Of a DNA stretch of 64,000 nt, positions 1 to 64,000 are shown piece after piece (the first letter of the stretch is position 1; every line of letters starts with the position of its first letter). The DNA lies in contig MWCD01000011.1 of the NCBI GenBank assembly GCA_002069885.1, positions 1 through 64,000 of the forward strand. Direction: 5' to 3'. Made by a program: the position numbers and the translations under genes. The notes beneath the pieces were generated by a model. It was not told the origin of the DNA. It made no database searches and was given only the letters and a program-made list of their open reading frames with translations. Source of the stretch: a bacterium ADurb.Bin236 (GTDB lineage: Bacteria; UBP15; UBA6099).

Positions 1-312
1 TGGCTTCTCCCGGCTCTCAAACCGCACGCGACGCCCGCCGCGCCCTGTTCAACCAGTCCTTGCGCAACCTTCCACACTCCCGCTGACGCTCCGGCTATGT
101 AAGCTCAATCAACCATTGTGCCTCTTTCTTATTGCAATCCCAAGCGAAATCTAGCGCGCGTATCTTTATTTACATAAATGAACATGAGCCGATTTTGAAT
201 TGAACGAAGTTCAACAAAATCGGCGTCCAAGAGTTTTTTTTGGAAGGGGCGCGGGGAAACCTATTTTTTACAAAAAAATGGTTTCCCCGCATATAACAAC
301 TTCCTCCGCATT
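1..312. other. Left-edge region without a recognisable gene
   Basis: No recognisable gene. On the plus strand one frame is open from the left edge to a TGA at 84-86 (about 27 codons), so the 3' end of a truncated gene is possible but unproven. The rest is AT-rich non-coding DNA containing the hairpin at 251-290. Confidence 0.4.
251..290. terminator. Strong hairpin, possible terminator
   Basis: An 11-bp perfect GC-rich stem (gcggggaaacc with ggtttccccgc) surrounds an inner T-run/A-run that can pair further after a two-base mismatch. It lies 22 bases beyond the stop of the minus-strand radical SAM gene, where a terminator is expected. Neither side has a clean U-tract outside the stem, so intrinsic termination is uncertain. 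Confidence 0.45.
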
Positions 313-1719
313 TTATCCGTTGATGAATATGCGGTTGAAAGCCATGCGGGCGAAGGCGAGCAGGTTTTTCGGTTGAGGATGTCGCAGTATGATTTTTGCC
401 GCGCGGAACGGATTCAAGTAGAACCGCATCAGGCCGAGGTGGACGATGCGGCGGAACTTCGAGTCCGGGATATCGCTGAGGTTGAACGCGCGGTCTTCGT
501 ATCGCATGTCGCCGGGCGCGCGTGCGGCGCGGGCGCGCGTCTCTTCGTCGAGCATCTCATACAGCCGCGTTCCCTCAAACGGAGTGACGGTTAGAAAATG
601 CGCGATGTTCACAGGCGATTTCGCCACGAACCTGATCGTGGACTTTAGTTCTGACTCCGTCTCAGTCGGGAACCCCACCATGCAGTACGCGTTAGAGAAG
701 ATGCCGAGGCTGTCGGCTTTTCGGATGGCTGCGGCGAGCTTGTCCAGATTCAGGTTCTTGTGAATCTTTTTTTGAAGCCGGGGCGAAGCCGTCTCGACCG
801 CAAAGCTGATGAAAGTCGTTCCCGCCTCGCGCATGATTTCCAGAAGCTCGTCGTCCAGAAGGTCGCCCCGTAGCCCGTTCGGAAACGCCATTGTGATTTT
901 CGGGCCGTCGTCAATCAGGCCCCGGCAGATGTCGATAACGCGGCTTCTTCTGAGGTTAAACACGTCGTCCAGAATGTCGAAGTCGGAAAAGCCGTGAAGG
1001 CTGTGAGCGGCGCGGATTTCCGCGAGCACGTTATGAGCGCTGCGGGGCCTGAACTTATGTCCGAATATGTTGTGGCAGTACGCGCATTCGAATGGGCAGG
1101 CGCGGGAGGTAAACAGGCTCATGTGGTTCCTGCGGCCCATAATGCTGAAACTGCACCGCCGCTTGTACGCGTCGAGGTTGATTTTGTGCCACGCCGGGAA
1201 CGGCAGCGCGTCGGGGTCGTCGACGACGTCGCGCGGGACGTCCGGGACGGGCCGCTGCGGAGTGGCCACCGCCGGGATGCCGTCGGGCCGCTCTCCGCGC
1301 ACCCTCGCTTTGACGATGTTGAGGAACGGTTTTTCGCCTTCGCCGAGAACGGCGGCGTCGAACAAGCCGGAGTCGAGTACTCGGCCTGAGAAACATGTGG
1401 CGTGAGGGCCGCCCGCGACGATGAGCGCGCCCGGAGCCGCCGCCCGCGCCCCCCGCGCCGCCTCCGCCATTTCCTCCCAGTGCACCGTCAGCGCGCTCAG
1501 GCCCACTATGTCCGCGCCGCGCTCCGCCGCTATCCGCCCGATGTCCTCCGGCCTCGCGTCTGACACTTTCATGTCGAGCACATCCACGCTTGCGCCCGGA
1601 ATCTCGCGCTCGACGTATGCCGCTAGCGACATCAGTCCGAGCGGGTGAGATCTGAAGGGATACCGGTTTGAGTCCGGCCCCGCCTGAGCCATGAGAATCT
1701 TCAGTCCGTCGCGTGTCAT
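313..1719 (-). CDS. B12-binding-type radical SAM protein
   Basis: This 468-residue protein has an N-terminal cobalamin-binding-like Rossmann domain (about residues 7-135, with GLMSLAAYVE and VAGGPHAT segments) followed by a radical SAM barrel. The 4Fe-4S motif is CPFECAYC (C208, C212, C215). The N-terminal domain shows no DxHxxG motif, as is common in this class B-like group, so cobalamin binding is inferred from fold and order only. Related proteins are methyltransferases, ring-forming enzymes or lipid-modifying enzymes; the substrate cannot be told here. The gene stands alone. No Shine-Dalgarno is visible, and a -10 box ends six bases before the ATG, suggesting a leaderless mRNA. Confidence 0.85.
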   Translation of the reverse strand: MTRDGLKILMAQAGPDSNRYPFRSHPLGLMSLAAYVEREIPGASVDVLDMKVSDARPEDIGRIAAERGADIVGLSALTVHWEEMAEAARGARAAAPGALIVAGGPHATCFSGRVLDSGLFDAAVLGEGEKPFLNIVKARVRGERPDGIPAVATPQRPVPDVPRDVVDDPDALPFPAWHKINLDAYKRRCSFSIMGRRNHMSLFTSRACPFECAYCHNIFGHKFRPRSAHNVLAEIRAAHSLHGFSDFDILDDVFNLRRSRVIDICRGLIDDGPKITMAFPNGLRGDLLDDELLEIMREAGTTFISFAVETASPRLQKKIHKNLNLDKLAAAIRKADSLGIFSNAYCMVGFPTETESELKSTIRFVAKSPVNIAHFLTVTPFEGTRLYEMLDEETRARAARAPGDMRYEDRAFNLSDIPDSKFRRIVHLGLMRFYLNPFRAAKIILRHPQPKNLLAFARMAFNRIFING

Positions 1720-1725
1720 CGCGTT

Positions 1726-1754
1726 ATTCTAATCCCGCCCGGACTATCGAACAA
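1726..1754 (-). promoter_or_regulatory. Promoter giving a probable leaderless mRNA
   Basis: On the minus strand TTGTTC (1749-1754) and TAGAAT (1726-1731) are 17 bp apart. Only six bases separate the -10 box from the ATG at 1719, so the predicted first transcribed base is the A of the start codon. Confidence 0.5.
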
Positions 1755-1854
1755 GGACGCGCGCGCAAGAAAGAGCGAGCCATTATGGCTCTTTCGCGAA
1801 TCGACACCAAATAACCGCGCGCGAAAAATTGGATTGACGCATCGCGGGAGCCTA

Positions 1855-1883
1855 TTGCTTTGGACGCGGCTTTGTCCTATACT
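1855..1883 (+). promoter_or_regulatory. Sigma70-type promoter before the phasin-like gene
   Basis: TTGCTT (1855-1860), a 17-bp spacer, then TATACT (1878-1883). Transcription would start near 1890, about 30 bases before the ATG at 1922, leaving room for the GAGGAG ribosome site at 1905-1910. Confidence 0.55.
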
Positions 1884-1921
1884 ATTCAACCGTTGGACGG
1901 CTGAGAGGAGTTTCCGCGAGG

Positions 1922-2296
1922 ATGGCGGCTGAAGCGAAAAGAGTCTTGTTCATGGGTCTGGGCCTTTTTGACTTTGTCCGCGACAAGCTCGAAGAGATCG
2001 CCGAAGAGCTTGCCGAGCGGGGCGAAGAGCGCAGCGAGGATATCCGGGAATTCATCGACGATCTGGTGGAAACCCTGCCGTTTTTGAAGAAAGAGCCGGA
2101 CGACGTCGCGCCGGGCGCGGAGCCTGAAGAGGAACCAGAAGAGAACGGGCTTCAGTCGCTCGCCGCCGAAGTGGACGCCGCCGGGATGGTCGCCGGACTG
2201 CTCGAAAGGCTGGGCCTTGCGACGCCGGAAGACCTTCGCGGCATCAGGGGCAGGCTCGACAGGCTCGAACGGGCGATTGACAATCTTAACGAATGA
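1922..2296 (+). CDS. Phasin-like small acidic helical protein
   Basis: This 124-residue protein starts with a short hydrophobic stretch (about residues 8-18), then a highly charged helix rich in Glu, a Glu/Pro linker (about 60-78) and a C-terminal helix ending RLDRLERAIDNLNE. The C-terminal layout of a short TPEDLRGI-type lead followed by a leucine-repeat coiled coil is typical of polyhydroxyalkanoate granule-associated (phasin-like) proteins, which coat storage granules or act as oligomeric scaffolds. No polyhydroxyalkanoate synthase is in the window, so granule binding is not supported by context. A start at the internal ATG (1952) is possible; 1922 is kept because GAGGAG lies 11 bases upstream. 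Confidence 0.6.
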   Translation: MAAEAKRVLFMGLGLFDFVRDKLEEIAEELAERGEERSEDIREFIDDLVETLPFLKKEPDDVAPGAEPEEEPEENGLQSLAAEVDAAGMVAGLLERLGLATPEDLRGIRGRLDRLERAIDNLNE

Positions 2297-2350
2297 ACCG
2301 GCGCGGAGAGCATCCCGCCCGGCGATGTATATTGAAACCGGAATGAAACA

Positions 2351-2425
2351 CGGGGAGTGGCGTAGCCCGGTTAACGCGCACGTCTGGGGGGCGTGAGAGC
2401 GCGGGTTCAAATCCCGCCTCCCCGA
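2351..2425 (+). tRNA. tRNA-Pro (anticodon GGG)
   Basis: A full cloverleaf can be drawn. The acceptor stem is CGGGGAG with CTCCCCG, the D stem GCGT/ACGC, the anticodon stem CACGT/GCGTG around the loop CTGGGGG, and the T arm GCGGG-TTCAAAT-CCCGC. A 2425 is the discriminator base. The anticodon GGG reads CCC and CCU proline codons. No CCA end is encoded, so it must be added after transcription. Confidence 0.93.
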
Positions 2426-2499
2426 TTCTGTAACAACATGGACGGAGCGCGGCGGCGAAAAAAGCCGTCTCGTTTCCAATTGAAAGGACTTTCAAGGCA

Positions 2500-3858
2500 A
2501 TGCCGGCAGGCGGAACATACGACGTGATAATCGTGGGCGCGGGGCCGGCGGGACTTTTCGCCGCCCTCGAACTCGTTGAACACAACGGCCTGAAAATCCT
2601 TCTCATCGAAAAAGGGCGCGACCTGCCTCAACGCGACCACCGCGACCCTTCCCAGATCCTCTGCGGATGGGGCGGCGCCGGAGCCTATAGCGACGGCAAA
2701 CTCAACCTTTCCACACACGTGGGCGGGCAACTCCTTAACTACATCTCAGAACCAGCCCTCATCGAGCTTATCGACGAGGTGGACGGCACATACCTGCGCT
2801 TCGGCGCGTCGTCCACAATCTACGGCGACGAGACGGACGCGGTGTCCGAGATTCGCAGGAAATCCGCGCTCGCCGGGCTTTCCCTCGCCGTCTCCCGCAT
2901 CCGCCACATCGGCACCGAAGTCTGCTTCGATGTCCTCTCGGCTATCCGGGGCGAGCTTCTTGACGCCATAGACTTCAAGCCGGACACGATGGTGGCGCGG
3001 ATATTGGTGGAGGACGGGCGCGCGACGGGCGTCGAGACGGCGGATGGCGCGCTCATCATGGCGAAATACGTCATCGTCGCTCCCGGCAGGGAAGGGGCCG
3101 AATGGCTCGCCTCCGAGGTCGTCCGGCTCGGCCTTCCGCGAGAGAACAACCCCGTCGATATCGGCGTGCGCGTCGAGACCAGCTCCGCCGTCATGCAGTC
3201 TCTCACAGACGTCCTATACGAATCCAAATTTTTCTACAATACGAAAAAATTCGACGACATGATACGCACGTTCTGCATGTGCCCGAACGGCGAGGTCGCC
3301 CTAGAAAAATATCGGGAAGTCGTCACCGTCAACGGCCACAGCTATTCGGGCCGCAAGACAGACAACACCAACTTCGCCGTGCTGGTAAGCACCAACTTCA
3401 CCCGCCCGTTCAACGAGCCGATAGCCTACGGCAAACACGTCGCCAGCCTCGCCAACCTTCTGGGAGAAGGCGTTATCGTGCAGAGGCTCGGAGACCTCAG
3501 GAACGGCAGACGCTCCACCCAGCGCAGGATCGAAAAAGGCGCGGTGCGTCCCACTCTCAAACAGGCCACCCCCGGAGACCTCAGCTTCGTGTTGCCGTAC
3601 CGCCACCTTCAGGGCATACTCGAAATGCTCGAAGCCCTCGACCAGATAGCCCCCGGCGTCAACTCGAAATCCACCCTCCTGTACGGCGTAGAGGTCAAGT
3701 TCTATTCCTCCCGCGTCGAGTTGGACGAAAACCTCCAGACGCCCATCGAGAACCTGTATGCCATCGGCGACGGAGCCGGGATAACGCGCGGGCTGGTGCA
3801 GGCGTCCGTGTCGGGAATCGCCGCGGCTCGCTCCGTGTTGAGAAAGGCCGGCTCCTGA
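2500..3858 (+). CDS. FAD-dependent dehydrogenase (COG2509-like)
   Basis: The 452-residue protein opens with a dinucleotide-binding motif VGAGPAGLFAALE (about residues 11-23). It then has the block CGWGGAGAYSDGKLNLS typical of the COG2509 group of FAD-dependent dehydrogenases, and a C-terminal FAD-contact segment GDGAGITRGLVQASVSG. These flavoproteins resemble the geranylgeranyl reductase/FixC superfamily; the physiological substrate is mostly unknown. No transmembrane segments are seen, so it is probably cytosolic. The start has an AAAGGA site 11 bases upstream. One base separates its stop from surE, so the two are likely translated as a coupled pair. Confidence 0.85.
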   Translation: MPAGGTYDVIIVGAGPAGLFAALELVEHNGLKILLIEKGRDLPQRDHRDPSQILCGWGGAGAYSDGKLNLSTHVGGQLLNYISEPALIELIDEVDGTYLRFGASSTIYGDETDAVSEIRRKSALAGLSLAVSRIRHIGTEVCFDVLSAIRGELLDAIDFKPDTMVARILVEDGRATGVETADGALIMAKYVIVAPGREGAEWLASEVVRLGLPRENNPVDIGVRVETSSAVMQSLTDVLYESKFFYNTKKFDDMIRTFCMCPNGEVALEKYREVVTVNGHSYSGRKTDNTNFAVLVSTNFTRPFNEPIAYGKHVASLANLLGEGVIVQRLGDLRNGRRSTQRRIEKGAVRPTLKQATPGDLSFVLPYRHLQGILEMLEALDQIAPGVNSKSTLLYGVEVKFYSSRVELDENLQTPIENLYAIGDGAGITRGLVQASVSGIAAARSVLRKAGS

Positions 3859-3859
3859 C

Positions 3860-4627
3860 ATGAAGGTGGTTTTGACGAACGACGACGGATACGCCGCTCC
3901 GGGCATTCAGGCTCTGGCTGACGAATTCGCGTCGCGCGGAGACAAAGTGGCCATCGTCGCCCCGGAGCGCCAGCGCTCTGCCGCCAGTCACGCCGTCACA
4001 CTCCACAAACCTCTGCGAGTCAAGCGTGTCCCCGAACTGGAAAAAGAAAACATCGAGGTGTATCACACCAGCGGAACCCCGTCGGACAGCGCGATGATGG
4101 GTCTGCTGGAAATCATGCCGGACGCGGACATACTCGTTTCCGGAATCAACAACGGGCCGAACCTCGGCGAAGACGTGCTGTACTCCGGCACAGTGGCGGG
4201 GGCGATGGAAGGCGCGCTCATCGGCGTCCGCTCCATTTCCGTCTCTATGGCCGAATACGACATCGACGGGTACGCGCTCGCCGCCAAGTTCGCCGTCGGG
4301 CTGGCGCACAGGCTCGCCACCTCCAGCCTCCCCAAAAGAACCGTCCTGAACGTCAACGTTCCTTATGCGGATGTCGCGGACTACAAAGGCTTCCGCGTCG
4401 TCAGGCTCGGAACCCGCAAATACGAAGACGTGCTGCAGAAACGCTCCGACCCGCGCGGTCAGACATACTTCTGGATAACAGGCCGCCTCACCCGCGCCGA
4501 AGCAGAAGGAGACACAGACAACGCCGCCGTCTCCCAAGGATACATCTCCGTCACCCCTCTGCTCCTCGATTTTACCCACTACGCCATGCTCGACCAATGC
4601 GCCTTCCCCGACCCCATGAAAGATTGA
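3860..4627 (+). CDS. surE: 5'/3'-nucleotidase SurE
   Basis: The 255-residue product matches SurE from end to end. The N-terminal NDDG (N7-G10) supplies the metal-binding aspartates, APERQRSAASHAVT carries the conserved serine region, and SGINNGPNLGEDVLYSGT supplies the conserved asparagine. SurE is a divalent-metal phosphatase acting on nucleoside 5'- or 3'-monophosphates and short polyphosphates, linked to stationary-phase survival. Family length is about 250 residues, so the gene is intact. It starts one base after the FAD oxidoreductase stop, indicating an operon. Confidence 0.96.
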   Translation: MKVVLTNDDGYAAPGIQALADEFASRGDKVAIVAPERQRSAASHAVTLHKPLRVKRVPELEKENIEVYHTSGTPSDSAMMGLLEIMPDADILVSGINNGPNLGEDVLYSGTVAGAMEGALIGVRSISVSMAEYDIDGYALAAKFAVGLAHRLATSSLPKRTVLNVNVPYADVADYKGFRVVRLGTRKYEDVLQKRSDPRGQTYFWITGRLTRAEAEGDTDNAAVSQGYISVTPLLLDFTHYAMLDQCAFPDPMKD

Positions 4628-4665
4628 ACCCTAGCAAGATTTTTTCGCCATGTTTATTGGTGTAG

Positions 4666-4687
4666 GGCGGGAACGCCGATTCCCGCC
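4666..4687. repeat. REP-like palindrome
   Basis: GGCGGGAA-cgccga-TTCCCGCC is a perfect 8-bp inverted repeat preceded by tgtag. It has the same style as the palindromes at 29773-29819 and 30995-31071. It lies between surE and the AT-rich AIPR-type gene. Confidence 0.55.
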
Positions 4688-4744
4688 TAATTGTCGAAAT
4701 CCATGATAAAGAAGAAAACGAGGAGTGACGTTTCTTTCTGAGAT

Positions 4745-4782
4745 AAAAAAAGGGAGGAGGCTAACTTCAGCCTGCTCCCTTA
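4745..4782 (-). terminator. Rho-independent terminator of the AIPR-type gene
   Basis: On the minus strand aagggag-c-aggct pairs with agcct-c-ctccctt (12 pairs with one mismatch), followed by a run of T (the A-run at 4745-4750). It begins 41 bases after the stop at 4824. Confidence 0.75.
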
Positions 4783-4823
4783 AGACTAAAAATAGATTAA
4801 TTAAAACCGACTAATTGTAAAAC

Positions 4824-6146
4824 TCAAGAACCATGATGCTTTTCCAAGAAGTGCATACCTACTGTTCTATATAGACCGTTCCAATGGCCTATATCCTTCC
4901 CAACTGGATTAGGTTTCAAACCATAATTCTTGCTGAGGTTATATGTTAAAGCAACCATTTCTGGAGCAATTTCATCAAAGAATATTTTGACTCTATCAAA
5001 CGAACCTAACTTCCATGAAAAAACATTTTCATCAGGCTTTTGATGCACCAAATACCTCATAGCGCCTAATATCGGGTAAAGAACTCCATCGTACATGATC
5101 CTATCAACGTCTTTGTTCATGAATAGCAAGTGGTATCTATTCCTTCTCGGTTCCGTATACAGACCCACCATTGCTCCCGCTCTTCCGCCATAAACTTCAT
5201 TATAACGTTCCCTTGCCTTAACATGAATGTAGTCATGAAGCTCAAGGATGTCTCTCAACAAAGGCTTTAGTTTTTCAAATGTTCGACTCTCAGATTCATA
5301 ATCTGACAAATAAGTCTTCAAACATTCTGCTTTTGAAGTATATGCTTTCACAGGATGTTCAGCATCCTTATAAACATCGACATTAAAAATATTTAATAAA
5401 GCGATGATATCCCTAATATCACAATCACCATCTTCATTCTCCCTGTACGCTATTCTGCTTGCATATGATTCTCCTTGAAGGGTTTCTTTGATCCAATTGA
5501 ACTTGCCCTCATGGTTTGCTAGGCTTTTTTGCTCAACCTTTACGGTTGTATTTAGCCCGCTTGCAATTTCGACCCGCAAACCATTCGGCACACCTGTAAT
5601 GATTTCTATCTTTACATATTGATTCTGTGGACAAGTTCCAGCTTTGATAGCTTCTGTGATTACTCTGTGGGTATGGCCTCCATCTACAATGCCGTCGCCC
5701 TCAATAAATGTCACTTCGGCAACTTTTTTGTCATGGATGAACTCTACTTTTTGAGCAAGAATTGTAATGCCTTTGTTCTTTAGATGAAATGTTAGATCGT
5801 TATCATCGTCCAAGCTCTTCCTAACTTCCCTGTAAACAACCTTATTAATATTCTGAACTCGCACATTTGCATCCATGGGAATGTCAGCGGGAATATCAAT
5901 TGCCTTACTCATAAGAATTAAGTGCTCTATGTTATACTTACCTCCATAGAGCTGTTCGTTAAGAGGATCAGGAAATTTTCTCGTGTAATCCGATTTTAGA
6001 ATAACTTTCTTTATGCCATGTGAACTATCGCTCATTTTGTTTTCTCCATTTTCCGGCCCTATGGCCAAATTTTGAAAGCTTCCCCCATCCGGGGCTTTAC
6101 AACGCAAAAATGCCACACAGTCTCCTGTATGGCAATTAGGTTCCAT
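4824..6146 (-). CDS. AIPR-type abortive-infection phage-resistance protein
   Basis: The protein has the AIPR family landmarks: KNKGITILAQKVE (family NNGITI), GDGIVDGGHTHRVITEA (family IVNGGQT) and a following block ending KVEQKSLANHEGKFNWI. AIPR proteins are phage-defence effectors whose biochemical action is not settled. Three starts are possible. ATG 6146 (440 aa) lies 12 bases after the GGAGG core of the extended site GGAGGTGATG (6154-6163). ATG 6035 (403 aa) has its own GGAG 8 bases upstream. ATG 6150, best spaced to the strong site, gives only a four-codon ORF. The gene is visibly AT-rich compared with its neighbours, stands alone and has its own promoter and terminator, consistent with horizontal transfer. 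Confidence 0.75.
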   Translation of the reverse strand: MEPNCHTGDCVAFLRCKAPDGGSFQNLAIGPENGENKMSDSSHGIKKVILKSDYTRKFPDPLNEQLYGGKYNIEHLILMSKAIDIPADIPMDANVRVQNINKVVYREVRKSLDDDNDLTFHLKNKGITILAQKVEFIHDKKVAEVTFIEGDGIVDGGHTHRVITEAIKAGTCPQNQYVKIEIITGVPNGLRVEIASGLNTTVKVEQKSLANHEGKFNWIKETLQGESYASRIAYRENEDGDCDIRDIIALLNIFNVDVYKDAEHPVKAYTSKAECLKTYLSDYESESRTFEKLKPLLRDILELHDYIHVKARERYNEVYGGRAGAMVGLYTEPRRNRYHLLFMNKDVDRIMYDGVLYPILGAMRYLVHQKPDENVFSWKLGSFDRVKIFFDEIAPEMVALTYNLSKNYGLKPNPVGKDIGHWNGLYRTVGMHFLEKHHGS

Positions 6147-6150
6147 TCAT
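6136..6150 (-). promoter_or_regulatory. Four-codon mini-ORF behind a near-perfect ribosome site
   Basis: On the minus strand GGAGGTGATG (6154-6163) is followed by TAA and then ATG-AAT-GGA-ACC-TAA (6150-6136). The GGAGG-to-ATG spacing of 8 bases is ideal. The mini-ORF overlaps, in another frame, the ATG at 6146 that is in frame with the AIPR-type protein. It could lower or couple translation of the defence gene; this is inference. Confidence 0.35.
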
Positions 6151-6190
6151 TTACATCACCTCCCCCTATGGATTCCACCATTCGGGATCT

Positions 6191-6204
6191 ATTTCAATTG
6201 AAAT
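6191..6204. promoter_or_regulatory. Palindromic operator candidate at the transcription start
   Basis: ATTTCAATTGAAAT is a perfect 14-bp palindrome placed where transcription from the adjacent minus-strand promoter should begin (near 6200). A dimeric repressor bound there would block the AIPR-type gene. No cognate regulator gene is adjacent. Confidence 0.45.
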
Positions 6205-6206
6205 AA

Positions 6207-6234
6207 ATTATAAACATTTGTAGATTTCTGTCAA
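6207..6234 (-). promoter_or_regulatory. Consensus sigma70 promoter of the AIPR-type gene
   Basis: On the minus strand TTGACA (6229-6234) and TATAAT (6207-6212), both perfect consensus hexamers, are separated by 16 bp. This is the strongest-looking promoter in the window and points at the AIPR-type gene. Confidence 0.75.
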
Positions 6235-6422
6235 GATTAATACGTTGTTAAATATTCGCCGTTTTAGTTATTTCACGAAAACGAAAATCTGATTAAGGAC
6301 GAGACTGTTGACGCATTTGGAGGGCTGATTACGGCAGATTAAAGGAAAAAGGGGCTTCGGCGGGAAAGCAAAAGAAAGCAAAGGGATGATGGAGTAAATA
6401 AATATGGCGAAAATAAGTATTG

Positions 6423-6451
6423 TTTCAATGCTGGAAATGGTGTGATATAAT
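6423..6451 (+). promoter_or_regulatory. Extended -10 promoter of the NtrC-family gene
   Basis: TTTCAA (6423-6428), a 17-bp spacer, and TATAAT (6446-6451) preceded by TGA (extended -10). Transcription would start near 6458, which rules out the in-frame ATG at 6454 as start and favours ATG 6481. Confidence 0.6.
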
Positions 6452-6480
6452 ACATGAAACTTTTTGCAGATGGGCGAGCG

Positions 6481-7839
6481 ATGGCTGAAAAAATTCTTAT
6501 TGTAGATGACAAACAATCAATTGTTGAGATTCTGGAGACGGCTCTTTCTGACGCGGGGTATGTTACGGACACTGCGATGTCGGGCGAGGAAGCTCTCAGC
6601 AAGCTGTCGGGCAACGGCTATGATTTGGCGCTGTGCGACGTGCGGCTGCCGGATATTGACGGGATGATGATTCTGGAGAAGGCGATGGCGGGGCCGAATC
6701 CGCCGTCGTTTGTGATGATGACGGCTTACGGCTCCATCCAGAACGCCATCGAGAGCATGAAACTGGGCGCGGACGACTATGTGACCAAGCCGTTCAACTT
6801 GGACGAAATCCGGCAGGTTGTAAAGAAGAGCTTGGAGCGGGTCCGGCTGAAACGGGAGAACGTCAGCCTGAAGGAACAGCTCGGCAGGCGGTATGATTTT
6901 CCGGGCATCATCGGCAAGAGCAAACAGATGATGGAAGTTCTTGAGAAGGTGCGGCGGGTGGCTCCTTCGACGGCGACGGTGTTGATAACAGGGGATTCGG
7001 GGGTGGGCAAGGAACTGGTGGCGAGGGCGATTCATCAGAACAGTCCGAGGGCCGCCGAAAAGTTCGTGGCGCTCAACTGCGCGGCGATTCCCGAAAACCT
7101 GCTGGAAAGCGAGCTTTTCGGTCACGCGAAGGGGGCGTTCACGGGGGCGTTCGCCGAAAGGAAAGGGATGTTCGAGGAGGCGAACGGGGGCACTCTGCTG
7201 CTGGACGAGATTGCGGAGCTGCATCCGTCGCTTCAGGCGAAGCTGCTGAGGACGTTGGACGATAATTTCATCCGGAGGGTGGGCGGAAACGCGAACATCC
7301 CGGTGGATGTGCGGCTTATCTGCTCGACGAACAGGAACCTCGCGGAGGATGTCGAAAAGAAGATTTTCAGGCTTGACCTGTATCACAGGATAAAAGTAGT
7401 GGAGATACACATAGCGCCGCTGAGGGACAGGAAAGAAGACATAATGCCGCTGGCGGAGCATTTTCTGAGGGAGGTGTGCGAGGAGCACGGGTTGAGGGCG
7501 TCGGGTTTTTCGCAGGACGCGGTGAAGGCGATGCTGGCGCATCCGTGGGTGGGGAACGTCAGGGAGCTTGCGAACGCGATAGAGCAGGCGGCGCTGATGA
7601 CGGAGGGCGACGAGATAACGGCGGAGCGGCTGTCGTTCCTGAGCGAGGAGAGATGCTCCGCGTTGAGCGCGCAGATAGTGGAAGGCGAGACCCTCAAGAC
7701 GGCGATGGGAAAGATAGAGAAGGAAATCATAGCGCGCGCGCTGGAGCATACAGGCGGCAACCGCAAGGACACCGCAAAGAAGCTGGGTCTGAGCGAGCGG
7801 GCGCTTTACTACAAACTGGACGAATACGGGTTGAAGTAG
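6481..7839 (+). CDS. NtrC-family sigma54-dependent response regulator
   Basis: The 452-residue protein has three modules. A receiver domain (about 1-120) carries phospho-acceptor D53 in LCDVRLPD. A central AAA+ domain has Walker A GDSGVGKE (171-178), the sigma54-contacting GAFTGA loop (218-223) and Walker B LLLDE (D242, E243). A C-terminal Fis-type helix-turn-helix ends GLSERALYYKLDEYGLK. It should activate RNA polymerase-sigma54 after phosphorylation. No histidine kinase lies beside it, so the signal is unknown. The upstream in-frame ATG at 6454 sits only two bases after the -10 box, so 6481 is chosen. A lipoprotein gene follows 30 bases downstream. Confidence 0.93.
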   Translation: MAEKILIVDDKQSIVEILETALSDAGYVTDTAMSGEEALSKLSGNGYDLALCDVRLPDIDGMMILEKAMAGPNPPSFVMMTAYGSIQNAIESMKLGADDYVTKPFNLDEIRQVVKKSLERVRLKRENVSLKEQLGRRYDFPGIIGKSKQMMEVLEKVRRVAPSTATVLITGDSGVGKELVARAIHQNSPRAAEKFVALNCAAIPENLLESELFGHAKGAFTGAFAERKGMFEEANGGTLLLDEIAELHPSLQAKLLRTLDDNFIRRVGGNANIPVDVRLICSTNRNLAEDVEKKIFRLDLYHRIKVVEIHIAPLRDRKEDIMPLAEHFLREVCEEHGLRASGFSQDAVKAMLAHPWVGNVRELANAIEQAALMTEGDEITAERLSFLSEERCSALSAQIVEGETLKTAMGKIEKEIIARALEHTGGNRKDTAKKLGLSERALYYKLDEYGLK

Positions 7840-7869
7840 AGGCGCGGGACGGCCGCGCCGGGAGGTCGC

Positions 7870-9066
7870 ATGAACAAATCGAAAATTGCCGCGCTGGCTG
7901 TCGTTCTCGCGCTCGCGCCGCTCGTTGTGTCGTCTTGCGGGGACAGGCTGGTGAAGGGTAACAAGGCGTGGATGGCCCTTTTCAACACGCCGCTGTCCAC
8001 TCAGGACGAGCCGTGGAAGCTGGTCGAGGGGATACGGGCGTTCAGCCCCCGGTTCTCCGTTCCGGACACGATAACCGCCGAGCGGAAACAGGCGATAGCG
8101 CTTGTGGCGGGCGGAATTGCGAAAGGGCTGAAAGTTGAAAAAGACCCGATGGGAGCGTATTTCGCGGCGGTGGACGGATTCCCCGCGCCCGAAGAGCACA
8201 GGGACCAGTTCATAGCGCGTCTGACGGGCGCCCCGACGGACCTCACGTTCTCTTTCATCACCAAGGTCGGAGAGCCGGTACAACTCGACCTGTTCGTGCG
8301 CCGCGCGATGACGTACATCGACCCTTACTCGATGTCAGCTTCGGACGAGCTTGTGACTGGACAGTACGGAAACGAACTGGGCTGGACGCTCGCCGCGTTC
8401 TCTCACTCGAACCTTCACAAAACCATCTGGCGCAACTACAAGAACCGGGACATGGGGATGGAAACGCTGCTGAGCGTGGCGATATCGAGGCCGGTCAACT
8501 GGGGTTCATACGAGGGGCTTATAGAGCAGGCGGGGATTGCGACGGCGCTCAGGACATATATGGTCAACATGCTTGACGAGGAGAAATCGCTGAGCGATGC
8601 GGAGCGCAAAAAGGACGAATCCAAGAAGCGCGGCCCGGCTCCGGATATGCGCGGACTTGAACTTAAGGGTACATGGGACGGCGCGCGCAAACATGTCAAC
8701 GGCGTGCTAGAAACCATGCGGCAGAACCAGAACCCGGACGGAACTTTCTCCGCGACATGGCATTCGGGCAAGCAGCGGGCGGACAACGAGATGGACGCCG
8801 TGCTGTACACCGCGCTGGCGCTGGATTTCATGGGTTGGGCGATGTACGACGACGAACTGAGGGACGAGATGCCGAGGAAAGCGGCGAAGGCTCTTATCAA
8901 GTCGGTGGAGAAGCTTACCCCGGAGATACTGTCGGAAAACTATTTTGCGGCGGCGAGCGCCGGCCGCGCGCTCAGGCAGTACAACGACAGGCTGATAGCT
9001 CTGGGCGGGAAAGCCGCCAGATACAACCCTGAAGCCGCGCCGGACGATTCGGCGTGCTGCGATTAA
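7870..9066 (+). CDS. Lipoprotein with possible alpha-toroid repeats, unknown function
   Basis: The 398-residue product begins with a lipoprotein-type signal peptide (MNKSKIAALAVVLALAP..VVSSC, lipidated cysteine about residue 23). The rest is mostly helical with no recognised catalytic motif. One stretch, MRQNQNPDGTFSATWH followed by MDAVLYTALALDFMG, resembles the QNPDGSF helical repeat of squalene-cyclase/prenyltransferase-like toroids, but only one clear copy is visible. The C-terminus ends in an acidic tail with two cysteines. It is preceded by GGGAGG and follows the NtrC-family gene by 30 bases; a ferredoxin-nitroreductase follows by 52 bases, so the three may be co-transcribed. I do not recognise a function. 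Confidence 0.75.
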   Translation: MNKSKIAALAVVLALAPLVVSSCGDRLVKGNKAWMALFNTPLSTQDEPWKLVEGIRAFSPRFSVPDTITAERKQAIALVAGGIAKGLKVEKDPMGAYFAAVDGFPAPEEHRDQFIARLTGAPTDLTFSFITKVGEPVQLDLFVRRAMTYIDPYSMSASDELVTGQYGNELGWTLAAFSHSNLHKTIWRNYKNRDMGMETLLSVAISRPVNWGSYEGLIEQAGIATALRTYMVNMLDEEKSLSDAERKKDESKKRGPAPDMRGLELKGTWDGARKHVNGVLETMRQNQNPDGTFSATWHSGKQRADNEMDAVLYTALALDFMGWAMYDDELRDEMPRKAAKALIKSVEKLTPEILSENYFAAASAGRALRQYNDRLIALGGKAARYNPEAAPDDSACCD

Positions 9067-9118
9067 AAAACGAAAACATTTGACATACGGCGACGGAAAC
9101 GCCTGAAAGAGCGGCTCG

Positions 9119-9982
9119 ATGATAAAGATAGACGGCGACAAATGCAAGCGGGACGGGTTGTGCCTTAAAGCGTGTTGCGAGAACCATGTGTTCGTTCAGG
9201 ACGCGCCCGGAGAGATTCCGAGGCCGGAGAATCAGGGCGATTGTTCGTTGTGCGGCCACTGCGTGGCGGTATGTCCGGGCGACGCGATTACTCATTCCGG
9301 CATGAACATGGCAGAGTTTAAGCCGGTGGATCTTTCCGCGTTCCCGACTCCTGAGGCGGCGGAGAATTTTTTGTTCTCGATGCGCTCGGTGCGGCAGTAT
9401 AAGAAGAAGGCGGTGTCAAGGGAAGACATCGACAGGCTGCTGGCGGCGGGGGCGAAGGCGGCGAGCGAGCACAACTCTCAGGACAGAAGGTTCTTCGTGT
9501 TGACGGACGCCGCGAAGATACACGAACTGTCGGGCAAACTGACGGCGCACTACGGGATGCTGGCGAAAACGCTGCGGCCTCCGGTCATGAGCGCTATAGG
9601 CGTGTTTGCGCCCGGAATGAAGGACTACCTCGAAGGGTCTCTCCCCGATATGAAGCGGAAGGCTGTGGAGTTCGGGCAGGAAACTGACCCGATATTTCAC
9701 AGCGCGCCGTGCCTCATTGTGATAACCTCGAAAAAAGCCAACATGTTGGGAAAAGACACGGCTCTGACGGCGCAGGAAACGATAAGGTTTTTGGCGCACG
9801 CGATGGGGCTTGGGACGTGCGTGAGCGGGTACGCCATAGGCGCGCCGTCCATAGTGTCGAAGGCTTTGAAAATTCCGAGGGGACAAAAAATCCAGACAGT
9901 GTTCACGCTGGGATACCCGGCGCTCAAATACAGAAAAACCGTGGACAGAAAGCCGCCGCAGATAGACCGGGCGGGGAACTGA
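9119..9982 (+). CDS. Ferredoxin-nitroreductase fusion protein
   Basis: The first 60 residues form a 2x[4Fe-4S] ferredoxin-like domain. One cluster motif is atypical (CKRDGLCLKAC) and one classical (CSLCGHCVAVCP). Residues about 75-280 form an FMN nitroreductase domain (RSVRQYKKKAVSREDIDRLL; AHAMGLGTCVSGYAIGAP). Ferredoxin-nitroreductase fusions are widespread in anaerobes and are thought to pass electrons from ferredoxin to an FMN-bound substrate; the natural acceptor is unknown. The length of 287 is normal for the fusion family. A YfhO-like membrane protein gene follows 54 bases later. Confidence 0.9.
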   Translation: MIKIDGDKCKRDGLCLKACCENHVFVQDAPGEIPRPENQGDCSLCGHCVAVCPGDAITHSGMNMAEFKPVDLSAFPTPEAAENFLFSMRSVRQYKKKAVSREDIDRLLAAGAKAASEHNSQDRRFFVLTDAAKIHELSGKLTAHYGMLAKTLRPPVMSAIGVFAPGMKDYLEGSLPDMKRKAVEFGQETDPIFHSAPCLIVITSKKANMLGKDTALTAQETIRFLAHAMGLGTCVSGYAIGAPSIVSKALKIPRGQKIQTVFTLGYPALKYRKTVDRKPPQIDRAGN

Positions 9983-10036
9983 CGCGGGGCCGCTCTCGCG
10001 GCATATTTACGAATTCGCGGCATTGAGGTTGTTTTC

Positions 10037-12430
10037 GTGACGGCGCAAAGAACGCGGGGTCCTGTCTTATTCTTTTTCCTAGTGGTCTCGCTTTGGTTTT
10101 TCCGTGGCGTGGCGTTCCGGGGCGAGAACTTCGTCGCCGCGGACGCTTTGGCGCGGCATGCGCCGTGGAGCGCTCCCGGCGGGGATGGCGCTCGCGCGAA
10201 AGTCGGCAACCCTGAACTTGAGGAATCCGCCACAGCGTTCTTCCCAGCGCATCTTCACGCGGCAAGGTGGATAGGCGAAGGGACAGTACCGATGTGGAAC
10301 CCGCACGCGATGTGCGGCGCGCCGTTCGCGACATCCGGAGAGGCGGGGATGTTCTATCCGCTGAACGCGCCGTTCTATCTGGCGGGCAAGGCGATAGAGG
10401 CGGTGAACTGGGGGGCGGTGGCGCATGTGGCGCTCGCGGGCCTGTTCGCTTTCTGCATGGGTCGCGCGCTCGGGATGGGGTTCCGGGCCGCCGCCGTGAC
10501 GGGCATCGTCTTCATGTTCAACGGCTGGCTCGTCACAAGGATGATGTCGCCGCACCTGTTGCGCGCCGGGGTGTGGCTGCCGCTGATGGTGTGCCTTTAC
10601 GAGTTGTCTCTCAAGAAGAAGAAAGCGGCGTTCGCCGTGTTGAGCGGAGTGGCCGGGGCGATGCCGTTTCTGGCCGCCAGTCCGCAGGTCGGCATGATGT
10701 CTCAACTGTTCGTCGCGTTGTACGCCGCGTTCAGGTTTTTCATTTCGCCCGTGAAAAGCAAGGGGTTCGCGGCGGCGGCGTGGATTGTGTCCGTGATTGT
10801 GGCGGCGGGGTTGGCTTCGGTTCAGACTATGCCGTCTGCGGACGCGATGATGAGGTCGGCGTCGCAGCCGGGCGCGCTGGCAGACGTGGTGATGTCTCCG
10901 TTTGACATAAAGCATCTTGCGATGGTGTTCGCGCCGGATGTGTTCGGCAACCCGGCGGCGGGCGGCTACCGCGGGGAAATGGATTATATGACGATGTGCG
11001 CGTATGCGGGCTCGCTGCCGCTGTTGCTCGCCGCCGTGGCGGTTTTCCGAGGGGCGGGGCGGACGAGGTGGTATTTCGTCGGGGCCGCCGTCGTGGCGGT
11101 GATCGTGGCCCTCGGCTCGCCGCTCAGCGCCATCTCCCTGATTATCCCGTGGCGGCACATGCCGCAGCCCCGCGAGGCGCTGTTCATATTCTCGTTCTGC
11201 GTTTCCGCGCTGGCGGGATTCGGGTGGGCGGCGGTGGACAAGGATGGAAACTTCAGGGAACGGGCGTCGGCCCTCGCGTTGCCGGCGTTTGTGTGCGCGG
11301 CGGCGCTTGCGGCGCTGCTGACCGTCGTCGCAGTCTTTCGGGCGGGGGGCGACGGTGGGGGGACGGACGCGTCAGCGCTTGCGGCGGGGGCTGCAAGGTG
11401 GATCGTCATAGCGGTGGCGGGAATGGCAATTTTGTCCGCCGGCTTCTTCCGCGCTCCCTTCAGATGGATTCTGGCTGTGGCGCTTATTATCCTCGACACC
11501 GGCCTTTGGGCGTCTGCCCTGAACCCGACCACCAAGCCGAGGGAGTTGTTTCCGCCGACCGCCGCTACGGACCTTCTTCAGGCTGACCGAAGCCTTTTCC
11601 GGATACACGGCGTAGGCGATCCGGATGTGTTCAAGCCGGACGCCGCGTCGGTTTACGGCTTGTTCGACATCAGGGGCAGGCTCGACGCGTCCACCGGACG
11701 GTACGCAAAAATATTGGACGCAATATCGGAAGATTTTCGCGGCCCGGCTGAAGGAGCCGCGCCCGTTCCGATGGATGTGATGCGATTTCGCGCTCCGATA
11801 CTCAACCTGATGAACGTGAAGTACGCGATGTCCGAGGAATGGCCCGCTGACTACGACGACCCGCAGTTCAGGAGGATGATAGCAAGGGACGCAAGGTTGA
11901 CGATAAATGAGAATGCGCTGCCGAGGTTTTTCATGGTGGACGACTGGCGCGCGCTGGACGGCCCGGAAGACGTGTTTGAAGTCATGATGTCGAGGGACTT
12001 CGACCCCGGCGCGGCTGTCCTTCTGGACTCGCGGGAATTTAGCGGCGGAGCGCTCCCGGCGCCACCGCCGTCTGCGGCGACTCCAGACCGCATCGGAAGG
12101 GTTCCGTTGCTGATAAAATACTTTTATTACAGCCCAGATTTAGTGTCGTTCATGGCGGTGGCGGGCAAGGCGGGGATGCTGGTCGCGTCAGAGGCGAACG
12201 CGCCCGGTTGGAAGGTCGCAGTCAACGGGCGTCCGGCCCCGCTATACACCGCCAATTATGTGTTCCGCGCCGTTCCTCTGGAGGCGGGCGAAAACCATAT
12301 CGTGTTCACATACAAGCCCGCGTCGGTTGCCATTGGGAGCGTCGTTTCCACCGCTGCGGCGGCCGCTTCTTTATTGGCTTTAATTGTTCTGCCGATGTTG
12401 CGTCCTGAACCCCGAACCAGAAAAAAATGA
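10037..12430 (+). CDS. YfhO-like multi-spanning membrane protein
   Basis: The 797-residue protein has an N-terminal signal-anchor segment and a periplasmic-loop signature near residue 75 (MWNPHAMCGAPFATSGEAG). About ten hydrophobic segments follow to residue 500, then a large soluble domain (about 500-770) and a final membrane helix. This matches the YfhO family, whose members resemble GT-C glycosyltransferases and help decorate envelope polymers. The start is GTG at 10037 with TTGAGG 8 bases upstream. An acidic residue early in the first loop is typical of GT-C enzymes, but I cannot assign the catalytic residue. Sugar donor and acceptor are unknown. It lies just upstream of the surface-fibre locus. 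Confidence 0.8.
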   Translation: MTAQRTRGPVLFFFLVVSLWFFRGVAFRGENFVAADALARHAPWSAPGGDGARAKVGNPELEESATAFFPAHLHAARWIGEGTVPMWNPHAMCGAPFATSGEAGMFYPLNAPFYLAGKAIEAVNWGAVAHVALAGLFAFCMGRALGMGFRAAAVTGIVFMFNGWLVTRMMSPHLLRAGVWLPLMVCLYELSLKKKKAAFAVLSGVAGAMPFLAASPQVGMMSQLFVALYAAFRFFISPVKSKGFAAAAWIVSVIVAAGLASVQTMPSADAMMRSASQPGALADVVMSPFDIKHLAMVFAPDVFGNPAAGGYRGEMDYMTMCAYAGSLPLLLAAVAVFRGAGRTRWYFVGAAVVAVIVALGSPLSAISLIIPWRHMPQPREALFIFSFCVSALAGFGWAAVDKDGNFRERASALALPAFVCAAALAALLTVVAVFRAGGDGGGTDASALAAGAARWIVIAVAGMAILSAGFFRAPFRWILAVALIILDTGLWASALNPTTKPRELFPPTAATDLLQADRSLFRIHGVGDPDVFKPDAASVYGLFDIRGRLDASTGRYAKILDAISEDFRGPAEGAAPVPMDVMRFRAPILNLMNVKYAMSEEWPADYDDPQFRRMIARDARLTINENALPRFFMVDDWRALDGPEDVFEVMMSRDFDPGAAVLLDSREFSGGALPAPPPSAATPDRIGRVPLLIKYFYYSPDLVSFMAVAGKAGMLVASEANAPGWKVAVNGRPAPLYTANYVFRAVPLEAGENHIVFTYKPASVAIGSVVSTAAAAASLLALIVLPMLRPEPRTRKK

Positions 12431-12587
12431 TAGAAAAATTTGGCAGCAAAAGAATCCGGTTTTCCGTTGCGGAGTGGAGAATCAGACTGCAAGCGCGGTT
12501 GTTTTGATTTGAATAACAAATAGCAAACTTCGAGATTCACAAAAAGACAAAAATCACAATGAATTATATATACAAGTAATACAAATA

Positions 12588-12596
12588 TGATATATT
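12588..12596 (+). promoter_or_regulatory. Possible extended -10 box before the surface locus
   Basis: TGA-TATATT at the end of an unusually AT-rich stretch (12545-12600). No good -35 box lies at the right distance. If used, transcription would start about 30 bases before the ATG at 12634. Confidence 0.3.
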
Positions 12597-12633
12597 TTAT
12601 GTGCAGTTGAATATTCGTTTATGGAATGATGGA

Positions 12634-14589
12634 ATGATGATGACACGAACCCCCAAGAATTGCGTATGTTTGTTTGTGGCTGTGGGGTTGTTCTATTTTT
12701 CGACCGCGCGCGCCCAAATTTATGTTGAATCGGGAAGTTCCTCCGCAATAATCGTTGACAACACGGAGATAATACTGGATGTCGCGCCCGCGACGCGTGG
12801 TGGAGAGTTGTTCGTGCCGTTGACGGACGATCTGGCGGCGGTGCTTGGGGCGGAGTTCGAATACTACGATGACGGCGGGCGCGCGGCAGCAAAAGTGACG
12901 ATGCCGGGAGCGTCGCTGTCGTTCACGGAGGGCGCGGCCGTTTATTCGTCGGGCAGTGTAGAAAAGGCGCTGCGGGGCGCGCCGTTCATGCTCGGCCCGT
13001 GGCTTGCTGTCCCGGCCGCGGTACTCTTTCAGGAAATTGGATACGACGCTGAGTTCGCTGACGGCAACAAGTTCGTTTCCAAGAAGTCCCGGTCGGCTTT
13101 TGTAGAGCAGATTCCGGAATTGTTGTTTTTGCCGGAAGCTGAACCGACGAAAATCGAAGAGCCTGAGAAAGCGGCGGTGGAGCCGGAAGCGGCTCCCGCG
13201 AGAAAGCCCGCTCCCTTTCAATACACTTACGAAAATTCATTTGAATACAAAAACAACAAGATATCAGGCGACGCCGCCAAGAGCAGCATACAACCGGAAT
13301 CGGACGGATACAACAAGTTCAATCTCAGGGCGGTCGGGGAGTTGGCGAACGGATACGGAATTTCAGCCGCGCTGAGAACGTCTAGCACGACGAACGGCGA
13401 TTTCCGGCAGGGAGAAGTGAACAGTTTAACGGTGGACGCGACGCGGGGCAACACGCTGTTGAAGTTTTACGACCTGAACCCGAAGATATCCCGGTTCGTG
13501 ATGAGAAACTATCAGATGCAGGGATTTCAATATGGGAGGACGAGCGGAGGGATAACGACCTCGGTCATGATAGGAAGGACGCCCAAGAGGCTTTACGAGT
13601 CGCTGTACACCCGGAATGTGATTGCCGCGAGGGTGGAGAAACGAGCCGGGGCCGCGTGGAGATATTCGGCGACGCACGCGAGGATAGACGATGTCAGATA
13701 CCCTGAAATAACTGACCGGCACGAGAATAGCGTGACGACATTCACGGTTGGATACGACACCAAGCCGTTCAATGTGAGCGTCGAGCGGGCGATGAGCGCC
13801 GACAGGGTTTTTCATGGAGAAAGCAGAAGGGCGGACGCGACGAGGATAGACGTGAAGCGGATGGCGCGGAACCTGATGTTTATAGGGAACTACGAGCAGA
13901 TCGGCAACGAGTTTGTGTCGGAAACGGCGTTTTTCACCCCGGGCCGAAGGGAGTTTTCGGCGTTCGTCAGCGCGCGTCTGAATCCGAGGACGACCGCCAC
14001 CACCGGCGGCAAGAGTGTTTTGTATTTGGGAGAAAACACTGAAACCATTCCTTTTCAGATATCATCGCAGCCGTTCGCGGCGCGCAAGAAAATGAAGCTC
14101 GCGATGAACTTGAGCAACGAGAAGGCCCGGAACTCGACCGGTTCCAAGCTGACGGAGTCGCGACAGTTCTCCGTGTCCGACTGGTTCGGCGGAACAAAAC
14201 TAGCGTTGAATTTCGACAGGCGCGTTCAGAAGAGCTATCAGGGCGAACTGAACTTCAGGACGAACTTCAAGGCGCAGGCGACATCGAAGCTGACGGACAG
14301 GCTGACTGGAACATTTCAATTCAGACAGGAGAAGAGAAATCCGAACCAGACGCCTATAAGCCGGTTCTACAGGGCGCGTTTAGAGTATGAGTTGAAAGAG
14401 TGGAACGACGTGGGGCTGACTTTCGAGAGATATTACAACGGAACTGAATACGACCGCAACTGCGTGGAGGCGGATTACAGGTTGTTGGACAACATCAACG
14501 ATAGCGAGATAGCGATCACATACGGGTTCCACAACTATGCGGCGCACAACGAAAACAGAATAGGCTTGAAATACAGTTACGTAAGATAG
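12634..14589 (+). CDS. Outer-membrane beta-barrel with N-terminal stalk domain
   Basis: A signal peptide (MMMTRTPKN, hydrophobic core, ending ARA-Q) precedes a domain of about 120 residues. Its motif IIVDNTEIILDVAP...LFVPLTDDLAAVLG resembles copper-amine-oxidase-N/stalk domains, which bind cell-wall or glycan surfaces. A Pro/Glu linker follows. The last 440 residues alternate polar and hydrophobic positions with many Arg, Tyr and Asn and end in GLKYSYVR, as in beta-barrels. It is probably an outer-membrane pore anchored to the wall by its stalk. It is the first of five consecutive secreted-protein genes, ten bases before the next. The in-frame GTG at 12601 is less likely because the signal peptide begins at residue 12 of that frame. 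Confidence 0.7.
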   Translation: MMMTRTPKNCVCLFVAVGLFYFSTARAQIYVESGSSSAIIVDNTEIILDVAPATRGGELFVPLTDDLAAVLGAEFEYYDDGGRAAAKVTMPGASLSFTEGAAVYSSGSVEKALRGAPFMLGPWLAVPAAVLFQEIGYDAEFADGNKFVSKKSRSAFVEQIPELLFLPEAEPTKIEEPEKAAVEPEAAPARKPAPFQYTYENSFEYKNNKISGDAAKSSIQPESDGYNKFNLRAVGELANGYGISAALRTSSTTNGDFRQGEVNSLTVDATRGNTLLKFYDLNPKISRFVMRNYQMQGFQYGRTSGGITTSVMIGRTPKRLYESLYTRNVIAARVEKRAGAAWRYSATHARIDDVRYPEITDRHENSVTTFTVGYDTKPFNVSVERAMSADRVFHGESRRADATRIDVKRMARNLMFIGNYEQIGNEFVSETAFFTPGRREFSAFVSARLNPRTTATTGGKSVLYLGENTETIPFQISSQPFAARKKMKLAMNLSNEKARNSTGSKLTESRQFSVSDWFGGTKLALNFDRRVQKSYQGELNFRTNFKAQATSKLTDRLTGTFQFRQEKRNPNQTPISRFYRARLEYELKEWNDVGLTFERYYNGTEYDRNCVEADYRLLDNINDSEIAITYGFHNYAAHNENRIGLKYSYVR

Positions 14590-14599
14590 CGCGGGAGAA

Positions 14600-16993
14600 A
14601 TGCGATTGAAGACGAACGGGAGCAACAGACAAAGGCGTTTATATATGCGGGGGCGGGCGAGGCTGGCTGCGATGATAGCGGCGGCCGCGCTGTTGACGTT
14701 AGCGCCGGAGTGTTCCCGGACGGCGTTCGCGGCGGACGCGATAGCGAAGCTTGCAAATATAGAAGGGAAAACGCTGACACGGCAAAAGGGGGAAGCGATC
14801 TGGCGCGCAGCGGCGGAAGGAGAAGCAATAGAACCGGGCGACTCGGTGAAAACATTGTCTAATTCGACCGCTCTTGCGGTTTTTGCGAAAGGCGGAGCAG
14901 TCGATATCCTGCCGATGACGGAAGTCGTGTTCGACCTAGTAGAAAAGAACGGGTTGGCGTCAGTCGCTATTAACTTGGAATCCGGTCGCGCTTTGTTGCG
15001 GGCGGATAGCGGCGAAGCGTCCGCGCAGTTCGTGGTCAAGGCCGGAAACACGGCGTTTCGGGCAAGAAACGCGTCCGTGTTTGTTGAAGTCGAGGAAGAC
15101 GGAGGGTGCGTTGATGTGCTGAGCGGGGACGCTTATTTGACGTCTACGCTCGACGCCTCGGTCAAGTTTCCGCTTGTTCACGGGCAAAGAGCGATAGGTT
15201 TGTTCGCGGACGACTCAATGTCATTGTTTGAAGCGGACGTAGCGGATTTTGATATGGCGACGCATTCCTGCATGCCTGAACGAAAGCGGCCTGAGGCGCA
15301 ACAGCAAATCGAACAGTCCGTGGACACATCCGCGCCGGCGGCCGTCGGAGCAGAGGAAGAATCCGGAGAAGAGAGCGTCGTTTCCATTTCCACCGTCGTA
15401 ACCGTTCAGTTTAATGCGATTAAGCAAGAAGAGGAATCCGCGCCGGAGATGCCAGACCTTGCCCCGATGCTGGTTGCCTCGCAACCCGAGGAAGGTTTTT
15501 CGGGGCAGGGGGACGAACCGGAAGAAGAAGAGTATGAGATATCTGTTTCCACCGCTGTCACGGTGCAGTTTGCGGCGTCGGAAGCGAAGACGGAAGCTAA
15601 GTCGGAAGAGGCTTTGGCTCCCTCCGTTCCCGAAGTTGCCGAGGAGCAGCCTGTGTGCGCCACTCCGCCAAGAATCATAAAAGTCTCCGCAAATGAAACG
15701 AACTTACTTCCGGGTTCTAGGCCGTCGCTGGATTTCTACGAATGCGGCCCGATGCAAGTGATGTTTATCGGGACTGCCGAAGACGGATGCGGTCCGGTCG
15801 AAAAAGTTATGATAAAGATTGAAGACGAAGACGAAGAGACATATCAGGCGGACGGAAAAAAGAGTTGGTCATACACGGCGGCGGTGGAAAAGGCGGGGAC
15901 ATGGCCGATTAAAATCTGGGCGGTTGACGAGACTGGCGCTGTCTCGGCCGCATATGAATTCAGGATGGAAATGGAAAAGAACGTCGAGCCGCCAAACGTG
16001 TCGTTGCAGACAATAGCGAACAGGCAGGCTCCGACATTCGGCGGACGAATGAAACTGAACAAATCGCGTCTGACGAACGGAAGAATGAGCATTGAGGGAA
16101 CGGCAGATTCGCCCCGTTGCGATATATCAAGAGTGGACGTGAGCGTGAACGACGGAACGGCGTGGAACAGGGCGAACGGAGGCGGATTCTGGTCATATTC
16201 CTTCGTTCCGAGGGACGGGACGTATGAGATAGTTGCTAGAGCGGCGGATGATGACGGGCAGGAATCCGCAGTGTCCGCGACAGTCGAAGTGCAATACATA
16301 GACAAGACGGACGAGGAACTGCTGAGGATCGATTTTGACGCGCTCATGGCGGCGTACAGGGATAAGAACGCCGGAGGATTCATTGACGGCGTTTCAAGCA
16401 GGTACTCTTCTCCGGTGAATACGATTGAGGACCTTTCGCGCCTCGATTATTCGCTGAACACCAAATTCATGGAACAGTCGACGGTGTATATCCGGTATCT
16501 TGTGGTTTCGACGACGGTGAGCGGGAACACGGGGCGCGTGATGTTCAACTGGGACGCGGACAGAAGGACGGCGGGATATACGCATACAGGGACATTCGTG
16601 TTCGACTTGGACGACGAGGGATGGAAACTGCTGACAGTGTCCGACGCGGACACGTTTTTGAGGCACACGGATGTAGCGGCGCATATATCAGTCCGCGCGT
16701 CGGAATCTCAACTAAAAGCGAACAGGGCGGACACCGCGACGATATATCTGGAAGTCCGCGACTCGGCATTCAATCCGGTAAAAGACGGAACGATGGTGAC
16801 ATTGCTCGCGAGTTCGGGAGAAGTCGACGCGGTTGCGACGACTTCGGAAGGGCTGGCTGAGGCGACATATACGACAGGTTCATCTGCTGGAACCGCAGTG
16901 ATAACGGCTAGGCGGGGAGGGGCGGCCGGTTCGGTTTCGATTTCGCTGGTCGAAGAGTCGCCACCGGGGCCGCCGGGAGAACCGGGCGGATGA
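14600..16993 (+). CDS. Secreted FecR-domain/Ig-like multidomain protein
   Basis: After a signal peptide ending AFA-AD (about residue 46) comes a FecR-like beta-sandwich (about 60-205; ESGRALLRADSG, VVKAGNTAFRARN). An acidic linker follows with two copies of the segment VSxSTxVTVQF (nt about 15385-15420 and 15540-15575). Two Ig/fibronectin-like domains (about 350-570), an NTF2/SnoaL-like domain (about 575-690) and a C-terminal invasin-type Big domain (about 695-785; DSAFNPVKDGTMVTLL) complete it before a Gly/Pro tail. FecR domains outside iron transport often bind peptidoglycan or surface glycans. It is likely a periplasmic or cell-surface adhesin or assembly factor for the fibre gene 54 bases downstream. 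ATG 14645 is an alternative start with a shorter signal sequence. Confidence 0.75.
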   Translation: MRLKTNGSNRQRRLYMRGRARLAAMIAAAALLTLAPECSRTAFAADAIAKLANIEGKTLTRQKGEAIWRAAAEGEAIEPGDSVKTLSNSTALAVFAKGGAVDILPMTEVVFDLVEKNGLASVAINLESGRALLRADSGEASAQFVVKAGNTAFRARNASVFVEVEEDGGCVDVLSGDAYLTSTLDASVKFPLVHGQRAIGLFADDSMSLFEADVADFDMATHSCMPERKRPEAQQQIEQSVDTSAPAAVGAEEESGEESVVSISTVVTVQFNAIKQEEESAPEMPDLAPMLVASQPEEGFSGQGDEPEEEEYEISVSTAVTVQFAASEAKTEAKSEEALAPSVPEVAEEQPVCATPPRIIKVSANETNLLPGSRPSLDFYECGPMQVMFIGTAEDGCGPVEKVMIKIEDEDEETYQADGKKSWSYTAAVEKAGTWPIKIWAVDETGAVSAAYEFRMEMEKNVEPPNVSLQTIANRQAPTFGGRMKLNKSRLTNGRMSIEGTADSPRCDISRVDVSVNDGTAWNRANGGGFWSYSFVPRDGTYEIVARAADDDGQESAVSATVEVQYIDKTDEELLRIDFDALMAAYRDKNAGGFIDGVSSRYSSPVNTIEDLSRLDYSLNTKFMEQSTVYIRYLVVSTTVSGNTGRVMFNWDADRRTAGYTHTGTFVFDLDDEGWKLLTVSDADTFLRHTDVAAHISVRASESQLKANRADTATIYLEVRDSAFNPVKDGTMVTLLASSGEVDAVATTSEGLAEATYTTGSSAGTAVITARRGGAAGSVSISLVEESPPGPPGEPGG

Positions 16994-17047
16994 TGCAATT
17001 CGGAATTTAAAGGTTGACGCGAAGGTTTAATTGGAAGGAGTCAGGTT

Positions 17048-20000
17048 ATGAAAAAGATATCTATTGTTGTTTTAGCGGTTTTATGCGCGTCGGCAGGGGC
17101 GCGGGCGGCTGTTCCGCAGTTGATAGACTATCAGGGATACCTGATGGAGAGCGGCGTGGCTGTTAACGGCACGAAGAGCGTAACGTTCAGACTGTTCGAC
17201 GCGGCCTCTGGCGGCTTACAACTGTGTTCGACGGGCGCGCAGACGGTTACTGTCATGAAGGGCGTATTCTCGCATTCAATCGGCTCGGCGGGCTGCGACC
17301 TATCGACTATCAACTGGGACAATCCGGTGTATCTTGAAATGATGGTCGAGGGAACTACGCTGGCGCCAAGGGAGAGAATCGCGGGCGCGGCTTATTCGGT
17401 GCAGACGAAAGCGGCGAATGTGATTTTCGCTCCGTCGGGGAACGTTTCAGCCACGAACGCTCAGAGCGCCATAGAGGAACTCGACGCGGATAAGCTGGAT
17501 AAAACAGGCGGAACAATCTCAGGCTCGCTATCGCTCACTGGAGATGTGACTGCGTCGGGGACGGTGACGGCGACGGATTTTGTGGGAGATGGCAGCGCGC
17601 TCACTAACATCAGCGCGGGAACGCACAACCACGACGCGGTGTATGTGGACGCAGGCGGGGACACGATGTCGGGAGCGCTGATGATGAACAACGCCGCGCT
17701 GAATATGAGCGGAGCGAATGGGGATATCATGTTCGACAATGCTGGCGGCTCAATCACGCTGGCGGGCGGGGGCATCACCGACAGCGCGGGGAATATAAAT
17801 CTTAAAAAGAGTGTCAGGATAGATGCCGACGCGGATGTAAGCGGCGTGCTGTTCATTGATTCCGGATTGGCAAACGGTTATTACTCGGCGATAGATTTTT
17901 ATGATCGAGGAATAGGCAAATGGGGGATGGGGAAGAATATCGACAATGATTTTTACGTACAGGAACTGGGGACCGGGGACAGGCTGACGATAAAGAACAC
18001 GACCGGATACGTTGGAATAGGAACAACCGGGCCGTCAACCGCGTTGCAAGTGGTCGGAACGGTTACGGCCACCGCGTTTTCTGGGGATGGCTCGGCGCTG
18101 ACGAATATCAGCGCTGGCACGCACAACCACGACGCGTCGTATGTGAACTCGGGCGGAGACACGATGACGGGGCAACTCACATCGAGCGTGGCGGATGGAA
18201 CGGCTCCGTTTGTGGTGGCATCGACGACGAAAGTGACGAACCTGAACGCGGACGCGTTGGACGGGCTGGATTCGACGGCGTTCATGGCGGCGACCGTAGA
18301 CAACTGGGTTGACGCGGCTGGAGACGCGATGACGGGCGCGTTGAACATGGGCGGCAACGATATCAGCGATGCGGGAACTGTTACTGCGACGGATTTTGTG
18401 GGAGACGGTAGCGCGCTCACAAACATCAGCGCGGGAACGCACAACCACGACTCGAACTATGTGGGTGTCGGCGGGGACACGATGACGGGGCAGCTTACAT
18501 CGACGGTGGCAACTGGAACCGCGCCGTTCGTCGTGGCATCGACGACGAAAGTGACGAACCTGAACGCGGACGCTCTGGACGGGCTTGACTCTTCGGATTT
18601 CATGTCGGCGACAGCAGACAACTGGGTGAATGCGGCGGGCGACGCAATGACGGGCGCGCTGACGATGAACAACGCCGCGCTGAATATGAGCGGAGCGAAT
18701 GGAGATATCGTGTTCGACAATGCTGGCGGCTCAATCACGCTGGCGGGCGGGGGCATCACCGACAGCGCGGGGAATATAAATCTTAAAAAGAGTGTCAGGA
18801 TAGATGCCGACGCGGATGTAAGCGGCGTGCTGTTCATTGATTCCGGATTGGCAAACGGTTATTACTCGGCGATAGATTTTTATGATCGAGGAATAGGCAA
18901 ATGGGGGATGGGGAAGAATATTGACAATGATTTTTACGTTCAGGAACTGGGAACTGGGGACAGGCTGACGATAAAGAAAGACTCTGGATATGTGGGGATA
19001 GGAACAACCGGGCCGTCAAGCGCGTTGCAAGTAGCCGGCACAGTGACGGCCACCGCGTTCGCCGGAGATGGCAGCGCGCTGACGAATATAGCAGCGGGAA
19101 CTCACAACCACGACGCATCGTATGTAAACGTCGGCGGGGACACGATGACGGGGCAGCTTACATCGACGGTGACAACCGGAACAGCTCCGTTTGTTGTGGC
19201 GTCAGCAACCAAAGTAACGAACCTCAACGTGGACGCGTTGGACGGGCTTGACTCTTCGGATTTCATGTCGGCGACCGCAGACAACTGGGTGGACATCGGC
19301 GGGGATACGATGACGGGCGCGCTGAATATGGGGACGAACGACATCACGAATGCGGGAACGGTGACCGCAACGGATTTCGTCGGGGACGGAAGCGCGCTGA
19401 CGAATATCAGCGCGGGAACGCACAACCATGACGCAGCGTATGTGAACGTCGGCGGGGACACGATGACGGGCGCTCTTACATCGACGGTGGCAACTGGAAC
19501 GGCTCCGTTTGTTGTGGCATCGACGACGAAAGTGACGAACCTGAACGCGGACGCGCTTGACGGACTGGACTCGACGGATTTCATGTCGGCGACCGCAGAT
19601 AACTGGGTGGACGCGGCAGGAGACGCGATGACGGGCGCGCTGAATATGGGGACGAACGACATCACGAATGCGGGAACAGTGACGGCGACGGCGTTTTCGG
19701 GGGATGGCTCGGCGCTGACGAACATAGCAGCGGGAACGCACAACCACGACGCGTCGTATGTGAACGTCGGCGGGGACACGATGTCCGGACAACTCACATC
19801 GAGCGTGGCGGACGGAACGGCTCCGTTTGTTGTGGCATCGACGACGAAAGTGACGAACTTGAACGCTGACGCGCTTGACGGGTTGGATTCGACGGGTTTC
19901 ATGTCGGCGACCGCAGACAACTGGGTAGACGCGGGTGGCGACGCGATGACGGGCGCGCTTACGATGAACAACGTCGTGATAAATATGAGCGGCGCGAACG

Positions 20001-21700
20001 CTGACATAACATTCGACAACGCGGGGGGCGCATTGACGCTGGCAGGCGGCGCAATTACCGACAGCGCTGGCAGCGTGAATATCAACGACGATGTCGATAT
20101 CAACGGCGTTATACAGTCGAGTTTGCCGATAAACAATGTGGTGTTTCAACATGCGGCGCCGGGGAGGATGGCGCTGAACGCGACCGACAGCACGGAATCG
20201 GTGATATCGTGGTCGCCGTCGGGGCTGAACCTCGGATGGAACGTGTGGGAGGACGGGTTGTCTTGGCAGAACGGGAACGGAGCCGCGCCTTCCGCCGACT
20301 TGCGCATAAATAAAGGAACAGTCGGGACGGACAGGGCGTTTGAATTCATAGCCGCGCTGTCCGGAACCCCGCAGTTTTATTCAAAGCTGGCGATAACATA
20401 CGCGGGGAAGGTCGGGTTGGGAACGTCGGCTCCGAGCTATAATCTGCATGTAAAAACGGGCGACGAGTCTTCCGTCATAGCTGTTGACAGCGGGAGTGGC
20501 TCGGCGCAGATTTCAGAGTTGACATTTTCCGACAGGGGAACCGCCAAATGGAGCATCTTGAAAGACACAGCGAACGGATTTGACATAACCGAAGAAAGCG
20601 TTGCTATGGGCAGGCTGCACATATCGCCGGGTGGCAACGTGGGCATAGGAACGACCAGTCCTGCGAACAAACTGGATGTAGAAGGATCGATGGCGGTCGG
20701 CGCGACATACTCCGGCACAAGCGCCGCCCCGGCGGACGGACTGATTGTCGAGGGCAGCGTTGGCATCGGCACAAATTCGCCAGCCGACAAACTCCACGTC
20801 GATAACAGCGACGCAAGCGGCAACGGCGCGTACTTCACCACCAGCAACCCGGGCAATAATACCGGTCAGACGGTTTATGCGCTCAACGCCGGCGGCGGCT
20901 CTTCCCGCGCCGGGCGCTTCGAAAACAACAACGCCGCAAACACGGCCTGCTCGCTTTGGGCAAACAACACCGGAGGCGGCGAAGCCTTATGCGGAGAAAT
21001 CAACAACGCTGCCAATTCCAGTACCGCGATAAAAATAGCCACTAATGGCGACGGCATGGCCGCATCATTTTCTTTGACTAAAGCCGACAATGCTAATAAC
21101 GCTGTTCGCGTGACCCACGACGGCGTCGGTTCAGGCGACTCTGCCGGTATCAGGGTAACGACAACAAATACCGCTCACGGCATTGACTCCCGAACAACAG
21201 GCACAGCCGGCAGGGCTGGAAAATTCATTGTCGAAAATGTCGCAAACAACAATGATGTTCTTTATCTCGAAACCGCATACACCGGCGGCGGAACAACTGC
21301 AGGGCGGCTCATAGACACAAATAAGGGAGCCTATCTTACGAACGAGGGATCATGGGTCGCCGCAGGCGGTTTTTTGCCGAACTACACTTCTGCCGACACA
21401 GCGGTATCATTAAGCCAGACCAAGACTTTTACTCATGGCCTCGGCAGGCTTCCGGTTATGGTTCAGGCATGGATCAGATGCACGGGCGTCTATGGCGCTG
21501 GGAGTTACCCCGCTGACAGAGATGAATGGAAACCCATTTCGGCATTGTTTCGCGGCAGCGGCGGGGAGTATTGGGGTTCGGTCGTTGAGGCGATCACGGA
21601 CACGCAAATTGTAGTAAGATCCGGCGATGGTTCGGTTTGGCATGGCCATCGACTTGATGATTATTGTAACACAGGCCTAATCAGAGTTATGGCATGGTGA
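17048..21700 (+). CDS. Giant tail-fibre-like secreted repeat protein
   Basis: The 1550-residue protein has a signal peptide ending ARA-A. An N-terminal beta domain follows (about 20-130; LIDYQGYLMESGVAVNGTKS), common in bacterial fibre proteins. Residues about 180-960 are repeats built from GDGSALTNISAGTHNHD, GGDTMTG, LNADALDGLDS and YVGIGTTGP elements, with six HNH (HxH) motifs at residues 193, 359, 465, 686, 792 and 898. Such repeats occur in trimeric phage-type fibres, where HxH motifs can bind metal in the fibre axis. The C-terminal 95 residues (TKTFTHGLGRLPVMVQAW onward) resemble a tip domain; no S74 autoprotease is seen. GGAAGGAG is 7 bases before the ATG. It probably forms a cell-surface fibre or adhesin. 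Confidence 0.8.
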   Translation: MKKISIVVLAVLCASAGARAAVPQLIDYQGYLMESGVAVNGTKSVTFRLFDAASGGLQLCSTGAQTVTVMKGVFSHSIGSAGCDLSTINWDNPVYLEMMVEGTTLAPRERIAGAAYSVQTKAANVIFAPSGNVSATNAQSAIEELDADKLDKTGGTISGSLSLTGDVTASGTVTATDFVGDGSALTNISAGTHNHDAVYVDAGGDTMSGALMMNNAALNMSGANGDIMFDNAGGSITLAGGGITDSAGNINLKKSVRIDADADVSGVLFIDSGLANGYYSAIDFYDRGIGKWGMGKNIDNDFYVQELGTGDRLTIKNTTGYVGIGTTGPSTALQVVGTVTATAFSGDGSALTNISAGTHNHDASYVNSGGDTMTGQLTSSVADGTAPFVVASTTKVTNLNADALDGLDSTAFMAATVDNWVDAAGDAMTGALNMGGNDISDAGTVTATDFVGDGSALTNISAGTHNHDSNYVGVGGDTMTGQLTSTVATGTAPFVVASTTKVTNLNADALDGLDSSDFMSATADNWVNAAGDAMTGALTMNNAALNMSGANGDIVFDNAGGSITLAGGGITDSAGNINLKKSVRIDADADVSGVLFIDSGLANGYYSAIDFYDRGIGKWGMGKNIDNDFYVQELGTGDRLTIKKDSGYVGIGTTGPSSALQVAGTVTATAFAGDGSALTNIAAGTHNHDASYVNVGGDTMTGQLTSTVTTGTAPFVVASATKVTNLNVDALDGLDSSDFMSATADNWVDIGGDTMTGALNMGTNDITNAGTVTATDFVGDGSALTNISAGTHNHDAAYVNVGGDTMTGALTSTVATGTAPFVVASTTKVTNLNADALDGLDSTDFMSATADNWVDAAGDAMTGALNMGTNDITNAGTVTATAFSGDGSALTNIAAGTHNHDASYVNVGGDTMSGQLTSSVADGTAPFVVASTTKVTNLNADALDGLDSTGFMSATADNWVDAGGDAMTGALTMNNVVINMSGANADITFDNAGGALTLAGGAITDSAGSVNINDDVDINGVIQSSLPINNVVFQHAAPGRMALNATDSTESVISWSPSGLNLGWNVWEDGLSWQNGNGAAPSADLRINKGTVGTDRAFEFIAALSGTPQFYSKLAITYAGKVGLGTSAPSYNLHVKTGDESSVIAVDSGSGSAQISELTFSDRGTAKWSILKDTANGFDITEESVAMGRLHISPGGNVGIGTTSPANKLDVEGSMAVGATYSGTSAAPADGLIVEGSVGIGTNSPADKLHVDNSDASGNGAYFTTSNPGNNTGQTVYALNAGGGSSRAGRFENNNAANTACSLWANNTGGGEALCGEINNAANSSTAIKIATNGDGMAASFSLTKADNANNAVRVTHDGVGSGDSAGIRVTTTNTAHGIDSRTTGTAGRAGKFIVENVANNNDVLYLETAYTGGGTTAGRLIDTNKGAYLTNEGSWVAAGGFLPNYTSADTAVSLSQTKTFTHGLGRLPVMVQAWIRCTGVYGAGSYPADRDEWKPISALFRGSGGEYWGSVVEAITDTQIVVRSGDGSVWHGHRLDDYCNTGLIRVMAW
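17684..19645 (+). repeat. 981-bp higher-order tandem repeat inside the fibre gene
   Basis: Two tandem copies, 17684-18664 and 18665-19645, are offset by exactly 981 bp (327 codons). Each copy is one 345-bp block plus two 318-bp (106-codon) units. The first 314 bp of the two copies differ at only six positions by eye (for example 17684-17997 against 18665-18978). Single 318-bp units recur with repeat starts at 18083, 18401, 19064, 19382 and 19700. All offsets are multiples of three, so gain or loss of units keeps the frame open. Confidence 0.9.
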
Positions 21701-21830
21701 TTATCAAAATGGAATCTTAATTTCTTTTCAATCGGGTCGTTCAAAGTATTGCGGGAAACATTATTGGAGAGAGAGATAAAGTAAAATGGCGAAATAGCAA
21801 CTTAGGAATATGTTATTAGAGGAGCAATAA

Positions 21831-23930
21831 GTGAGATTCAGGATATTGAGGGCATTGATTGCGGTCATAGCGGCGGCGATGGTTTGCGCGCCCGCGTTTG
21901 CCGGAACGAATAAAACGGGCGGCAACTATCAGATATTGCAGGACGCAGCCAACGCTGGCGGAGGGGCCGCGGCAGGCGGAAATTTTGAAATCATTTCTTC
22001 CGTCGGACAGCGCTCTAGCAACAGGCTGGCTACCGGCGGCGCTTTCTCTTGCGTGAGCGGATTGCTCGGCGCGGTCGACACAGACGTCCCGACCGTCTCA
22101 ATTACCGGCCCGACGGCGAACCAATCCTTAAACGGCTCCGTGGCCCTCGTTGGAACCGCGTTCGACAGCAACGACATTCAGTGGACGCTCTACATCGGCC
22201 CCGGAGACGCCCCGACCGTCTGGACTCAGGTCGCGTCCGGCTCCGGCAACCGCGCTGTTTCTTACACGTTCGGCGCGTGGGATTCCTCGCGCTACGCGGG
22301 CCGCTACACGTATAAACTCGTCGCTGTGGACGCGCGTGGCAACGCTGCTCAGGCGACCGTCACTTTCAGCGTGGATTACACTCTGTCGATTTCCGGTTCC
22401 ATCCCCGCGATGCAATGGGTCTTCATCGGCTTGCCTGCGGCCCCGGCGAATCCTGACCCGATTTCAATTTTCGGAAACGGCGAATATAAAGTGTTCCGGT
22501 GGAATCCCGAAGCGTCGCCCGACCCGCACACGGACAGGTATAGATATCCGGCGGCAATCGAGCCGGGATACGGTTTCTGGATAAAGTCTTACGGCGGCCC
22601 GTTGAGCTACTCATACTCTGCGTCGCGGACTCCGACAAGCGAGTTGTATTCGCTTCCCGTCAAGCCGGGATGGAACCAGATAAGCTCGCCATACGACGCG
22701 TCGTTCAACTGGGGCGGGGTTCAGGTGCGGAAGGCGGGGACTGTTTACGACCTTTCCACCGCCGCCGGAATGGGGTTGATACATCCGACGTTTTACACAT
22801 ACGACCAAGGGAGCGGCGCGTGGGTTCCCGGACATTCCGGTTCGACCATCGCTCCCCAGACGGGTTGCTACGTCCGCGCGTACGACGACGTGGAGCTGAT
22901 GTTCGACCAGAGCGCGCGAGCGCTGTCCCGCATCGTGAGGCCCGTCGAGGAATTGCGCGTTGAAATTTCCGCCGCTGTCGGAGACCGCCGCGACTCCAAC
23001 AATTATTTCGGGCTGTCAAACGCCGCGTCCGCCGAATACGACGTTCTCGACGCGGAGAAGCCGCCGCGAGCCATGAGAGACATCGAGGACGGCAAGCACA
23101 TCTCCCTATATTTCCCCAAATCGAACTGGGCGCGGAATCCGGGCGACTACTCCGCAGATTTCAGGCCGACCGTCGCGAGGGCAGGGCAGTCGGAGTCTTG
23201 GGATTTCGCCGTCGAAACAAAACAAGTCGGCGAAAGGGTGGAGCTTGCATGGGATTGCGACGCGTTGCCGATTGACAAATATACATTCACGCTGGTCGAC
23301 CTCGCGACAGGGGCGAGAGTAAACATGGCTGAACAGTGCGTGTACGCCTACGTCGCGGCGGGGGCGGGGTCGTCGACCGCCAGATTCAGGATAGAGATCG
23401 TAAAGCTCGGCGCGGCGTCGGTGGCGAAGACATGCTCGCTCAAGGCCGGATGGAACCTGATAAGCGTGCCGCTGGAGCCGGAAGCGACCGGGGCTTTGGT
23501 TCAACTCGGCGACAAGCTTCGGCTGGTGGATATTTATCAGTATTACGACGGCGCGTTCTACACTGGCGCGGAAGTGGACATACAGGCCGGACTGGGCTAC
23601 TGGGCGCATGTGGCGGCGGACACCGAATTGGAGTTCTTCGGATTGCCGGTTGCTGAAGGGCAAACCGTCGCGACGCCGCTTGTCTCCGGTTGGAACCTCA
23701 TCGGCAATCCGTTCGAGTCTCCGGTTCCGTGGGACGACTCGGTGGTTTTCAAGTGCGGCGGGACGGATTACGCGCTGTCGGCGGCGGAAGCGGCGGGATA
23801 CGTGAGCGCGGCCATTTTCGAGTATGACGGGCGGGCCCACGTCCCGGCGGTGGAGTTAAAACCGTGGAAGGGATACTTCGTCAAAGCGTCGCGCGCGTGC
23901 GAGGTGATTCTGAGCAATGGCGGCGAATAA
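21831..23930 (+). CDS. Secreted Ig-like protein with repeated GWN motifs
   Basis: A signal peptide (ending AFA-G) begins at a GTG start preceded by AGGAGCA. An N-terminal segment with GGNYQILQDAANAGG follows, then an Ig-like domain (about 85-185; DVPTVSITGPTANQ). The rest holds several roughly 80-residue modules around KPGWNQISSPYD, KAGWNLISVPLE and VSGWNLIGNPFE, each followed by a YDG and a GYFVKA/GYWAHV segment. The GWNLIS module is frequent in secreted proteins of uncultivated bacteria and resembles carbohydrate-binding beta-sandwiches; its ligand is not known. It lies 130 bases after the fibre gene and overlaps the next gene by 14 bases. Confidence 0.7.
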   Translation: MRFRILRALIAVIAAAMVCAPAFAGTNKTGGNYQILQDAANAGGGAAAGGNFEIISSVGQRSSNRLATGGAFSCVSGLLGAVDTDVPTVSITGPTANQSLNGSVALVGTAFDSNDIQWTLYIGPGDAPTVWTQVASGSGNRAVSYTFGAWDSSRYAGRYTYKLVAVDARGNAAQATVTFSVDYTLSISGSIPAMQWVFIGLPAAPANPDPISIFGNGEYKVFRWNPEASPDPHTDRYRYPAAIEPGYGFWIKSYGGPLSYSYSASRTPTSELYSLPVKPGWNQISSPYDASFNWGGVQVRKAGTVYDLSTAAGMGLIHPTFYTYDQGSGAWVPGHSGSTIAPQTGCYVRAYDDVELMFDQSARALSRIVRPVEELRVEISAAVGDRRDSNNYFGLSNAASAEYDVLDAEKPPRAMRDIEDGKHISLYFPKSNWARNPGDYSADFRPTVARAGQSESWDFAVETKQVGERVELAWDCDALPIDKYTFTLVDLATGARVNMAEQCVYAYVAAGAGSSTARFRIEIVKLGAASVAKTCSLKAGWNLISVPLEPEATGALVQLGDKLRLVDIYQYYDGAFYTGAEVDIQAGLGYWAHVAADTELEFFGLPVAEGQTVATPLVSGWNLIGNPFESPVPWDDSVVFKCGGTDYALSAAEAAGYVSAAIFEYDGRAHVPAVELKPWKGYFVKASRACEVILSNGGE

Positions 23931-24393
23931 GGCGCTTGCGGTTGTCGCGGTTTTGGCGGTCGCCGCCGTTATCTCAGGATGCGGAGGCGGGGGAGGCGGC
24001 GGAGCGGCCGCGCCCACGGCGGCTCCAACTCTAGCATTTGTCAATCCGCAAAATGGCGCCTCGATCTCGGACATCGCTTTCAGAAGCGAGGATTTTCAGA
24101 TAACCGCCGCGTTCTCAGGCTCCGGCCCGGCGAACGCGTCCACCCTCGCGGTCACTTTGAAGATGGACTCCGCCGCCGCGCAGAATATCTCGCAATACTT
24201 TTCCATATCGGGCGACACCATCTCAAGCTCAGGCATATATGAATTCAATAGGAGCCTTTTTCCTCTTGCTTCAAATGATGTTGTGAGGACGATGCGCCTG
24301 ACCGCTTCCGTCAAAGACGCGGCTGGAAGAACTGCGACCTCGCAAATCGTGTTCGAAGTCTATCCCGACGCGGGCCTCCCGCCGCCGGGTTGA
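23917..24393 (+). CDS. Small secreted lipoprotein with Ig-like fold
   Basis: This 158-residue lipoprotein has a lipobox AVISGC (cysteine about residue 22) followed by a run of eight glycines (a flexible tether) and a roughly 115-residue beta-rich domain (FVNPQNGASISD, VTLKMDSAAAQNI, MRLTASVKDAAG) like bacterial Ig domains. It starts inside the last 14 bases of the preceding gene in another frame, so it is translationally coupled to it. It is likely an outer-membrane-anchored partner of the surface proteins upstream. No specific family is recognised. Confidence 0.7.
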   Translation: MAANKALAVVAVLAVAAVISGCGGGGGGGAAAPTAAPTLAFVNPQNGASISDIAFRSEDFQITAAFSGSGPANASTLAVTLKMDSAAAQNISQYFSISGDTISSSGIYEFNRSLFPLASNDVVRTMRLTASVKDAAGRTATSQIVFEVYPDAGLPPPG

Positions 24394-24432
24394 TGTTATC
24401 TCGGATTCTTCATAAAAACTCAGAAAATCGAA

Positions 24433-25188
24433 TCAGATGCGCGGGGGGGTATCGGGGATGACGCCGCCGGGAGCCTCCGGCAGGTAGTCGGGTTTCACTC
24501 TGAACTGAGCGGCGAAAAGGTCGTCCGAAGCGGTCGGCCTCTGCGTTTCCAACTGTTTAAGCATCGACCTGATGAACTCGCGTTTAGAGTCGTCCTCGTG
24601 AGGACACCCGGCTTCCAAACTTGCGATGTTTTGCTCGTCGGCGAACTTCTTCACCGTGTGGTCTCTGATGTAGTAGAGGGGGCGGATGAAATGGTATTCG
24701 CCTTTAAAAAGCTCCTGAACCGGGAGCATGGCGGCAACCTCCCGGTTGTAAAACAAGTTGAGAAGGAACGATTCAACGGCGTCGTCCCTGTGATGGGCGA
24801 GGATGATTTTCCGGCAGTCTAGAGACTGAGCGGTTTCCAGAAGGGCCTTGCGGCGCTTGCGGGAGCACAGGAAACAGGGTCGTTTTTTCTGCCCGGTCGA
24901 TTCGGCGAAGATGTCGGTTTTTACAATGTGGATGTCGAGGCCGGAACGGGAGAACCATTCTCTGATCGGCTCCGAGTCGTGGCCGGGGGCGCCGATGTCG
25001 ATGTGAGCGTATTCGACGTGGAAATCCGGGGTCATCCTCACGAACGGGCCTCTCAGCAGCCGGGTCATAACAAGGCTGTCGCGCCCGCCGGACACCGCCA
25101 TGAGAACGCGGTCGCCGGGGGATATCATGTTGAAATCGACCGCCGCTTTTTCCATCCACTTGCGAAGGTGTTGTTCGAGAGGAGTCAT
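24433..25188 (-). CDS. TtcA-like tRNA-thiolation PP-loop ATPase
   Basis: The 251-residue product has the PP-loop SGGRDS (33-38), a CFLC motif (C105, C108) followed by RKRRKALLETA, and the LAHHRDDAVESFLLNLFY block that defines TtcA/TtuA-like enzymes. A third cysteine in EAGCPHED could complete a 4Fe-4S site. TtcA makes 2-thiocytidine-32 in tRNA, adenylating the base and using an Fe-S-bound sulfur. Paralogues with other roles exist, so TtcA-like is safer than TtcA. The start ATG 25188 is chosen because longer versions run into the neighbouring zinc-ribbon gene. It lies 34 bases after that gene and is probably co-transcribed with it. Confidence 0.85.
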   Translation of the reverse strand: MTPLEQHLRKWMEKAAVDFNMISPGDRVLMAVSGGRDSLVMTRLLRGPFVRMTPDFHVEYAHIDIGAPGHDSEPIREWFSRSGLDIHIVKTDIFAESTGQKKRPCFLCSRKRRKALLETAQSLDCRKIILAHHRDDAVESFLLNLFYNREVAAMLPVQELFKGEYHFIRPLYYIRDHTVKKFADEQNIASLEAGCPHEDDSKREFIRSMLKQLETQRPTASDDLFAAQFRVKPDYLPEAPGGVIPDTPPRI

Positions 25189-25222
25189 AAGATGCCGCCG
25201 GTTGAAACGGGGAGAGGGGTTT

Positions 25223-25501
25223 TCACGCGCCGGGTTTCGAGCGTTTTTTTCGAATGGGCCTAAAGGAGAACTTAGGCGCGCCGCAGGATGTGCAGAAGTC
25301 CGGACACTTTTCATCAGGATAGATTGTGCTTTCAGCCAGAATCTCGCAGAGCCGGCATTCCCAGCTTGTCACGGCGCGAATGTCCGCCCCGCATTTGCCG
25401 CAGAAACTGTGGCCTTCCTCGCCTTCGTGCCGGCAGTTCTTTCTCTTCTCCAGCATCGGGACAAGCTCTTCTTTAATGAATTCGACAAGTTCCCGTATCA
25501 T
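25223..25501 (-). CDS. Small zinc-ribbon protein
   Basis: This 92-residue protein has a short N-terminal helix (MIRELVEFIKEELVPML) and then three pairs of cysteines: FCGKCGA, WECRLCE and FCTSCGA. That is enough for one or two zinc ribbons. The tail is basic (FRPIRKKRSKPG). Function is unknown; basic-tailed zinc ribbons usually bind nucleic acids or act as adaptors. It sits directly before the TtcA-like gene on the same strand. The -10 box ends six bases before the ATG and no ribosome site fits, so the message is predicted to be leaderless. Confidence 0.75.
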   Translation of the reverse strand: MIRELVEFIKEELVPMLEKRKNCRHEGEEGHSFCGKCGADIRAVTSWECRLCEILAESTIYPDEKCPDFCTSCGAPKFSFRPIRKKRSKPGA

Positions 25502-25507
25502 AGGTTG

Positions 25508-25536
25508 ATTATATGCTGGAGCCGCTTCCCGCGCAA
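25508..25536 (-). promoter_or_regulatory. Promoter giving a probable leaderless mRNA
   Basis: On the minus strand TTGCGC (25531-25536), a 17-bp spacer and TATAAT (25508-25513). Six bases separate the -10 box from the ATG at 25501, so transcription should begin at the start codon itself. Confidence 0.6.
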
Positions 25537-25580
25537 CAGCGCGAGGCAGGCGCGCGGTTCGCGCTCTTCTCGGAATGTTG

Positions 25581-25610
25581 TTGATGAAAGAGCGCCCGAA
25601 AAGGTATTAT
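25581..25610 (+). promoter_or_regulatory. Promoter before the amidohydrolase gene
   Basis: TTGATG (25581-25586), an 18-bp spacer and TATTAT (25605-25610). The start of transcription near 25617 leaves a leader of about 35 bases before ATG 25652. Confidence 0.45.
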
Positions 25611-25651
25611 TCATAGGAAGCGCGCGCAAACGCGGCGGGAACGCGGACAGT

Positions 25652-26566
25652 ATGGCGAAAACGAAAACCGAGACACATGGAGCGGACGCGCGCGCGGCGG
25701 GCCGGATTGTGGACGCGCATGTCCATATTATCCCGCCGGAGCGGATGGCGGGGCTGATGCGTTGGATTCACCGCGCTTTCCCCGGCCACCCTGTCCCCGC
25801 AGATATCGACTGCGAAGGCGCTCTCGCGGACATCGAGGCGGGGGGCGCCCGCAGGTTCTTCAACATGGCGTATCCTCTCACGCCGGACGAGACGGACGCG
25901 CTGAACCGTTTCAATTTCGAGTTGACCCGCAAACTGCCGCAAGCCGTCGGCTGGGGTTCGCTCCACCCGGAGAACCCGGACCGCGCCGGGATAACCCGCA
26001 GATGCCTGTCCGAACAAGGTTTCATCGGGATGAAGTTCCACCCATTCGTTCAAAAGTTCTCGATATTCGACCAGAGGATGACGCCGGTGTATGAGACGCT
26101 CAGTGAGATGAAGCGCCCGCTGATTATCCACACCGGTTTCGACGAGTTTTACCGAACGTCGATGCCCGCGCGCGATGTAAGGCGGCTGATATCCTCTTAT
26201 CCTGACATGCCGCTGGTCATCTCCCACATGCTTTTTCCCGACATCGGCGGCGCGTTCGACATAATGGAAGAGTTCCCGTCCGCGCTGGGCGATTTGACCA
26301 ACGTGCCCGGCGCGTTGCGGCTCCTCGCGTTTTCTAAAGGCCTAGCGTTTCACGAGACGCCGGAAATGGCCGCTCTCGAAAAAAGAATCCCGGCGTTCGC
26401 GGACAGGTTGCTGTTCGGCTCCGACCATCCGGCGGGCATGGGCGGGTACGGCGAGATATACGGCGATTTCTTCAATATCCGGATGGCGGAGCGGGACAGG
26501 GAATCGATACTTCGCGGCAACGCGGAGGCCATTGTGGAGCGCTATCTTCCCGGCAGATGGGACTGA
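25652..26566 (+). CDS. Amidohydrolase-family TIM-barrel enzyme
   Basis: The 304-residue protein shows the metal-ligand pattern of the amidohydrolase-2 group: DAHVHII (HxH) at about residue 21, MKFHPF, IIHTGFDEF, VISHML and GSDHPAGMGG. This group hydrolyses or decarboxylates varied small acids and lactones; the substrate is not predictable here. An open frame extends upstream to about 25100, but that stretch overlaps two minus-strand genes. ATG 25652, downstream of a promoter-like sequence, is the likely start. The gene is 41 bases from a beta-glucuronidase-like gene, which may hint at a sugar-acid substrate. Confidence 0.8.
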   Translation: MAKTKTETHGADARAAGRIVDAHVHIIPPERMAGLMRWIHRAFPGHPVPADIDCEGALADIEAGGARRFFNMAYPLTPDETDALNRFNFELTRKLPQAVGWGSLHPENPDRAGITRRCLSEQGFIGMKFHPFVQKFSIFDQRMTPVYETLSEMKRPLIIHTGFDEFYRTSMPARDVRRLISSYPDMPLVISHMLFPDIGGAFDIMEEFPSALGDLTNVPGALRLLAFSKGLAFHETPEMAALEKRIPAFADRLLFGSDHPAGMGGYGEIYGDFFNIRMAERDRESILRGNAEAIVERYLPGRWD

Positions 26567-26607
26567 ACGGCAGCGGCGGATAAATTAAGGACGGAGAACA
26601 ATTCGCT

Positions 26608-28413
26608 ATGAAGATATCAATCGGAGGAATGTGGCGCGGCAGGCCTGACCCTTCGCGCATAGGCGAGAAAGAGGGCTGGTTCGCCGAGGAGAACAGCGGC
26701 GCGGGCGTGCCCGGATGGAGCGCCGCGAAAGTCCCCTCCTGCTGGAACTGCGACCCCAAGTTAGAGCGGTACGAAGGGACATTCTGGTACGCGACGGACT
26801 TTTCAGCGCCCGAAGACAGGCCCGCGCGCGAGACCGAAATTTACATCCGTTTCCTTGCCGCCAACTATCTATGCCGCGTGTGGCTCAACGGCGCGCCGCT
26901 CGGCGAGCACGAAGGCGGTTTCCTCCCGTTCGAGTTCAAGGCTCCGCCGGAATGTTTCGGCAGGGTCAACCGGCTTGTCGCGATGGTGGAGAATTTCCGC
27001 TCTCCACGAAGGATCCCCGGCGAGGTTTTCGACTGGTTCAACTATGGCGGAATAGTCAGGGATGTCGAGATTCACACTCGGTCCCCCCGCCGGTTCGACG
27101 CCGTCAGGATAACCACCGAACTGAGCGCAGGTGGAGGGGCGGTCGCGAGGATCGAATACTCCCGCAAATTCGCGTTCCCTTTCGATTGGCGGTTGACGGA
27201 CGCAGACGGCGCGGTCGTCGCTTCAGGCTCGGTGGAAAGCGCGTCGCCTGTCGGCAGCATCCGCATCAGCGTCGAAAACGCCAGACTGTGGAGTCCGGAC
27301 GACCCGCATCTGTACGCACTCGATCTGACTCCCCGCGAAGGCTCGGACGCCGACCCGTTCTCGGCGCGCGTGGGAATCCGCGAGATAAAAGCTGACGGCG
27401 CGAAGCTATTGCTTAACGGCAAACAGATAAAACTGCGCGGCGTCAGCCTCCACGAGGAGCAAGTCCCGCACGGGAGGTCGATGCCTCCGGAGCGGCGGCG
27501 CAGGGACGTCAGGGATATAAAGGCTCTGGGTTTCAACGCGCTGAGGACGGCTCACTACACGCACGACGAGGCTCTGCTCGACGCGGCGGACGAGGAGGGC
27601 CTTCTGGTTTTCGAGGAAATCCCCGTATATTGGGATTTGGATTACGCGAGCGAAAAACTGCGCGGGACAGCCGCCAAAATGACCAGAGACATGATATCGC
27701 GCGACTTCAATCATCCCTGCGTCATCCTGTGGTCGGTCGGCAACGAAGTCCCGGTCGAGAACCCCCGCTGCGACAGCCTGATGAGAGAGTTGATGGAGCT
27801 CGCGCGCGCCCTCGACCCGACGCGGCTCGCCTCCTACGTCTCCTGCCGGTTCATCTCGGACACCACCCGGCGCGCGTCCGACGTCTGCTGCGTCAACTGT
27901 TACGTCGGTTGGTACTACGGAGAAAAGAAGTCGCTCGCCCCGCTGTTGGAGATGACCCGCACGACCGCCCCTGACAAACCGTGGATCGTCACCGAGTTCG
28001 GCGCCTGCGCCAAGTTCGGATTCCGAAACGCCGCAAACGTCAAATTCTCCGAAGAGTTCCAGCGCGATTTCCTTTCCCACTATATCGCCGTCCTCAACGG
28101 CATGGACTGGATTTCGGGTTGGTTCATCTGGATTTACAGGGATTTCAAAAGCCCCATCCGGCTGAACAAATACCAGAAAGGTTTCAACCGCAAAGGCATA
28201 GTCAGCGAAGTGAACGAAAAGAAGATATCGGCGGAAGAAATGTCGAAGATAATCAGAGCGGAGAAGAAGACGCGGCCGCTCTCCGGAGCGGGATGGAAAG
28301 CCGGGCTTTGCGTCGCGCTCGAAAAGGCCGCGTTCGGGATTGCGATGCCGTTCATTTCGAAATCCCAGCGGGATCAGTACAATAAATATTACAGGCGGGA
28401 CGCGGAGCTGTAG
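26608..28413 (+). CDS. GH2 glycosidase, beta-glucuronidase-like
   Basis: The 601-residue enzyme has the glycoside hydrolase family 2 layout: an N-terminal jelly-roll (about 1-165, WNCDPKLERYEGTFWY), an Ig-like domain (about 170-265) and a catalytic TIM barrel. E380 in LWSVGNE is the predicted acid/base and E463 in WIVTEFGA the nucleophile. An N-x-K motif (N527, K529) in GFNRKGI sits where beta-glucuronidases hold the NxK pair that contacts the sugar carboxylate, so a glucuronide substrate is favoured over galactoside. The length matches E. coli GusA (603). There is no signal peptide, so it is cytosolic. It follows the amidohydrolase gene and precedes a small membrane-protein gene. Confidence 0.88.
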   Translation: MKISIGGMWRGRPDPSRIGEKEGWFAEENSGAGVPGWSAAKVPSCWNCDPKLERYEGTFWYATDFSAPEDRPARETEIYIRFLAANYLCRVWLNGAPLGEHEGGFLPFEFKAPPECFGRVNRLVAMVENFRSPRRIPGEVFDWFNYGGIVRDVEIHTRSPRRFDAVRITTELSAGGGAVARIEYSRKFAFPFDWRLTDADGAVVASGSVESASPVGSIRISVENARLWSPDDPHLYALDLTPREGSDADPFSARVGIREIKADGAKLLLNGKQIKLRGVSLHEEQVPHGRSMPPERRRRDVRDIKALGFNALRTAHYTHDEALLDAADEEGLLVFEEIPVYWDLDYASEKLRGTAAKMTRDMISRDFNHPCVILWSVGNEVPVENPRCDSLMRELMELARALDPTRLASYVSCRFISDTTRRASDVCCVNCYVGWYYGEKKSLAPLLEMTRTTAPDKPWIVTEFGACAKFGFRNAANVKFSEEFQRDFLSHYIAVLNGMDWISGWFIWIYRDFKSPIRLNKYQKGFNRKGIVSEVNEKKISAEEMSKIIRAEKKTRPLSGAGWKAGLCVALEKAAFGIAMPFISKSQRDQYNKYYRRDAEL

Positions 28414-28454
28414 AGTTTGCGAATGCCGACGCGCGCCGCCGGGAGGCGTCTGCC

Positions 28455-28835
28455 ATGAAATTGAGAACCATTGCGGGGCTTTACGCGATAGCCGTTTCTA
28501 TCTTTATGTTCTGGATATGGATGTATTTTGCGATAACGAACACCGTGCCGTTTTTCGAGGAGCGGCCGCTGGAGATGTCGCTCCACATAGCGGCGGAGAT
28601 GATGACGTGCATGGCGCTGCTGGCGGGCGGCATAGGGTTGCTGAAAAGCATATCATGGGGCCGTAGCGTTTATTTCCTCGGCATGGGCATGCTCGCGTAC
28701 GCGCTGGTGAACAGTCCGGGGATGTACGTCGAGAGCGGAATGACGCTGATGGCAGCAGTCTTCCCGCCATCTCTCATCGTTGCGGTCGTTTTTATTGTCG
28801 TTCCGTTGATAAAAATGGCAAAAGACGATTTCTGA
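28455..28835 (+). CDS. Small four-helix membrane protein, unknown function
   Basis: The 126-residue protein is almost wholly hydrophobic, with four predicted membrane helices (about 5-28, 45-65, 70-88, 95-120) and a short charged end (KMAKDDF). GGGAGG lies 9 bases before the ATG. It resembles uncharacterised integral membrane proteins of four helices and carries no catalytic motif. It sits between the GH2 gene (41 bases) and the metallo-beta-lactamase-fold gene (30 bases), so it is part of that run of genes. Confidence 0.7.
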   Translation: MKLRTIAGLYAIAVSIFMFWIWMYFAITNTVPFFEERPLEMSLHIAAEMMTCMALLAGGIGLLKSISWGRSVYFLGMGMLAYALVNSPGMYVESGMTLMAAVFPPSLIVAVVFIVVPLIKMAKDDF

Positions 28836-28865
28836 CGCCGGCGAACCGGATGCGGGAGCGGACTA

Positions 28866-29576
28866 ATGGAAATCATTCCGATTAAATATGGAAACCTGAT
28901 GGGGTCGCCGGACATGAAGGCGGCTTTGTTCGCGGCGGGAACATCCACCCCTGAGGCGGACGCCGTGTGGGACGACCTCGCGGCGATTAAAATCCGCATG
29001 GGCCAGAACGGGGCTTCAACCTCCCTGCTGATTAAGGAGAGCGGACATTCCTTGTTTCCGGCGGCGGTTGACCTGTCATTCATCTGCGCCGACCCGCAGA
29101 TGAGAGGCGAAAAATCCGTCGCCGCCGCGCTCGCCGCGCTAGAAACTCTGGGGATTGCCCCCGGAGATTTGAAAAGTCTTTTTGTTACACATTCCCACGC
29201 CGATCATTTTGATCCCCGGCTTCCGGCGCTGTTGCCGAACGCGCGCGTTTTCGCTCATCCCGATTCGCGCATCCCCGGAGCCGAACCTCTGGAAATGTCG
29301 TCGCTGCCCGCATGGATGTCCTGTCTGAACACGCCGGGGCACGGAACGCCCCATTGCAGCTACATATTCGACGCGCCGCAGTGGGACCTCGCCATCGCCG
29401 CCGCCGGAGACCTCGTCATGAGCCATGCCCACTACCTGAGCATGGGCAAGCCCCTTGCGTACGCAGACCCTGAAGCCGGGCGCGCCAGCGTCCGCGCGCT
29501 CCTCGCCGCCCTTTACGCCCGCAACCTCAAATACCGCATGATTATCCCCGGCCACGACATGCCTTTCTTCGTCTGA
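28866..29576 (+). CDS. Metallo-beta-lactamase-fold hydrolase
   Basis: The 236-residue protein has the metal-binding series of this fold: HSHADHFD (HxHxDH), a later histidine in NTPGHGTPHCS, an aspartate in AAGDLVMSHAH and a final IIPGHDMPF. The N-terminal half lacks the usual glyoxalase-type start but keeps the beta-hairpin TSLLIKESGHSLF. Members include lactonases, thioesterases and sulfur enzymes, and the substrate cannot be predicted. It is the last gene of the 25.6-29.6 kb run; a long intergenic stretch with palindromes follows. Confidence 0.85.
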   Translation: MEIIPIKYGNLMGSPDMKAALFAAGTSTPEADAVWDDLAAIKIRMGQNGASTSLLIKESGHSLFPAAVDLSFICADPQMRGEKSVAAALAALETLGIAPGDLKSLFVTHSHADHFDPRLPALLPNARVFAHPDSRIPGAEPLEMSSLPAWMSCLNTPGHGTPHCSYIFDAPQWDLAIAAAGDLVMSHAHYLSMGKPLAYADPEAGRASVRALLAALYARNLKYRMIIPGHDMPFFV

Positions 29577-29960
29577 CCATGAACGCAGAAGCGCAGTTTG
29601 AATCTTGATTAGCGGCCCCAGAAATAGCCGTTGCTGTTTTCTATACAGCCTCTTATATGCGTGAATAGCCTCTAATATATTGATAAAGAGTTAATATTTG
29701 CTAGGTGGCATACATAATATTGTTTTTGCCTATGCCTAAAGAACAGCTAAAAACAATGTGGTGCTTTAGACTGCGGCGATTCATCGCCGCTCTGCCTTTG
29801 CCGGGAATTCATTCCCGGCTCCAGTGTAGAGTGAGAACGCTGATTCCTGCCACCGTACCAAATTGTAAAGTGCTGATTTGGTATTCATATACTTTCAAAA
29901 GTTCTCCCCAATCAGCGATTCTGTGTTAAGATATTAAAAATAACGACCGTGGAGATAACG
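29577..29960. other. Intergenic stretch with palindromes and AT-rich DNA
   Basis: No credible gene. It holds an AT-rich section (29625-29770), the double palindrome at 29773-29819 and a second AT-rich section. The latter contains a possible extended -10 box TGT-TAAGAT (29924-29932) ahead of the gene at 29961; no -35 box is evident. Confidence 0.6.
29773..29819. repeat. REP-like pair of palindromes
   Basis: Two adjacent perfect palindromes: gcggcgat-tc-atcgccgc (29773-29790) and gccgggaat-tc-attcccggc (29800-29819), separated by nine bases. They share the style of the repeats at 4666-4687 and 30995-31071. Confidence 0.6.
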
Positions 29961-30944
29961 ATGAACGGCACAAGAACTCCCTGTATAGTTTGTAAAAACA
30001 CAGATGCTTCAACTATTCAAAGACCAAGAGAGAGCATGGTTAAATATAAATGTCCGACTTGCTCAGAATTTACATCCTCTATGACAATGGAAGCGATGTT
30101 AAAACACGAAGAAAACTATTCAGGCAAGAGACATATAATATCTGGATATATCAGAATTTTGCATGATATTTACAATGAAACATTCGACATGGATACAGCC
30201 TCAATTGAAAAGTTGTTGAACAATGAAGACCCAAGAATAATTGTTCCAAGAACCATCGACGACAAATTAAACATGATTTTGTTTTATATCAAAAGAAAAA
30301 CATCGTATCCATCAGAGAATGTAAAAATAAACAACCTTAACGATTATTCAATCTGTTTTGCAAAAAGCAAAAACGAATTCACATACTATCTTGACCATTT
30401 GAAAGAAAAAGGTTTAATAAGCTTGCAAAACGAAAATGGCAACCTGCGGACATATCATCTCACGATAAAAGGTTTCGACTATTTATCAAAGCTTCAAGAT
30501 TTTAACATCCATTCAAATAGATGCTTCGTCGCAATGAGCTTCAAGCCCGAATATGAAAATATTTATACTAAAGCAATTAAACCAGCTATTGAAAAAGCAA
30601 AGTATATGCCGATAAGAATCGACGAAGAGAATTCAAAGAAACCGGATATGGAGGTGAATATTGACGATAGATTGATTGCCGAAATAAGGATGTCAAGATT
30701 CATGGTTGCTGATTTCACAGGACAAAGCCTGAACGTATATTATGAAGCCGGATTTGCCTACGGACTGGGAATGAAAGTGATTAGGTGCTGCGAAATAAAC
30801 GCCATTAAGAATGGGGCTTTGCCTTTTGACACGAGAAATAGGGACCATCTTTCTTGGGAAGATGGGAAGGAAGAATTATTTCTTGATTCTCTTTACCATA
30901 GAATAGTCGCTCTTTTGGGTGAAGGAACCTTTAAGCCGGAATGA
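29961..30944 (+). CDS. Zinc-ribbon/winged-helix/TIR-like protein, probable defence
   Basis: The 327-residue protein has three parts. An N-terminal zinc ribbon (CIVC at about 8-11 and CPTC about residue 32) comes first. A middle winged-helix-like region follows (about 140-180; LDHLKEKGLISLQNENG). The C-terminal domain, from about residue 190, has CFVAMSF, IDDRLIAEIRMSRFMVADFTG and VYYEAGFAYGLGMKVI, a pattern of TIR/nucleoside 2-deoxyribosyltransferase-like folds. E in YYEAGFA is the likely catalytic acid. Such domains cleave nucleosides or NAD+ and often act in stress or phage defence. GGAG lies 6 bases before the ATG. The gene is strongly AT-rich, stands alone and lies between REP-like palindromes, suggesting horizontal acquisition. 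The defence role is inferred. Confidence 0.7.
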   Translation: MNGTRTPCIVCKNTDASTIQRPRESMVKYKCPTCSEFTSSMTMEAMLKHEENYSGKRHIISGYIRILHDIYNETFDMDTASIEKLLNNEDPRIIVPRTIDDKLNMILFYIKRKTSYPSENVKINNLNDYSICFAKSKNEFTYYLDHLKEKGLISLQNENGNLRTYHLTIKGFDYLSKLQDFNIHSNRCFVAMSFKPEYENIYTKAIKPAIEKAKYMPIRIDEENSKKPDMEVNIDDRLIAEIRMSRFMVADFTGQSLNVYYEAGFAYGLGMKVIRCCEINAIKNGALPFDTRNRDHLSWEDGKEELFLDSLYHRIVALLGEGTFKPE

Positions 30945-30994
30945 TACAATAACTCTTCGTGTCAGGCGGCAAACGCAATAAATGCATTTGATTC

Positions 30995-31071
30995 GTAGGG
31001 GCGATTCGCTGAATCGCCCTTCCTGTCCCGCGACGCGTTTTCATCAGGGCGACCCACCGGGTCGCCCCTAC
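30995..31071. repeat. REPIN-like composite inverted repeat
   Basis: The 77-bp element is bounded by gtaggggcga and tcgcccctac. It contains two perfect inner hairpins, gggcgattc-gct-gaatcgccc (30998-31019) and gggcgaccc-acc-gggtcgccc (31047-31067). Two REP units in opposite orientation are the REPIN form; no RAYT transposase gene is in the window. Confidence 0.65.
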
Positions 31072-31183
31072 AATTTGCCTGCAAATTCTACGATGTCCCG
31101 GTTTTCGTTAATATGTCACATGCTCGCATCGCGACTTTTGTTCTAACTCTAATACTGGCAATAGAGGGAATGATGGTGATTCT

Positions 31184-31212
31184 TAATACCCACAAAGACA
31201 CGAAGGCGCAAT
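31184..31212 (-). repeat. Dispersed CGCCTTnGTGTCT motif, copy 1
   Basis: On the minus strand it reads aattgcgccttcgtgtcttt followed by gtgggtattaa. It matches the direct copies at 62777-62802 and 62831-62855 in more than 20 positions. Confidence 0.5.
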
Positions 31213-31231
31213 TATAGCGAAGGGTTTGGGG

Positions 31232-32335
31232 TTAGGGTAGCCAGAGGGGGGGGGAAGCGGCGGCGGAGGCTCCGACTATGGCGGGGAAGGGCGGGGTGTC
31301 CTTGTCGGACAATTTTACCCAGATGTTTCCCAGATATGTGAAGACGAAAGAATCGTCGTCCCGGCCCCATGCTAGGGAATCAAACTGTATGGCCGCGCCT
31401 GCGGGCGATTTAAAAGCGTTTTTCGATGTTTCTCCGGAAGCGACGTCCGCGACGTAAAACAAACCGTCGGCGGAACGCTCGTCGTAAACGAGAATTTTTT
31501 TGCCGGTGGGTGAAAAGCTGAATGCCGCGCCCCGCATCGCCGCGAAAGACGGCGTTCCTCCGTTTTCATCCGATGGCCTCAACGGAATGGAAACGCTTGA
31601 TACGCCGCCGCCGGAAGGGGCGGCGCGGTCGAAGCACAGCCGGGAAGAGCCGTCTCCCGGCGGGCATTTTTTGAGAGCCACCCACAGCGAACCGTCTGCG
31701 GGATTCCACGCGGCGGAATGAAAGTCGGAGGTCAGCCGGGGAGCGAAAGACGAACCGTCGGAAGTATTGATAATCAGCAACTTGCGTTCCAAGTTCGAGA
31801 GCGAGATTAGGACTATGGCGGCGGCGGACGCGTCGGGCGACAGCGCCGGGCGGGCGAGAGCGTCCGGCGTTGAGTAAACCGCCCTCGGTTTTTCCTGCGA
31901 AAAATTGTAGATAGAGAGTTTAGAGACAGTCGCGCCGCGGTCGATGAAGGCCAGAGCGCCGCCGGAATGAGCGGCGGACGGCTGAGCGCCCGGAAAGAGC
32001 GCGGAGACTCCGGTCTCGGCTGGCCTAGAACGAGACAGCGTCCGACCTTCCGACTCGAACACGATTTCGCCTTTGATTTTTTTCCGCAGATCGAACAGCG
32101 TTGATGCGCTGAATCCTGTTTCGTCTGAATGGATGTCCGCCATGCCGGCGAGCATTTCGACTAGTTCCTCGGAAGGAAGCGGCAGGGGGGACAGAGACCA
32201 TTCTGCGGCGGGGAGAGAAATGAGCGCGGGGCGGTCCGCTTCTTCGGCGGCAAAGGCGCTGGAACACGCGAACCCGGCGCCGATCACAGCCGCAAGCGCG
32301 AGCGCGATGATGTGTTTTCCGGATGCGAGAGCCAC
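31232..32335 (-). CDS. Secreted TolB/WD40-like beta-propeller protein
   Basis: The 367-residue protein begins with a signal peptide (ending AFA-AE, about residue 30) and continues with WD40-like propeller repeats of the TolB/DPP-IV type: RPALSPDASAAAIVLISL, AFSFSPTGKKILVYDER and DSLAWGRDDDSFVFTYLG. It should act in the periplasm. The start is GTG with GGAGG about 5 bases upstream. The gene begins 25 bases after the next gene's stop (32361-33671), giving a two-gene operon. A nine-base C-run (31246-31254) near the 3' end encodes the last residues and could slip, changing only the tail. Confidence 0.7.
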   Translation of the reverse strand: MALASGKHIIALALAAVIGAGFACSSAFAAEEADRPALISLPAAEWSLSPLPLPSEELVEMLAGMADIHSDETGFSASTLFDLRKKIKGEIVFESEGRTLSRSRPAETGVSALFPGAQPSAAHSGGALAFIDRGATVSKLSIYNFSQEKPRAVYSTPDALARPALSPDASAAAIVLISLSNLERKLLIINTSDGSSFAPRLTSDFHSAAWNPADGSLWVALKKCPPGDGSSRLCFDRAAPSGGGVSSVSIPLRPSDENGGTPSFAAMRGAAFSFSPTGKKILVYDERSADGLFYVADVASGETSKNAFKSPAGAAIQFDSLAWGRDDDSFVFTYLGNIWVKLSDKDTPPFPAIVGASAAASPPLWLP

Positions 32336-32360
32336 GCGCGCCTCCGGGACCGAAGCCCCG

Positions 32361-33671
32361 TCAGAACATTGTCACTGTGTTTGCGATCATCTTGTATTCG
32401 GGGAATATCCTAGCGAAATCCGGTTCGAGGCTGTTAAAAGAAATTATGTACTCGATGCCGTTTGATATGACGATAATCATGTATTGTTTTGAGACGAGTT
32501 TGGACGGCTGGGCGTCGGGGCCGGAGCCGCCGGGCGCGGTCGTTTTGATGATATTCGCGTATTCGTGCGTCGAGATAATCTCCTGAGCCGGCAACCCCTG
32601 ATGCGTGATGGCTTTGCGGCTGGCGATGTTGTATCCCGCGGACATTAGCATTTGGACGCTGTTTTCGATGTGGGCCTCGACGGACATCGAGGCGGAAGAA
32701 GCGGAGAGAGAGCGGCAGACGATGTTAAGACCGGAGCCTGAGCCGGGGTCGGGGGGGGATTTTTCGATGGCAAGGTGGAGCGAGGTTTGAGATTTGCGGA
32801 CGGAGTAGCGCCACGACGCGTCCGGCTTGCGCGCAGAGAACCGCCAGTGATAGTCGATATACAGGTTTTCGTCCGCCTCCGTCGCCGCCGGAGGGGTCAG
32901 AGGATTGCCCCCGCCGCCGGGCTGATACGCAGGCTGGGGCAGCGCGCGGTCGATGTACAGCAGCCTGTGCAACTCACGGAACTTCTCGTGTGACACGACC
33001 GATTTCACATCGCCCTTCTCATACGCCGAAAGGATATCTTTGACCCCGTCGAAACCGGGGCCGAGTTCGACAGACTTTCGGAAGTGCCTTAACGCCATTT
33101 TCTCGAACCGTTCGGCGCCTTCTTCCGAGACGCCCTTCATGTTGTTCCTCAGCCGGTCGTATCCCACGCCGATTAGGAAAGAGATGTCCGCCATCGCGGA
33201 GCCTGAAAGCCCTTCGGCCTTTTCCGCCGCCCGGATAGCTGCGTTGAAATAGTAGTCAACTCGCTCCACGCAGTCGAAACTGAAACCGGAAGGGTTGGTG
33301 GCTGAGGAAAGCTGGAGCGCGGCGGACACCGGGCAGATGTCGATGTAGCTGTACGCTATCGCCACGAGGAAAAGAACGCGGTCTTTCGCGTTGGGAACCG
33401 TCTTGACGACCATTTCGAGGTTGGCGAACGCGCGGTGCGCCCGCGCGATGGTCTCCATGTTTCCGTCAGCCGTTCCTTTGAGAGCTATTCCGTTCACATA
33501 TTCGATTTCGCGCGCGACGTCCTCCGAGCGGGGAACCTGCGCCCCGGCGTAAGCGGCGAAAACGACCGCCAGCGCCAAGCACGCGCAGAGCGTCCGCGCG
33601 CCCGCCGCAAAGCGGCGCGCTTCCCGCGCGGGAGCGCCTTTCATGTATGTCCGACAACTGCGTTTCAGCAT
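32361..33671 (-). CDS. Secreted protein with helical repeats and PsbP/DcrB-like domain
   Basis: After a signal peptide (hydrophobic core about 24-43, ending AGA-Q) comes a helical, TPR-like region (about 50-230; FEKMALRHFRKSVELGPGF). A Pro/Gly linker and a C-terminal domain follow (about 300-436; ASRKAITHQGLPAQEI, KQYMIIVISNGIEYIISF, FPEYKMIANTVTMF). The last block resembles the PsbP/MOG1/DcrB fold, used by small envelope proteins to bind partners. A start ten codons later (33644) is also possible. It is the first gene of an operon with the propeller gene 31232-32335, behind the promoter at 33713-33741. Confidence 0.65.
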   Translation of the reverse strand: MLKRSCRTYMKGAPAREARRFAAGARTLCACLALAVVFAAYAGAQVPRSEDVAREIEYVNGIALKGTADGNMETIARAHRAFANLEMVVKTVPNAKDRVLFLVAIAYSYIDICPVSAALQLSSATNPSGFSFDCVERVDYYFNAAIRAAEKAEGLSGSAMADISFLIGVGYDRLRNNMKGVSEEGAERFEKMALRHFRKSVELGPGFDGVKDILSAYEKGDVKSVVSHEKFRELHRLLYIDRALPQPAYQPGGGGNPLTPPAATEADENLYIDYHWRFSARKPDASWRYSVRKSQTSLHLAIEKSPPDPGSGSGLNIVCRSLSASSASMSVEAHIENSVQMLMSAGYNIASRKAITHQGLPAQEIISTHEYANIIKTTAPGGSGPDAQPSKLVSKQYMIIVISNGIEYIISFNSLEPDFARIFPEYKMIANTVTMF

Positions 33672-33712
33672 TTCAGTCGCGCGTCCTTATATATCCCGCA
33701 TAATCGAGATTC

Positions 33713-33741
33713 ATTCTAAAATAAACAAATAGATTTTACAA
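33713..33741 (-). promoter_or_regulatory. Sigma70-type promoter of the PsbP-like/propeller operon
   Basis: On the minus strand TTGTAA (33736-33741), a 17-bp spacer and TAGAAT (33713-33718). Both hexamers and the spacing are identical to those of the rplU promoter at 51495-51523. Confidence 0.6.
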
Positions 33742-33943
33742 TTGCCGAACAAACCCCGGCCGGGCAGAAATCAGGAAGAAAGTGGTTATATGGCTAACTG
33801 GGAGACCGCCGGTATACATGGGATAGGTTTTGATGATGTGACGTTGAAAGGGATGGGAGGGGGCTGAAGTGGCGGCATTGTTGCGGGAGGCAGAGCCGCA
33901 TTCGGGACATGTTTCGGAATATGAGAGCGCGGCGGCGCGGCGC

Positions 33944-34435
33944 TCAGATTCTTTTCTGAAACAGAGCTATGTCGAAATCTTCGCCGAACTTGCGTCCCGC
34001 GTTGCGTATGCGGCCCGCTTCTTCAAAACCGTTTCTTTCATGGAAGCGAATGCTCGGTTCATTCTTGGAAGAAACGCTTGCCACCAAGTTGTCAACTCCG
34101 GCGAGTTTGGCGTCCGCGGACATCCTATCGAGGAGCGCTTTACCCAATCTATTGCGGGTGTGTTCAGGGTCTAAAAAGTATGTGACTTCTGCGGTTCTTT
34201 TTACAGCGTCTCCGGGATGAAATTTCTTTAGCAACGCGAAGCCGATAGCCCGGTTGTTTTCGCCCTCCGCGCAGTACGCGCAAATGATATCCGGACCGTT
34301 CAGCAGAAGATTGAAGCGCTCTTCAGGCCATATCGTGGATGAATAAGCGGCAAAGCTGTTTTCAACGTAATGCGAAAATATTCTGATTACATCCGCTTTG
34401 TGTTTCAATTCCAGTTTCACGATGTTAAAATCCAT
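33944..34435 (-). CDS. GNAT-family N-acetyltransferase
   Basis: The 163-residue protein has the GNAT fold order. Acetyl-CoA pyrophosphate loop residues lie in LDPEHTRNRLGKALLDRM (R/Q-x-x-G-x-A type) and the C-terminal motif is SIRFHERNGFEEAGRIRNAG. It is closest in style to phosphinothricin/RimI-like acetyltransferases. The substrate is unknown; the family acetylates small amines, antibiotics or protein N-termini. GGAGG is 6 bases before the ATG. It stands alone between long intergenic stretches. Confidence 0.88.
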   Translation of the reverse strand: MDFNIVKLELKHKADVIRIFSHYVENSFAAYSSTIWPEERFNLLLNGPDIICAYCAEGENNRAIGFALLKKFHPGDAVKRTAEVTYFLDPEHTRNRLGKALLDRMSADAKLAGVDNLVASVSSKNEPSIRFHERNGFEEAGRIRNAGRKFGEDFDIALFQKRI

Positions 34436-34703
34436 TTTTCGCCTCCGTCATGCCGGTTAATTTTATCAGACAGTCGCCGGGTTTTCATGTCTGGTTCGCA
34501 GGTTTTTTATTGCACAAGCATAGTATTTTAGAAATTCAAAGGATGCGTGGCGGGAGAATATATGACTTGGCATTTTGAGAATTTGTATTTTAACAAGAAG
34601 CAGAAAAAAGATACGGATGATTAATCGTCCTGCAAACCGCCGATAAATTAAAGAACGGAATTCTTTGATCCCGAATCAGACAGCAGGGGTAGGGTTTGGC
34701 GAG

Positions 34704-35531
34704 TTATATGCCGAAGGCTTGCCGCGCGCCGCTAATCAGGAGGGCGGAGCCTGCGAAAACGAGCAGGGAGAACACAAAAACGCGGAACGCGCGCTCGGGC
34801 ATGCGGCTGTGAAGCTTCTCTCCTATGAAAACGCCAATAAGAAGCATGGGGACGAGGGCGATTATGGCTTTAAGAGTGCTGGCGTCGTGGCGGCCGGCGA
34901 CGATGTGAGTGGTCATTATTATTCCGTTAAGAACAAGCCAGAGAACAGAGAGGGTGGCGCGGAAGACGCCTTTGTCGGAGAGTTTTTTGCTTGAGTAATA
35001 AACAATCATGGGGCCGCCGGAGCCATAGACGCCCTGAATGAAACCGCCGCCCATGAGCCAGATGGCGGATTTCAAGCGGGACATCGGAGGCGGGGCCGCC
35101 GCTTTGTCCGCCCCGGTCGCCATGCGGGTCAACTCCCATGCCGAGAAACACAGCACGAAGACGCCGTATGCAAGTTTCAGCCACACGCTGCTCGCTATGC
35201 TGAACACCAGAATGCCCACCGCCATGCCAACCATCGCGAAGGGGAGTATGCCGTACATCAGTTCGGCGGCGGGAACCATCTTTCGTTCTTTGACGACCCG
35301 CGCGATTCCGCCCATCAGCTCGAAGGTGTCTGTCTTTTTGTAATGCCGCGCGACGATGTACACGCTTATGGCGAGGTTGATGGGGACGAGCACTGTGACG
35401 AGCCACGGGATTTCAAAGAAGTTGGCGGCGATGGTGACGGCTATGATGATGCCGCCGAAGCCGGTGATGGCCTCGACGATGTTCGCCAAGAGGACGGCCA
35501 GAATGAGGATGATGAAATTCGCGTCCGGCAT
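34704..35531 (-). CDS. TauE/SafE-family sulfite/anion exporter
   Basis: The 275-residue protein has about eight membrane helices. Its first helix, LAVLLANIVEAITGFGG, carries the conserved E-x-x-x-G-x-G pattern of TauE/SafE transporters, and the mirrored motif WLMGGGFIQGVYGSGGPMIV appears in the second half. These proteins export sulfite, sulfoacetate or related organic anions using the proton gradient. No sulfonate genes are adjacent, so the substrate is open. A 39-residue membrane peptide gene lies 163 bases upstream on the same strand. Confidence 0.88.
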   Translation of the reverse strand: MPDANFIILILAVLLANIVEAITGFGGIIIAVTIAANFFEIPWLVTVLVPINLAISVYIVARHYKKTDTFELMGGIARVVKERKMVPAAELMYGILPFAMVGMAVGILVFSIASSVWLKLAYGVFVLCFSAWELTRMATGADKAAAPPPMSRLKSAIWLMGGGFIQGVYGSGGPMIVYYSSKKLSDKGVFRATLSVLWLVLNGIIMTTHIVAGRHDASTLKAIIALVPMLLIGVFIGEKLHSRMPERAFRVFVFSLLVFAGSALLISGARQAFGI

Positions 35532-35694
35532 TTAGCAGAAGCAGCCTTTCCAGCCCGATTTCGGTCCGCATCGGATACGGATGCGGTTTTGCGCGAGCCG
35601 CGCGCGGCCCCGAGCCATGGCTGAATATTGTAATGCAAAAACTGTCGCGCAAGAATAGCGTCTGGGGATATAAATTGAGCGGCAGCGCCGATGC

Positions 35695-35814
35695 TCACAG
35701 CCCGAAGTGTTCCGGGCGGGCGAAGGTGATGAACGCGGCTAGAAATGCGAGAGCGGCGACGAGCGCCATCCTTATTATCGTCGCTTCCATATCCGTTCTG
35801 TTTTCGGTTTCCAT
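35695..35814 (-). CDS. Small single-helix membrane peptide (39 aa)
   Basis: The 39-codon ORF (METENRTDMEATIIRMA...) has a charged N-terminus and one membrane helix (about residues 13-32, ending FITFARPEHFGL). GGAGG lies 7 bases before the ATG, a strong and well-spaced ribosome site. No homology is recognised. Such peptides often modulate membrane enzymes. It is followed at a distance by the TauE-type exporter on the same strand. Confidence 0.55.
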   Translation of the reverse strand: METENRTDMEATIIRMALVAALAFLAAFITFARPEHFGL

Positions 35815-35898
35815 GACGCGCCTCCGTGTCTTTTTCCCGAATGATAGCGGCGGGGTGCGACAAAATAGCGGGGGCGGGCGCGGAACGAGGAAAATAAT

Positions 35899-35927
35899 TT
35901 TACATCGCGCGCGTATTCTTATATGAT
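35899..35927 (+). promoter_or_regulatory. Promoter of the SCP2-transketolase operon
   Basis: TTTACA (35899-35904), a 17-bp spacer and TATGAT (35922-35927), with transcription expected near 35934. The first gene starts at 35996. Confidence 0.55.
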
Positions 35928-35995
35928 AGGGCGCGTGAAAAAACCGCGTCCGCGCGCCGCGCGGGCTGCGGCTCATCCGGAAGGAGCGGCGGTTG

Positions 35996-36433
35996 ATGGG
36001 AAAATCGAAATACTTCAAGAACAAAGAAGAGTTCGTCAAAGTGATGACCGCGCTGTGCGACAGGCTGAAATGCGATCCGAAAGTGGGCGCGGACGTGGCG
36101 AAGGCCAACGTAATCGTCAGGTTCGAGTACAGCGACCCGGACGCGGCCGTCACCATAAACGGCCGGGACAAACCGGAGACGCCCGGAGATTTCATAAGCT
36201 ACTGCTGGGACTCGAAGACGCCGGAGCCGGATGTGGTGATGATAAACTCGGCGGACTTCAGCCACCGGTTCTGGCATGGCAAGGAAAATCCGATGCTGGC
36301 CATAGCGATGGGGAAGATGAAGACGAAGGGGGACGCCGCCAAGGCGCTCGCTTTGCTTCCGGCAATCAAACCGGCTTTCAAGATTTATCCTGAAGTGCTC
36401 AAGGAACTGGGAAGGAAAGACCTCGTCCTGTGA
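35996..36433 (+). CDS. SCP2-type lipid-binding protein
   Basis: The 145-residue protein matches the SCP2 sterol-transfer fold: a basic N-terminal helix (KEEFVKVMTALCDRL), a beta-sheet with FEYSDPDAAVTING and DVVMINSADFSHRFWHGKEN, and a C-terminal amphipathic helix ending LKELGRKDLVL. Bacterial SCP2 proteins bind acyl chains or hydrophobic cofactors in a tunnel. AAGGAG lies about 10 bases before the ATG. It precedes the two transketolase subunit genes by 57 bases on the same strand and may be transcribed with them, though no metabolic link is obvious. Confidence 0.82.
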   Translation: MGKSKYFKNKEEFVKVMTALCDRLKCDPKVGADVAKANVIVRFEYSDPDAAVTINGRDKPETPGDFISYCWDSKTPEPDVVMINSADFSHRFWHGKENPMLAIAMGKMKTKGDAAKALALLPAIKPAFKIYPEVLKELGRKDLVL

Positions 36434-36490
36434 CAGGCGCGGCGCGCCGGAACCGGACAGTTTGAGAAGATTAAATAAAGGAGGGCGGCA

Positions 36491-37345
36491 ATGATTCATA
36501 ACTACACCAAACGCGAGGACCTTGTGAATTTCCTCAAAGGAAAATCAGTCGAGGTCCGCAAGGAAATCATCAAGCTTGTGGTCACGGCAGGCGGCGGCCA
36601 CGTGGGCGGCGGGTTGTCCATGACTGAAATTCTTCTGGCCATGTACTACCACGTGCTGAACATCGACCCGAAGAACCCGAAAAAGGAAGACAGGGACAGG
36701 TTCATCCTCAGCAAAGGGCATGGCGGAGTGGGCATCTGCCCGGTTCTGGCCGATGTCGGCTACTATGATCACTGCATGATGGACGACTTCAACCAGTACC
36801 TTAGTCCGTTCGGGATGCACCCGGACATGCACAAGGTTCCGGGAATAGACATGAGCACGGGGTCTCTGGGGCACGGGTTGCCGATCAGTGTGGGGCTGGC
36901 TCTCGGCGCGAGGCTCAAAAAAGCCTCGTGGCGCACGTACTGCCTGCTGGGCGACGGCGAATGCAACGAAGGCACGGTGTGGGAGGCCGCGATGGCCGGC
37001 GCTCACTTCAAACTGGGCAACCTCACCGCGATCCTCGACCGCAACCGCCTCATGCTCGACGGCCCGGTCAACGAAATAATGGAAATCGACCCGATAGAAG
37101 ACAAATGGAAAGCTTTCGGATGGGACGTGCGCATCATCGACGGCCACGACTATAATCAGCTCATCGACACGTTCGAGTCGCTGCCGCCGATCAGCTCTCA
37201 GAAACCCGTCTGCGTCATCTGCAACACCACAAAGGGCAAAGGCGTCTCCTACATGGAGAACCAGACCAAATGGCACTACGGCGGCCTTGACGAAGCCACC
37301 GAGAAACAGGCTTGCGACGATATCGACAAAATCTGCCTGCCGTAA
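36491..37345 (+). CDS. Transketolase, N-terminal (TPP) subunit
   Basis: The 284-residue protein is the thiamine-diphosphate-binding half of transketolase. It has GGHVGGGLSMTEILLAMYY, the SKGHGGVG block and the TPP motif GDGECNEGTVWEAAMAG followed by DRN. Split transketolases are common in many bacterial phyla and archaea. The enzyme shuttles two-carbon units between sugar phosphates in the pentose phosphate pathway. AAAGGAGGG lies just upstream of the ATG. The partner subunit begins 33 bases downstream, so equal expression from one mRNA is expected. Confidence 0.95.
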   Translation: MIHNYTKREDLVNFLKGKSVEVRKEIIKLVVTAGGGHVGGGLSMTEILLAMYYHVLNIDPKNPKKEDRDRFILSKGHGGVGICPVLADVGYYDHCMMDDFNQYLSPFGMHPDMHKVPGIDMSTGSLGHGLPISVGLALGARLKKASWRTYCLLGDGECNEGTVWEAAMAGAHFKLGNLTAILDRNRLMLDGPVNEIMEIDPIEDKWKAFGWDVRIIDGHDYNQLIDTFESLPPISSQKPVCVICNTTKGKGVSYMENQTKWHYGGLDEATEKQACDDIDKICLP

Positions 37346-37378
37346 GCAGGCTCATTTCCGACAGGGAGGAATATCAAA

Positions 37379-38386
37379 ATGGCAGGCGGACTGGCTTACA
37401 CGACAGACGATTTAAATGATCTCACACAGGCTCAGATATTCGGCAAAGTGCTGATGGACCTCGGCTCTCAACATCCAGAGATAGTGGCTCTTAGCGCCGA
37501 TCTGGCCAAATCCACGAAAGTCGGCGATTTCTTCGCCAAGTTCCCGGAGCGCTCTTTCAACTTCGGGATAGCCGAACAGAACATGATCGGCGCGGCCGCC
37601 GGGCTGGCTCTGGCGGGCTTCAAACCTTACGCCGCAACTTTCGGCTGCTTCGCTTCTATGCGCGCATGCGAACAGGTTCGCACCGACCTTTGCTACCCCA
37701 AGCTCAACGTGAAAATTATCGGCACACACGCGGGCCTCAGCATGGGCAACGGCGGCACAACTCACCACGCCACCGAAGACATCGGCATATTCCGCACTTT
37801 CGCCAATATGACCGTGATGGTTCCTGCGGACGGCCTCGAAACGGCGAAGGTCATCTCGGCTTCTATCGACCATGACGGCCCGATGTACATCCGCGTTGGC
37901 CGCGGCTTCGAGCCTCCGGCTTACGACTCTCTCGACTACGACTTCACAATAGGCAAAGCCATCGAGATGCGGCCCGGAGCCGACGCGACGGTTATCGCCT
38001 GCGGAATGTGCGTTCTACAGGCTATGGAAGCCGCCGAAGACTTCGCCGAAGACGACGGCCCGGACATCCGCGTTATCAACATTCACACCGTAAAGCCCAT
38101 AGACAAGGAAGCCATTATCAAGGCCGCCGAGGAAACGGGCGTCATTATCACGGCAGAAGAACACAACATCATCGGCGGACTCGGCAGCGCGGTCGCGGAA
38201 ATCCTCGCGGAAGCAGGTTTCGCAGGCTCGGTGAAGTTTAAACGCGTGGGCATCCCGGACGTGTTCTCCGTCATCGGATACCCCGAAGACCTGTATGCCC
38301 ATTACAAGATAGACCAAGCGGGAATCTACGACAGCATCTGCGACTTGATGGGGCTTGAGAAGAAGGAGCGCGACGACGAGCATTGA
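37379..38386 (+). CDS. Transketolase, C-terminal subunit
   Basis: The 335-residue protein is the pyrimidine-binding and C-terminal half of transketolase. GIAEQNMIGAAAGLALAG contains the glutamate that activates TPP, and GTHAGLSMGNGGTTHHATEDIG lines the active site. The C-terminal domain (about 205-320) has the regulatory-type fold. It works with the N-terminal subunit 33 bases upstream, and a strong terminator follows 30 bases after the stop. The length is normal for split subunits. Confidence 0.95.
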   Translation: MAGGLAYTTDDLNDLTQAQIFGKVLMDLGSQHPEIVALSADLAKSTKVGDFFAKFPERSFNFGIAEQNMIGAAAGLALAGFKPYAATFGCFASMRACEQVRTDLCYPKLNVKIIGTHAGLSMGNGGTTHHATEDIGIFRTFANMTVMVPADGLETAKVISASIDHDGPMYIRVGRGFEPPAYDSLDYDFTIGKAIEMRPGADATVIACGMCVLQAMEAAEDFAEDDGPDIRVINIHTVKPIDKEAIIKAAEETGVIITAEEHNIIGGLGSAVAEILAEAGFAGSVKFKRVGIPDVFSVIGYPEDLYAHYKIDQAGIYDSICDLMGLEKKERDDEH

Positions 38387-38416
38387 TTCGTCACAGCCTC
38401 GCGAAATTGATGAAAT

Positions 38417-38448
38417 AAAAAAGCGGCCCGGACAGGGCCGCTTTTTTT
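38417..38448. terminator. Bidirectional rho-independent terminator
   Basis: AAAAAGCGGCCC-ggaca-GGGCCGCTTTTTTT forms a strong stem flanked by an A-run and a T-run, so it can end both the transketolase operon (plus) and the nhaD gene at 38479 (minus), which converge here. Confidence 0.9.
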
Positions 38449-38478
38449 ATTGGCGCCGCCAGTTGTGGCGCCGCTTGC

Positions 38479-39993
38479 TTAGCCTCTGAAGAAGATGAAC
38501 GTCACGATTGCGAAAATCGGGAACAAAATACAGATGGACCAACCCATGTAACCAATGAAGGACGGCATGGGGACTTTATTTTCCTCGCAGATTGATTTGA
38601 CCATAAAGTTGGGAGCGTTGCCGATGTAGGACATTGCGCCGAAGAACACCGCGCCCATAGCGATGGCAAGAAGAATGTGTTGCGGCACGCAGCCGCCGTA
38701 AACCGCCACGCAACCGGCTCCGCCCAGCGTTTTGCCGAGGGACAGGAATGTCAGATACGTCGGCGCGTTGTCGAGGAAGGCGGACAGCACGCCCGTCATC
38801 CAGAAGTATTGCCACGCGTGAGACAGAGACAGCGCGCCCGTCATTCCTTTGTATTCAAGTATGTTCAGCGCGGGTATCATGCACGCGAAGATAGCCGCGA
38901 AGAGAACCGCCACTTCTTTAACCGGGAACCACGAGAACCCGTTTTCCTCTCTCAGCGGCTTCGGCGTGACTTTCAGAGACAGGAATGCCATCAGCGACAT
39001 CAGGACGACTTGGATGGCGTCTCTGATGAAACCGAGATGTTCCATGCTTCGGAGGACAGTTCCGTAGAAAATTACAGTTCCCATGACTCCGAGAAGGAAA
39101 ATAAAATTATAGGAGCCGAGGATGGCAAACTTCTGTTTCGGCTCATTCGGGGCGTCTGCGGGAACTCCACCGTCTTTCTTTATCATTATGGAATCGACCA
39201 AGTAGAACAGAGCCAAAAGGATGCCGATTGCGAACGCCCAGCCGGGGAGCATGTGGATGAGAGTCCACTCAAAGGGCACTCCCTGCAGGAAACCGAGAAA
39301 GAGGGGAGGGTCTCCCAGCGGGGTTAGCGAGCCGCCGATGTTGCTGACCGTGAAAATAAAGAATATGAAAATGTGCAGCTTGGTCTTTCTATTTTTGTTT
39401 ATCCGCAGCATCGGCCTGATGAGAACCATCGAAGCGCCGGCGGTCCCGATGAAGCTTGCTATCACCGAGCCGATGAGCAGAAACAACGTATTGGTCATCG
39501 GCGAACTTTTGAACGAGCCGCGAACCAGTATGCCGCCCGATATCACGAACAGGGAGCCGACCAGCGCAATGAAAGAGCAGTATTCGACGAACACGTGAAT
39601 CGTTTTTTCCTGAAGGGTTATGAACATCAAAATCGCCATCGGCAGTCCGAACAGGAGGCTGACCTTCGGGAAATTGTGATGCCACCAGTGGCCGTTTATG
39701 AGCGGGATTATCGCTATTGAAAGCAGGATGCCCGCGAATGGGATAATCCAGAAGATGGAAATATTCACAGGGCCGTGATGGCCACCGCCGTGGACATCGT
39801 CTGCCTCATGGCCAGCTTCCGCGTCCGGAGCGGGCACGTAATCCGAATGGCCCTCGGCGGCTGCGGCTGCGGCGATGAGTGATATGCCGGTCGCATGATG
39901 CCGCGTCGTCGAGTCGAAAGCTTGAGAAAACATTGAAATAAGAATCAGAGCAGGAACAAGCACAGCAGCTTTCAACATGGTTCTGGCTATCAT
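38479..39993 (-). CDS. nhaD: NhaD-type Na+/H+ antiporter, copy 1
   Basis: The 504-residue protein is a member of the NhaD/arsenite-permease (IT) superfamily with about twelve membrane helices. It shares blocks such as GDPPLFLGFLQGVPFEWTL, NIGGSLTPLGDP and YIGNAPNFMVKSICEENKV with its neighbour. NhaD exchanges Na+ or Li+ for protons. After the signal-like first helix there is a loop of about 45 residues rich in His, Asp and Glu (GHEADDVHGGGHHG), which could bind metal or sense pH. GGAG lies 7 bases before the ATG. It is a tandem paralogue of the gene at 40254, behind its own consensus promoter. Confidence 0.93.
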   Translation of the reverse strand: MIARTMLKAAVLVPALILISMFSQAFDSTTRHHATGISLIAAAAAAEGHSDYVPAPDAEAGHEADDVHGGGHHGPVNISIFWIIPFAGILLSIAIIPLINGHWWHHNFPKVSLLFGLPMAILMFITLQEKTIHVFVEYCSFIALVGSLFVISGGILVRGSFKSSPMTNTLFLLIGSVIASFIGTAGASMVLIRPMLRINKNRKTKLHIFIFFIFTVSNIGGSLTPLGDPPLFLGFLQGVPFEWTLIHMLPGWAFAIGILLALFYLVDSIMIKKDGGVPADAPNEPKQKFAILGSYNFIFLLGVMGTVIFYGTVLRSMEHLGFIRDAIQVVLMSLMAFLSLKVTPKPLREENGFSWFPVKEVAVLFAAIFACMIPALNILEYKGMTGALSLSHAWQYFWMTGVLSAFLDNAPTYLTFLSLGKTLGGAGCVAVYGGCVPQHILLAIAMGAVFFGAMSYIGNAPNFMVKSICEENKVPMPSFIGYMGWSICILFPIFAIVTFIFFRG

Positions 39994-40129
39994 CGATAAT
40001 CTCCTTTTCGTTCCGGCGTCGAATTCAGCGCAATACGGAACTAACCCCGGGCGGCTGGCGGCGACTGGTATTCTTCGCCGTCCGTCGTCGAGCGTTCAAA
40101 TCAGTTAATTCTGATTATCGACTCAACCG
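39994..40129 (-). promoter_or_regulatory. Long GC-rich leader of nhaD copy 1
   Basis: The transcript predicted from the promoter at 40136-40164 has an untranslated leader of about 135 bases with several possible stems, including the cgggg/cccg region near 40055-40075. Because Na+ riboswitches control antiporter genes, the leader could be a cation sensor. I could not confirm a known RNA motif by eye. Confidence 0.3.
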
Positions 40130-40135
40130 TATGAT

Positions 40136-40164
40136 ATTATAGAAAAAAGAGGGGTGACCGTCAA
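40136..40164 (-). promoter_or_regulatory. Near-consensus promoter of nhaD copy 1
   Basis: On the minus strand TTGACG (40159-40164), a 17-bp spacer and TATAAT (40136-40141). Confidence 0.75.
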
Positions 40165-40192
40165 TTATCAGGCTCATAAGGCGCGCACAACT

Positions 40193-40219
40193 AAAAAACC
40201 CCGCTTTTCAGGGCGGGGC
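40193..40219 (-). terminator. Rho-independent terminator of nhaD copy 2
   Basis: On the minus strand GCGGGG pairs with CCCCGC around a short loop and is followed by six T (A-run 40193-40198). It begins 35 bases after the stop at 40254 and separates the two antiporter genes into different transcripts. Confidence 0.8.
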
Positions 40220-40253
40220 TTTTAGATATCCTTGATATCGGCGATTTCCAGCA

Positions 40254-41774
40254 TTATCCTCTGTGGAAGACGAAAGTCGCTAACAAGAAAAGCGGGCCGA
40301 GTATCCCAATCGACCAAACCATATAGCCGAGGAAGGAAGGCATAGGAACCTTGTTTTCCTCGCAGATGGATTTGACCATGAAGTTGGGGGCGTTGCCGAT
40401 GTAGGACATTGCGCCGAAGAACACCGCGCCCATAGCAATGGCGAGAAGGATGTGCTGAGGCACGCAGCCGCCGTACACAGCCACGCAGCCGGCTCCGCCG
40501 ATAGTTTTGCCGAGGGAGAGGAATGTCAGATATGTCGGCGCGTTGTCCAAGAAGGAGGAGAGGCCGCCTGCCATCCAGAAATACTGCCATGCGTGAGTGA
40601 GCGTAAGCGCGCCTGTCTGGCCCTTGTATTCAAGAATGTTCAGGGCAGGGATCATGCAGGCGAATATCGCCGCGAACAGTATTGCCACCTCTTTGACCGG
40701 GAACCACGAGAAGCCGTTTTCCTCTCGTATCGGTTTGGGAGTCGCAATAAGCGAAAGAGCTGCCATCAGCGCCATAAGCCCTATTTGGATGGCATCCTTA
40801 ATGAAGCCGAGTTGTTCCATGTTTCGCAGGACTGTTCCGTAGAAGACCACCGTTCCCATAACGCCGAGAAGGAAAAGAAAGTTGTAGGAGCCGAGTATTG
40901 AGAACTTCTGTTTCGGCTCGTTCGGGTCGTCCGCAGGAATCCCGCCGTCTTTCTTGACCATCATGGAGTCGATGGCATAGAAGAGGACCATCAAAATGCC
41001 GATTGCGAACGCCCAACCGGGTAGCATGTGGATAAGAGTCCACTCGAAGGGGACGCCCTGTAGGAATCCGAGGAATAGCGGCGGGTCTCCGAGCGGCGTG
41101 AGCGAGCCGCCGATGTTGCTGACCGCAAAAATGAAGAATATGAATATGTGCAGCTTTGTTTTCCTGTTTTTGTTTATCCGCAGCATCGGCCTGATTAGAA
41201 CCATCGATGCCCCGGCGGTTCCGATGAAACTGGCGATGATCGAGCCGATGATGAGAAACACGGTGTTTGTCATCGGGGAGCTTTTAAACGAGCCTCTAAT
41301 CAGTATGCCGCCCGATATGACGAATAGCGAGCCGACCAGCGCGATGAACGAACAATACTCCACGAACGTGTGGATGGTTTTTGTTTGCAATACTAAGAAC
41401 ATGGCGACGGTCATAGGTATGCCGAAGAGCATGCTCACTTTGGGGAAATTGTGATGCCACCAGTGGCCGTTTATCAGTGGGATAATGGCTATCGAAAGAA
41501 GGATCCCTGCAAACGGGATAATCCAGAGTATGGACATGTTGATGGGGCCGTGGCTTCCTTCTTCATGCGCCTCTTCGCCCTCGTGTGCCGCTGCTTCGGA
41601 GGCGTGTTCTCCTGCCGGAGCCGCTTCAGCGGCGTGTTCGGACGCGCTTGCCGTAATCGTCAGCAACTTCCCGATCGTCGTCCTCTCCGTCGGAACCGTA
41701 GCATTAAATAGTATTGAAAAAAGAAATATAATAGGAATGATCGCAGCAGTTTTCAGCAGAATTCTGTTAGACAT
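40254..41774 (-). CDS. nhaD: NhaD-type Na+/H+ antiporter, copy 2
   Basis: The 506-residue protein is closely related to the neighbouring NhaD; whole membrane blocks such as NTLPLGD-type loops and YIGNAPNFMVKSICEENKV are shared. It also has a charged loop after the first helix (HAAEAAPAGEHASEAAAHEG), but this one is Ala/Glu/His-rich and different in sequence from copy 1. AGGTGG lies 7 bases before the ATG. A long leader (about 41775-41940) with several possible stems precedes it, and only a weak promoter (TACAAT at 41944-41949) is visible. The two copies have separate terminators, so they can be expressed independently. Confidence 0.93.
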   Translation of the reverse strand: MSNRILLKTAAIIPIIFLFSILFNATVPTERTTIGKLLTITASASEHAAEAAPAGEHASEAAAHEGEEAHEEGSHGPINMSILWIIPFAGILLSIAIIPLINGHWWHHNFPKVSMLFGIPMTVAMFLVLQTKTIHTFVEYCSFIALVGSLFVISGGILIRGSFKSSPMTNTVFLIIGSIIASFIGTAGASMVLIRPMLRINKNRKTKLHIFIFFIFAVSNIGGSLTPLGDPPLFLGFLQGVPFEWTLIHMLPGWAFAIGILMVLFYAIDSMMVKKDGGIPADDPNEPKQKFSILGSYNFLFLLGVMGTVVFYGTVLRNMEQLGFIKDAIQIGLMALMAALSLIATPKPIREENGFSWFPVKEVAILFAAIFACMIPALNILEYKGQTGALTLTHAWQYFWMAGGLSSFLDNAPTYLTFLSLGKTIGGAGCVAVYGGCVPQHILLAIAMGAVFFGAMSYIGNAPNFMVKSICEENKVPMPSFLGYMVWSIGILGPLFLLATFVFHRG

Positions 41775-42027
41775 TTTTTTCCACCTTTAATATTGAGATT
41801 TTTAACTTGCGAACCGCTAGTTTGAACCGCGGTTTTCCGCAACCCTTCTTGATCGCCGTCTGCGCAAACAGCGTCCCTCGTTTCCCTCCCTTCTATTTAA
41901 TTCTTGATGAATAGTAGTAGTAACGCAGCCTCACCCGGAGAGGATTGTATAACAAAATTGTTTTATGCAAAAGTTTTTTTTAAATTGACTGAAGCCCTTT
42001 TCAATGCCCGGGCACGGCTTCGGTTTT

Positions 42028-43296
42028 CTATTTCAGCCTTTCGTAGTTGGATGAATTCTCGAATCCCTCGATTTTGAATAGAGGGTCGTCTGCGGTCATT
42101 TCTTTCAGTCGCCGCGTTGGGAGATGATTGTAGAACACGGAGTCGAGCCGGGAGTTATCTAGAGGGCGGGTCATAAACTGAGCCATGTCGTCGCGTCCTG
42201 CCAGCGCCGAATGGGTTTTTGTGCCCGGATACACTCTCACATGGCAACTTGCCCCGACGGTGTCAGGTCTGTGTTTTCTGAAAAAATCGAGCGTTTTAAC
42301 TGTTGATTCCAGCGGCTCTCCGGGCAGCCCCGTCAGCAGGTCCACCGCCAGTTTAATTTCATTCTCCCTGCACAAACGGATGAATCTCGCCACGTCATCG
42401 AAAGAATAAGCCGAGTCAGGCGAATCCGGCGCCACGCTGTCAACACTGAGCGTGATGGCGATAACTCCCGACTTTTTCAGCAGGGAAAACAATCTGTCCG
42501 AAAACGGAGCCGGTTTCATGTATGCCACCCAAGAAATGTCAGGTTCAGCGGCGGCCAACTCGCCGGCGAATCTCTCTGAAAAATCCAGATTCAAATTAAA
42601 CTCGCAATCGCACAGATGGAAGTCACGGAATCCAAGTTCTCTGAGGCCCATTATCTCCCGGACGACCGCTGCAGGCTCCCTGTGAATAACTTTTGTTCCA
42701 GCCTCAATGCAGTATTCGCAGCGTCCAGAGCAGCCGTACTGTGTGTTAAACCCGATGATTCCCCTATTTGCTACATATTTCCGATAGTCGATTTTGAAGG
42801 GTCTTTCGGGAACGAAAGCCGGGTCGATTCCCGCTCGAAAGCCGTCGATGATTTTTTCCGGGGGCGCCGCGCCTGACATCATAGCGGCCGCGAAATCAAC
42901 TATCGCTTTTTCGGCGGGGCCGAAAATCCCGAAGTCCGCCCCAGTTTCTTTCAAAACAAGTTCGGGCATCGCAGAAAAGCCTGCTCCTCCGAGGACTATT
43001 GCCGTTCCCTCGTTTTTCAAAGTCTGAACAATCTCGGCTATGCCGGGGATGAAATACTCGTTGTTGTCGAAAATCGCCGAATCCACGTTTCGCACCGTAA
43101 TCCCGGCGAATAGAGGTCGGACGCGCCGCGCCGTTTCCGCCGCCGTTCCCACAGGGTCGCTCTCGAAACATAAATCGAGCATTTCAACATTGTGTCCAGC
43201 GCGCTCAAGCGCGCTGCCCACGATTTCCAGCCCCAGTGGGATTACGGGCGGCTCCCGCCTAGTGTTTGGATTTATCAGAAGAATTGTGTCCGTCAT
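42028..43296 (-). CDS. B12-binding-type radical SAM protein
   Basis: The 422-residue protein has an N-terminal cobalamin-binding-like domain (about 1-135; LLINPNTRREPPVIPLGLE, VLGGAGFSAMPELVL) and a radical SAM barrel with the cluster motif CSGRCEYC (C189, C193, C196). A C-terminal tail of about 80 residues follows. It differs in detail from the radical SAM protein at 313-1719 and is not its close paralogue. Substrate is unknown. ATG 43296 is chosen because GGAGAG lies 7 bases upstream; longer frames lack such a site. A TATAAT box (43342-43347, minus strand) lies about 45 bases upstream. Confidence 0.85.
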   Translation of the reverse strand: MTDTILLINPNTRREPPVIPLGLEIVGSALERAGHNVEMLDLCFESDPVGTAAETARRVRPLFAGITVRNVDSAIFDNNEYFIPGIAEIVQTLKNEGTAIVLGGAGFSAMPELVLKETGADFGIFGPAEKAIVDFAAAMMSGAAPPEKIIDGFRAGIDPAFVPERPFKIDYRKYVANRGIIGFNTQYGCSGRCEYCIEAGTKVIHREPAAVVREIMGLRELGFRDFHLCDCEFNLNLDFSERFAGELAAAEPDISWVAYMKPAPFSDRLFSLLKKSGVIAITLSVDSVAPDSPDSAYSFDDVARFIRLCRENEIKLAVDLLTGLPGEPLESTVKTLDFFRKHRPDTVGASCHVRVYPGTKTHSALAGRDDMAQFMTRPLDNSRLDSVFYNHLPTRRLKEMTADDPLFKIEGFENSSNYERLK

Positions 43297-43341
43297 GTGG
43301 GAACTCTCCATCCGGCGGTGTTCGCGCCGCATTGGGTTGAG

Positions 43342-43347
43342 ATTATA
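43342..43347 (-). promoter_or_regulatory. -10 box before the second radical SAM gene
   Basis: A perfect TATAAT on the minus strand. The expected -35 region (around 43364-43370) is only weakly conserved. The leader would be about 40 bases. Confidence 0.35.
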
Positions 43348-43411
43348 CAATCATTCTCGGTTGCTTTCACCATGCCGACACGTCGTCGAACCGCCTGATT
43401 CTTCTTTGTCA

Positions 43412-43440
43412 TTGAACGCGCGCGGCTCGTGGGTTATATT
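43412..43440 (+). promoter_or_regulatory. Promoter of the old-yellow-enzyme-type gene
   Basis: TTGAAC (43412-43417), a 17-bp spacer and TATATT (43435-43440), 30 bases before ATG 43471, with AAGGAG as ribosome site. Confidence 0.6.
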
Positions 43441-43470
43441 AATATGACTTTATTTTAAGGAGAACATACA

Positions 43471-45471
43471 ATGGATCCTCTGTTTGCGCCGATTAAGATT
43501 AACAAACTCGAAGTGAAAAACCGCATCGCGATGATGGCGATGCAGATGAACATGATATCTAACTATGAGGTGACCGACAGGATATGCGAGTTTTACGCGG
43601 AGCGGGCGAGGGGCGGTGTCGGCGCGATATGCGTCGGGTTCGTTTCAATCGACCGGGGCGGCAGCGCGCCGCTTAACATCGGCGGACATGACGATTCCTA
43701 TATTCCCGGCCTGACGAAACTTGCCGACGCCATCAAGAGCAACGGCGCGCGCGCTATGGCCCAGATCAACCACACCGGGCGCCAGACTTACCCGATGATG
43801 ATTCCCAAAGATATGGAGCCGGTGGCCCCGTCGGCTGTTTACTGCAAGATGACTGGCGCGAAACCGCGCGAACTGACAGAAGAGGAAATACTAGACATTA
43901 TCGACAAGTTTGCTAAGACAGCCGTCAGGCTGAAAACCGCCGGCTTCGAGATTATCGAAATTCTCATGGGCACTGGCTATCTGGTTTCCACCTTCCTGTC
44001 CCCGCTGACCAACAAGAGGACGGACAAATGGGGCGGCTCTGAAGAAAACCGGATGCGCTTCGGCCTCGAAGTATTCAAGGCGGTCAGGAACGCGGTCGGA
44101 GCCGATTTCCCGGTCACCGTCAGAATCAATGGAAACGACCTTATGGAAGACGGGCTGGGGAGCGCGCCGCATATCGCGTTCGCAAAAGCCCTTGAAGCCG
44201 CAGGCGCGGACGCCATTTGTGTGAACGTCGGCTGGCACGAGGCGAGGGTCCCACAGATAACTATGGGCGTGCCCCGCGCAAACTACGCCTATCAGGCCCG
44301 CAGAATAAAAGAAAACGTCAAAGTTCCGGTGATTGCCAGCCACAGGATTAACGACCCGCTGGAAGCCTCTGACCTTATAGAGCTTGGATACTGCGACATG
44401 GTGGGGATGGGCAGGCCGCTGATTGCCGATCCGCATCTTCCGAACAAGGCCATGCAGGGCAGGGACGAGGAGATTATTCATTGCGTTGCCTGCGGGCAGG
44501 GCTGCTTCGACCACGTTTTCCTTCTTCAGCCGGTAGAGTGCATGGTGAACCCGGACGCCGGATACGAATATCTAGGCGAAAGAGATTTGGCGGAAAAGAA
44601 GAAGAAGGTGGCGGTGGTGGGAGGCGGGCCGGCGGGCATGTCCGCAGCTTTGACCGCAAAGAGGCGCGGTCACGACGTCACTCTGTTTGAGCGCGCTCCC
44701 GTTCTCGGCGGCCAGCTATATCTGGCATCCGCCCCCGAAGGCAGAAGAGAGTTTGAGGAGATTATCAACGACTTCGATGCCCAGCTTGACATAGAAGATG
44801 TGAACGTCATTACAGACACAGAAGTGACGGCGAAGTATCTTAAGAAGGAGAAGTTCGACGCCGTGATACTCGCGACCGGCGCGGAACCGGCCACGATTCC
44901 CATTCCGGGAGCGGACAGGCCGAACGTTCTTCAGGCTTGGGACTACCTCGGCGGTATTGTCGGTGCAAGCGGCAAAGTGGTTGTGCTCGGCGGAGGCGCG
45001 GTGGGCGTCGAGTCCGCTCTGGTCCTCGCAGAAGAAGGCACAGTTCCGGCTGAAACCATCAAATTCCTGCTCATCCACAACGTGGAAACGCCCGAAGAAC
45101 TGCGCCGGCTGGCTGTCCACGGCACGAACGACGTAACCATCGTTGAGATGCTTCCCCGCGTCGGCAAGGACATCGGCAAATCCACTCGCTGGACCATGAT
45201 GGAGGACCTCTCCCGATACGGCGTGAAAGTCCTCACCAAAGCAAAAGCCGTCGAGATTAACGACGAAGGCATTGTCATCGACGACGCCGGAACGAAGAAA
45301 ACACTGCCCGCCGATTTTGTGATTCTCGCAGTCGGCTCGAAATCCTACAACCCTCTCGAAGAACAGTTGAAGGACAGCGGAATCGAGATAGCTGTAGTCG
45401 GCGACGCAAAGAAGATAGGACTTATCTTCGACGCCATACACGCCGGACACAAAGCGGCTCTCAAGCTTTGA
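43471..45471 (+). CDS. Old-yellow-enzyme-type Fe-S flavoprotein reductase
   Basis: The 666-residue protein has the layout of 2,4-dienoyl-CoA reductase/trimethylamine dehydrogenase-like enzymes. An N-terminal FMN-binding TIM barrel (about 1-330; MDPLFAPIKINKLEVKNRI, MAQINHTGRQ) is followed by a 4Fe-4S motif C-x2-C-x3-C-x11-C in HCVACGQGCFDHVF and then an FAD/NAD(P)-binding half (VAVVGGGPAGMSAALTAKRRG; VVLGGGAVGVESALVLAE). Electrons run NAD(P)H-FAD-FeS-FMN to an unsaturated substrate. Which enoate is reduced is not clear, because no beta-oxidation genes are adjacent. AAGGAG is 8 bases before the ATG. The gene stands alone and converges with the propeller operon. Confidence 0.9.
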   Translation: MDPLFAPIKINKLEVKNRIAMMAMQMNMISNYEVTDRICEFYAERARGGVGAICVGFVSIDRGGSAPLNIGGHDDSYIPGLTKLADAIKSNGARAMAQINHTGRQTYPMMIPKDMEPVAPSAVYCKMTGAKPRELTEEEILDIIDKFAKTAVRLKTAGFEIIEILMGTGYLVSTFLSPLTNKRTDKWGGSEENRMRFGLEVFKAVRNAVGADFPVTVRINGNDLMEDGLGSAPHIAFAKALEAAGADAICVNVGWHEARVPQITMGVPRANYAYQARRIKENVKVPVIASHRINDPLEASDLIELGYCDMVGMGRPLIADPHLPNKAMQGRDEEIIHCVACGQGCFDHVFLLQPVECMVNPDAGYEYLGERDLAEKKKKVAVVGGGPAGMSAALTAKRRGHDVTLFERAPVLGGQLYLASAPEGRREFEEIINDFDAQLDIEDVNVITDTEVTAKYLKKEKFDAVILATGAEPATIPIPGADRPNVLQAWDYLGGIVGASGKVVVLGGGAVGVESALVLAEEGTVPAETIKFLLIHNVETPEELRRLAVHGTNDVTIVEMLPRVGKDIGKSTRWTMMEDLSRYGVKVLTKAKAVEINDEGIVIDDAGTKKTLPADFVILAVGSKSYNPLEEQLKDSGIEIAVVGDAKKIGLIFDAIHAGHKAALKL

Positions 45472-45499
45472 TTGTCGAGCGGATACAGCGGGATTGGTT

Positions 45500-46954
45500 T
45501 CAGGGAATAGAGAACTTCATTATTGTGTTTTGAGATGATGAAGACACAAAGATATGCTGGCTGGACACTGTCAGGCCGTACGAATTTGCCGCGACATTGA
45601 AATAGCCTAAAATATCTCCGGAAGCCGCGTCGAGATAAAGCAGCTTGTTGCTTCCGCTGCATAGAACGAACACATATTCCCAATCCGGGTCAGCCGCCAG
45701 TTCGGTGGGTTTCACGCAATACTGGAAACTCGATTGCGAAGCTACGGCAGTGTTGCTAGACGCGAAACCTTCGGCGTCCGCAAACAAGCGCAGCACGGGC
45801 TGAGACTGGCTCGCCTTGGATGTCGAGCCTCCGCATGTGACGTAAAGGGTAAGGTCCGGTAGAGCCAGAACATCCCACGGGTTCTCGCATGTGTTCGTGA
45901 ACCCCATCTCGGAAGCCGTCTTGCACTGCCCAGACGACCTGTCGCAGTACCCTCTTACGTCGTTTACGCCGAGGCTCGTCATGTTTAAGCATGTTCCGCT
46001 TGAGCATATTCCAGAGTCGCATCCCGAATTGCTCGAGCATGGGCATCCGGTTTTCTTTGAGTTCGATCCCGAGCAGCTCGCCGCGCAGTACGGAAGCATC
46101 GGCGAATAGTCGCAATAGTTGCTGTTGCAGTTGCTGTTCGCCGTGCACGGGCAGTTGTTTCTATTGCCTTTCGTTCCCGCGCATATCCCGGTGGTCTGGC
46201 CGTCATAGATGAATGAGCTGAAAGACTTCGAACGGGGGTCGTCCGGCGCAAACGGATGGATCCTGTTGTTGTTCTTGTCAATCGCGTAGCCTACTCCGAG
46301 GTCGGCGTCCAGCCTCAACCTGTAGGGACTTGCCCCTGTAAAATAGCTGATTCTCGAAATAACCGTTTCCGTTTCGGGGTCTATCGCCGTGATGAAGAAG
46401 TTAGTCCTAGCCGTCACGTAAATAACGTCATAGACGGAGTCGTAAACTATGTCGCTCGGATTAGAAGGCTCCGTTCCGGAAACTTCCAAGCTTATCTCGT
46501 TGGTCACTTTGTTCTGGGCGATGTCGATGACCGTCAGCCACGCGCCGTTCCTTCTAGGCTCTGACGGCAGATATTTGGAAGTTGCGCAGTGCCGGGATTC
46601 GAGTTGGTTGTCATGGGTAACGAATAGTTTCGAAAAATTCGAATTGAAAGCCAGCCTTCGCGGATCGCAAAGAACCGGAATGGATCGGGAAATCTGCATA
46701 GTCGGGATTTCTATCACGTCCACTGTGTTCAGGAGAGTGTTTGCCACATACAGCCGGGTTTCGTCAGCGTTGACGGCCATGCCCCACGGAGACTTGAAGT
46801 CGCCGACTTCGGTGGCAACCTCAATGCCGGGCGCGGAGCCTCTTCCGCACGAGGAAACCGAAAACGCTATTAGAGCCAAAGCAGCGAACATGGCCGCCGC
46901 GCGCGCTCTTGCGGCTAAAAGCTTCAAGAAATGTTTACAGGGATATTCCCGCAT
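45500..46954 (-). CDS. Beta-propeller lipoprotein with cysteine-rich insert, copy 2
   Basis: The 484-residue lipoprotein has a lipobox FSVSSC (cysteine about residue 36) and YncE-like propeller repeats (SPWGMAVNADETRLYVANTL, VDVIEIPTMQISRSI). Between propeller blades lies a cysteine-rich insert with twelve cysteines in two related units, CPCTANSNCNSNYC and CPCSSNSGCDSGIC, resembling Dickkopf-type or knottin disulfide domains. It is a tandem paralogue of the upstream gene (46976-48433) with the same insert. It is probably anchored to the outer membrane as a ligand-binding protein. Third gene of the operon started by the SLH porin, 21 bases after its paralogue. Confidence 0.72.
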   Translation of the reverse strand: MREYPCKHFLKLLAARARAAAMFAALALIAFSVSSCGRGSAPGIEVATEVGDFKSPWGMAVNADETRLYVANTLLNTVDVIEIPTMQISRSIPVLCDPRRLAFNSNFSKLFVTHDNQLESRHCATSKYLPSEPRRNGAWLTVIDIAQNKVTNEISLEVSGTEPSNPSDIVYDSVYDVIYVTARTNFFITAIDPETETVISRISYFTGASPYRLRLDADLGVGYAIDKNNNRIHPFAPDDPRSKSFSSFIYDGQTTGICAGTKGNRNNCPCTANSNCNSNYCDYSPMLPYCAASCSGSNSKKTGCPCSSNSGCDSGICSSGTCLNMTSLGVNDVRGYCDRSSGQCKTASEMGFTNTCENPWDVLALPDLTLYVTCGGSTSKASQSQPVLRLFADAEGFASSNTAVASQSSFQYCVKPTELAADPDWEYVFVLCSGSNKLLYLDAASGDILGYFNVAANSYGLTVSSQHIFVSSSSQNTIMKFSIP

Positions 46955-46975
46955 CTGGCGGCCACCGTCCGGGTT

Positions 46976-48433
46976 TTATCTTATAGGTTGTCTGTGTATT
47001 GCGCCCGAAGCGGCTGATGTCACAAACACGTATTCATCTGAAGCGACCATGTGCGTCGGATTTTCGGGAACAGAGAAAATATCCACGGCATTGCCTGTGT
47101 CCGCGTCGATGACGAGAACTGCGGCGCTAGCCGAGCAGAGTAGAAAAACATATTCTTCCGAGGGGTCTTTCGCAAGTTCCGTCGGTCGAATGCAGGACAT
47201 GAAACTCTGCGTTGTCGCGACCGAAGCCATGTTTGATGCGATTCCGTCGTTGTCCAGAATAATCCTGAGCAGAGGTTGCGAAGCCGAACCACCTGTCGAG
47301 TCTCCATAGCAGGACACGTACATCGTGTTGTCAGACATCAGAAGCATGCCCCTAGGCTCTTTGCATATGGGCGAGGTCATCCCCATCTGCGCTGGGGTCA
47401 GGCACATGCCGTCGCTCGTGTCGCAATAGCCCCTGACGCTTGATAGCCCAATTATCGTCGGTGTCACGCAGACATTGTTATCGCAGATTCCGGAAGAGCA
47501 GTTGCTGTTCTGAGTACAAGGGCAGCCTGACCTGTTGGAGGTTGAGCCGGAGCACGCCGTCGCGCAGACGGGCAGTATGTAGCTCTGGTCGCAATAACCG
47601 CTGTTGCAGTTGCCGTTAGCCGTGCAGGCGCACGAGTTCTTGTTGCCGGACGTCCCGGCGCAATAACCTTGCGTCTGGCCGTTAAATGTGTATTCGGTGT
47701 GGTTGTCTTCTCTGAAGTCCGTAGCGTTGAAAACGTTAATCCTGTTGTTCGACGGCTCCAGCATATATCCTATGCCCCGATCCTCGTCGAAGTTTATCCT
47801 GTAGGCCTTTCTGGTCGAGTAAACTGACATCCCGCCGAGGACTTCGTCATCGTCGGCGTCTACCATCGACACAATGCCCGTTGTCGTGAGGCCGACCACG
47901 TAGAATATGTTGTTCACCGTGTCCAGCGTGATGTTCCTAGGGTTCCTTATTAACGCGTTCGAGGCTTCTATGTTGATCTCGTTTACGACTTGCATCTGAG
48001 CGATGTCGATAACGGAAACGTAAGAGCCGATGCGTCTCACTTGGGACGGGTCATAGGCCGATATCGCGCATGAGTTGGAGTCCAGCATGGTGTCGCTGTC
48101 GTGGGTGACGTAGAGCTTCGTGTAATCCCTGTTGAACGCCAGATATCTTGGCCCGCAGATCACGCGGATGCTTGCGATTGAGTCCATGGTTGCGGCGTTG
48201 AAGACCTCCACGGTGTTGTAGCCGTTATTGGCGACATACAGCCGGGAGCCGTCTTCGTTGAGCGCCATTCCCCACGGAGCCCTTCCCGCGCCTATCATGT
48301 AATCCGTGTTGTCAACCCGCCCTTTGCCCGTTCCGCAGGACGAGCAGGCAAACGCGCACAGCGCGATTAAAATGAATGCCGGAGCGAATCTACGCGCCCT
48401 TGCTCCGGCTTTTGCTGTCTGTTTGATTCTCAT
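46976..48433 (-). CDS. Beta-propeller lipoprotein with cysteine-rich insert, copy 1
   Basis: The 485-residue protein has a lipoprotein-type signal (ALCAFACSSC; lipidated cysteine most likely residue 33) and YncE-like propeller repeats (RAPWGMALNEDGSRLYVANN, NTVEVFNAATMDSIASI). The insert again has twelve cysteines in two units (CACTANGNCNSGYC, CPCTQNSNCSSGIC). Many disulfides imply an oxidising compartment, so cell surface or periplasm. The gene lies 22 bases after the SLH porin stop and 21 bases before its paralogue, indicating one operon. The ligand is unknown. Confidence 0.72.
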   Translation of the reverse strand: MRIKQTAKAGARARRFAPAFILIALCAFACSSCGTGKGRVDNTDYMIGAGRAPWGMALNEDGSRLYVANNGYNTVEVFNAATMDSIASIRVICGPRYLAFNRDYTKLYVTHDSDTMLDSNSCAISAYDPSQVRRIGSYVSVIDIAQMQVVNEINIEASNALIRNPRNITLDTVNNIFYVVGLTTTGIVSMVDADDDEVLGGMSVYSTRKAYRINFDEDRGIGYMLEPSNNRINVFNATDFREDNHTEYTFNGQTQGYCAGTSGNKNSCACTANGNCNSGYCDQSYILPVCATACSGSTSNRSGCPCTQNSNCSSGICDNNVCVTPTIIGLSSVRGYCDTSDGMCLTPAQMGMTSPICKEPRGMLLMSDNTMYVSCYGDSTGGSASQPLLRIILDNDGIASNMASVATTQSFMSCIRPTELAKDPSEEYVFLLCSASAAVLVIDADTGNAVDIFSVPENPTHMVASDEYVFVTSAASGAIHRQPIR

Positions 48434-48455
48434 TTTCTGGTTTGTTGCCCCTCGG

Positions 48456-51359
48456 TCAGAATTGTGTCGATATCTTTAGCATGAGCTTCTGTTCGTCGAC
48501 CACCGGATATTTTGCGTATGTGTATCCGCTCTCGAAACTGCCCGCCGTCGTCGCTTTGTAATATTTGTCCCTTGCCATGTCGGTGTCGTAATTCTTTTCG
48601 TAGTAAAAGAGGACGCTGGTCGAGCCGGTAAGTTTGTAATCCACTTTATGAGTCGTCTTGAAAGATTTTCCTGTCGGGGCGAGGTCGCTTATGATTGTCG
48701 CCACGTCCGGCAGCGACGGGAAATCGACGCTAAGCTTGATGTCCGATATGTCGAAAGACGCTGTATAGTTTGCCCTCTTGGATGTTTTCCATTCGATTTT
48801 GTAGCTCTGAGTCACCATCTTGAAATCCAGTTTTAGGGACACGTCGCCAGTTTCCGGGAACGCGTCGAAGCAGGTGTATTTTCCGTTGCCCATCACCCTG
48901 TCTATCATCGTGCCGTGGTCGTCCAAGATATCCACTATGTTGCCGTCCAAGCATGATTCGGGGAGCGCGGCCTTGATCGCCGTCGAACTGAAATTAAAAA
49001 TTATTTTGTCGGAAAGATAATACTTGAGTCCGTTGTTCCAGACGTTGAGGCTGAGCATCTCGCGCCTAGTGTTCACTTTTGCTATGAAGTTGGAAAGAAC
49101 CGATATGGATGTGCCTTTGGAACTGTTGCTGCTCAAGCCGTAAGCCACAGCGCCGGGGTCGAAATACATGGGCTTGATTTCGTTGCCGGTCACATACATG
49201 GAATTAAACGAGAAGTTCTTGTCCTGTATCTTGTCTATCGCGACTCTGCCCAGATATAGCTCCATGCTCTGTATCGATATCGGCAGGAATGAAAGTCCGC
49301 TGAGGAGGTCGCCTCCTGCCGATTCTTTTTCATCTTTGTCGAAATCGTTTCCTCCGGCGGAGCCGAGGTCCAATCCGGGAACTCCGAAATATTTCGTTAC
49401 GAATTCAGGCCCCAGCCGTGCGTAACCCAGCGGGAACACGCTGACCGGGCCTCTCGAAAAATCAAGAAGCAACAGGAAAGCATCGTCCTGATCGTTCCTC
49501 TCCTTTGAGGGGAACCATTTCGCGTATTTCAAGGTCATATCGTTCGTGTCTACGATTTCCGAGCCTTCGGGCAGGTTGTCCTCATCCATCCATGCCGGAA
49601 GGTATGTTCCGTCCTTCACCACTCCGTATCCCGGTTTGTAATATGTGCTGTGCGCGTACTCTGTCGTTACGGTCACGCCGAATTTCAGGGGATATCTTAC
49701 GAAGACGCTGGTGACGCTGTTTTTTTCCGGAGGCAGACAGAACATGTCTTTGTACACTTCGTCGTTGGCCATTTTGTTTGAAACGGAAGGGTCGGGCCAG
49801 TTGTTCAGATCAATCCATCTGCCCGGTTCGCAACCTGTCAGATAGTTGCCCATCCAGCCGTAGAAGTTCGTGTGCGGGTCGTCAAACATGAATATTTTCT
49901 GGATATTGCCCATCGACGCCGGCTCTCCGAACACGCTTCCCTGCATGTTGAAGCCGTACAAATATCTGTCGTAAATGGTGTCGTCTCCGTGCTTGTGCAA
50001 CGGCGCGTCGCCAAGCAACATGGGATAATGCTGAGCCACTCTTCCGCCGAACATGTTCAGGTTGTAGTCATTCAGCTTGAAGCTTGCGCCTATGCCCTGA
50101 ATCTGCCTCCCGAAAATCGTCAAGGGCGAATACATCACCGAGACGTCTCCGGCGCTCAATGTTTCGAGCCTGAAATTCTTCATTTTGGACGGGTCTTGCG
50201 GCTTGTTTATATATTTCAAAGCGACATTTTTAATTGTCAACGGCGTGTTCGAGCCTTCGATATAGCCGAAGTATCCTTTTCTCCCGCCGAGGCTTGTGTA
50301 GGCTTCCAATTCGGAAGAGAAAGTCATATTTGCGTCCGCGTCAGGTTTGCTGTCCAGTTTCAGCTTCAGCCTGTTGTATAGCTTGGTCAATCCGTAAGTC
50401 GGGGTGCTGACTTTTTCGTAAGTCAATGAATCGCCGTCATAATAAGCGACCTGCGATTCGATATAGTCCTGAAGGATATCCCTTGTTTTGAAATAAACTT
50501 CGTCAGAGCCTGTTATCCTGAACCGCTCGTCTTCGCGCTTGAGGGCATTGATAGAGCGTTCATTCTTTAGGGCCAGTTTTTCAACGTCCTTGATTTTTTT
50601 CTCTAAGTTTTTATTTGTTTCTTTCATTTCCTTCTGGAAATCGTTCACAAGGTTTTCGAGGGTTTCGATATCTTTCTGGGAAAGCTCAATTGTTTTCTTA
50701 ACCTCTTCGAGTTTTTCCTCCCATTGCGGTTCGGGAGGCGCGGGAGGTTCGGCTTTAGGTTCCGGCTCCGGTTCGGGTGAGCTTGCAGGCTCTTCCATAA
50801 TCTTCATCGCGCGGGGGCCTGTGCGGGTAAGGGTCACGTTTCCGCCTTCGGCGCGTATGGTGACGTCTTTATTCGGCGGCGTCACAAGAGAAGGCAGCGG
50901 AGGGGTGACTCTTCTGATTGCGGCTTCCGGCTGAGCGGCGGGCTGGGAAATCTGTCCGACTGAGACTTCGACGGGTTTTTGAACTCTCACGAGCCGGCTG
51001 GAGGTTATCTGTCCCGTTCCGTGCCATTCGAGGTAGGAATCCAGCAGTTTGTTGACCGCCACCGCCATTTCCCTTCTCGTCATCGGCTCTGAACTGTTCA
51101 GCTTGGAAGCGTCGTACCCGTCCAGCATGCCGATAGAGGCGAAGTGGGAAACGGCTCCGTACGACCAGTGGTTTCTGGGTATCAGCGAGTCGGGGCCTTG
51201 TATGTGGTTGTACAGCCTGTCGAGCTGTTCGAAAGTGTCGCCGGACATCTCGACCGGAGGTTTCTCGATGCTGATTGATTCAGCGAGCGCCGGAACCGCC
51301 CGGAGCGCGCAGAAAAGCGTCGCCACTATTGCGCATGATATGTTGAATGATTTTTTCAT
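48456..51359 (-). CDS. SLH-domain outer-membrane porin (OmpM-like), large
   Basis: The 967-residue protein has a signal peptide (ending ALA-E), one SLH domain (about 60-107; HWSYGAVSHFASIGMLDGYD), a Pro/Glu-rich linker and a coiled coil (about 215-285). A beta-barrel of about 680 residues follows, ending in the aromatic KISTQF, as expected for BAM-dependent insertion. In OmpM-type proteins the SLH domain binds peptidoglycan-linked polymers and the barrel forms a pore, so the protein tethers the outer membrane to the wall. First gene of an operon with two cysteine-rich propeller lipoproteins, 22 bases away. Confidence 0.85.
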   Translation of the reverse strand: MKKSFNISCAIVATLFCALRAVPALAESISIEKPPVEMSGDTFEQLDRLYNHIQGPDSLIPRNHWSYGAVSHFASIGMLDGYDASKLNSSEPMTRREMAVAVNKLLDSYLEWHGTGQITSSRLVRVQKPVEVSVGQISQPAAQPEAAIRRVTPPLPSLVTPPNKDVTIRAEGGNVTLTRTGPRAMKIMEEPASSPEPEPEPKAEPPAPPEPQWEEKLEEVKKTIELSQKDIETLENLVNDFQKEMKETNKNLEKKIKDVEKLALKNERSINALKREDERFRITGSDEVYFKTRDILQDYIESQVAYYDGDSLTYEKVSTPTYGLTKLYNRLKLKLDSKPDADANMTFSSELEAYTSLGGRKGYFGYIEGSNTPLTIKNVALKYINKPQDPSKMKNFRLETLSAGDVSVMYSPLTIFGRQIQGIGASFKLNDYNLNMFGGRVAQHYPMLLGDAPLHKHGDDTIYDRYLYGFNMQGSVFGEPASMGNIQKIFMFDDPHTNFYGWMGNYLTGCEPGRWIDLNNWPDPSVSNKMANDEVYKDMFCLPPEKNSVTSVFVRYPLKFGVTVTTEYAHSTYYKPGYGVVKDGTYLPAWMDEDNLPEGSEIVDTNDMTLKYAKWFPSKERNDQDDAFLLLLDFSRGPVSVFPLGYARLGPEFVTKYFGVPGLDLGSAGGNDFDKDEKESAGGDLLSGLSFLPISIQSMELYLGRVAIDKIQDKNFSFNSMYVTGNEIKPMYFDPGAVAYGLSSNSSKGTSISVLSNFIAKVNTRREMLSLNVWNNGLKYYLSDKIIFNFSSTAIKAALPESCLDGNIVDILDDHGTMIDRVMGNGKYTCFDAFPETGDVSLKLDFKMVTQSYKIEWKTSKRANYTASFDISDIKLSVDFPSLPDVATIISDLAPTGKSFKTTHKVDYKLTGSTSVLFYYEKNYDTDMARDKYYKATTAGSFESGYTYAKYPVVDEQKLMLKISTQF

Positions 51360-51432
51360 ACTATGTGTCAGATTCTTTCTCTATATAAGAAATTGCTTTT
51401 CAATAAAAAAAACAGCCCCAAAGGTCATGGGG

Positions 51433-51461
51433 ATTTTATCAAATGCCGTATATAAATTCAA
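51433..51461 (-). promoter_or_regulatory. Extended -10 promoter of the SLH porin operon
   Basis: On the minus strand TTGAAT (51456-51461), a 17-bp spacer and TGA-TAAAAT (-10 at 51433-51438). The leader is about 65 bases. It is back to back with the rplU promoter. Confidence 0.65.
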
Positions 51462-51494
51462 TGCAAAAGGTTTGAAAAAAAATATGTTTTTTTA

Positions 51495-51523
51495 TTGTAA
51501 ACGAAAAATTTGTCTGCTAGAAT
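51495..51523 (+). promoter_or_regulatory. Extended -10 promoter of rplU-rpmA
   Basis: TTGTAA (51495-51500), a 17-bp spacer and TGC-TAGAAT (-10 at 51518-51523), about 55 bases before the rplU ATG. Confidence 0.7.
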
Positions 51524-51577
51524 GATTCGGCTTGCCTGAAGGAAGGCGGGCTGTTACACTATTTGCGGGGTGAAGGC

Positions 51578-51892
51578 ATGTCAGCGATAATAAAGATAGG
51601 CGGAAAGCAGTTTACGGTCAAGGAAGGCGACGTCATCCGTGTGGAAAAGATGGACGGAGAGCTTGGCCAGACGGTGAAGATAGACTCTGTGATGGCGCTG
51701 ATCGGCGGAGAGGAACCGAAGTTCGGCTCTCCTTTCGTGCAGGGGGCAAGCGTCGAAGCCAGAGTGAAGCGGCAGGGCCGCGCGAAGAAAATCTTCGTCT
51801 TCAGGTACAAACCCAAAAAACGCATCAGGACGAAGACGGGTCACAGGCAGCATTACACGGAGCTTGAGATAGACAAAATCATCACGGCATAA
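51578..51892 (+). CDS. rplU: Ribosomal protein bL21
   Basis: The 104-residue protein matches bL21 throughout: [18 protein letters not shown] at the N-terminus and [20 protein letters not shown] at the C-terminus, the signature 23S-binding block. It is part of the 50S subunit. ATG 51578 is chosen over the in-frame TTG at 51563 because GTGAAGG lies just upstream and bL21 normally starts directly with its first beta strand. rpmA follows 47 bases downstream, the usual pairing. Confidence 0.97.
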
Positions 51893-51939
51893 ACGACAAT
51901 AACGCCCGGAGCGGTTCATCCGGGCGCGGAGGCATAGAG

Positions 51940-52194
51940 ATGGCGCATAAAAAAGGACAGGGAAGCTCGACAAACGGACGCGACAGCCAGCCGAAGATGC
52001 GCGGCGTCAAAAAGTTCGGCGGAGAAGTGGTGAAGCCGGGCAATATCATCATCCGCCAGTGCGGCACGAAAATCATGCCGGGCAGCAACGTCGGCATGGG
52101 CAAAGACTACACCATATATTCTCTCATAGACGGCAGGGTGGAGTTCGAGCGCGTGGGCAAGAACAGAAAGAAAGTCAGCGTGACCGCCGGTTGA
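51940..52194 (+). CDS. rpmA: Ribosomal protein bL27
   Basis: The 84-residue protein is bL27, whose N-terminal [16 protein letters not shown] reaches the peptidyl-transferase centre. The N-terminus starts MAHKKG directly, without the cleavable extension found in Firmicutes. It follows rplU and is ended by a strong terminator 44 bases later. In many bacteria obgE comes next; here it does not. Confidence 0.97.
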
Positions 52195-52238
52195 GAGGCC
52201 GACTCGCGAACGCCGCGAGCAGCGACTTTGAATAAAAC

Positions 52239-52267
52239 AAGCGCGATCCCCAAGGTCGCGCTTTTTT
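52239..52267 (+). terminator. Rho-independent terminator after rpmA
   Basis: AAGCGCGA-tccccaagg-TCGCGCTT is a perfect 8-bp stem followed by six T. It closes the rplU-rpmA operon. Confidence 0.9.
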
Positions 52268-52401
52268 CATGCCATGACCGCAAGGGGGCGATTGATTCAG
52301 AGGTATTCCCCAATCCTCGAAGACAAATCGGTTTTTTTTAAGGCTTACTCTAGTCAGCGACTTTTTTATCGAACGGAACGCTATCCGTGTTTCGGGAACG
52401 A

Positions 52402-52430
52402 TTGAAAAATTCCCCGCATAAACTAATAAT
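52402..52430 (+). promoter_or_regulatory. Promoter giving a probable leaderless moaA mRNA
   Basis: TTGAAA (52402-52407), a 17-bp spacer and AATAAT (52425-52430). Six bases remain before the ATG at 52437, so transcription should start at the A of the start codon. No Shine-Dalgarno sequence is present. Confidence 0.55.
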
Positions 52431-52436
52431 TAGAAA

Positions 52437-53432
52437 ATGACAGTAGGGCCTAATGACGCGCGCGGAAGCGCTCTGCGCGACAACTATGACAGGAACATCA
52501 CCTATCTGCGGGTTTCTGTGACGGATCGCTGCAACATGCGGTGCGTATATTGCATCCCCGAAGGCGCCGAGTTCATTCCCCACGAGGAAATTCTCACATA
52601 CGACGAGATAGAGCGAATCGTTAAAATCGGCGCGCGAGCGGGCATCAGGAAAGTCCGCTTAACAGGCGGCGAGCCTCTGGCTAGAAAAAACATCGACCGC
52701 CTTGTGGCGCAACTGGCGCGGATCGATTCTCTGGAAGACCTCTCGCTAACCACGAACGGGCTGCTGCTGGCCGAGCAAGCCGAAGCCCTCGCCGCAGCCG
52801 GGCTGAAGCGCGTAAACGTCAGCCTCGACACTCTTAACCCGGCGAAGTTCAAAGAGATTTGCAGGCGGGGGGATATCGGCGCGGTCATCGACGGGATACG
52901 GGCAGCGGGCGCGGCGGGTCTTCGCCCAGTCAAGGTGAACGCAGTGGTAATGCGCGGACGCAACGAAAACGAGGCCGCCGACTTCATCAGGTTCGCTCTC
53001 GACGAGGGCGTGGTCGTCAGGTTCATCGAGTACATGCCTTTCAACAGGGACGAGGAATGGCGCGCCAGATATGTTTCGCGCGACGAAACTATCGCCTCTC
53101 TCGGCTCCCTGATAGACGCTTCCGACGGGGGAAGAACCGACCCTAGCGCGCCGGCGAGATATTTTAACATCAAAGGATCAGACGCCTCGGTGGGTTTTAT
53201 CAGCCCGATATCGCACGGGTTCTGCAACATGTGCAACAGGATGAGGCTCACCCCCGGAGGCCAGTTGCTCGCCTGCCTGTTGTCCCCTTCAGGAGTGGAC
53301 GTGAAAGCGATAATGCGCTCCGGCGGTTCAGACGACGAGATACGCGACGCGTTCAGTCGGGCGGCGGAATCGAAGGGGCCGAGGGGCAACTTCCCGGACG
53401 CCTCGCGCCCCATGCATTCAGTCGGCGGATGA
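52437..53432 (+). CDS. moaA: GTP 3',8-cyclase MoaA
   Basis: The 331-residue radical SAM enzyme has the N-terminal cluster CNMRCVYC (C32, C36, C39). The C-terminal second cluster is in GFCNMCNRMRLTPGGQLLACL, and the protein ends in the GG dipeptide (MHSVGG) needed for activity in MoaA. It converts GTP to 3',8-cyclo-7,8-dihydro-GTP, the first step of molybdopterin synthesis, then finished by MoaC. A MOSC-domain gene follows 43 bases later; other moa/mob genes are not in the window. Confidence 0.96.
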   Translation: MTVGPNDARGSALRDNYDRNITYLRVSVTDRCNMRCVYCIPEGAEFIPHEEILTYDEIERIVKIGARAGIRKVRLTGGEPLARKNIDRLVAQLARIDSLEDLSLTTNGLLLAEQAEALAAAGLKRVNVSLDTLNPAKFKEICRRGDIGAVIDGIRAAGAAGLRPVKVNAVVMRGRNENEAADFIRFALDEGVVVRFIEYMPFNRDEEWRARYVSRDETIASLGSLIDASDGGRTDPSAPARYFNIKGSDASVGFISPISHGFCNMCNRMRLTPGGQLLACLLSPSGVDVKAIMRSGGSDDEIRDAFSRAAESKGPRGNFPDASRPMHSVGG

Positions 53433-53475
53433 GCCGCAGGCGGGCGGCCCGCCGCGAATTTTAAGGAGAATCGTT

Positions 53476-53916
53476 ATGACAGGAGAGATAGTTTCGGTGA
53501 ACGTGAGCGCGGGCAAGGGCGAGCGCAAGAAACCCGTCGAGTCCGTCGAGTTGCGAATCGGACACGGCATAGAGGGAGACGGGCACGCCGGTCCCGACCC
53601 GGTCAGGCAGGTAAGCATGCTCGCTCTCGAAAGCATAGATAAAATGCGCGCCAAAGGCTTGGACGTCAACCCCGGAGACTTCGCCGAGAACATCACCACA
53701 AAAGGCCTCAACCTCTACGGTCTGCCAGTCGGAACCCGCCTGCGCAGCGGGGCCGTCGAACTGGAAGTCACCCAGATAGGCAAGGAATGCCACGACCGTT
53801 GCGCAATCTACTATCAGGCGGGCGACTGCGTAATGCCCCGCGAGGGCATTTTCGTCAAAACAATCGTTCCCGGATTCCTCCGCGCGGGAGACGCCATATC
53901 GATAGTCGAAAAGTAA
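53476..53916 (+). CDS. MOSC-domain protein
   Basis: The 146-residue protein is a stand-alone MOSC domain: GDGHAGPDPVRQVSML, GDFAENITTKGL and TQIGKECHDRC with the conserved cysteine. MOSC proteins carry sulfur or the molybdenum cofactor to target enzymes. Genes of this size next to moaA are common, and the pair probably forms one operon (AAGGAG 7 bases before the ATG). The protein meets the second SLH porin gene end to end. Confidence 0.92.
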   Translation: MTGEIVSVNVSAGKGERKKPVESVELRIGHGIEGDGHAGPDPVRQVSMLALESIDKMRAKGLDVNPGDFAENITTKGLNLYGLPVGTRLRSGAVELEVTQIGKECHDRCAIYYQAGDCVMPREGIFVKTIVPGFLRAGDAISIVEK

Positions 53917-53989
53917 CCTCCCAACGCCGCGCGCAGAATCTGACCCTCCGCTAGTTTTGATGTTTTATGAAATTGATATTAATTGCGGA

Positions 53990-56695
53990 TTAGAAACTCA
54001 TCGAGACGCTAATGCCTGTGTTTTTTAAGAACAGTTTTCCATATTCCCATGTTTCAAACTTGCTGGGATTAATATATGCGCTTTTGTGCCACATTCTAAC
54101 TTTTGAAACATCCGTGAGCCGGTATTCATAAGAAAAACCCGATCCGTAAACTCTTCCCATAGTCATAAGATCTGATATCGTAGTGTTAACTTCTTCCACG
54201 CTTGTTGCCACGGTAAGATTCCTATCAGTTACAGAGAATAAATAAGTTAAATCTGATTTTTTTGATGTTTTCCACGATAGATCATAAAGCTGAGTTCTCA
54301 TGCCAAACCGAATCATCACCGAAAGGTCCTGAGAATCGAAAGTGGGCGAATCCGGATTGCAGTCGGCAATCCCGTTGCCGATGAATTTGTCTATCACGTT
54401 GCCTTGGTCGTCAACAATGCTCGTGTAGTTTCCGTCCACGCACGTGGGGCCGAGTCCGGCTTTGACAATGCTGTATTTGCCGGAAAGGGTTATCTTGTCC
54501 GTCAGGTAATAAGTGAACTTGTTGTCGAAGTAAGAAATCTTCAGAAGCGCGTCAGGGTCCCTGTTGTTCAACCTCTCAAAAAGGTTGAAGCTGACAATTA
54601 CCGCCATATCCCCGTTGTCCGCCACCGCTCCCGTGTCGAAATACATCGGTTTCCATTCTCCGCCGGCAACATACAGAATTTCATTCTGGAACTTTTTCTC
54701 AGGTCTCTTGTATGTTCCGCGCGCAAGAAATATCTCAAGGCTCTGAAGGTTTATGGGCAGTATATCTATTCCGAAGCTGGATATGTCGAAACCCGGCAGC
54801 CCGAATCGTCTTGAAACAAATTTTTCTCCCAGCCGCATGTATCCGATGGGAAATATCTGAATAGGCCCTTTCGAGTAGTCGAATAGAATATAGAACGCGT
54901 CGTCCTGCGCGGTCTGGCTGGGAATATCCACCCAGCTCACGTATTTCTCCGCCATAGAGAAATCAGACCCTTTGAAAGGAGAAAACGCGAGTTTGAAGCC
55001 GTCTTTTTTATACGTGCTGTGGCCGTACTCAGCAGTGACCTGCAATCCGGGAATCTGGGAGATTGGATATCTGAGAAAAATGCTGTTTACGGAGTTCTTC
55101 ATGGGAGGTTTGAAAAACTTGTGGTCGCCCAGTTCCCAATCTCCGCCTATGTTCGTGTTAGTCTGATACCAGTCCCCATACCATGACGATGTTATGTCGT
55201 TGTTGTAGTCCTCCCATGTGGCGATTCGAGTGAAAAGCAGCATGGAGCTGGGGTTGCCGAAGATGCTAGTCTGCAGGCTGTGCGCCTGTATATATTCCCG
55301 GTTGAAATAAGAATCCAACTGCCATTGAGAGAATGTTCCAGCTTGGCTGTCACCTGTTTTTATATACCATTTATTGAAAGAAGTTTCCTTGGTTTTTCCC
55401 AGATAAGACTTAATAGAGTAATCATTGAGAGAAAATTCCATGCTTATGCCGTCGTATTTGACTCCCATGCCCGTAAGGAACCAAGCGCCGAAAGTGACTT
55501 CTCCCGCGGAAAAGTTTCTGAGAGTAAAATTTCTCGGCCTGCTCGGAGTAAGGTTCTGATATTGCAATTGAAACCCGTCGCCGGCGTAAGTCAACTTCGA
55601 CCGTAGAGTCATGTCGTCATTTTTGCGGGGCTTGCTATACAGGTCCAGAGTCAATGACTTGCCTGTATAAGCGTACGAGTCAAGGTCTTCATCGTCAATT
55701 GAAAAATTGTTTGAATAATGCCAGCTTTCATAGGAAGCGCTGGCGCTTCCTGTTACCTTGAATCTCTGCTGGTCGTCCTTGAGCCTGTCTATCTCTCTCT
55801 TATTCGTCAGAACCTGTTTCCTGACATCGGCGATTTCTTTCTTCATGTCCTTTTCGAGATTCTTTAACACGTCTTTCTCTACGTAATCGATTAGGGCTTT
55901 GAGAATCTCGACATCTTTTTCCGTCAGTTCTACCGTCTTGGCTAGGTTTTCAAACTGTTTAGGAGGTTTGACAGGTTTCTTTTCGGGTTCGGGCTTAGGA
56001 GTTTCCGCCGGTTGCGGGGTAGCGGCAGGAGCGGCGGGAGTTTCCGCTGGAGTTTGCGCCGGGGCGGCTTTTTCGAGAACGACCTGCATCTCCGCCGGAC
56101 CTCTGCGCTGGAATCTTATGTCGGGTTGTTCCCCGCGCGGGTCCCGCCATACGACTTCGCCGGTTTTGGGAGGGCGGGGCTGCGCGGGGACGGGAACTGT
56201 GGCAGCGGGGTAGGGCTGAGCGGGCGCTTCAGCGACAAGTCCTCCGGCTGGAGGAGCTATCAGCGCGCCCCGCGCGTCCGGCGTTATCGCAGCCGGAACC
56301 GACATCGGGACCGACGCGAATTTCCCTTCCGCCACGTATCTGTTATAGTTGCTGACCAGTTTTGCGATTATTACGGACAACTCGTAGCGGGTGACGGGTC
56401 TGTCGCCTTTGAAATAGCCGTCCGCCTGTCCTTCCATCAGCCCGATATCGACGAGGTATCTGACCGCTTGATACGCCCAATGGTCTGTGGGCACATCATC
56501 GAAAGCGCCCGGAGCCGTCGCCTCCACAGGCGCGACCTGCCATAGCGGTTTCAGGGTGGACGAAGCATTCTCCCTTTCAAGGAAATCCAGCGCGAAAGGA
56601 TCCTCCGCCCATGCGGCGGAATGCGCAGGCGCGAAGACAGCTAGAACAGCCGTTGCCAGAATCGCGACAATTGCGGATATAACAGAAAATTTCAT
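53990..56695 (-). CDS. SLH-domain outer-membrane porin (OmpM-like), second copy
   Basis: The 901-residue protein has a signal peptide (ending SAAWA-E), one SLH domain (about 66-114; DVPTDHWAYQAVRYLVDIG) and a Pro/Ala linker. A coiled coil (about 250-310) and a C-terminal beta-barrel ending GISVSMSF follow. The same module order and long stretches of barrel similarity, such as FPIGYMRLGEKFVSRRFGLPG, link it to the porin at 48456-51359. It should tether the outer membrane and form a pore. Single gene with its own AT-rich promoter at 56779-56807. Confidence 0.85.
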   Translation of the reverse strand: MKFSVISAIVAILATAVLAVFAPAHSAAWAEDPFALDFLERENASSTLKPLWQVAPVEATAPGAFDDVPTDHWAYQAVRYLVDIGLMEGQADGYFKGDRPVTRYELSVIIAKLVSNYNRYVAEGKFASVPMSVPAAITPDARGALIAPPAGGLVAEAPAQPYPAATVPVPAQPRPPKTGEVVWRDPRGEQPDIRFQRRGPAEMQVVLEKAAPAQTPAETPAAPAATPQPAETPKPEPEKKPVKPPKQFENLAKTVELTEKDVEILKALIDYVEKDVLKNLEKDMKKEIADVRKQVLTNKREIDRLKDDQQRFKVTGSASASYESWHYSNNFSIDDEDLDSYAYTGKSLTLDLYSKPRKNDDMTLRSKLTYAGDGFQLQYQNLTPSRPRNFTLRNFSAGEVTFGAWFLTGMGVKYDGISMEFSLNDYSIKSYLGKTKETSFNKWYIKTGDSQAGTFSQWQLDSYFNREYIQAHSLQTSIFGNPSSMLLFTRIATWEDYNNDITSSWYGDWYQTNTNIGGDWELGDHKFFKPPMKNSVNSIFLRYPISQIPGLQVTAEYGHSTYKKDGFKLAFSPFKGSDFSMAEKYVSWVDIPSQTAQDDAFYILFDYSKGPIQIFPIGYMRLGEKFVSRRFGLPGFDISSFGIDILPINLQSLEIFLARGTYKRPEKKFQNEILYVAGGEWKPMYFDTGAVADNGDMAVIVSFNLFERLNNRDPDALLKISYFDNKFTYYLTDKITLSGKYSIVKAGLGPTCVDGNYTSIVDDQGNVIDKFIGNGIADCNPDSPTFDSQDLSVMIRFGMRTQLYDLSWKTSKKSDLTYLFSVTDRNLTVATSVEEVNTTISDLMTMGRVYGSGFSYEYRLTDVSKVRMWHKSAYINPSKFETWEYGKLFLKNTGISVSMSF

Positions 56696-56778
56696 TTTCA
56701 GCGTTGCAGCCGATTCTCAATATTGTTGTAACTTGCGCTGCCGCGCTTAACACTTAAGCGCCACAACCGTGATTCAGT

Positions 56779-56807
56779 ATTGTATATAATATTATCTATT
56801 AGCACAA
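56779..56807 (-). promoter_or_regulatory. Possible promoter of the second SLH porin
   Basis: On the minus strand TTGTGC (56802-56807), a 17-bp spacer and TACAAT (56779-56784), inside an AT-rich stretch that offers alternative pairings. The leader would be about 80 bases. Confidence 0.4.
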
Positions 56808-56933
56808 TACAAAAAATGTCATCCCCAAAACAATTCCATGTTATCTTTTCATCTGTGCAAAATGGCCGGTTTTAGATTGAATAGGCCGTGCAGGAAACAA
56901 AAAAAAGCTATTCTGTGCTAGACAGTTTGTGTT

Positions 56934-57422
56934 TTATTGACTGTAAACCTGCCTGTAGTCCGTCATTCCACCGATGAGGTTGTAGACATTTTTGAATCCG
57001 GTTTTGACAAGGAAATCGGCGGCTGCCGCGCTGCGTCTCCCTGTTCGGCAGACGACCGCTATATCTTTATCTTTTGGCAGTTCTATGTATCTTTGCGGAA
57101 GCTCCGCCACAGGGATGTTCAAAGCGTTTTTAATAGGAGCCGGGCCGGAGACAAGTTCCTCTGGATTTCTCACATCGAGAATCACAATGTCCTTTCCGGC
57201 GGCCAGCATCTCGTTAAGCTGCCGGGAATTTATGTCCGTCCAGCCTATCGCGGCAGGCGGGATTGTTTCGGACTCCGACGAAGGAGCAGTCGCAGGCGGG
57301 GCCGGGTCGGCTGGCGAAGCCTCCGGCGCGTTCCCTTTGTTCTTGTTCATTCCCGAGCATCCTGCCGCAATCGGGACAATCAGGCAAATCGCTGCCAGCA
57401 TTCGGATTATTCCTTTTTTCAT
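56934..57422 (-). CDS. Rhodanese-domain lipoprotein
   Basis: The 162-residue lipoprotein has the lipobox PIAAGC (cysteine about residue 22), a Pro/Ala/Ser linker (about 30-58) and a rhodanese domain (about 60-160). The catalytic cysteine is C125 in CRTGRRS, and DVRNPEE gives the conserved Asp-Arg pair. It is predicted to act at the outer face of the inner membrane or in the periplasm, moving sulfane sulfur or sensing it. AAGGAG is 7 bases before the ATG. The gene converges with the second SLH porin and diverges from the carbonic-anhydrase-like gene. Confidence 0.88.
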   Translation of the reverse strand: MKKGIIRMLAAICLIVPIAAGCSGMNKNKGNAPEASPADPAPPATAPSSESETIPPAAIGWTDINSRQLNEMLAAGKDIVILDVRNPEELVSGPAPIKNALNIPVAELPQRYIELPKDKDIAVVCRTGRRSAAAADFLVKTGFKNVYNLIGGMTDYRQVYSQ

Positions 57423-57650
57423 GAGGTTCTCCTTATAGGTAGGATATATCTTGATGAAACACGCTTAGTTGCTCCGAACATTTTTTTGTTTGACCATATT
57501 CTACATCTCTGCGGAGCTGTCTTGAAGAGACGCGAAATAATTGCGGAGGGTAGAGAGCCGAAAGCGAGTGTTTACATGGATGTCTGTATGGACAAGAATA
57601 TATGCGCCGGATTAAAAAGCCGTCTTGAGGCGATAAACGGAGATTCTAGG

Positions 57651-58175
57651 ATGCCTATTTATAGTTTCGAGGGACGACGACCGAAAATTGACGAGAGCGC
57701 TTGGGTTTTCCCGAATGCGGTGATAATCGGCGACGTAACTCTCGGACGCGAAGTTTACGTGGGAGCCGGAGCGATTCTCCGGGGGGATTATGGCTCAATC
57801 GAAGTGGGAGACGGGAGCGCTATAGAAGAAGGAGTGATAATACACGCCCGACCGGAAGACAGGACGTCTATCGGCAGAAACGCAATGCTTGGGCACGGCG
57901 CGATGGTTCATAACGCCGTCATTGAAGACGACGCGGTAATCGGGATGCGGGCTGTGGTTAGCGATTATTCGAGAGTCGGCGAATGGGCTATAATCGGCGA
58001 GGGCGGGTTGGTGAGAAACAGCCAGATTGTTCCTCCGAGAACGGTCGCTTTGGGTGTCCCGGTCAAGGTCGTAGGCGATATCAAGGAAAACCATATTCAG
58101 ATGTGGTCGTGGGCTAAAGAGTTGTACAGGGGGTTGGCGCGCAGGTATCCCGCCGGACTTGAAAGAATAGATTGA
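57651..58175 (+). CDS. Gamma-carbonic-anhydrase-like left-handed beta-helix protein
   Basis: The 174-residue protein is built of hexapeptide repeats (VIIGDVTLGREVYVGAGAIL) and ends in an alpha-helix (ENHIQMWSWAKELYRGLARR). The histidines in VIIHARPED and GHGAMVHNA match the metal ligands of gamma-carbonic anhydrases/PaaY proteins, which are trimers. CO2 hydration or thioesterase-type activity is possible. ATG 57651 is preceded by GGAG; longer frames overlap the divergent rhodanese gene and are rejected. A receiver-HTH regulator gene follows 86 bases later. Confidence 0.88.
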   Translation: MPIYSFEGRRPKIDESAWVFPNAVIIGDVTLGREVYVGAGAILRGDYGSIEVGDGSAIEEGVIIHARPEDRTSIGRNAMLGHGAMVHNAVIEDDAVIGMRAVVSDYSRVGEWAIIGEGGLVRNSQIVPPRTVALGVPVKVVGDIKENHIQMWSWAKELYRGLARRYPAGLERID

Positions 58176-58261
58176 ACCAGATTTTTCCGCCGTTTTTTCG
58201 CTCATTGAGCGTCGGGAAAGCAAAGTTTGTTTTTTTTGTTTTTTGAGGTTTAATAATAGGC

Positions 58262-58849
58262 ATGCCGGAGCCGGGCGACATAAGGATAGTGGTTCATGAC
58301 AGGAACGCGCCATTCGCGGAGTCGGTTCGCGACTATCTGCGCAGTCTTGGATACAGGGCGGAAGCCGCGTCGGCTCCCGGCGAAGCGTTGAGGATTCTGA
58401 GATCGGGCCGCTGTCAGGTTCTAATCGTCGGGGCGGACTATTCGGACCCGTCCGATTTCGTCATGCCGGCCTTGGATGAATTTCCCAGTCTGTGCGTTGT
58501 TGTGATGACGGACCTGCCGCTCGAAGAGAAAGCGAACAGATGGCAGTCCGCGTTCGCTAGAGTAAGGAAGCCCTTCCCGTTTGAAAAGCTGGCTGACATT
58601 CTGGATAGGGCGATAACGCTCGACAAGATTTTTTTTGATCTGGAAGAAAGAGTGATGAATAACATCGGCAGGAGATTGCGCGCGGCGAGAAGAATGAGGG
58701 GGCTGACTCTTGCGGAGCTTTCCGAAAGGGCCGGACTGTCGGCAAGCCTGATTTCAAAAATTGAGACGGCAAATGCAGCGCCTTCCGTGTCCTCTCTCGT
58801 CAAATTATCAAGAATTCTCGATATCAGAATAGCAAGTCTTTTCGAATAG
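58262..58849 (+). CDS. Receiver-like/XRE helix-turn-helix regulator
   Basis: The 195-residue protein joins a response-regulator receiver fold (about 1-125) to a Cro/cI-type helix-turn-helix (about 130-195; MRGLTLAELSERAGLSASLISKIE). The receiver keeps the lysine loop VRKPFPFEKL and a single aspartate at the end of strand 1 (VVHDRNA). The phospho-acceptor position reads LIVGADYSD, so phosphorylation is uncertain. XRE output domains on receivers are unusual; most carry winged helices. No kinase is nearby. A weak TTGTTT/TAATAA promoter lies just upstream. Confidence 0.75.
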   Translation: MPEPGDIRIVVHDRNAPFAESVRDYLRSLGYRAEAASAPGEALRILRSGRCQVLIVGADYSDPSDFVMPALDEFPSLCVVVMTDLPLEEKANRWQSAFARVRKPFPFEKLADILDRAITLDKIFFDLEERVMNNIGRRLRAARRMRGLTLAELSERAGLSASLISKIETANAAPSVSSLVKLSRILDIRIASLFE

Positions 58850-58902
58850 GCGCGCCTGAATGCGTTTGATAACGCGGCGAGCTAGCCGAAACGCGACAGC
58901 GT

Positions 58903-60315
58903 TCATTCGGGGTCTATTTTTTCGGGTTCTTTTGTTTCAGGCTCCGCGGGCAGTCCTAAATCCAGAATCAGGTCGGCCGCCTTTATCTCTCCGGATTCTA
59001 TCTTTCTGCCCTGCTCGATAAGCTCGTCGATTTTCATCTCGCGTTGTTCTTTCGCCCAGACATCGAAAAGTTCCTGAGAACGTTTTTCGAAGGAGCGCAA
59101 TTGGTCGGCGATGCCCTGAATGTCAGGGTTTTTGTCTCCGCTTCGCACATAGCCGTCGAGGCTGGCGGCTGTCTCGCCGAGCAGGGAAGCCGTGCTCAGG
59201 CATTTCGTGTGCACCAGATAGTAGTACTCCGATTTCGGCGCGAGGCTCTGGTAGCAGTCGTATACCTTTTTGGAGTTCTCCGCCATCTCTGTCAGTTCCG
59301 GGATTTGTTTTCCCATGAAAGAGCCGGCTCTCGAATTGAGCCGGTTGATGAATCCCTGCATCTCCGTGTAAACAATCATGAAATTTTGGTCGCAGTCCTT
59401 GCGCTTCATGACGTATTCGATTGTCTCGACGCGTTCAGCCAGCGCGTAGACTCTTGATCTAAGGCTCGCAAGATATTTCGTCTCGTCCGTGAAGACGGAT
59501 ATCCGGTCGACTTCTTTTTTTGCCTCCTTGAATTTGTTGAGGGCGAGGTAGGTTTCGATGAGGCGGACGGAGATGTCCGAGCGGTTGAGGTCGTGAGCGA
59601 GAGCGGCGAGGAAGCTCTTTTCCGCTTTTTCAAAGTCGCCCATAGCGAAATATGATTCGCCTAGCGCGTGATTGATGCGGATGGAGTCTTTGCGGCCCGC
59701 GCCTTTGAGGGCTTTTTCCAGATATGAGACGGCTTCTTTATGCTTTTTGTCGTGCAGGCGGATGAGGCCCATGTGCTGGTTGGCGCGCCTGTCGTTCTCG
59801 TCGATTTCGAGCGCTTTTAGCAGGGACTTCTCCGATTCCGGATAATCATTTTTGAAATAGAGGATTTCGCCGCGCATTGAGTGGAGAGGAGCGGATTTCT
59901 TGTGCCATTTGACGGCTTTGTCCACAGCTTCGAGCGCGCCGTCGCTGTCGTCCTGAGCGCTGCGGCATTCGGAGAGAAGCAGCCACGCCTTAAGGTTTTT
60001 CGGTCTCCTGCGGGTAATCTTCGCGGCTTGCTCTTCGCAGGATTCGTATTGTCCGGTGCGCAACCTCTGTTCGGCAAGCTTAAGCCCTCGGTGCGAGCTG
60101 AACGCCATATATCCCGCAGAGAGGAAATAGAAAGCGATTGCCCCTCCGACGATGAGTATGAAGAGTTTCCAGTTGTCCTGAATTTTTGACGCTGGGCGCT
60201 TAACGCCTTCGTCGCCGGGCTTCGCCGACGCCGCCGCGCCTGTTGTCTTCGCTCCGCATCCGGGACAGAACTTTAGTCCTTCCCGCAACTCGGCTCCGCA
60301 TTTATCGCAATTCAT
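58903..60315 (-). CDS. Zinc-ribbon membrane-anchored TPR protein
   Basis: The 470-residue protein starts with a zinc ribbon (CDKCGAELREGLKFCPGCG). One membrane helix (about 49-71) follows, then at least six TPR-like helical repeats (about 80-270) and a helical C-terminal part with a short Pro/Glu tail. The zinc ribbon is predicted to be cytosolic and the TPR region outside the inner membrane, or the reverse; the sequence does not decide. TPR proteins hold other proteins together. No partner is evident from the neighbours. It stands alone behind a TATAAT box (60357-60362, minus strand). Confidence 0.75.
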   Translation of the reverse strand: MNCDKCGAELREGLKFCPGCGAKTTGAAASAKPGDEGVKRPASKIQDNWKLFILIVGGAIAFYFLSAGYMAFSSHRGLKLAEQRLRTGQYESCEEQAAKITRRRPKNLKAWLLLSECRSAQDDSDGALEAVDKAVKWHKKSAPLHSMRGEILYFKNDYPESEKSLLKALEIDENDRRANQHMGLIRLHDKKHKEAVSYLEKALKGAGRKDSIRINHALGESYFAMGDFEKAEKSFLAALAHDLNRSDISVRLIETYLALNKFKEAKKEVDRISVFTDETKYLASLRSRVYALAERVETIEYVMKRKDCDQNFMIVYTEMQGFINRLNSRAGSFMGKQIPELTEMAENSKKVYDCYQSLAPKSEYYYLVHTKCLSTASLLGETAASLDGYVRSGDKNPDIQGIADQLRSFEKRSQELFDVWAKEQREMKIDELIEQGRKIESGEIKAADLILDLGLPAEPETKEPEKIDPE

Positions 60316-60464
60316 TCGGGCGTCCTGTCCTTATGTCCGGCTGTCATATCTATACCATTATAATATTGTTCGACTGCAAATGTAAGAAGCGCGCGCGCAT
60401 GAAAATTGATAAAATAATTGCGCCACGCGAACCGGCAGACCGGAACGGGAGCAGAGGGGCTGAT

Positions 60465-60493
60465 TTGCTTGCGGGCGGAGAAACAGATAAAAT
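60465..60493 (+). promoter_or_regulatory. Sigma70-type promoter of the GH31 gene
   Basis: TTGCTT (60465-60470), a 17-bp spacer and TAAAAT (60488-60493), 28 bases before the ATG at 60521, with AAGGAG as ribosome site (60506-60511). Confidence 0.65.
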
Positions 60494-60520
60494 GTAATCC
60501 TTTTTAAGGAGACAGAGCGC

Positions 60521-62558
60521 ATGAAAACAACGAAAATCTCAATCTTTATTTCAGCAATATTTTTCGCGGCGCTCGCGGTTTCTGCAGCGCGGGCGGCGGA
60601 CGGCATCCGGCTGGATTTCACCGACGGCGGCGCGGCGGCTCTCACTGTCGGCGGTCGCGGTATCCGTTCAGACGTTCGAGCCGTCAGTCTCTATGCAGTT
60701 CGGGTTCTTCAAACGCTCGAAGAAGAACCTTGCGAAGGAGAATCTTGTGATGACAGGCTCCGAGGGCGGGATAAAGCTCGCGACCGCTCAGGGAGCCGAC
60801 GCGGGTGAAGTCAGGCTGGAGCGGACTGCGGCCGGCAACTCGAGGCTCATTGTGGAGATCGCAGACGAGATTCCTGTTTCCGCTGTGGAAATTGTTTTCT
60901 CCGGCGCAGAGGACGACAGGTACTGGGGGTTCGGCGAACAATACAACTTCATCGACATGAAAGGCCGAGCGGTTCCCATCTGGGTTCAGGAGCAGGGCGT
61001 CGGCAGATTTGAAAAACCCACTATGCCTTATCATGGAAAACTGACTGACTCTTATTTCCCTATTCCTTATATGATTGACCCCGCAAAAGGCAGAGGGCTG
61101 CTGGTGGAGAACACGGGCTATATCGAGTTCAACTTCGGCGGAAAACCGGGGATGTGGAAGGTGGAGGTGTGGGACGACAGGCGTGTGTCGATGCTGATGT
61201 TCGGGGGGCCGCGCCCGGCGGACGTGGTCAGGCAGTTGACGGCGGAGACGGGCAGGGCGACGGCGTCCCCGCCGGATTGGGCGCTCGGGGGCGTGTGGAT
61301 TTCGGCTCAGGGCGGTATGGACGAGGTCTCCCGCCGCGTCGAGACGGCTCTCGACGCCGGCATCCCGGTTTCAGCCGTCTGGAGTCAGGACTGGGTCGGC
61401 AGACGGCATTTCGGCGCCGGCAACTACGGCGTCAACTACCGCTGGTTCCACGACGAGGAGTATTACCCCGGACTCAAAGAGAAAATTGCGGAGTTCAACA
61501 GCAAGGGAGTCCGCTTTCTGGCGTATTTCAACCCGTTCGTGATAGAAGAAAACAAGCATTTCAAAGAGATGGCGGACAAGGGATATCTTGTGAAAAACGC
61601 GGACGGGGAGCCTTATGTGTTTCAGATAATCACGTTCAAGGGCGGGTTGATAGACGTGACGAATCCGGGGGCTGCGGAGTATTTCAAGGAATACGCGAAG
61701 GCTGCGACTGACATGGGAATAAGCGGGTGGATGGCGGATTTCGGGGAATGGCTCCCGTACGACGCCCGCCTGCGCGACGGCGACGCGCGGTTGTTCCATA
61801 ATCTCTACGCCACCCAGTGGCACAAGATAAACCGGGAGGCGCTCGAAGAGGCGTATCCAGACGGGGATTTTGTTATGCTCACGAGGTCGGGCTACACGTA
61901 CGAGCGGCCTGTGGCTCAGGTGGTTTGGGCGGGAGACCAAGAGGCGGACTGGCACGAGGGCGACGGGTTTCCTACGGTCGTAACAGCGGGTCTGACAGCC
62001 GGGCTGAGCGGCATCCCGTTTTTCTCTCACGACATCGCCGGGTTTTCCGGCGGCCCCAGCGAGAAGGAACTTTTCTTGCGCTGGACGGAGCTTGGCGCCT
62101 TCACACCCGTCATGCGGACTCACTGCGGACTCCAGAAATTTAAGAATCACAGGTTCGACACTGACGAGGAGACTCTGGCGCATTTCAGAAAGTTCGCTCT
62201 GGTTCACCGCGCGCTTCTCCCTTATCTGAAACGGCTTTCCGAGACCGCGCTCAAGACCGGACTGCCCCTCATAAACCACACCGTGTTGATAGACCCGGAA
62301 TGGGAAAAGTCGCTGGAGGCGCACCAGCAGTGGATGCTCGGCCCGGACATCCTGATAGCTCCCGTGACGTCAAAAGGGGCTTCCACCGTCGAAGTTCATC
62401 TTCCGTTCGGAAACTGGGAACGGATATCGACAGGGGAGATTTTCGAGGGCAGAAGTTCTATCGAGGCCGCCGCCCCTGTGGGCGACCCGGCGGTTTTCGT
62501 CAGAGCCGGGGCCATGCCGGAAGTCGTCGCTGAAATCAGGGACATCCTTTCCCGCTGA
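60521..62558 (+). pseudogene. GH31 alpha-glycosidase, apparent frameshift near the 5' end
   Basis: The signal peptide (MKTTKISIFISAIFFAALAV..ARAADG) begins at ATG 60521 with a good ribosome site and promoter, but the remaining 621 residues of a GH31 enzyme are in another frame from about 60690. The GH31 part has D in WMADFGEWLP as predicted nucleophile and D in VWAGDQEADW as acid/base. It resembles the sulfoquinovosidase/YihQ branch (AVWSQDWVGRRHF), although the Arg and Trp that I recall for sulfoquinovose binding in YihQ seem absent. One extra base, or two missing bases, between about 60640 and 60700 would explain the break. It may be a pseudogene, a sequencing error or a switchable site. 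Confidence 0.75.
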
Positions 62559-62776
62559 ACAGGCGTCTTTCTAACTCGTTCCGCCATCCGCTTTGTTAGC
62601 GTGAATGCTGATACGCAAGTTTATAATTAAATGAACTAATACACAGAAAGTGAAACACACAATTTGAATCGCCGCACTCCAAAATTAGGCTTTGCGCGCT
62701 AAATATTCTTTAAAACAATTGATAATTATGCTAGATGCGCTAACTGAGTTTCAGTAGTAATCCAGAAAGTTTTCCT

Positions 62777-62802
62777 TTGCGCCTTAGTGTCTCTGTGGTT
62801 AA
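62777..62802 (+). repeat. Dispersed CGCCTTnGTGTCT motif, copy 2
   Basis: The sequence ttgcgccttagtgtctctgt ggttaa shares most positions with the copies at 62831-62855 and, inverted, 31184-31212. Confidence 0.5.
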
Positions 62803-62830
62803 TCTTCCATTCACAACTCTTTCAATCCTC

Positions 62831-62855
62831 AGCGCCTTCGTGTCTCCGTGGTTAA
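62831..62855 (+). repeat. Dispersed CGCCTTnGTGTCT motif, copy 3
   Basis: The sequence agcgccttcgtgtctccgtg gttaa is a direct repeat of copy 2, 54 bases further on. Confidence 0.5.
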
Positions 62856-62902
62856 AAAATCCCTAAATCAACATTACACTGTGAGTCAAATTATTTAATA
62901 AC

Positions 62903-62911
62903 TGGTATAAT
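62903..62911 (+). promoter_or_regulatory. Extended -10 promoter of tilS
   Basis: TGG-TATAAT with a perfect -10 hexamer. The -35 region is poor, as is common with extended -10 promoters. The leader would be about 40 bases. Confidence 0.45.
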
Positions 62912-62957
62912 TGAGAAAACCGGCGCTGGTTAGACGCGCGTTTTGATTGGCTGACGA

Positions 62958-64000
62958 ATGACCGCTCGCGAACTGATTGAGAAAAGAATAATTGACTTGA
63001 ACCGGGAAAAGGGATTGTTTCCGTCTGCCGGATGCAGGGTTCTGGCGGCGGTTTCCGGCGGGGCGGATTCGGTGTGCATGCTGAACGCGCTTGCCGGGAT
63101 TGCCGCTCAACTCAAGATTTCGATTGTGGTAGCGCATTACAACCATTCCACACGGGGCGAGGAGTCGGACGCCGACGAGCGTTTCGTGGAGGGCATGGCG
63201 GAAGAGATGGGACTGGATTTCATCAGCGGAAGGTTGGACCCCGAACTGATGGAAAGCGCCGGCACAGGCTCCCGCGAGGCGGACCTTCGGGAAATGAGAA
63301 GGGCGTTCCTTACGCGGGCGGCGAGGGTGAAATCGGCGACGAGAATCGCGCTCGCGCACAACTCGGACGACCAAGCGGAGACGTCGCTGATGCGGCTGAT
63401 TCGCGGCTCGTCGCCGTCCGGGGTGGCCGCCATGCGCCCGGTCTCAGGCTCGTTCGTCCGGCCGTTGCTTTATTGTTCAAGACCGGAAATCGAGGCGTTC
63501 TGCGCGGAGTCCGGGCTTGCTTTCAGGACGGATTCGTCGAACGCCGACATGCGGCATACGAGGAACAGGATGCGCCTTTCGTTGCTGCCCCTCATCGAGT
63601 CCGAGTTCAACCCGCGCGCGCGCGAAAACATAGTGAAGTTCGCTGATTTGCTGAGGGACGACATAGACCTGCTGGAGATGATAGCGGGGGCGGCAGCGGC
63701 GGACGCTCTGATAGAGCGGGGGCCGGGCCGTGTTGCGTACAGGCGGGACTCTCTCGCGGCGCTTCCGGAGCCGCTGTTGCGCCGAGCGCTGCGCAACTCA
63801 GCCGCCTCTGTTTTGGGCGGCTTGGCGTGGAGAATAGAGAACTCTCATATCGAGGCGATGACCCGGTCTTGCGTGTCTCCGGGGACGGGCGCGGAGACGG
63901 CGCTGCCCGGCGGCGCCCGCATGATTAAAAAATACGATTCGGTGGAGATTGTTTCCGGGCCGCAGCAGAGCGAGGCGCAGGCTTCGCCGCCGCGCGCGTT
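62958..64000 (+). CDS. tilS: tRNA(Ile)-lysidine synthetase TilS, truncated by window edge
   Basis: The reading frame runs from ATG 62958 to the right edge without a stop (347 codons). The PP-loop SGGADS (33-38), LAHNSDDQAETSLMRLIRG and the TilS signature DSSNADMRHTRNRMRLSLLP identify it. TilS attaches lysine to C34 of tRNA-Ile2 so that it reads AUA. The C-terminal domain is present in part; the end of the gene lies outside the window. No ribosome site is obvious before the ATG, though a promoter is. Confidence 0.93.
   Translation, partial: MTARELIEKRIIDLNREKGLFPSAGCRVLAAVSGGADSVCMLNALAGIAAQLKISIVVAHYNHSTRGEESDADERFVEGMAEEMGLDFISGRLDPELMESAGTGSREADLREMRRAFLTRAARVKSATRIALAHNSDDQAETSLMRLIRGSSPSGVAAMRPVSGSFVRPLLYCSRPEIEAFCAESGLAFRTDSSNADMRHTRNRMRLSLLPLIESEFNPRARENIVKFADLLRDDIDLLEMIAGAAAADALIERGPGRVAYRRDSLAALPEPLLRRALRNSAASVLGGLAWRIENSHIEAMTRSCVSPGTGAETALPGGARMIKKYDSVEIVSGPQQSEAQASPPRA

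Follow-up and report, generated by a model that had tools for sequence, protein, structure and literature searches.

An SLH porin and its neighbouring propeller lipoproteins: a conserved gene pairing in the candidate phylum UBP15

Main finding

In the lineage studied here, the candidate phylum UBP15, one or two propeller lipoproteins come next wherever the 3′ side of the gene for an OmpM-type porin is sequenced, and most of these bear a cysteine-rich insert. Five relatives, which belong to three families, retain the order of porin and propeller, and the propellers are probably docked accessories of the porin beside which they are encoded. In the window, i.e., the whole stretch of 64,000 nucleotides that was analysed, the genes are three and all are on the minus strand. 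That detail was absent from a first-pass annotation whose gene order, coordinates and spacing proved exact: the porin runs from 51359 to 48456 and, after a 22-base gap, is followed by propeller A from 48433 to 46976 and, after a 21-base gap, by propeller B from 46954 to 45500. The features are as follows.

48456..51359, minus strand: SLH porin, 967 amino acids, with signal peptide, one diverged SLH domain (about residues 58-112), Pro-rich linker, predicted coiled coil (about 228-279) and beta-barrel ending in F967
46976..48433, minus strand: propeller lipoprotein A, 485 amino acids, modelled by AlphaFold2 as a seven-bladed YVTN/YncE-type propeller
47462..47680, minus strand: 12-cysteine insert of propeller A, modelled in the c-d loop, between strands 3 and 4 of blade 4
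45500..46954, minus strand: propeller lipoprotein B, 484 amino acids, paralogue of A (45% identical), with canonical lipobox VSSC
45980..46201, minus strand: 12-cysteine insert of propeller B, faster-evolving, its G001 counterpart carrying a Cys-rich expansion of about 95 amino acids
53990..56695, minus strand: second SLH porin, outside the operon, 901 amino acids, about 36% identical to the operon porin, no propeller 3′, without the 510/541 cysteines, the natural comparison

What might such genes do together? Tentatively, we favour an explanation in which the three encode a single envelope assembly. The OmpM-type porin would tie the outer membrane to the wall via its SLH domain and pass small nutrients, and the two lipidated propellers would dock on the operon porin specifically, most likely on its loops, where, as a lid or gate with a binding role, they would capture solutes or choose among them, much as BtuG serves BtuB. 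The insert, rich in disulfides, would be an optional, rigid and protease-resistant addition to the rim, adjusting docking or ligand contact. Improbable as it stands is the fuller proposal of a receptor-gated wall-tethered porin, in which two disulfide-stapled propeller lids would catch a ligand and load it into a TonB-independent SLH porin, i.e., lid-type uptake based on the OmpM tether. What the annotation observed is confirmed and its interpretation as a whole is partly supported; the surface receptor or substrate-loading complex for the porin of which it had spoken stays a candidate role. Porins of the OmpM type may be an ancestral device that both fastens the outer membrane to the wall and feeds the cell (PMC10628300), and if a dedicated lipoprotein partner proves true, such passive porins can gain substrate-specific accessories, as TonB transporters have.

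The combination of porin, propeller and insert appears to be undescribed, as had been surmised: combined terms for the three retrieved no paper in the literature searched, where even the name UBP15 is nearly absent, and no other phylum tested shows it.

The porin and its solitary paralogue

The known porins closest to that of UBP15 are OmpM1 of Veillonella and SlpA of Deinococcus, which are like it in having an SLH domain and, by prediction for the UBP15 porin, a coiled-coil stalk and a C-terminal barrel ending in F. It is unlike them in that its predicted barrel is lineage-specific, matches outside UBP15 being confined to the SLH part, and in that propeller lipoproteins are encoded next to it. 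With the focal porin alone Pfam SLH is not detected, and the alignment to the OmpM1 SLH domain has E=0.019. The porin family profile, however, matches OmpM1 SLH (8bz2) at 1.1e-15 and SlpA at 2.6e-12, and Pfam SLH is above cut-off in the orthologues from G005 and G006, which represent two other families. As judged from sequence, the N-terminal signal and the SLH domain of an OmpM-type porin are present, and the earlier designation as OmpM-like stands. Pfam finds no TonB plug domain in it.

The structure model of the porin is poor (pLDDT 38), too much so for docking, with a helix at 228-279 and many strands predicted; the C-terminal F is invariant among porins. The operon porin aligns over nearly its full length with the second SLH porin and with orthologues in all the relatives, and in the same genomes no propeller adjoins the paralogue. 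Cysteines 803 and 830 are common to linked and solitary porins (9/9), whereas cysteines 510 and 541 occur in 6/6 propeller-linked porins and in 0/3 solitary ones, which supports the reading of the propellers as a lid. The stretch 510-541 is probably a long extracellular loop between strands, a placement taken from the same low-confidence model (pLDDT 38).

Two propellers with lipoboxes

Each of A and B starts with a signal sequence that ends in an aligned SSC-G lipobox, and its C33-G34 is invariant in all ten propeller homologues; the lipobox of B is canonical and that of A, CSSC, is unusual at −3. The TIGR02276 YVTN repeat is above cut-off in both. An AlphaFold2 model of A, from a 10-sequence alignment, has seven blades, most of them confident (pTM 0.76), and when it was used with Foldseek the target-normalised TM was 0.76 to YncE and 0.68 to hydrazine synthase beta. 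With the repeat in both and the fold modelled for A, the two are assignable to the seven-bladed YVTN/YncE-type propeller class, in keeping with their earlier description as paralogous lipoprotein propellers. They resemble E. coli YncE, Lp49 and archaeal 1l0q in fold and repeat signature, and are unlike the YncE types in being lipoproteins with a cysteine framework and insert and in scoring 26-33 bits against the YncE equivalog NF052280, for which the curated cut-off is 400.

The family profile has as its best match in the PDB 1l0q, an archaeal surface-layer YVTN propeller, at 2.5e-31 (5.7e-25 with A alone as query), and it also matches hydrazine synthase beta, YncE and Lp49. Its matches to the BtuG structures 8bmx, 8okv, 8blw, 8p97 and 3dsm, identified as such from PMC10404256, are weak (E 0.003-0.01). 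Might the propellers then be lactonase-type or quinoprotein-type enzymes, or a subunit that assists one, acting on a solute admitted by the porin? Lactonase, PQQ-associated and hydrazine synthase beta models match weakly and point in that direction, but the scores stem from repeats common to YVTN propellers generally and are below curated cut-offs, mostly far below, the one exception being the homologue of G006, without insert, where a lactonase model passes marginally (25.5 vs a cut-off of 21.7 bits), and we regard this as very unlikely. The surface-layer match would also suit adhesins or S-layer-like display proteins at the surface, merely co-expressed with an abundant porin, as would the faster variation of insert B and its gain of a Cys-rich block in G001. 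That is doubtful, however, given the strict pairing with one porin across three families, the conservation of insert A at the level of its propeller, and the absence of any other adhesin module.

For the lid that we prefer, the nearest worked precedent, by analogy, is BtuG. In Bacteroides also, the gene for a seven-bladed propeller lipoprotein is beside that for an outer-membrane transporter, and the products of the btuG-btuB operon form a lidded complex (PMC10404256). The UBP15 system is unlike it in having an SLH porin as partner instead of the TonB-dependent BtuB, two propellers and the 12-cysteine insert, and nothing points to B12. As the partner is not TonB-dependent and the sequence similarity is weak, the likeness to BtuG is one of arrangement and not of membership.

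The cysteine-rich insert

In A the insert (residues 258-322) has twelve cysteines, as does that in B, and none of the twelve varies among the nine insert-bearing copies, down to about 34% overall identity, which bears out the count given in the annotation. The AlphaFold2 model of A has the insert emerging between strands 231-236 and 333-337, which are the third and fourth of blade 4, with its first half at low confidence (residues 256-299, pLDDT <50). Directly after it are C337 and C344, which are missing only in B of G005 and there together, and this joint loss suggests a cysteine pair. Five framework cysteines (93, 122, 375, 414 and 433) are shared by all ten copies without exception, the insert-free protein of G006 included. 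In evolutionary rate the two inserts differ, that of A being conserved as well as its propeller and that of B varying faster.

What of the two Dickkopf/knottin-like units that had been proposed? A two-fold cysteine spacing is indeed seen, and 'two units' beyond that spacing is interpretation, but homology to either fold is unsupported by Pfam, NCBIfam or PDB. For the inserts of A and B in the window neither Pfam nor NCBIfam has a family at E<=5, and Pfam likewise has none for the insert of A in G005, so that the model of the Dickkopf N-terminal Cys-rich domain has no match there. For a knottin, the best PDB match, kalata-B1, extends over 21 residues only, at E=0.095, and part of the insert is at low confidence in the model. 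The nearest resemblance (E=3.3e-5) is in cysteine spacing, to the CxxDxDCxSGxC modules of a bacterial cysteine-rich lipoprotein in which, unlike here, such modules form the whole protein and there is no propeller. This 472-amino-acid lipoprotein (L145 781-2199, minus strand), from the unrelated genome G097, consists of repeats of that module and is the only insert-like match outside UBP15. Within UBP15, propeller B of G001 (L034 5419-7158, minus strand) has about 95 extra Cys-rich residues inside its insert, and these show a weak similarity of plexin/PSI-like kind (E=0.023).

The genome of the window also encodes, on contig C76 (L069 3283-3987 and 4278-4970, minus strand), two VKOR paralogues side by side, which are likely the enzymes that form disulfides and make an oxidising periplasm plausible.

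Distribution in UBP15 and beyond

The search of related genomes that the annotation had suggested as a check gave the five relatives mentioned at the outset. In G001, G003 and G005 the porin is followed by two insert-bearing propellers; G002 has both propellers, across a contig break; and G006, a deep relative, has the porin and a single insert-free propeller, with the porin stop and the propeller start sharing one base (TGATG). G004 was left out of the pairing count as its porin contig ends inside the porin. Identity across the relatives goes down to about 37-44% for porins and about 24-34% for propellers, and a tree of the A and B copies, with long branches, leaves the order of duplication and family divergence unsettled. 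Since G006 retains the porin with one propeller that lacks the insert, the pairing can do without it. What stays constant is a porin with a propeller lipoprotein beside it, and the insert is an optional elaboration gained or lost within UBP15.

Do the propellers occur widely without the porin, which the annotation had held would tell against its proposal? A profile search of 386 genomes found the propeller only directly 3′ of the operon-type porin, with none in the approximately 380 other genomes, and A and B are the sole full-length copies in their own genome; a genome-wide spread in UBP15 is ruled out, as operon copies alone are found. A pattern scan, not exhaustive, of 84,980 species genomes gave full-length matches in UBP15 only, plus partial generic propellers. 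A generic propeller that accompanies many SLH porins is also ruled out, since in 40 neighbourhoods of SLH genes from other phyla there was none, and positive controls worked. Purifying selection on the operon genes (dN/dS about 0.03-0.2, whole genes), together with recurrence in other families, shows that the operon is not due to chance.

Lid or scaffold?

That only one of the two SLH porins is paired, and strictly so, points to an accessory specific to that porin, and the lid reading draws support from the restriction of the propellers to this operon and their absence beside the paralogous porin. It is further supported by the conserved gene order, the overlap in G006, the weak BtuG match, the btuG-btuB precedent and the two VKOR genes. 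It is weakened in that generic YVTN/YncE propellers match better than BtuG, that an operon can also be conserved for the sake of co-regulation, with no contact between its products, that the porin model is poor and that LolA is not found.

The last point bears on location. The genome is that of a diderm, to judge from its one TonB-dependent receptor and its numerous proteins of TolC type; at 92.6% completeness LolA was not found in it, and the Lol system is reported to occur only in Gracilicutes (PMC10628300). This leaves lipoproteins with no evident route to the outer membrane, still less to the cell surface, and if the partnership is true it raises the issue of how they get there in a diderm phylum where LolA is not found. 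Surface delivery not being assured, and a lipobox not being evidence of surface export, the propellers could instead be periplasmic, in the inner leaflet of the outer membrane or in the inner membrane, as scaffolds that help the stalked porin to assemble, keep it stable or fix it to the wall, a role in which propeller folds are common, and not be receptors for solutes. Yet a general aid to tethering or assembly would be expected at both SLH porins, not beside one only, and the cysteines unique to linked porins are in the long loop that the model places, probably, outside; scaffolds are, in our estimate, rather unlikely. Docking as a lid is the reading with which we continue, tentatively.

Genomic setting

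Shuffled sequence has sites resembling terminators and promoters at least as often as the surroundings of the operon. The operon is divergent from, and beside, rplU-rpmA (window 51359-52194), and in G005, of another family, it is beside rpmA (L035 12464-13218), which was read there from its antisense ORF only; the location next to rpmA is conserved between the two. The other flank has a gene for an OYE-type oxidoreductase (window 43471-45471, plus strand), which is 99.4% identical to that of G001 and 95.8% to that of G003. This order is the reverse of that for porin and propellers, which suggests recombination or transfer at the OYE gene.
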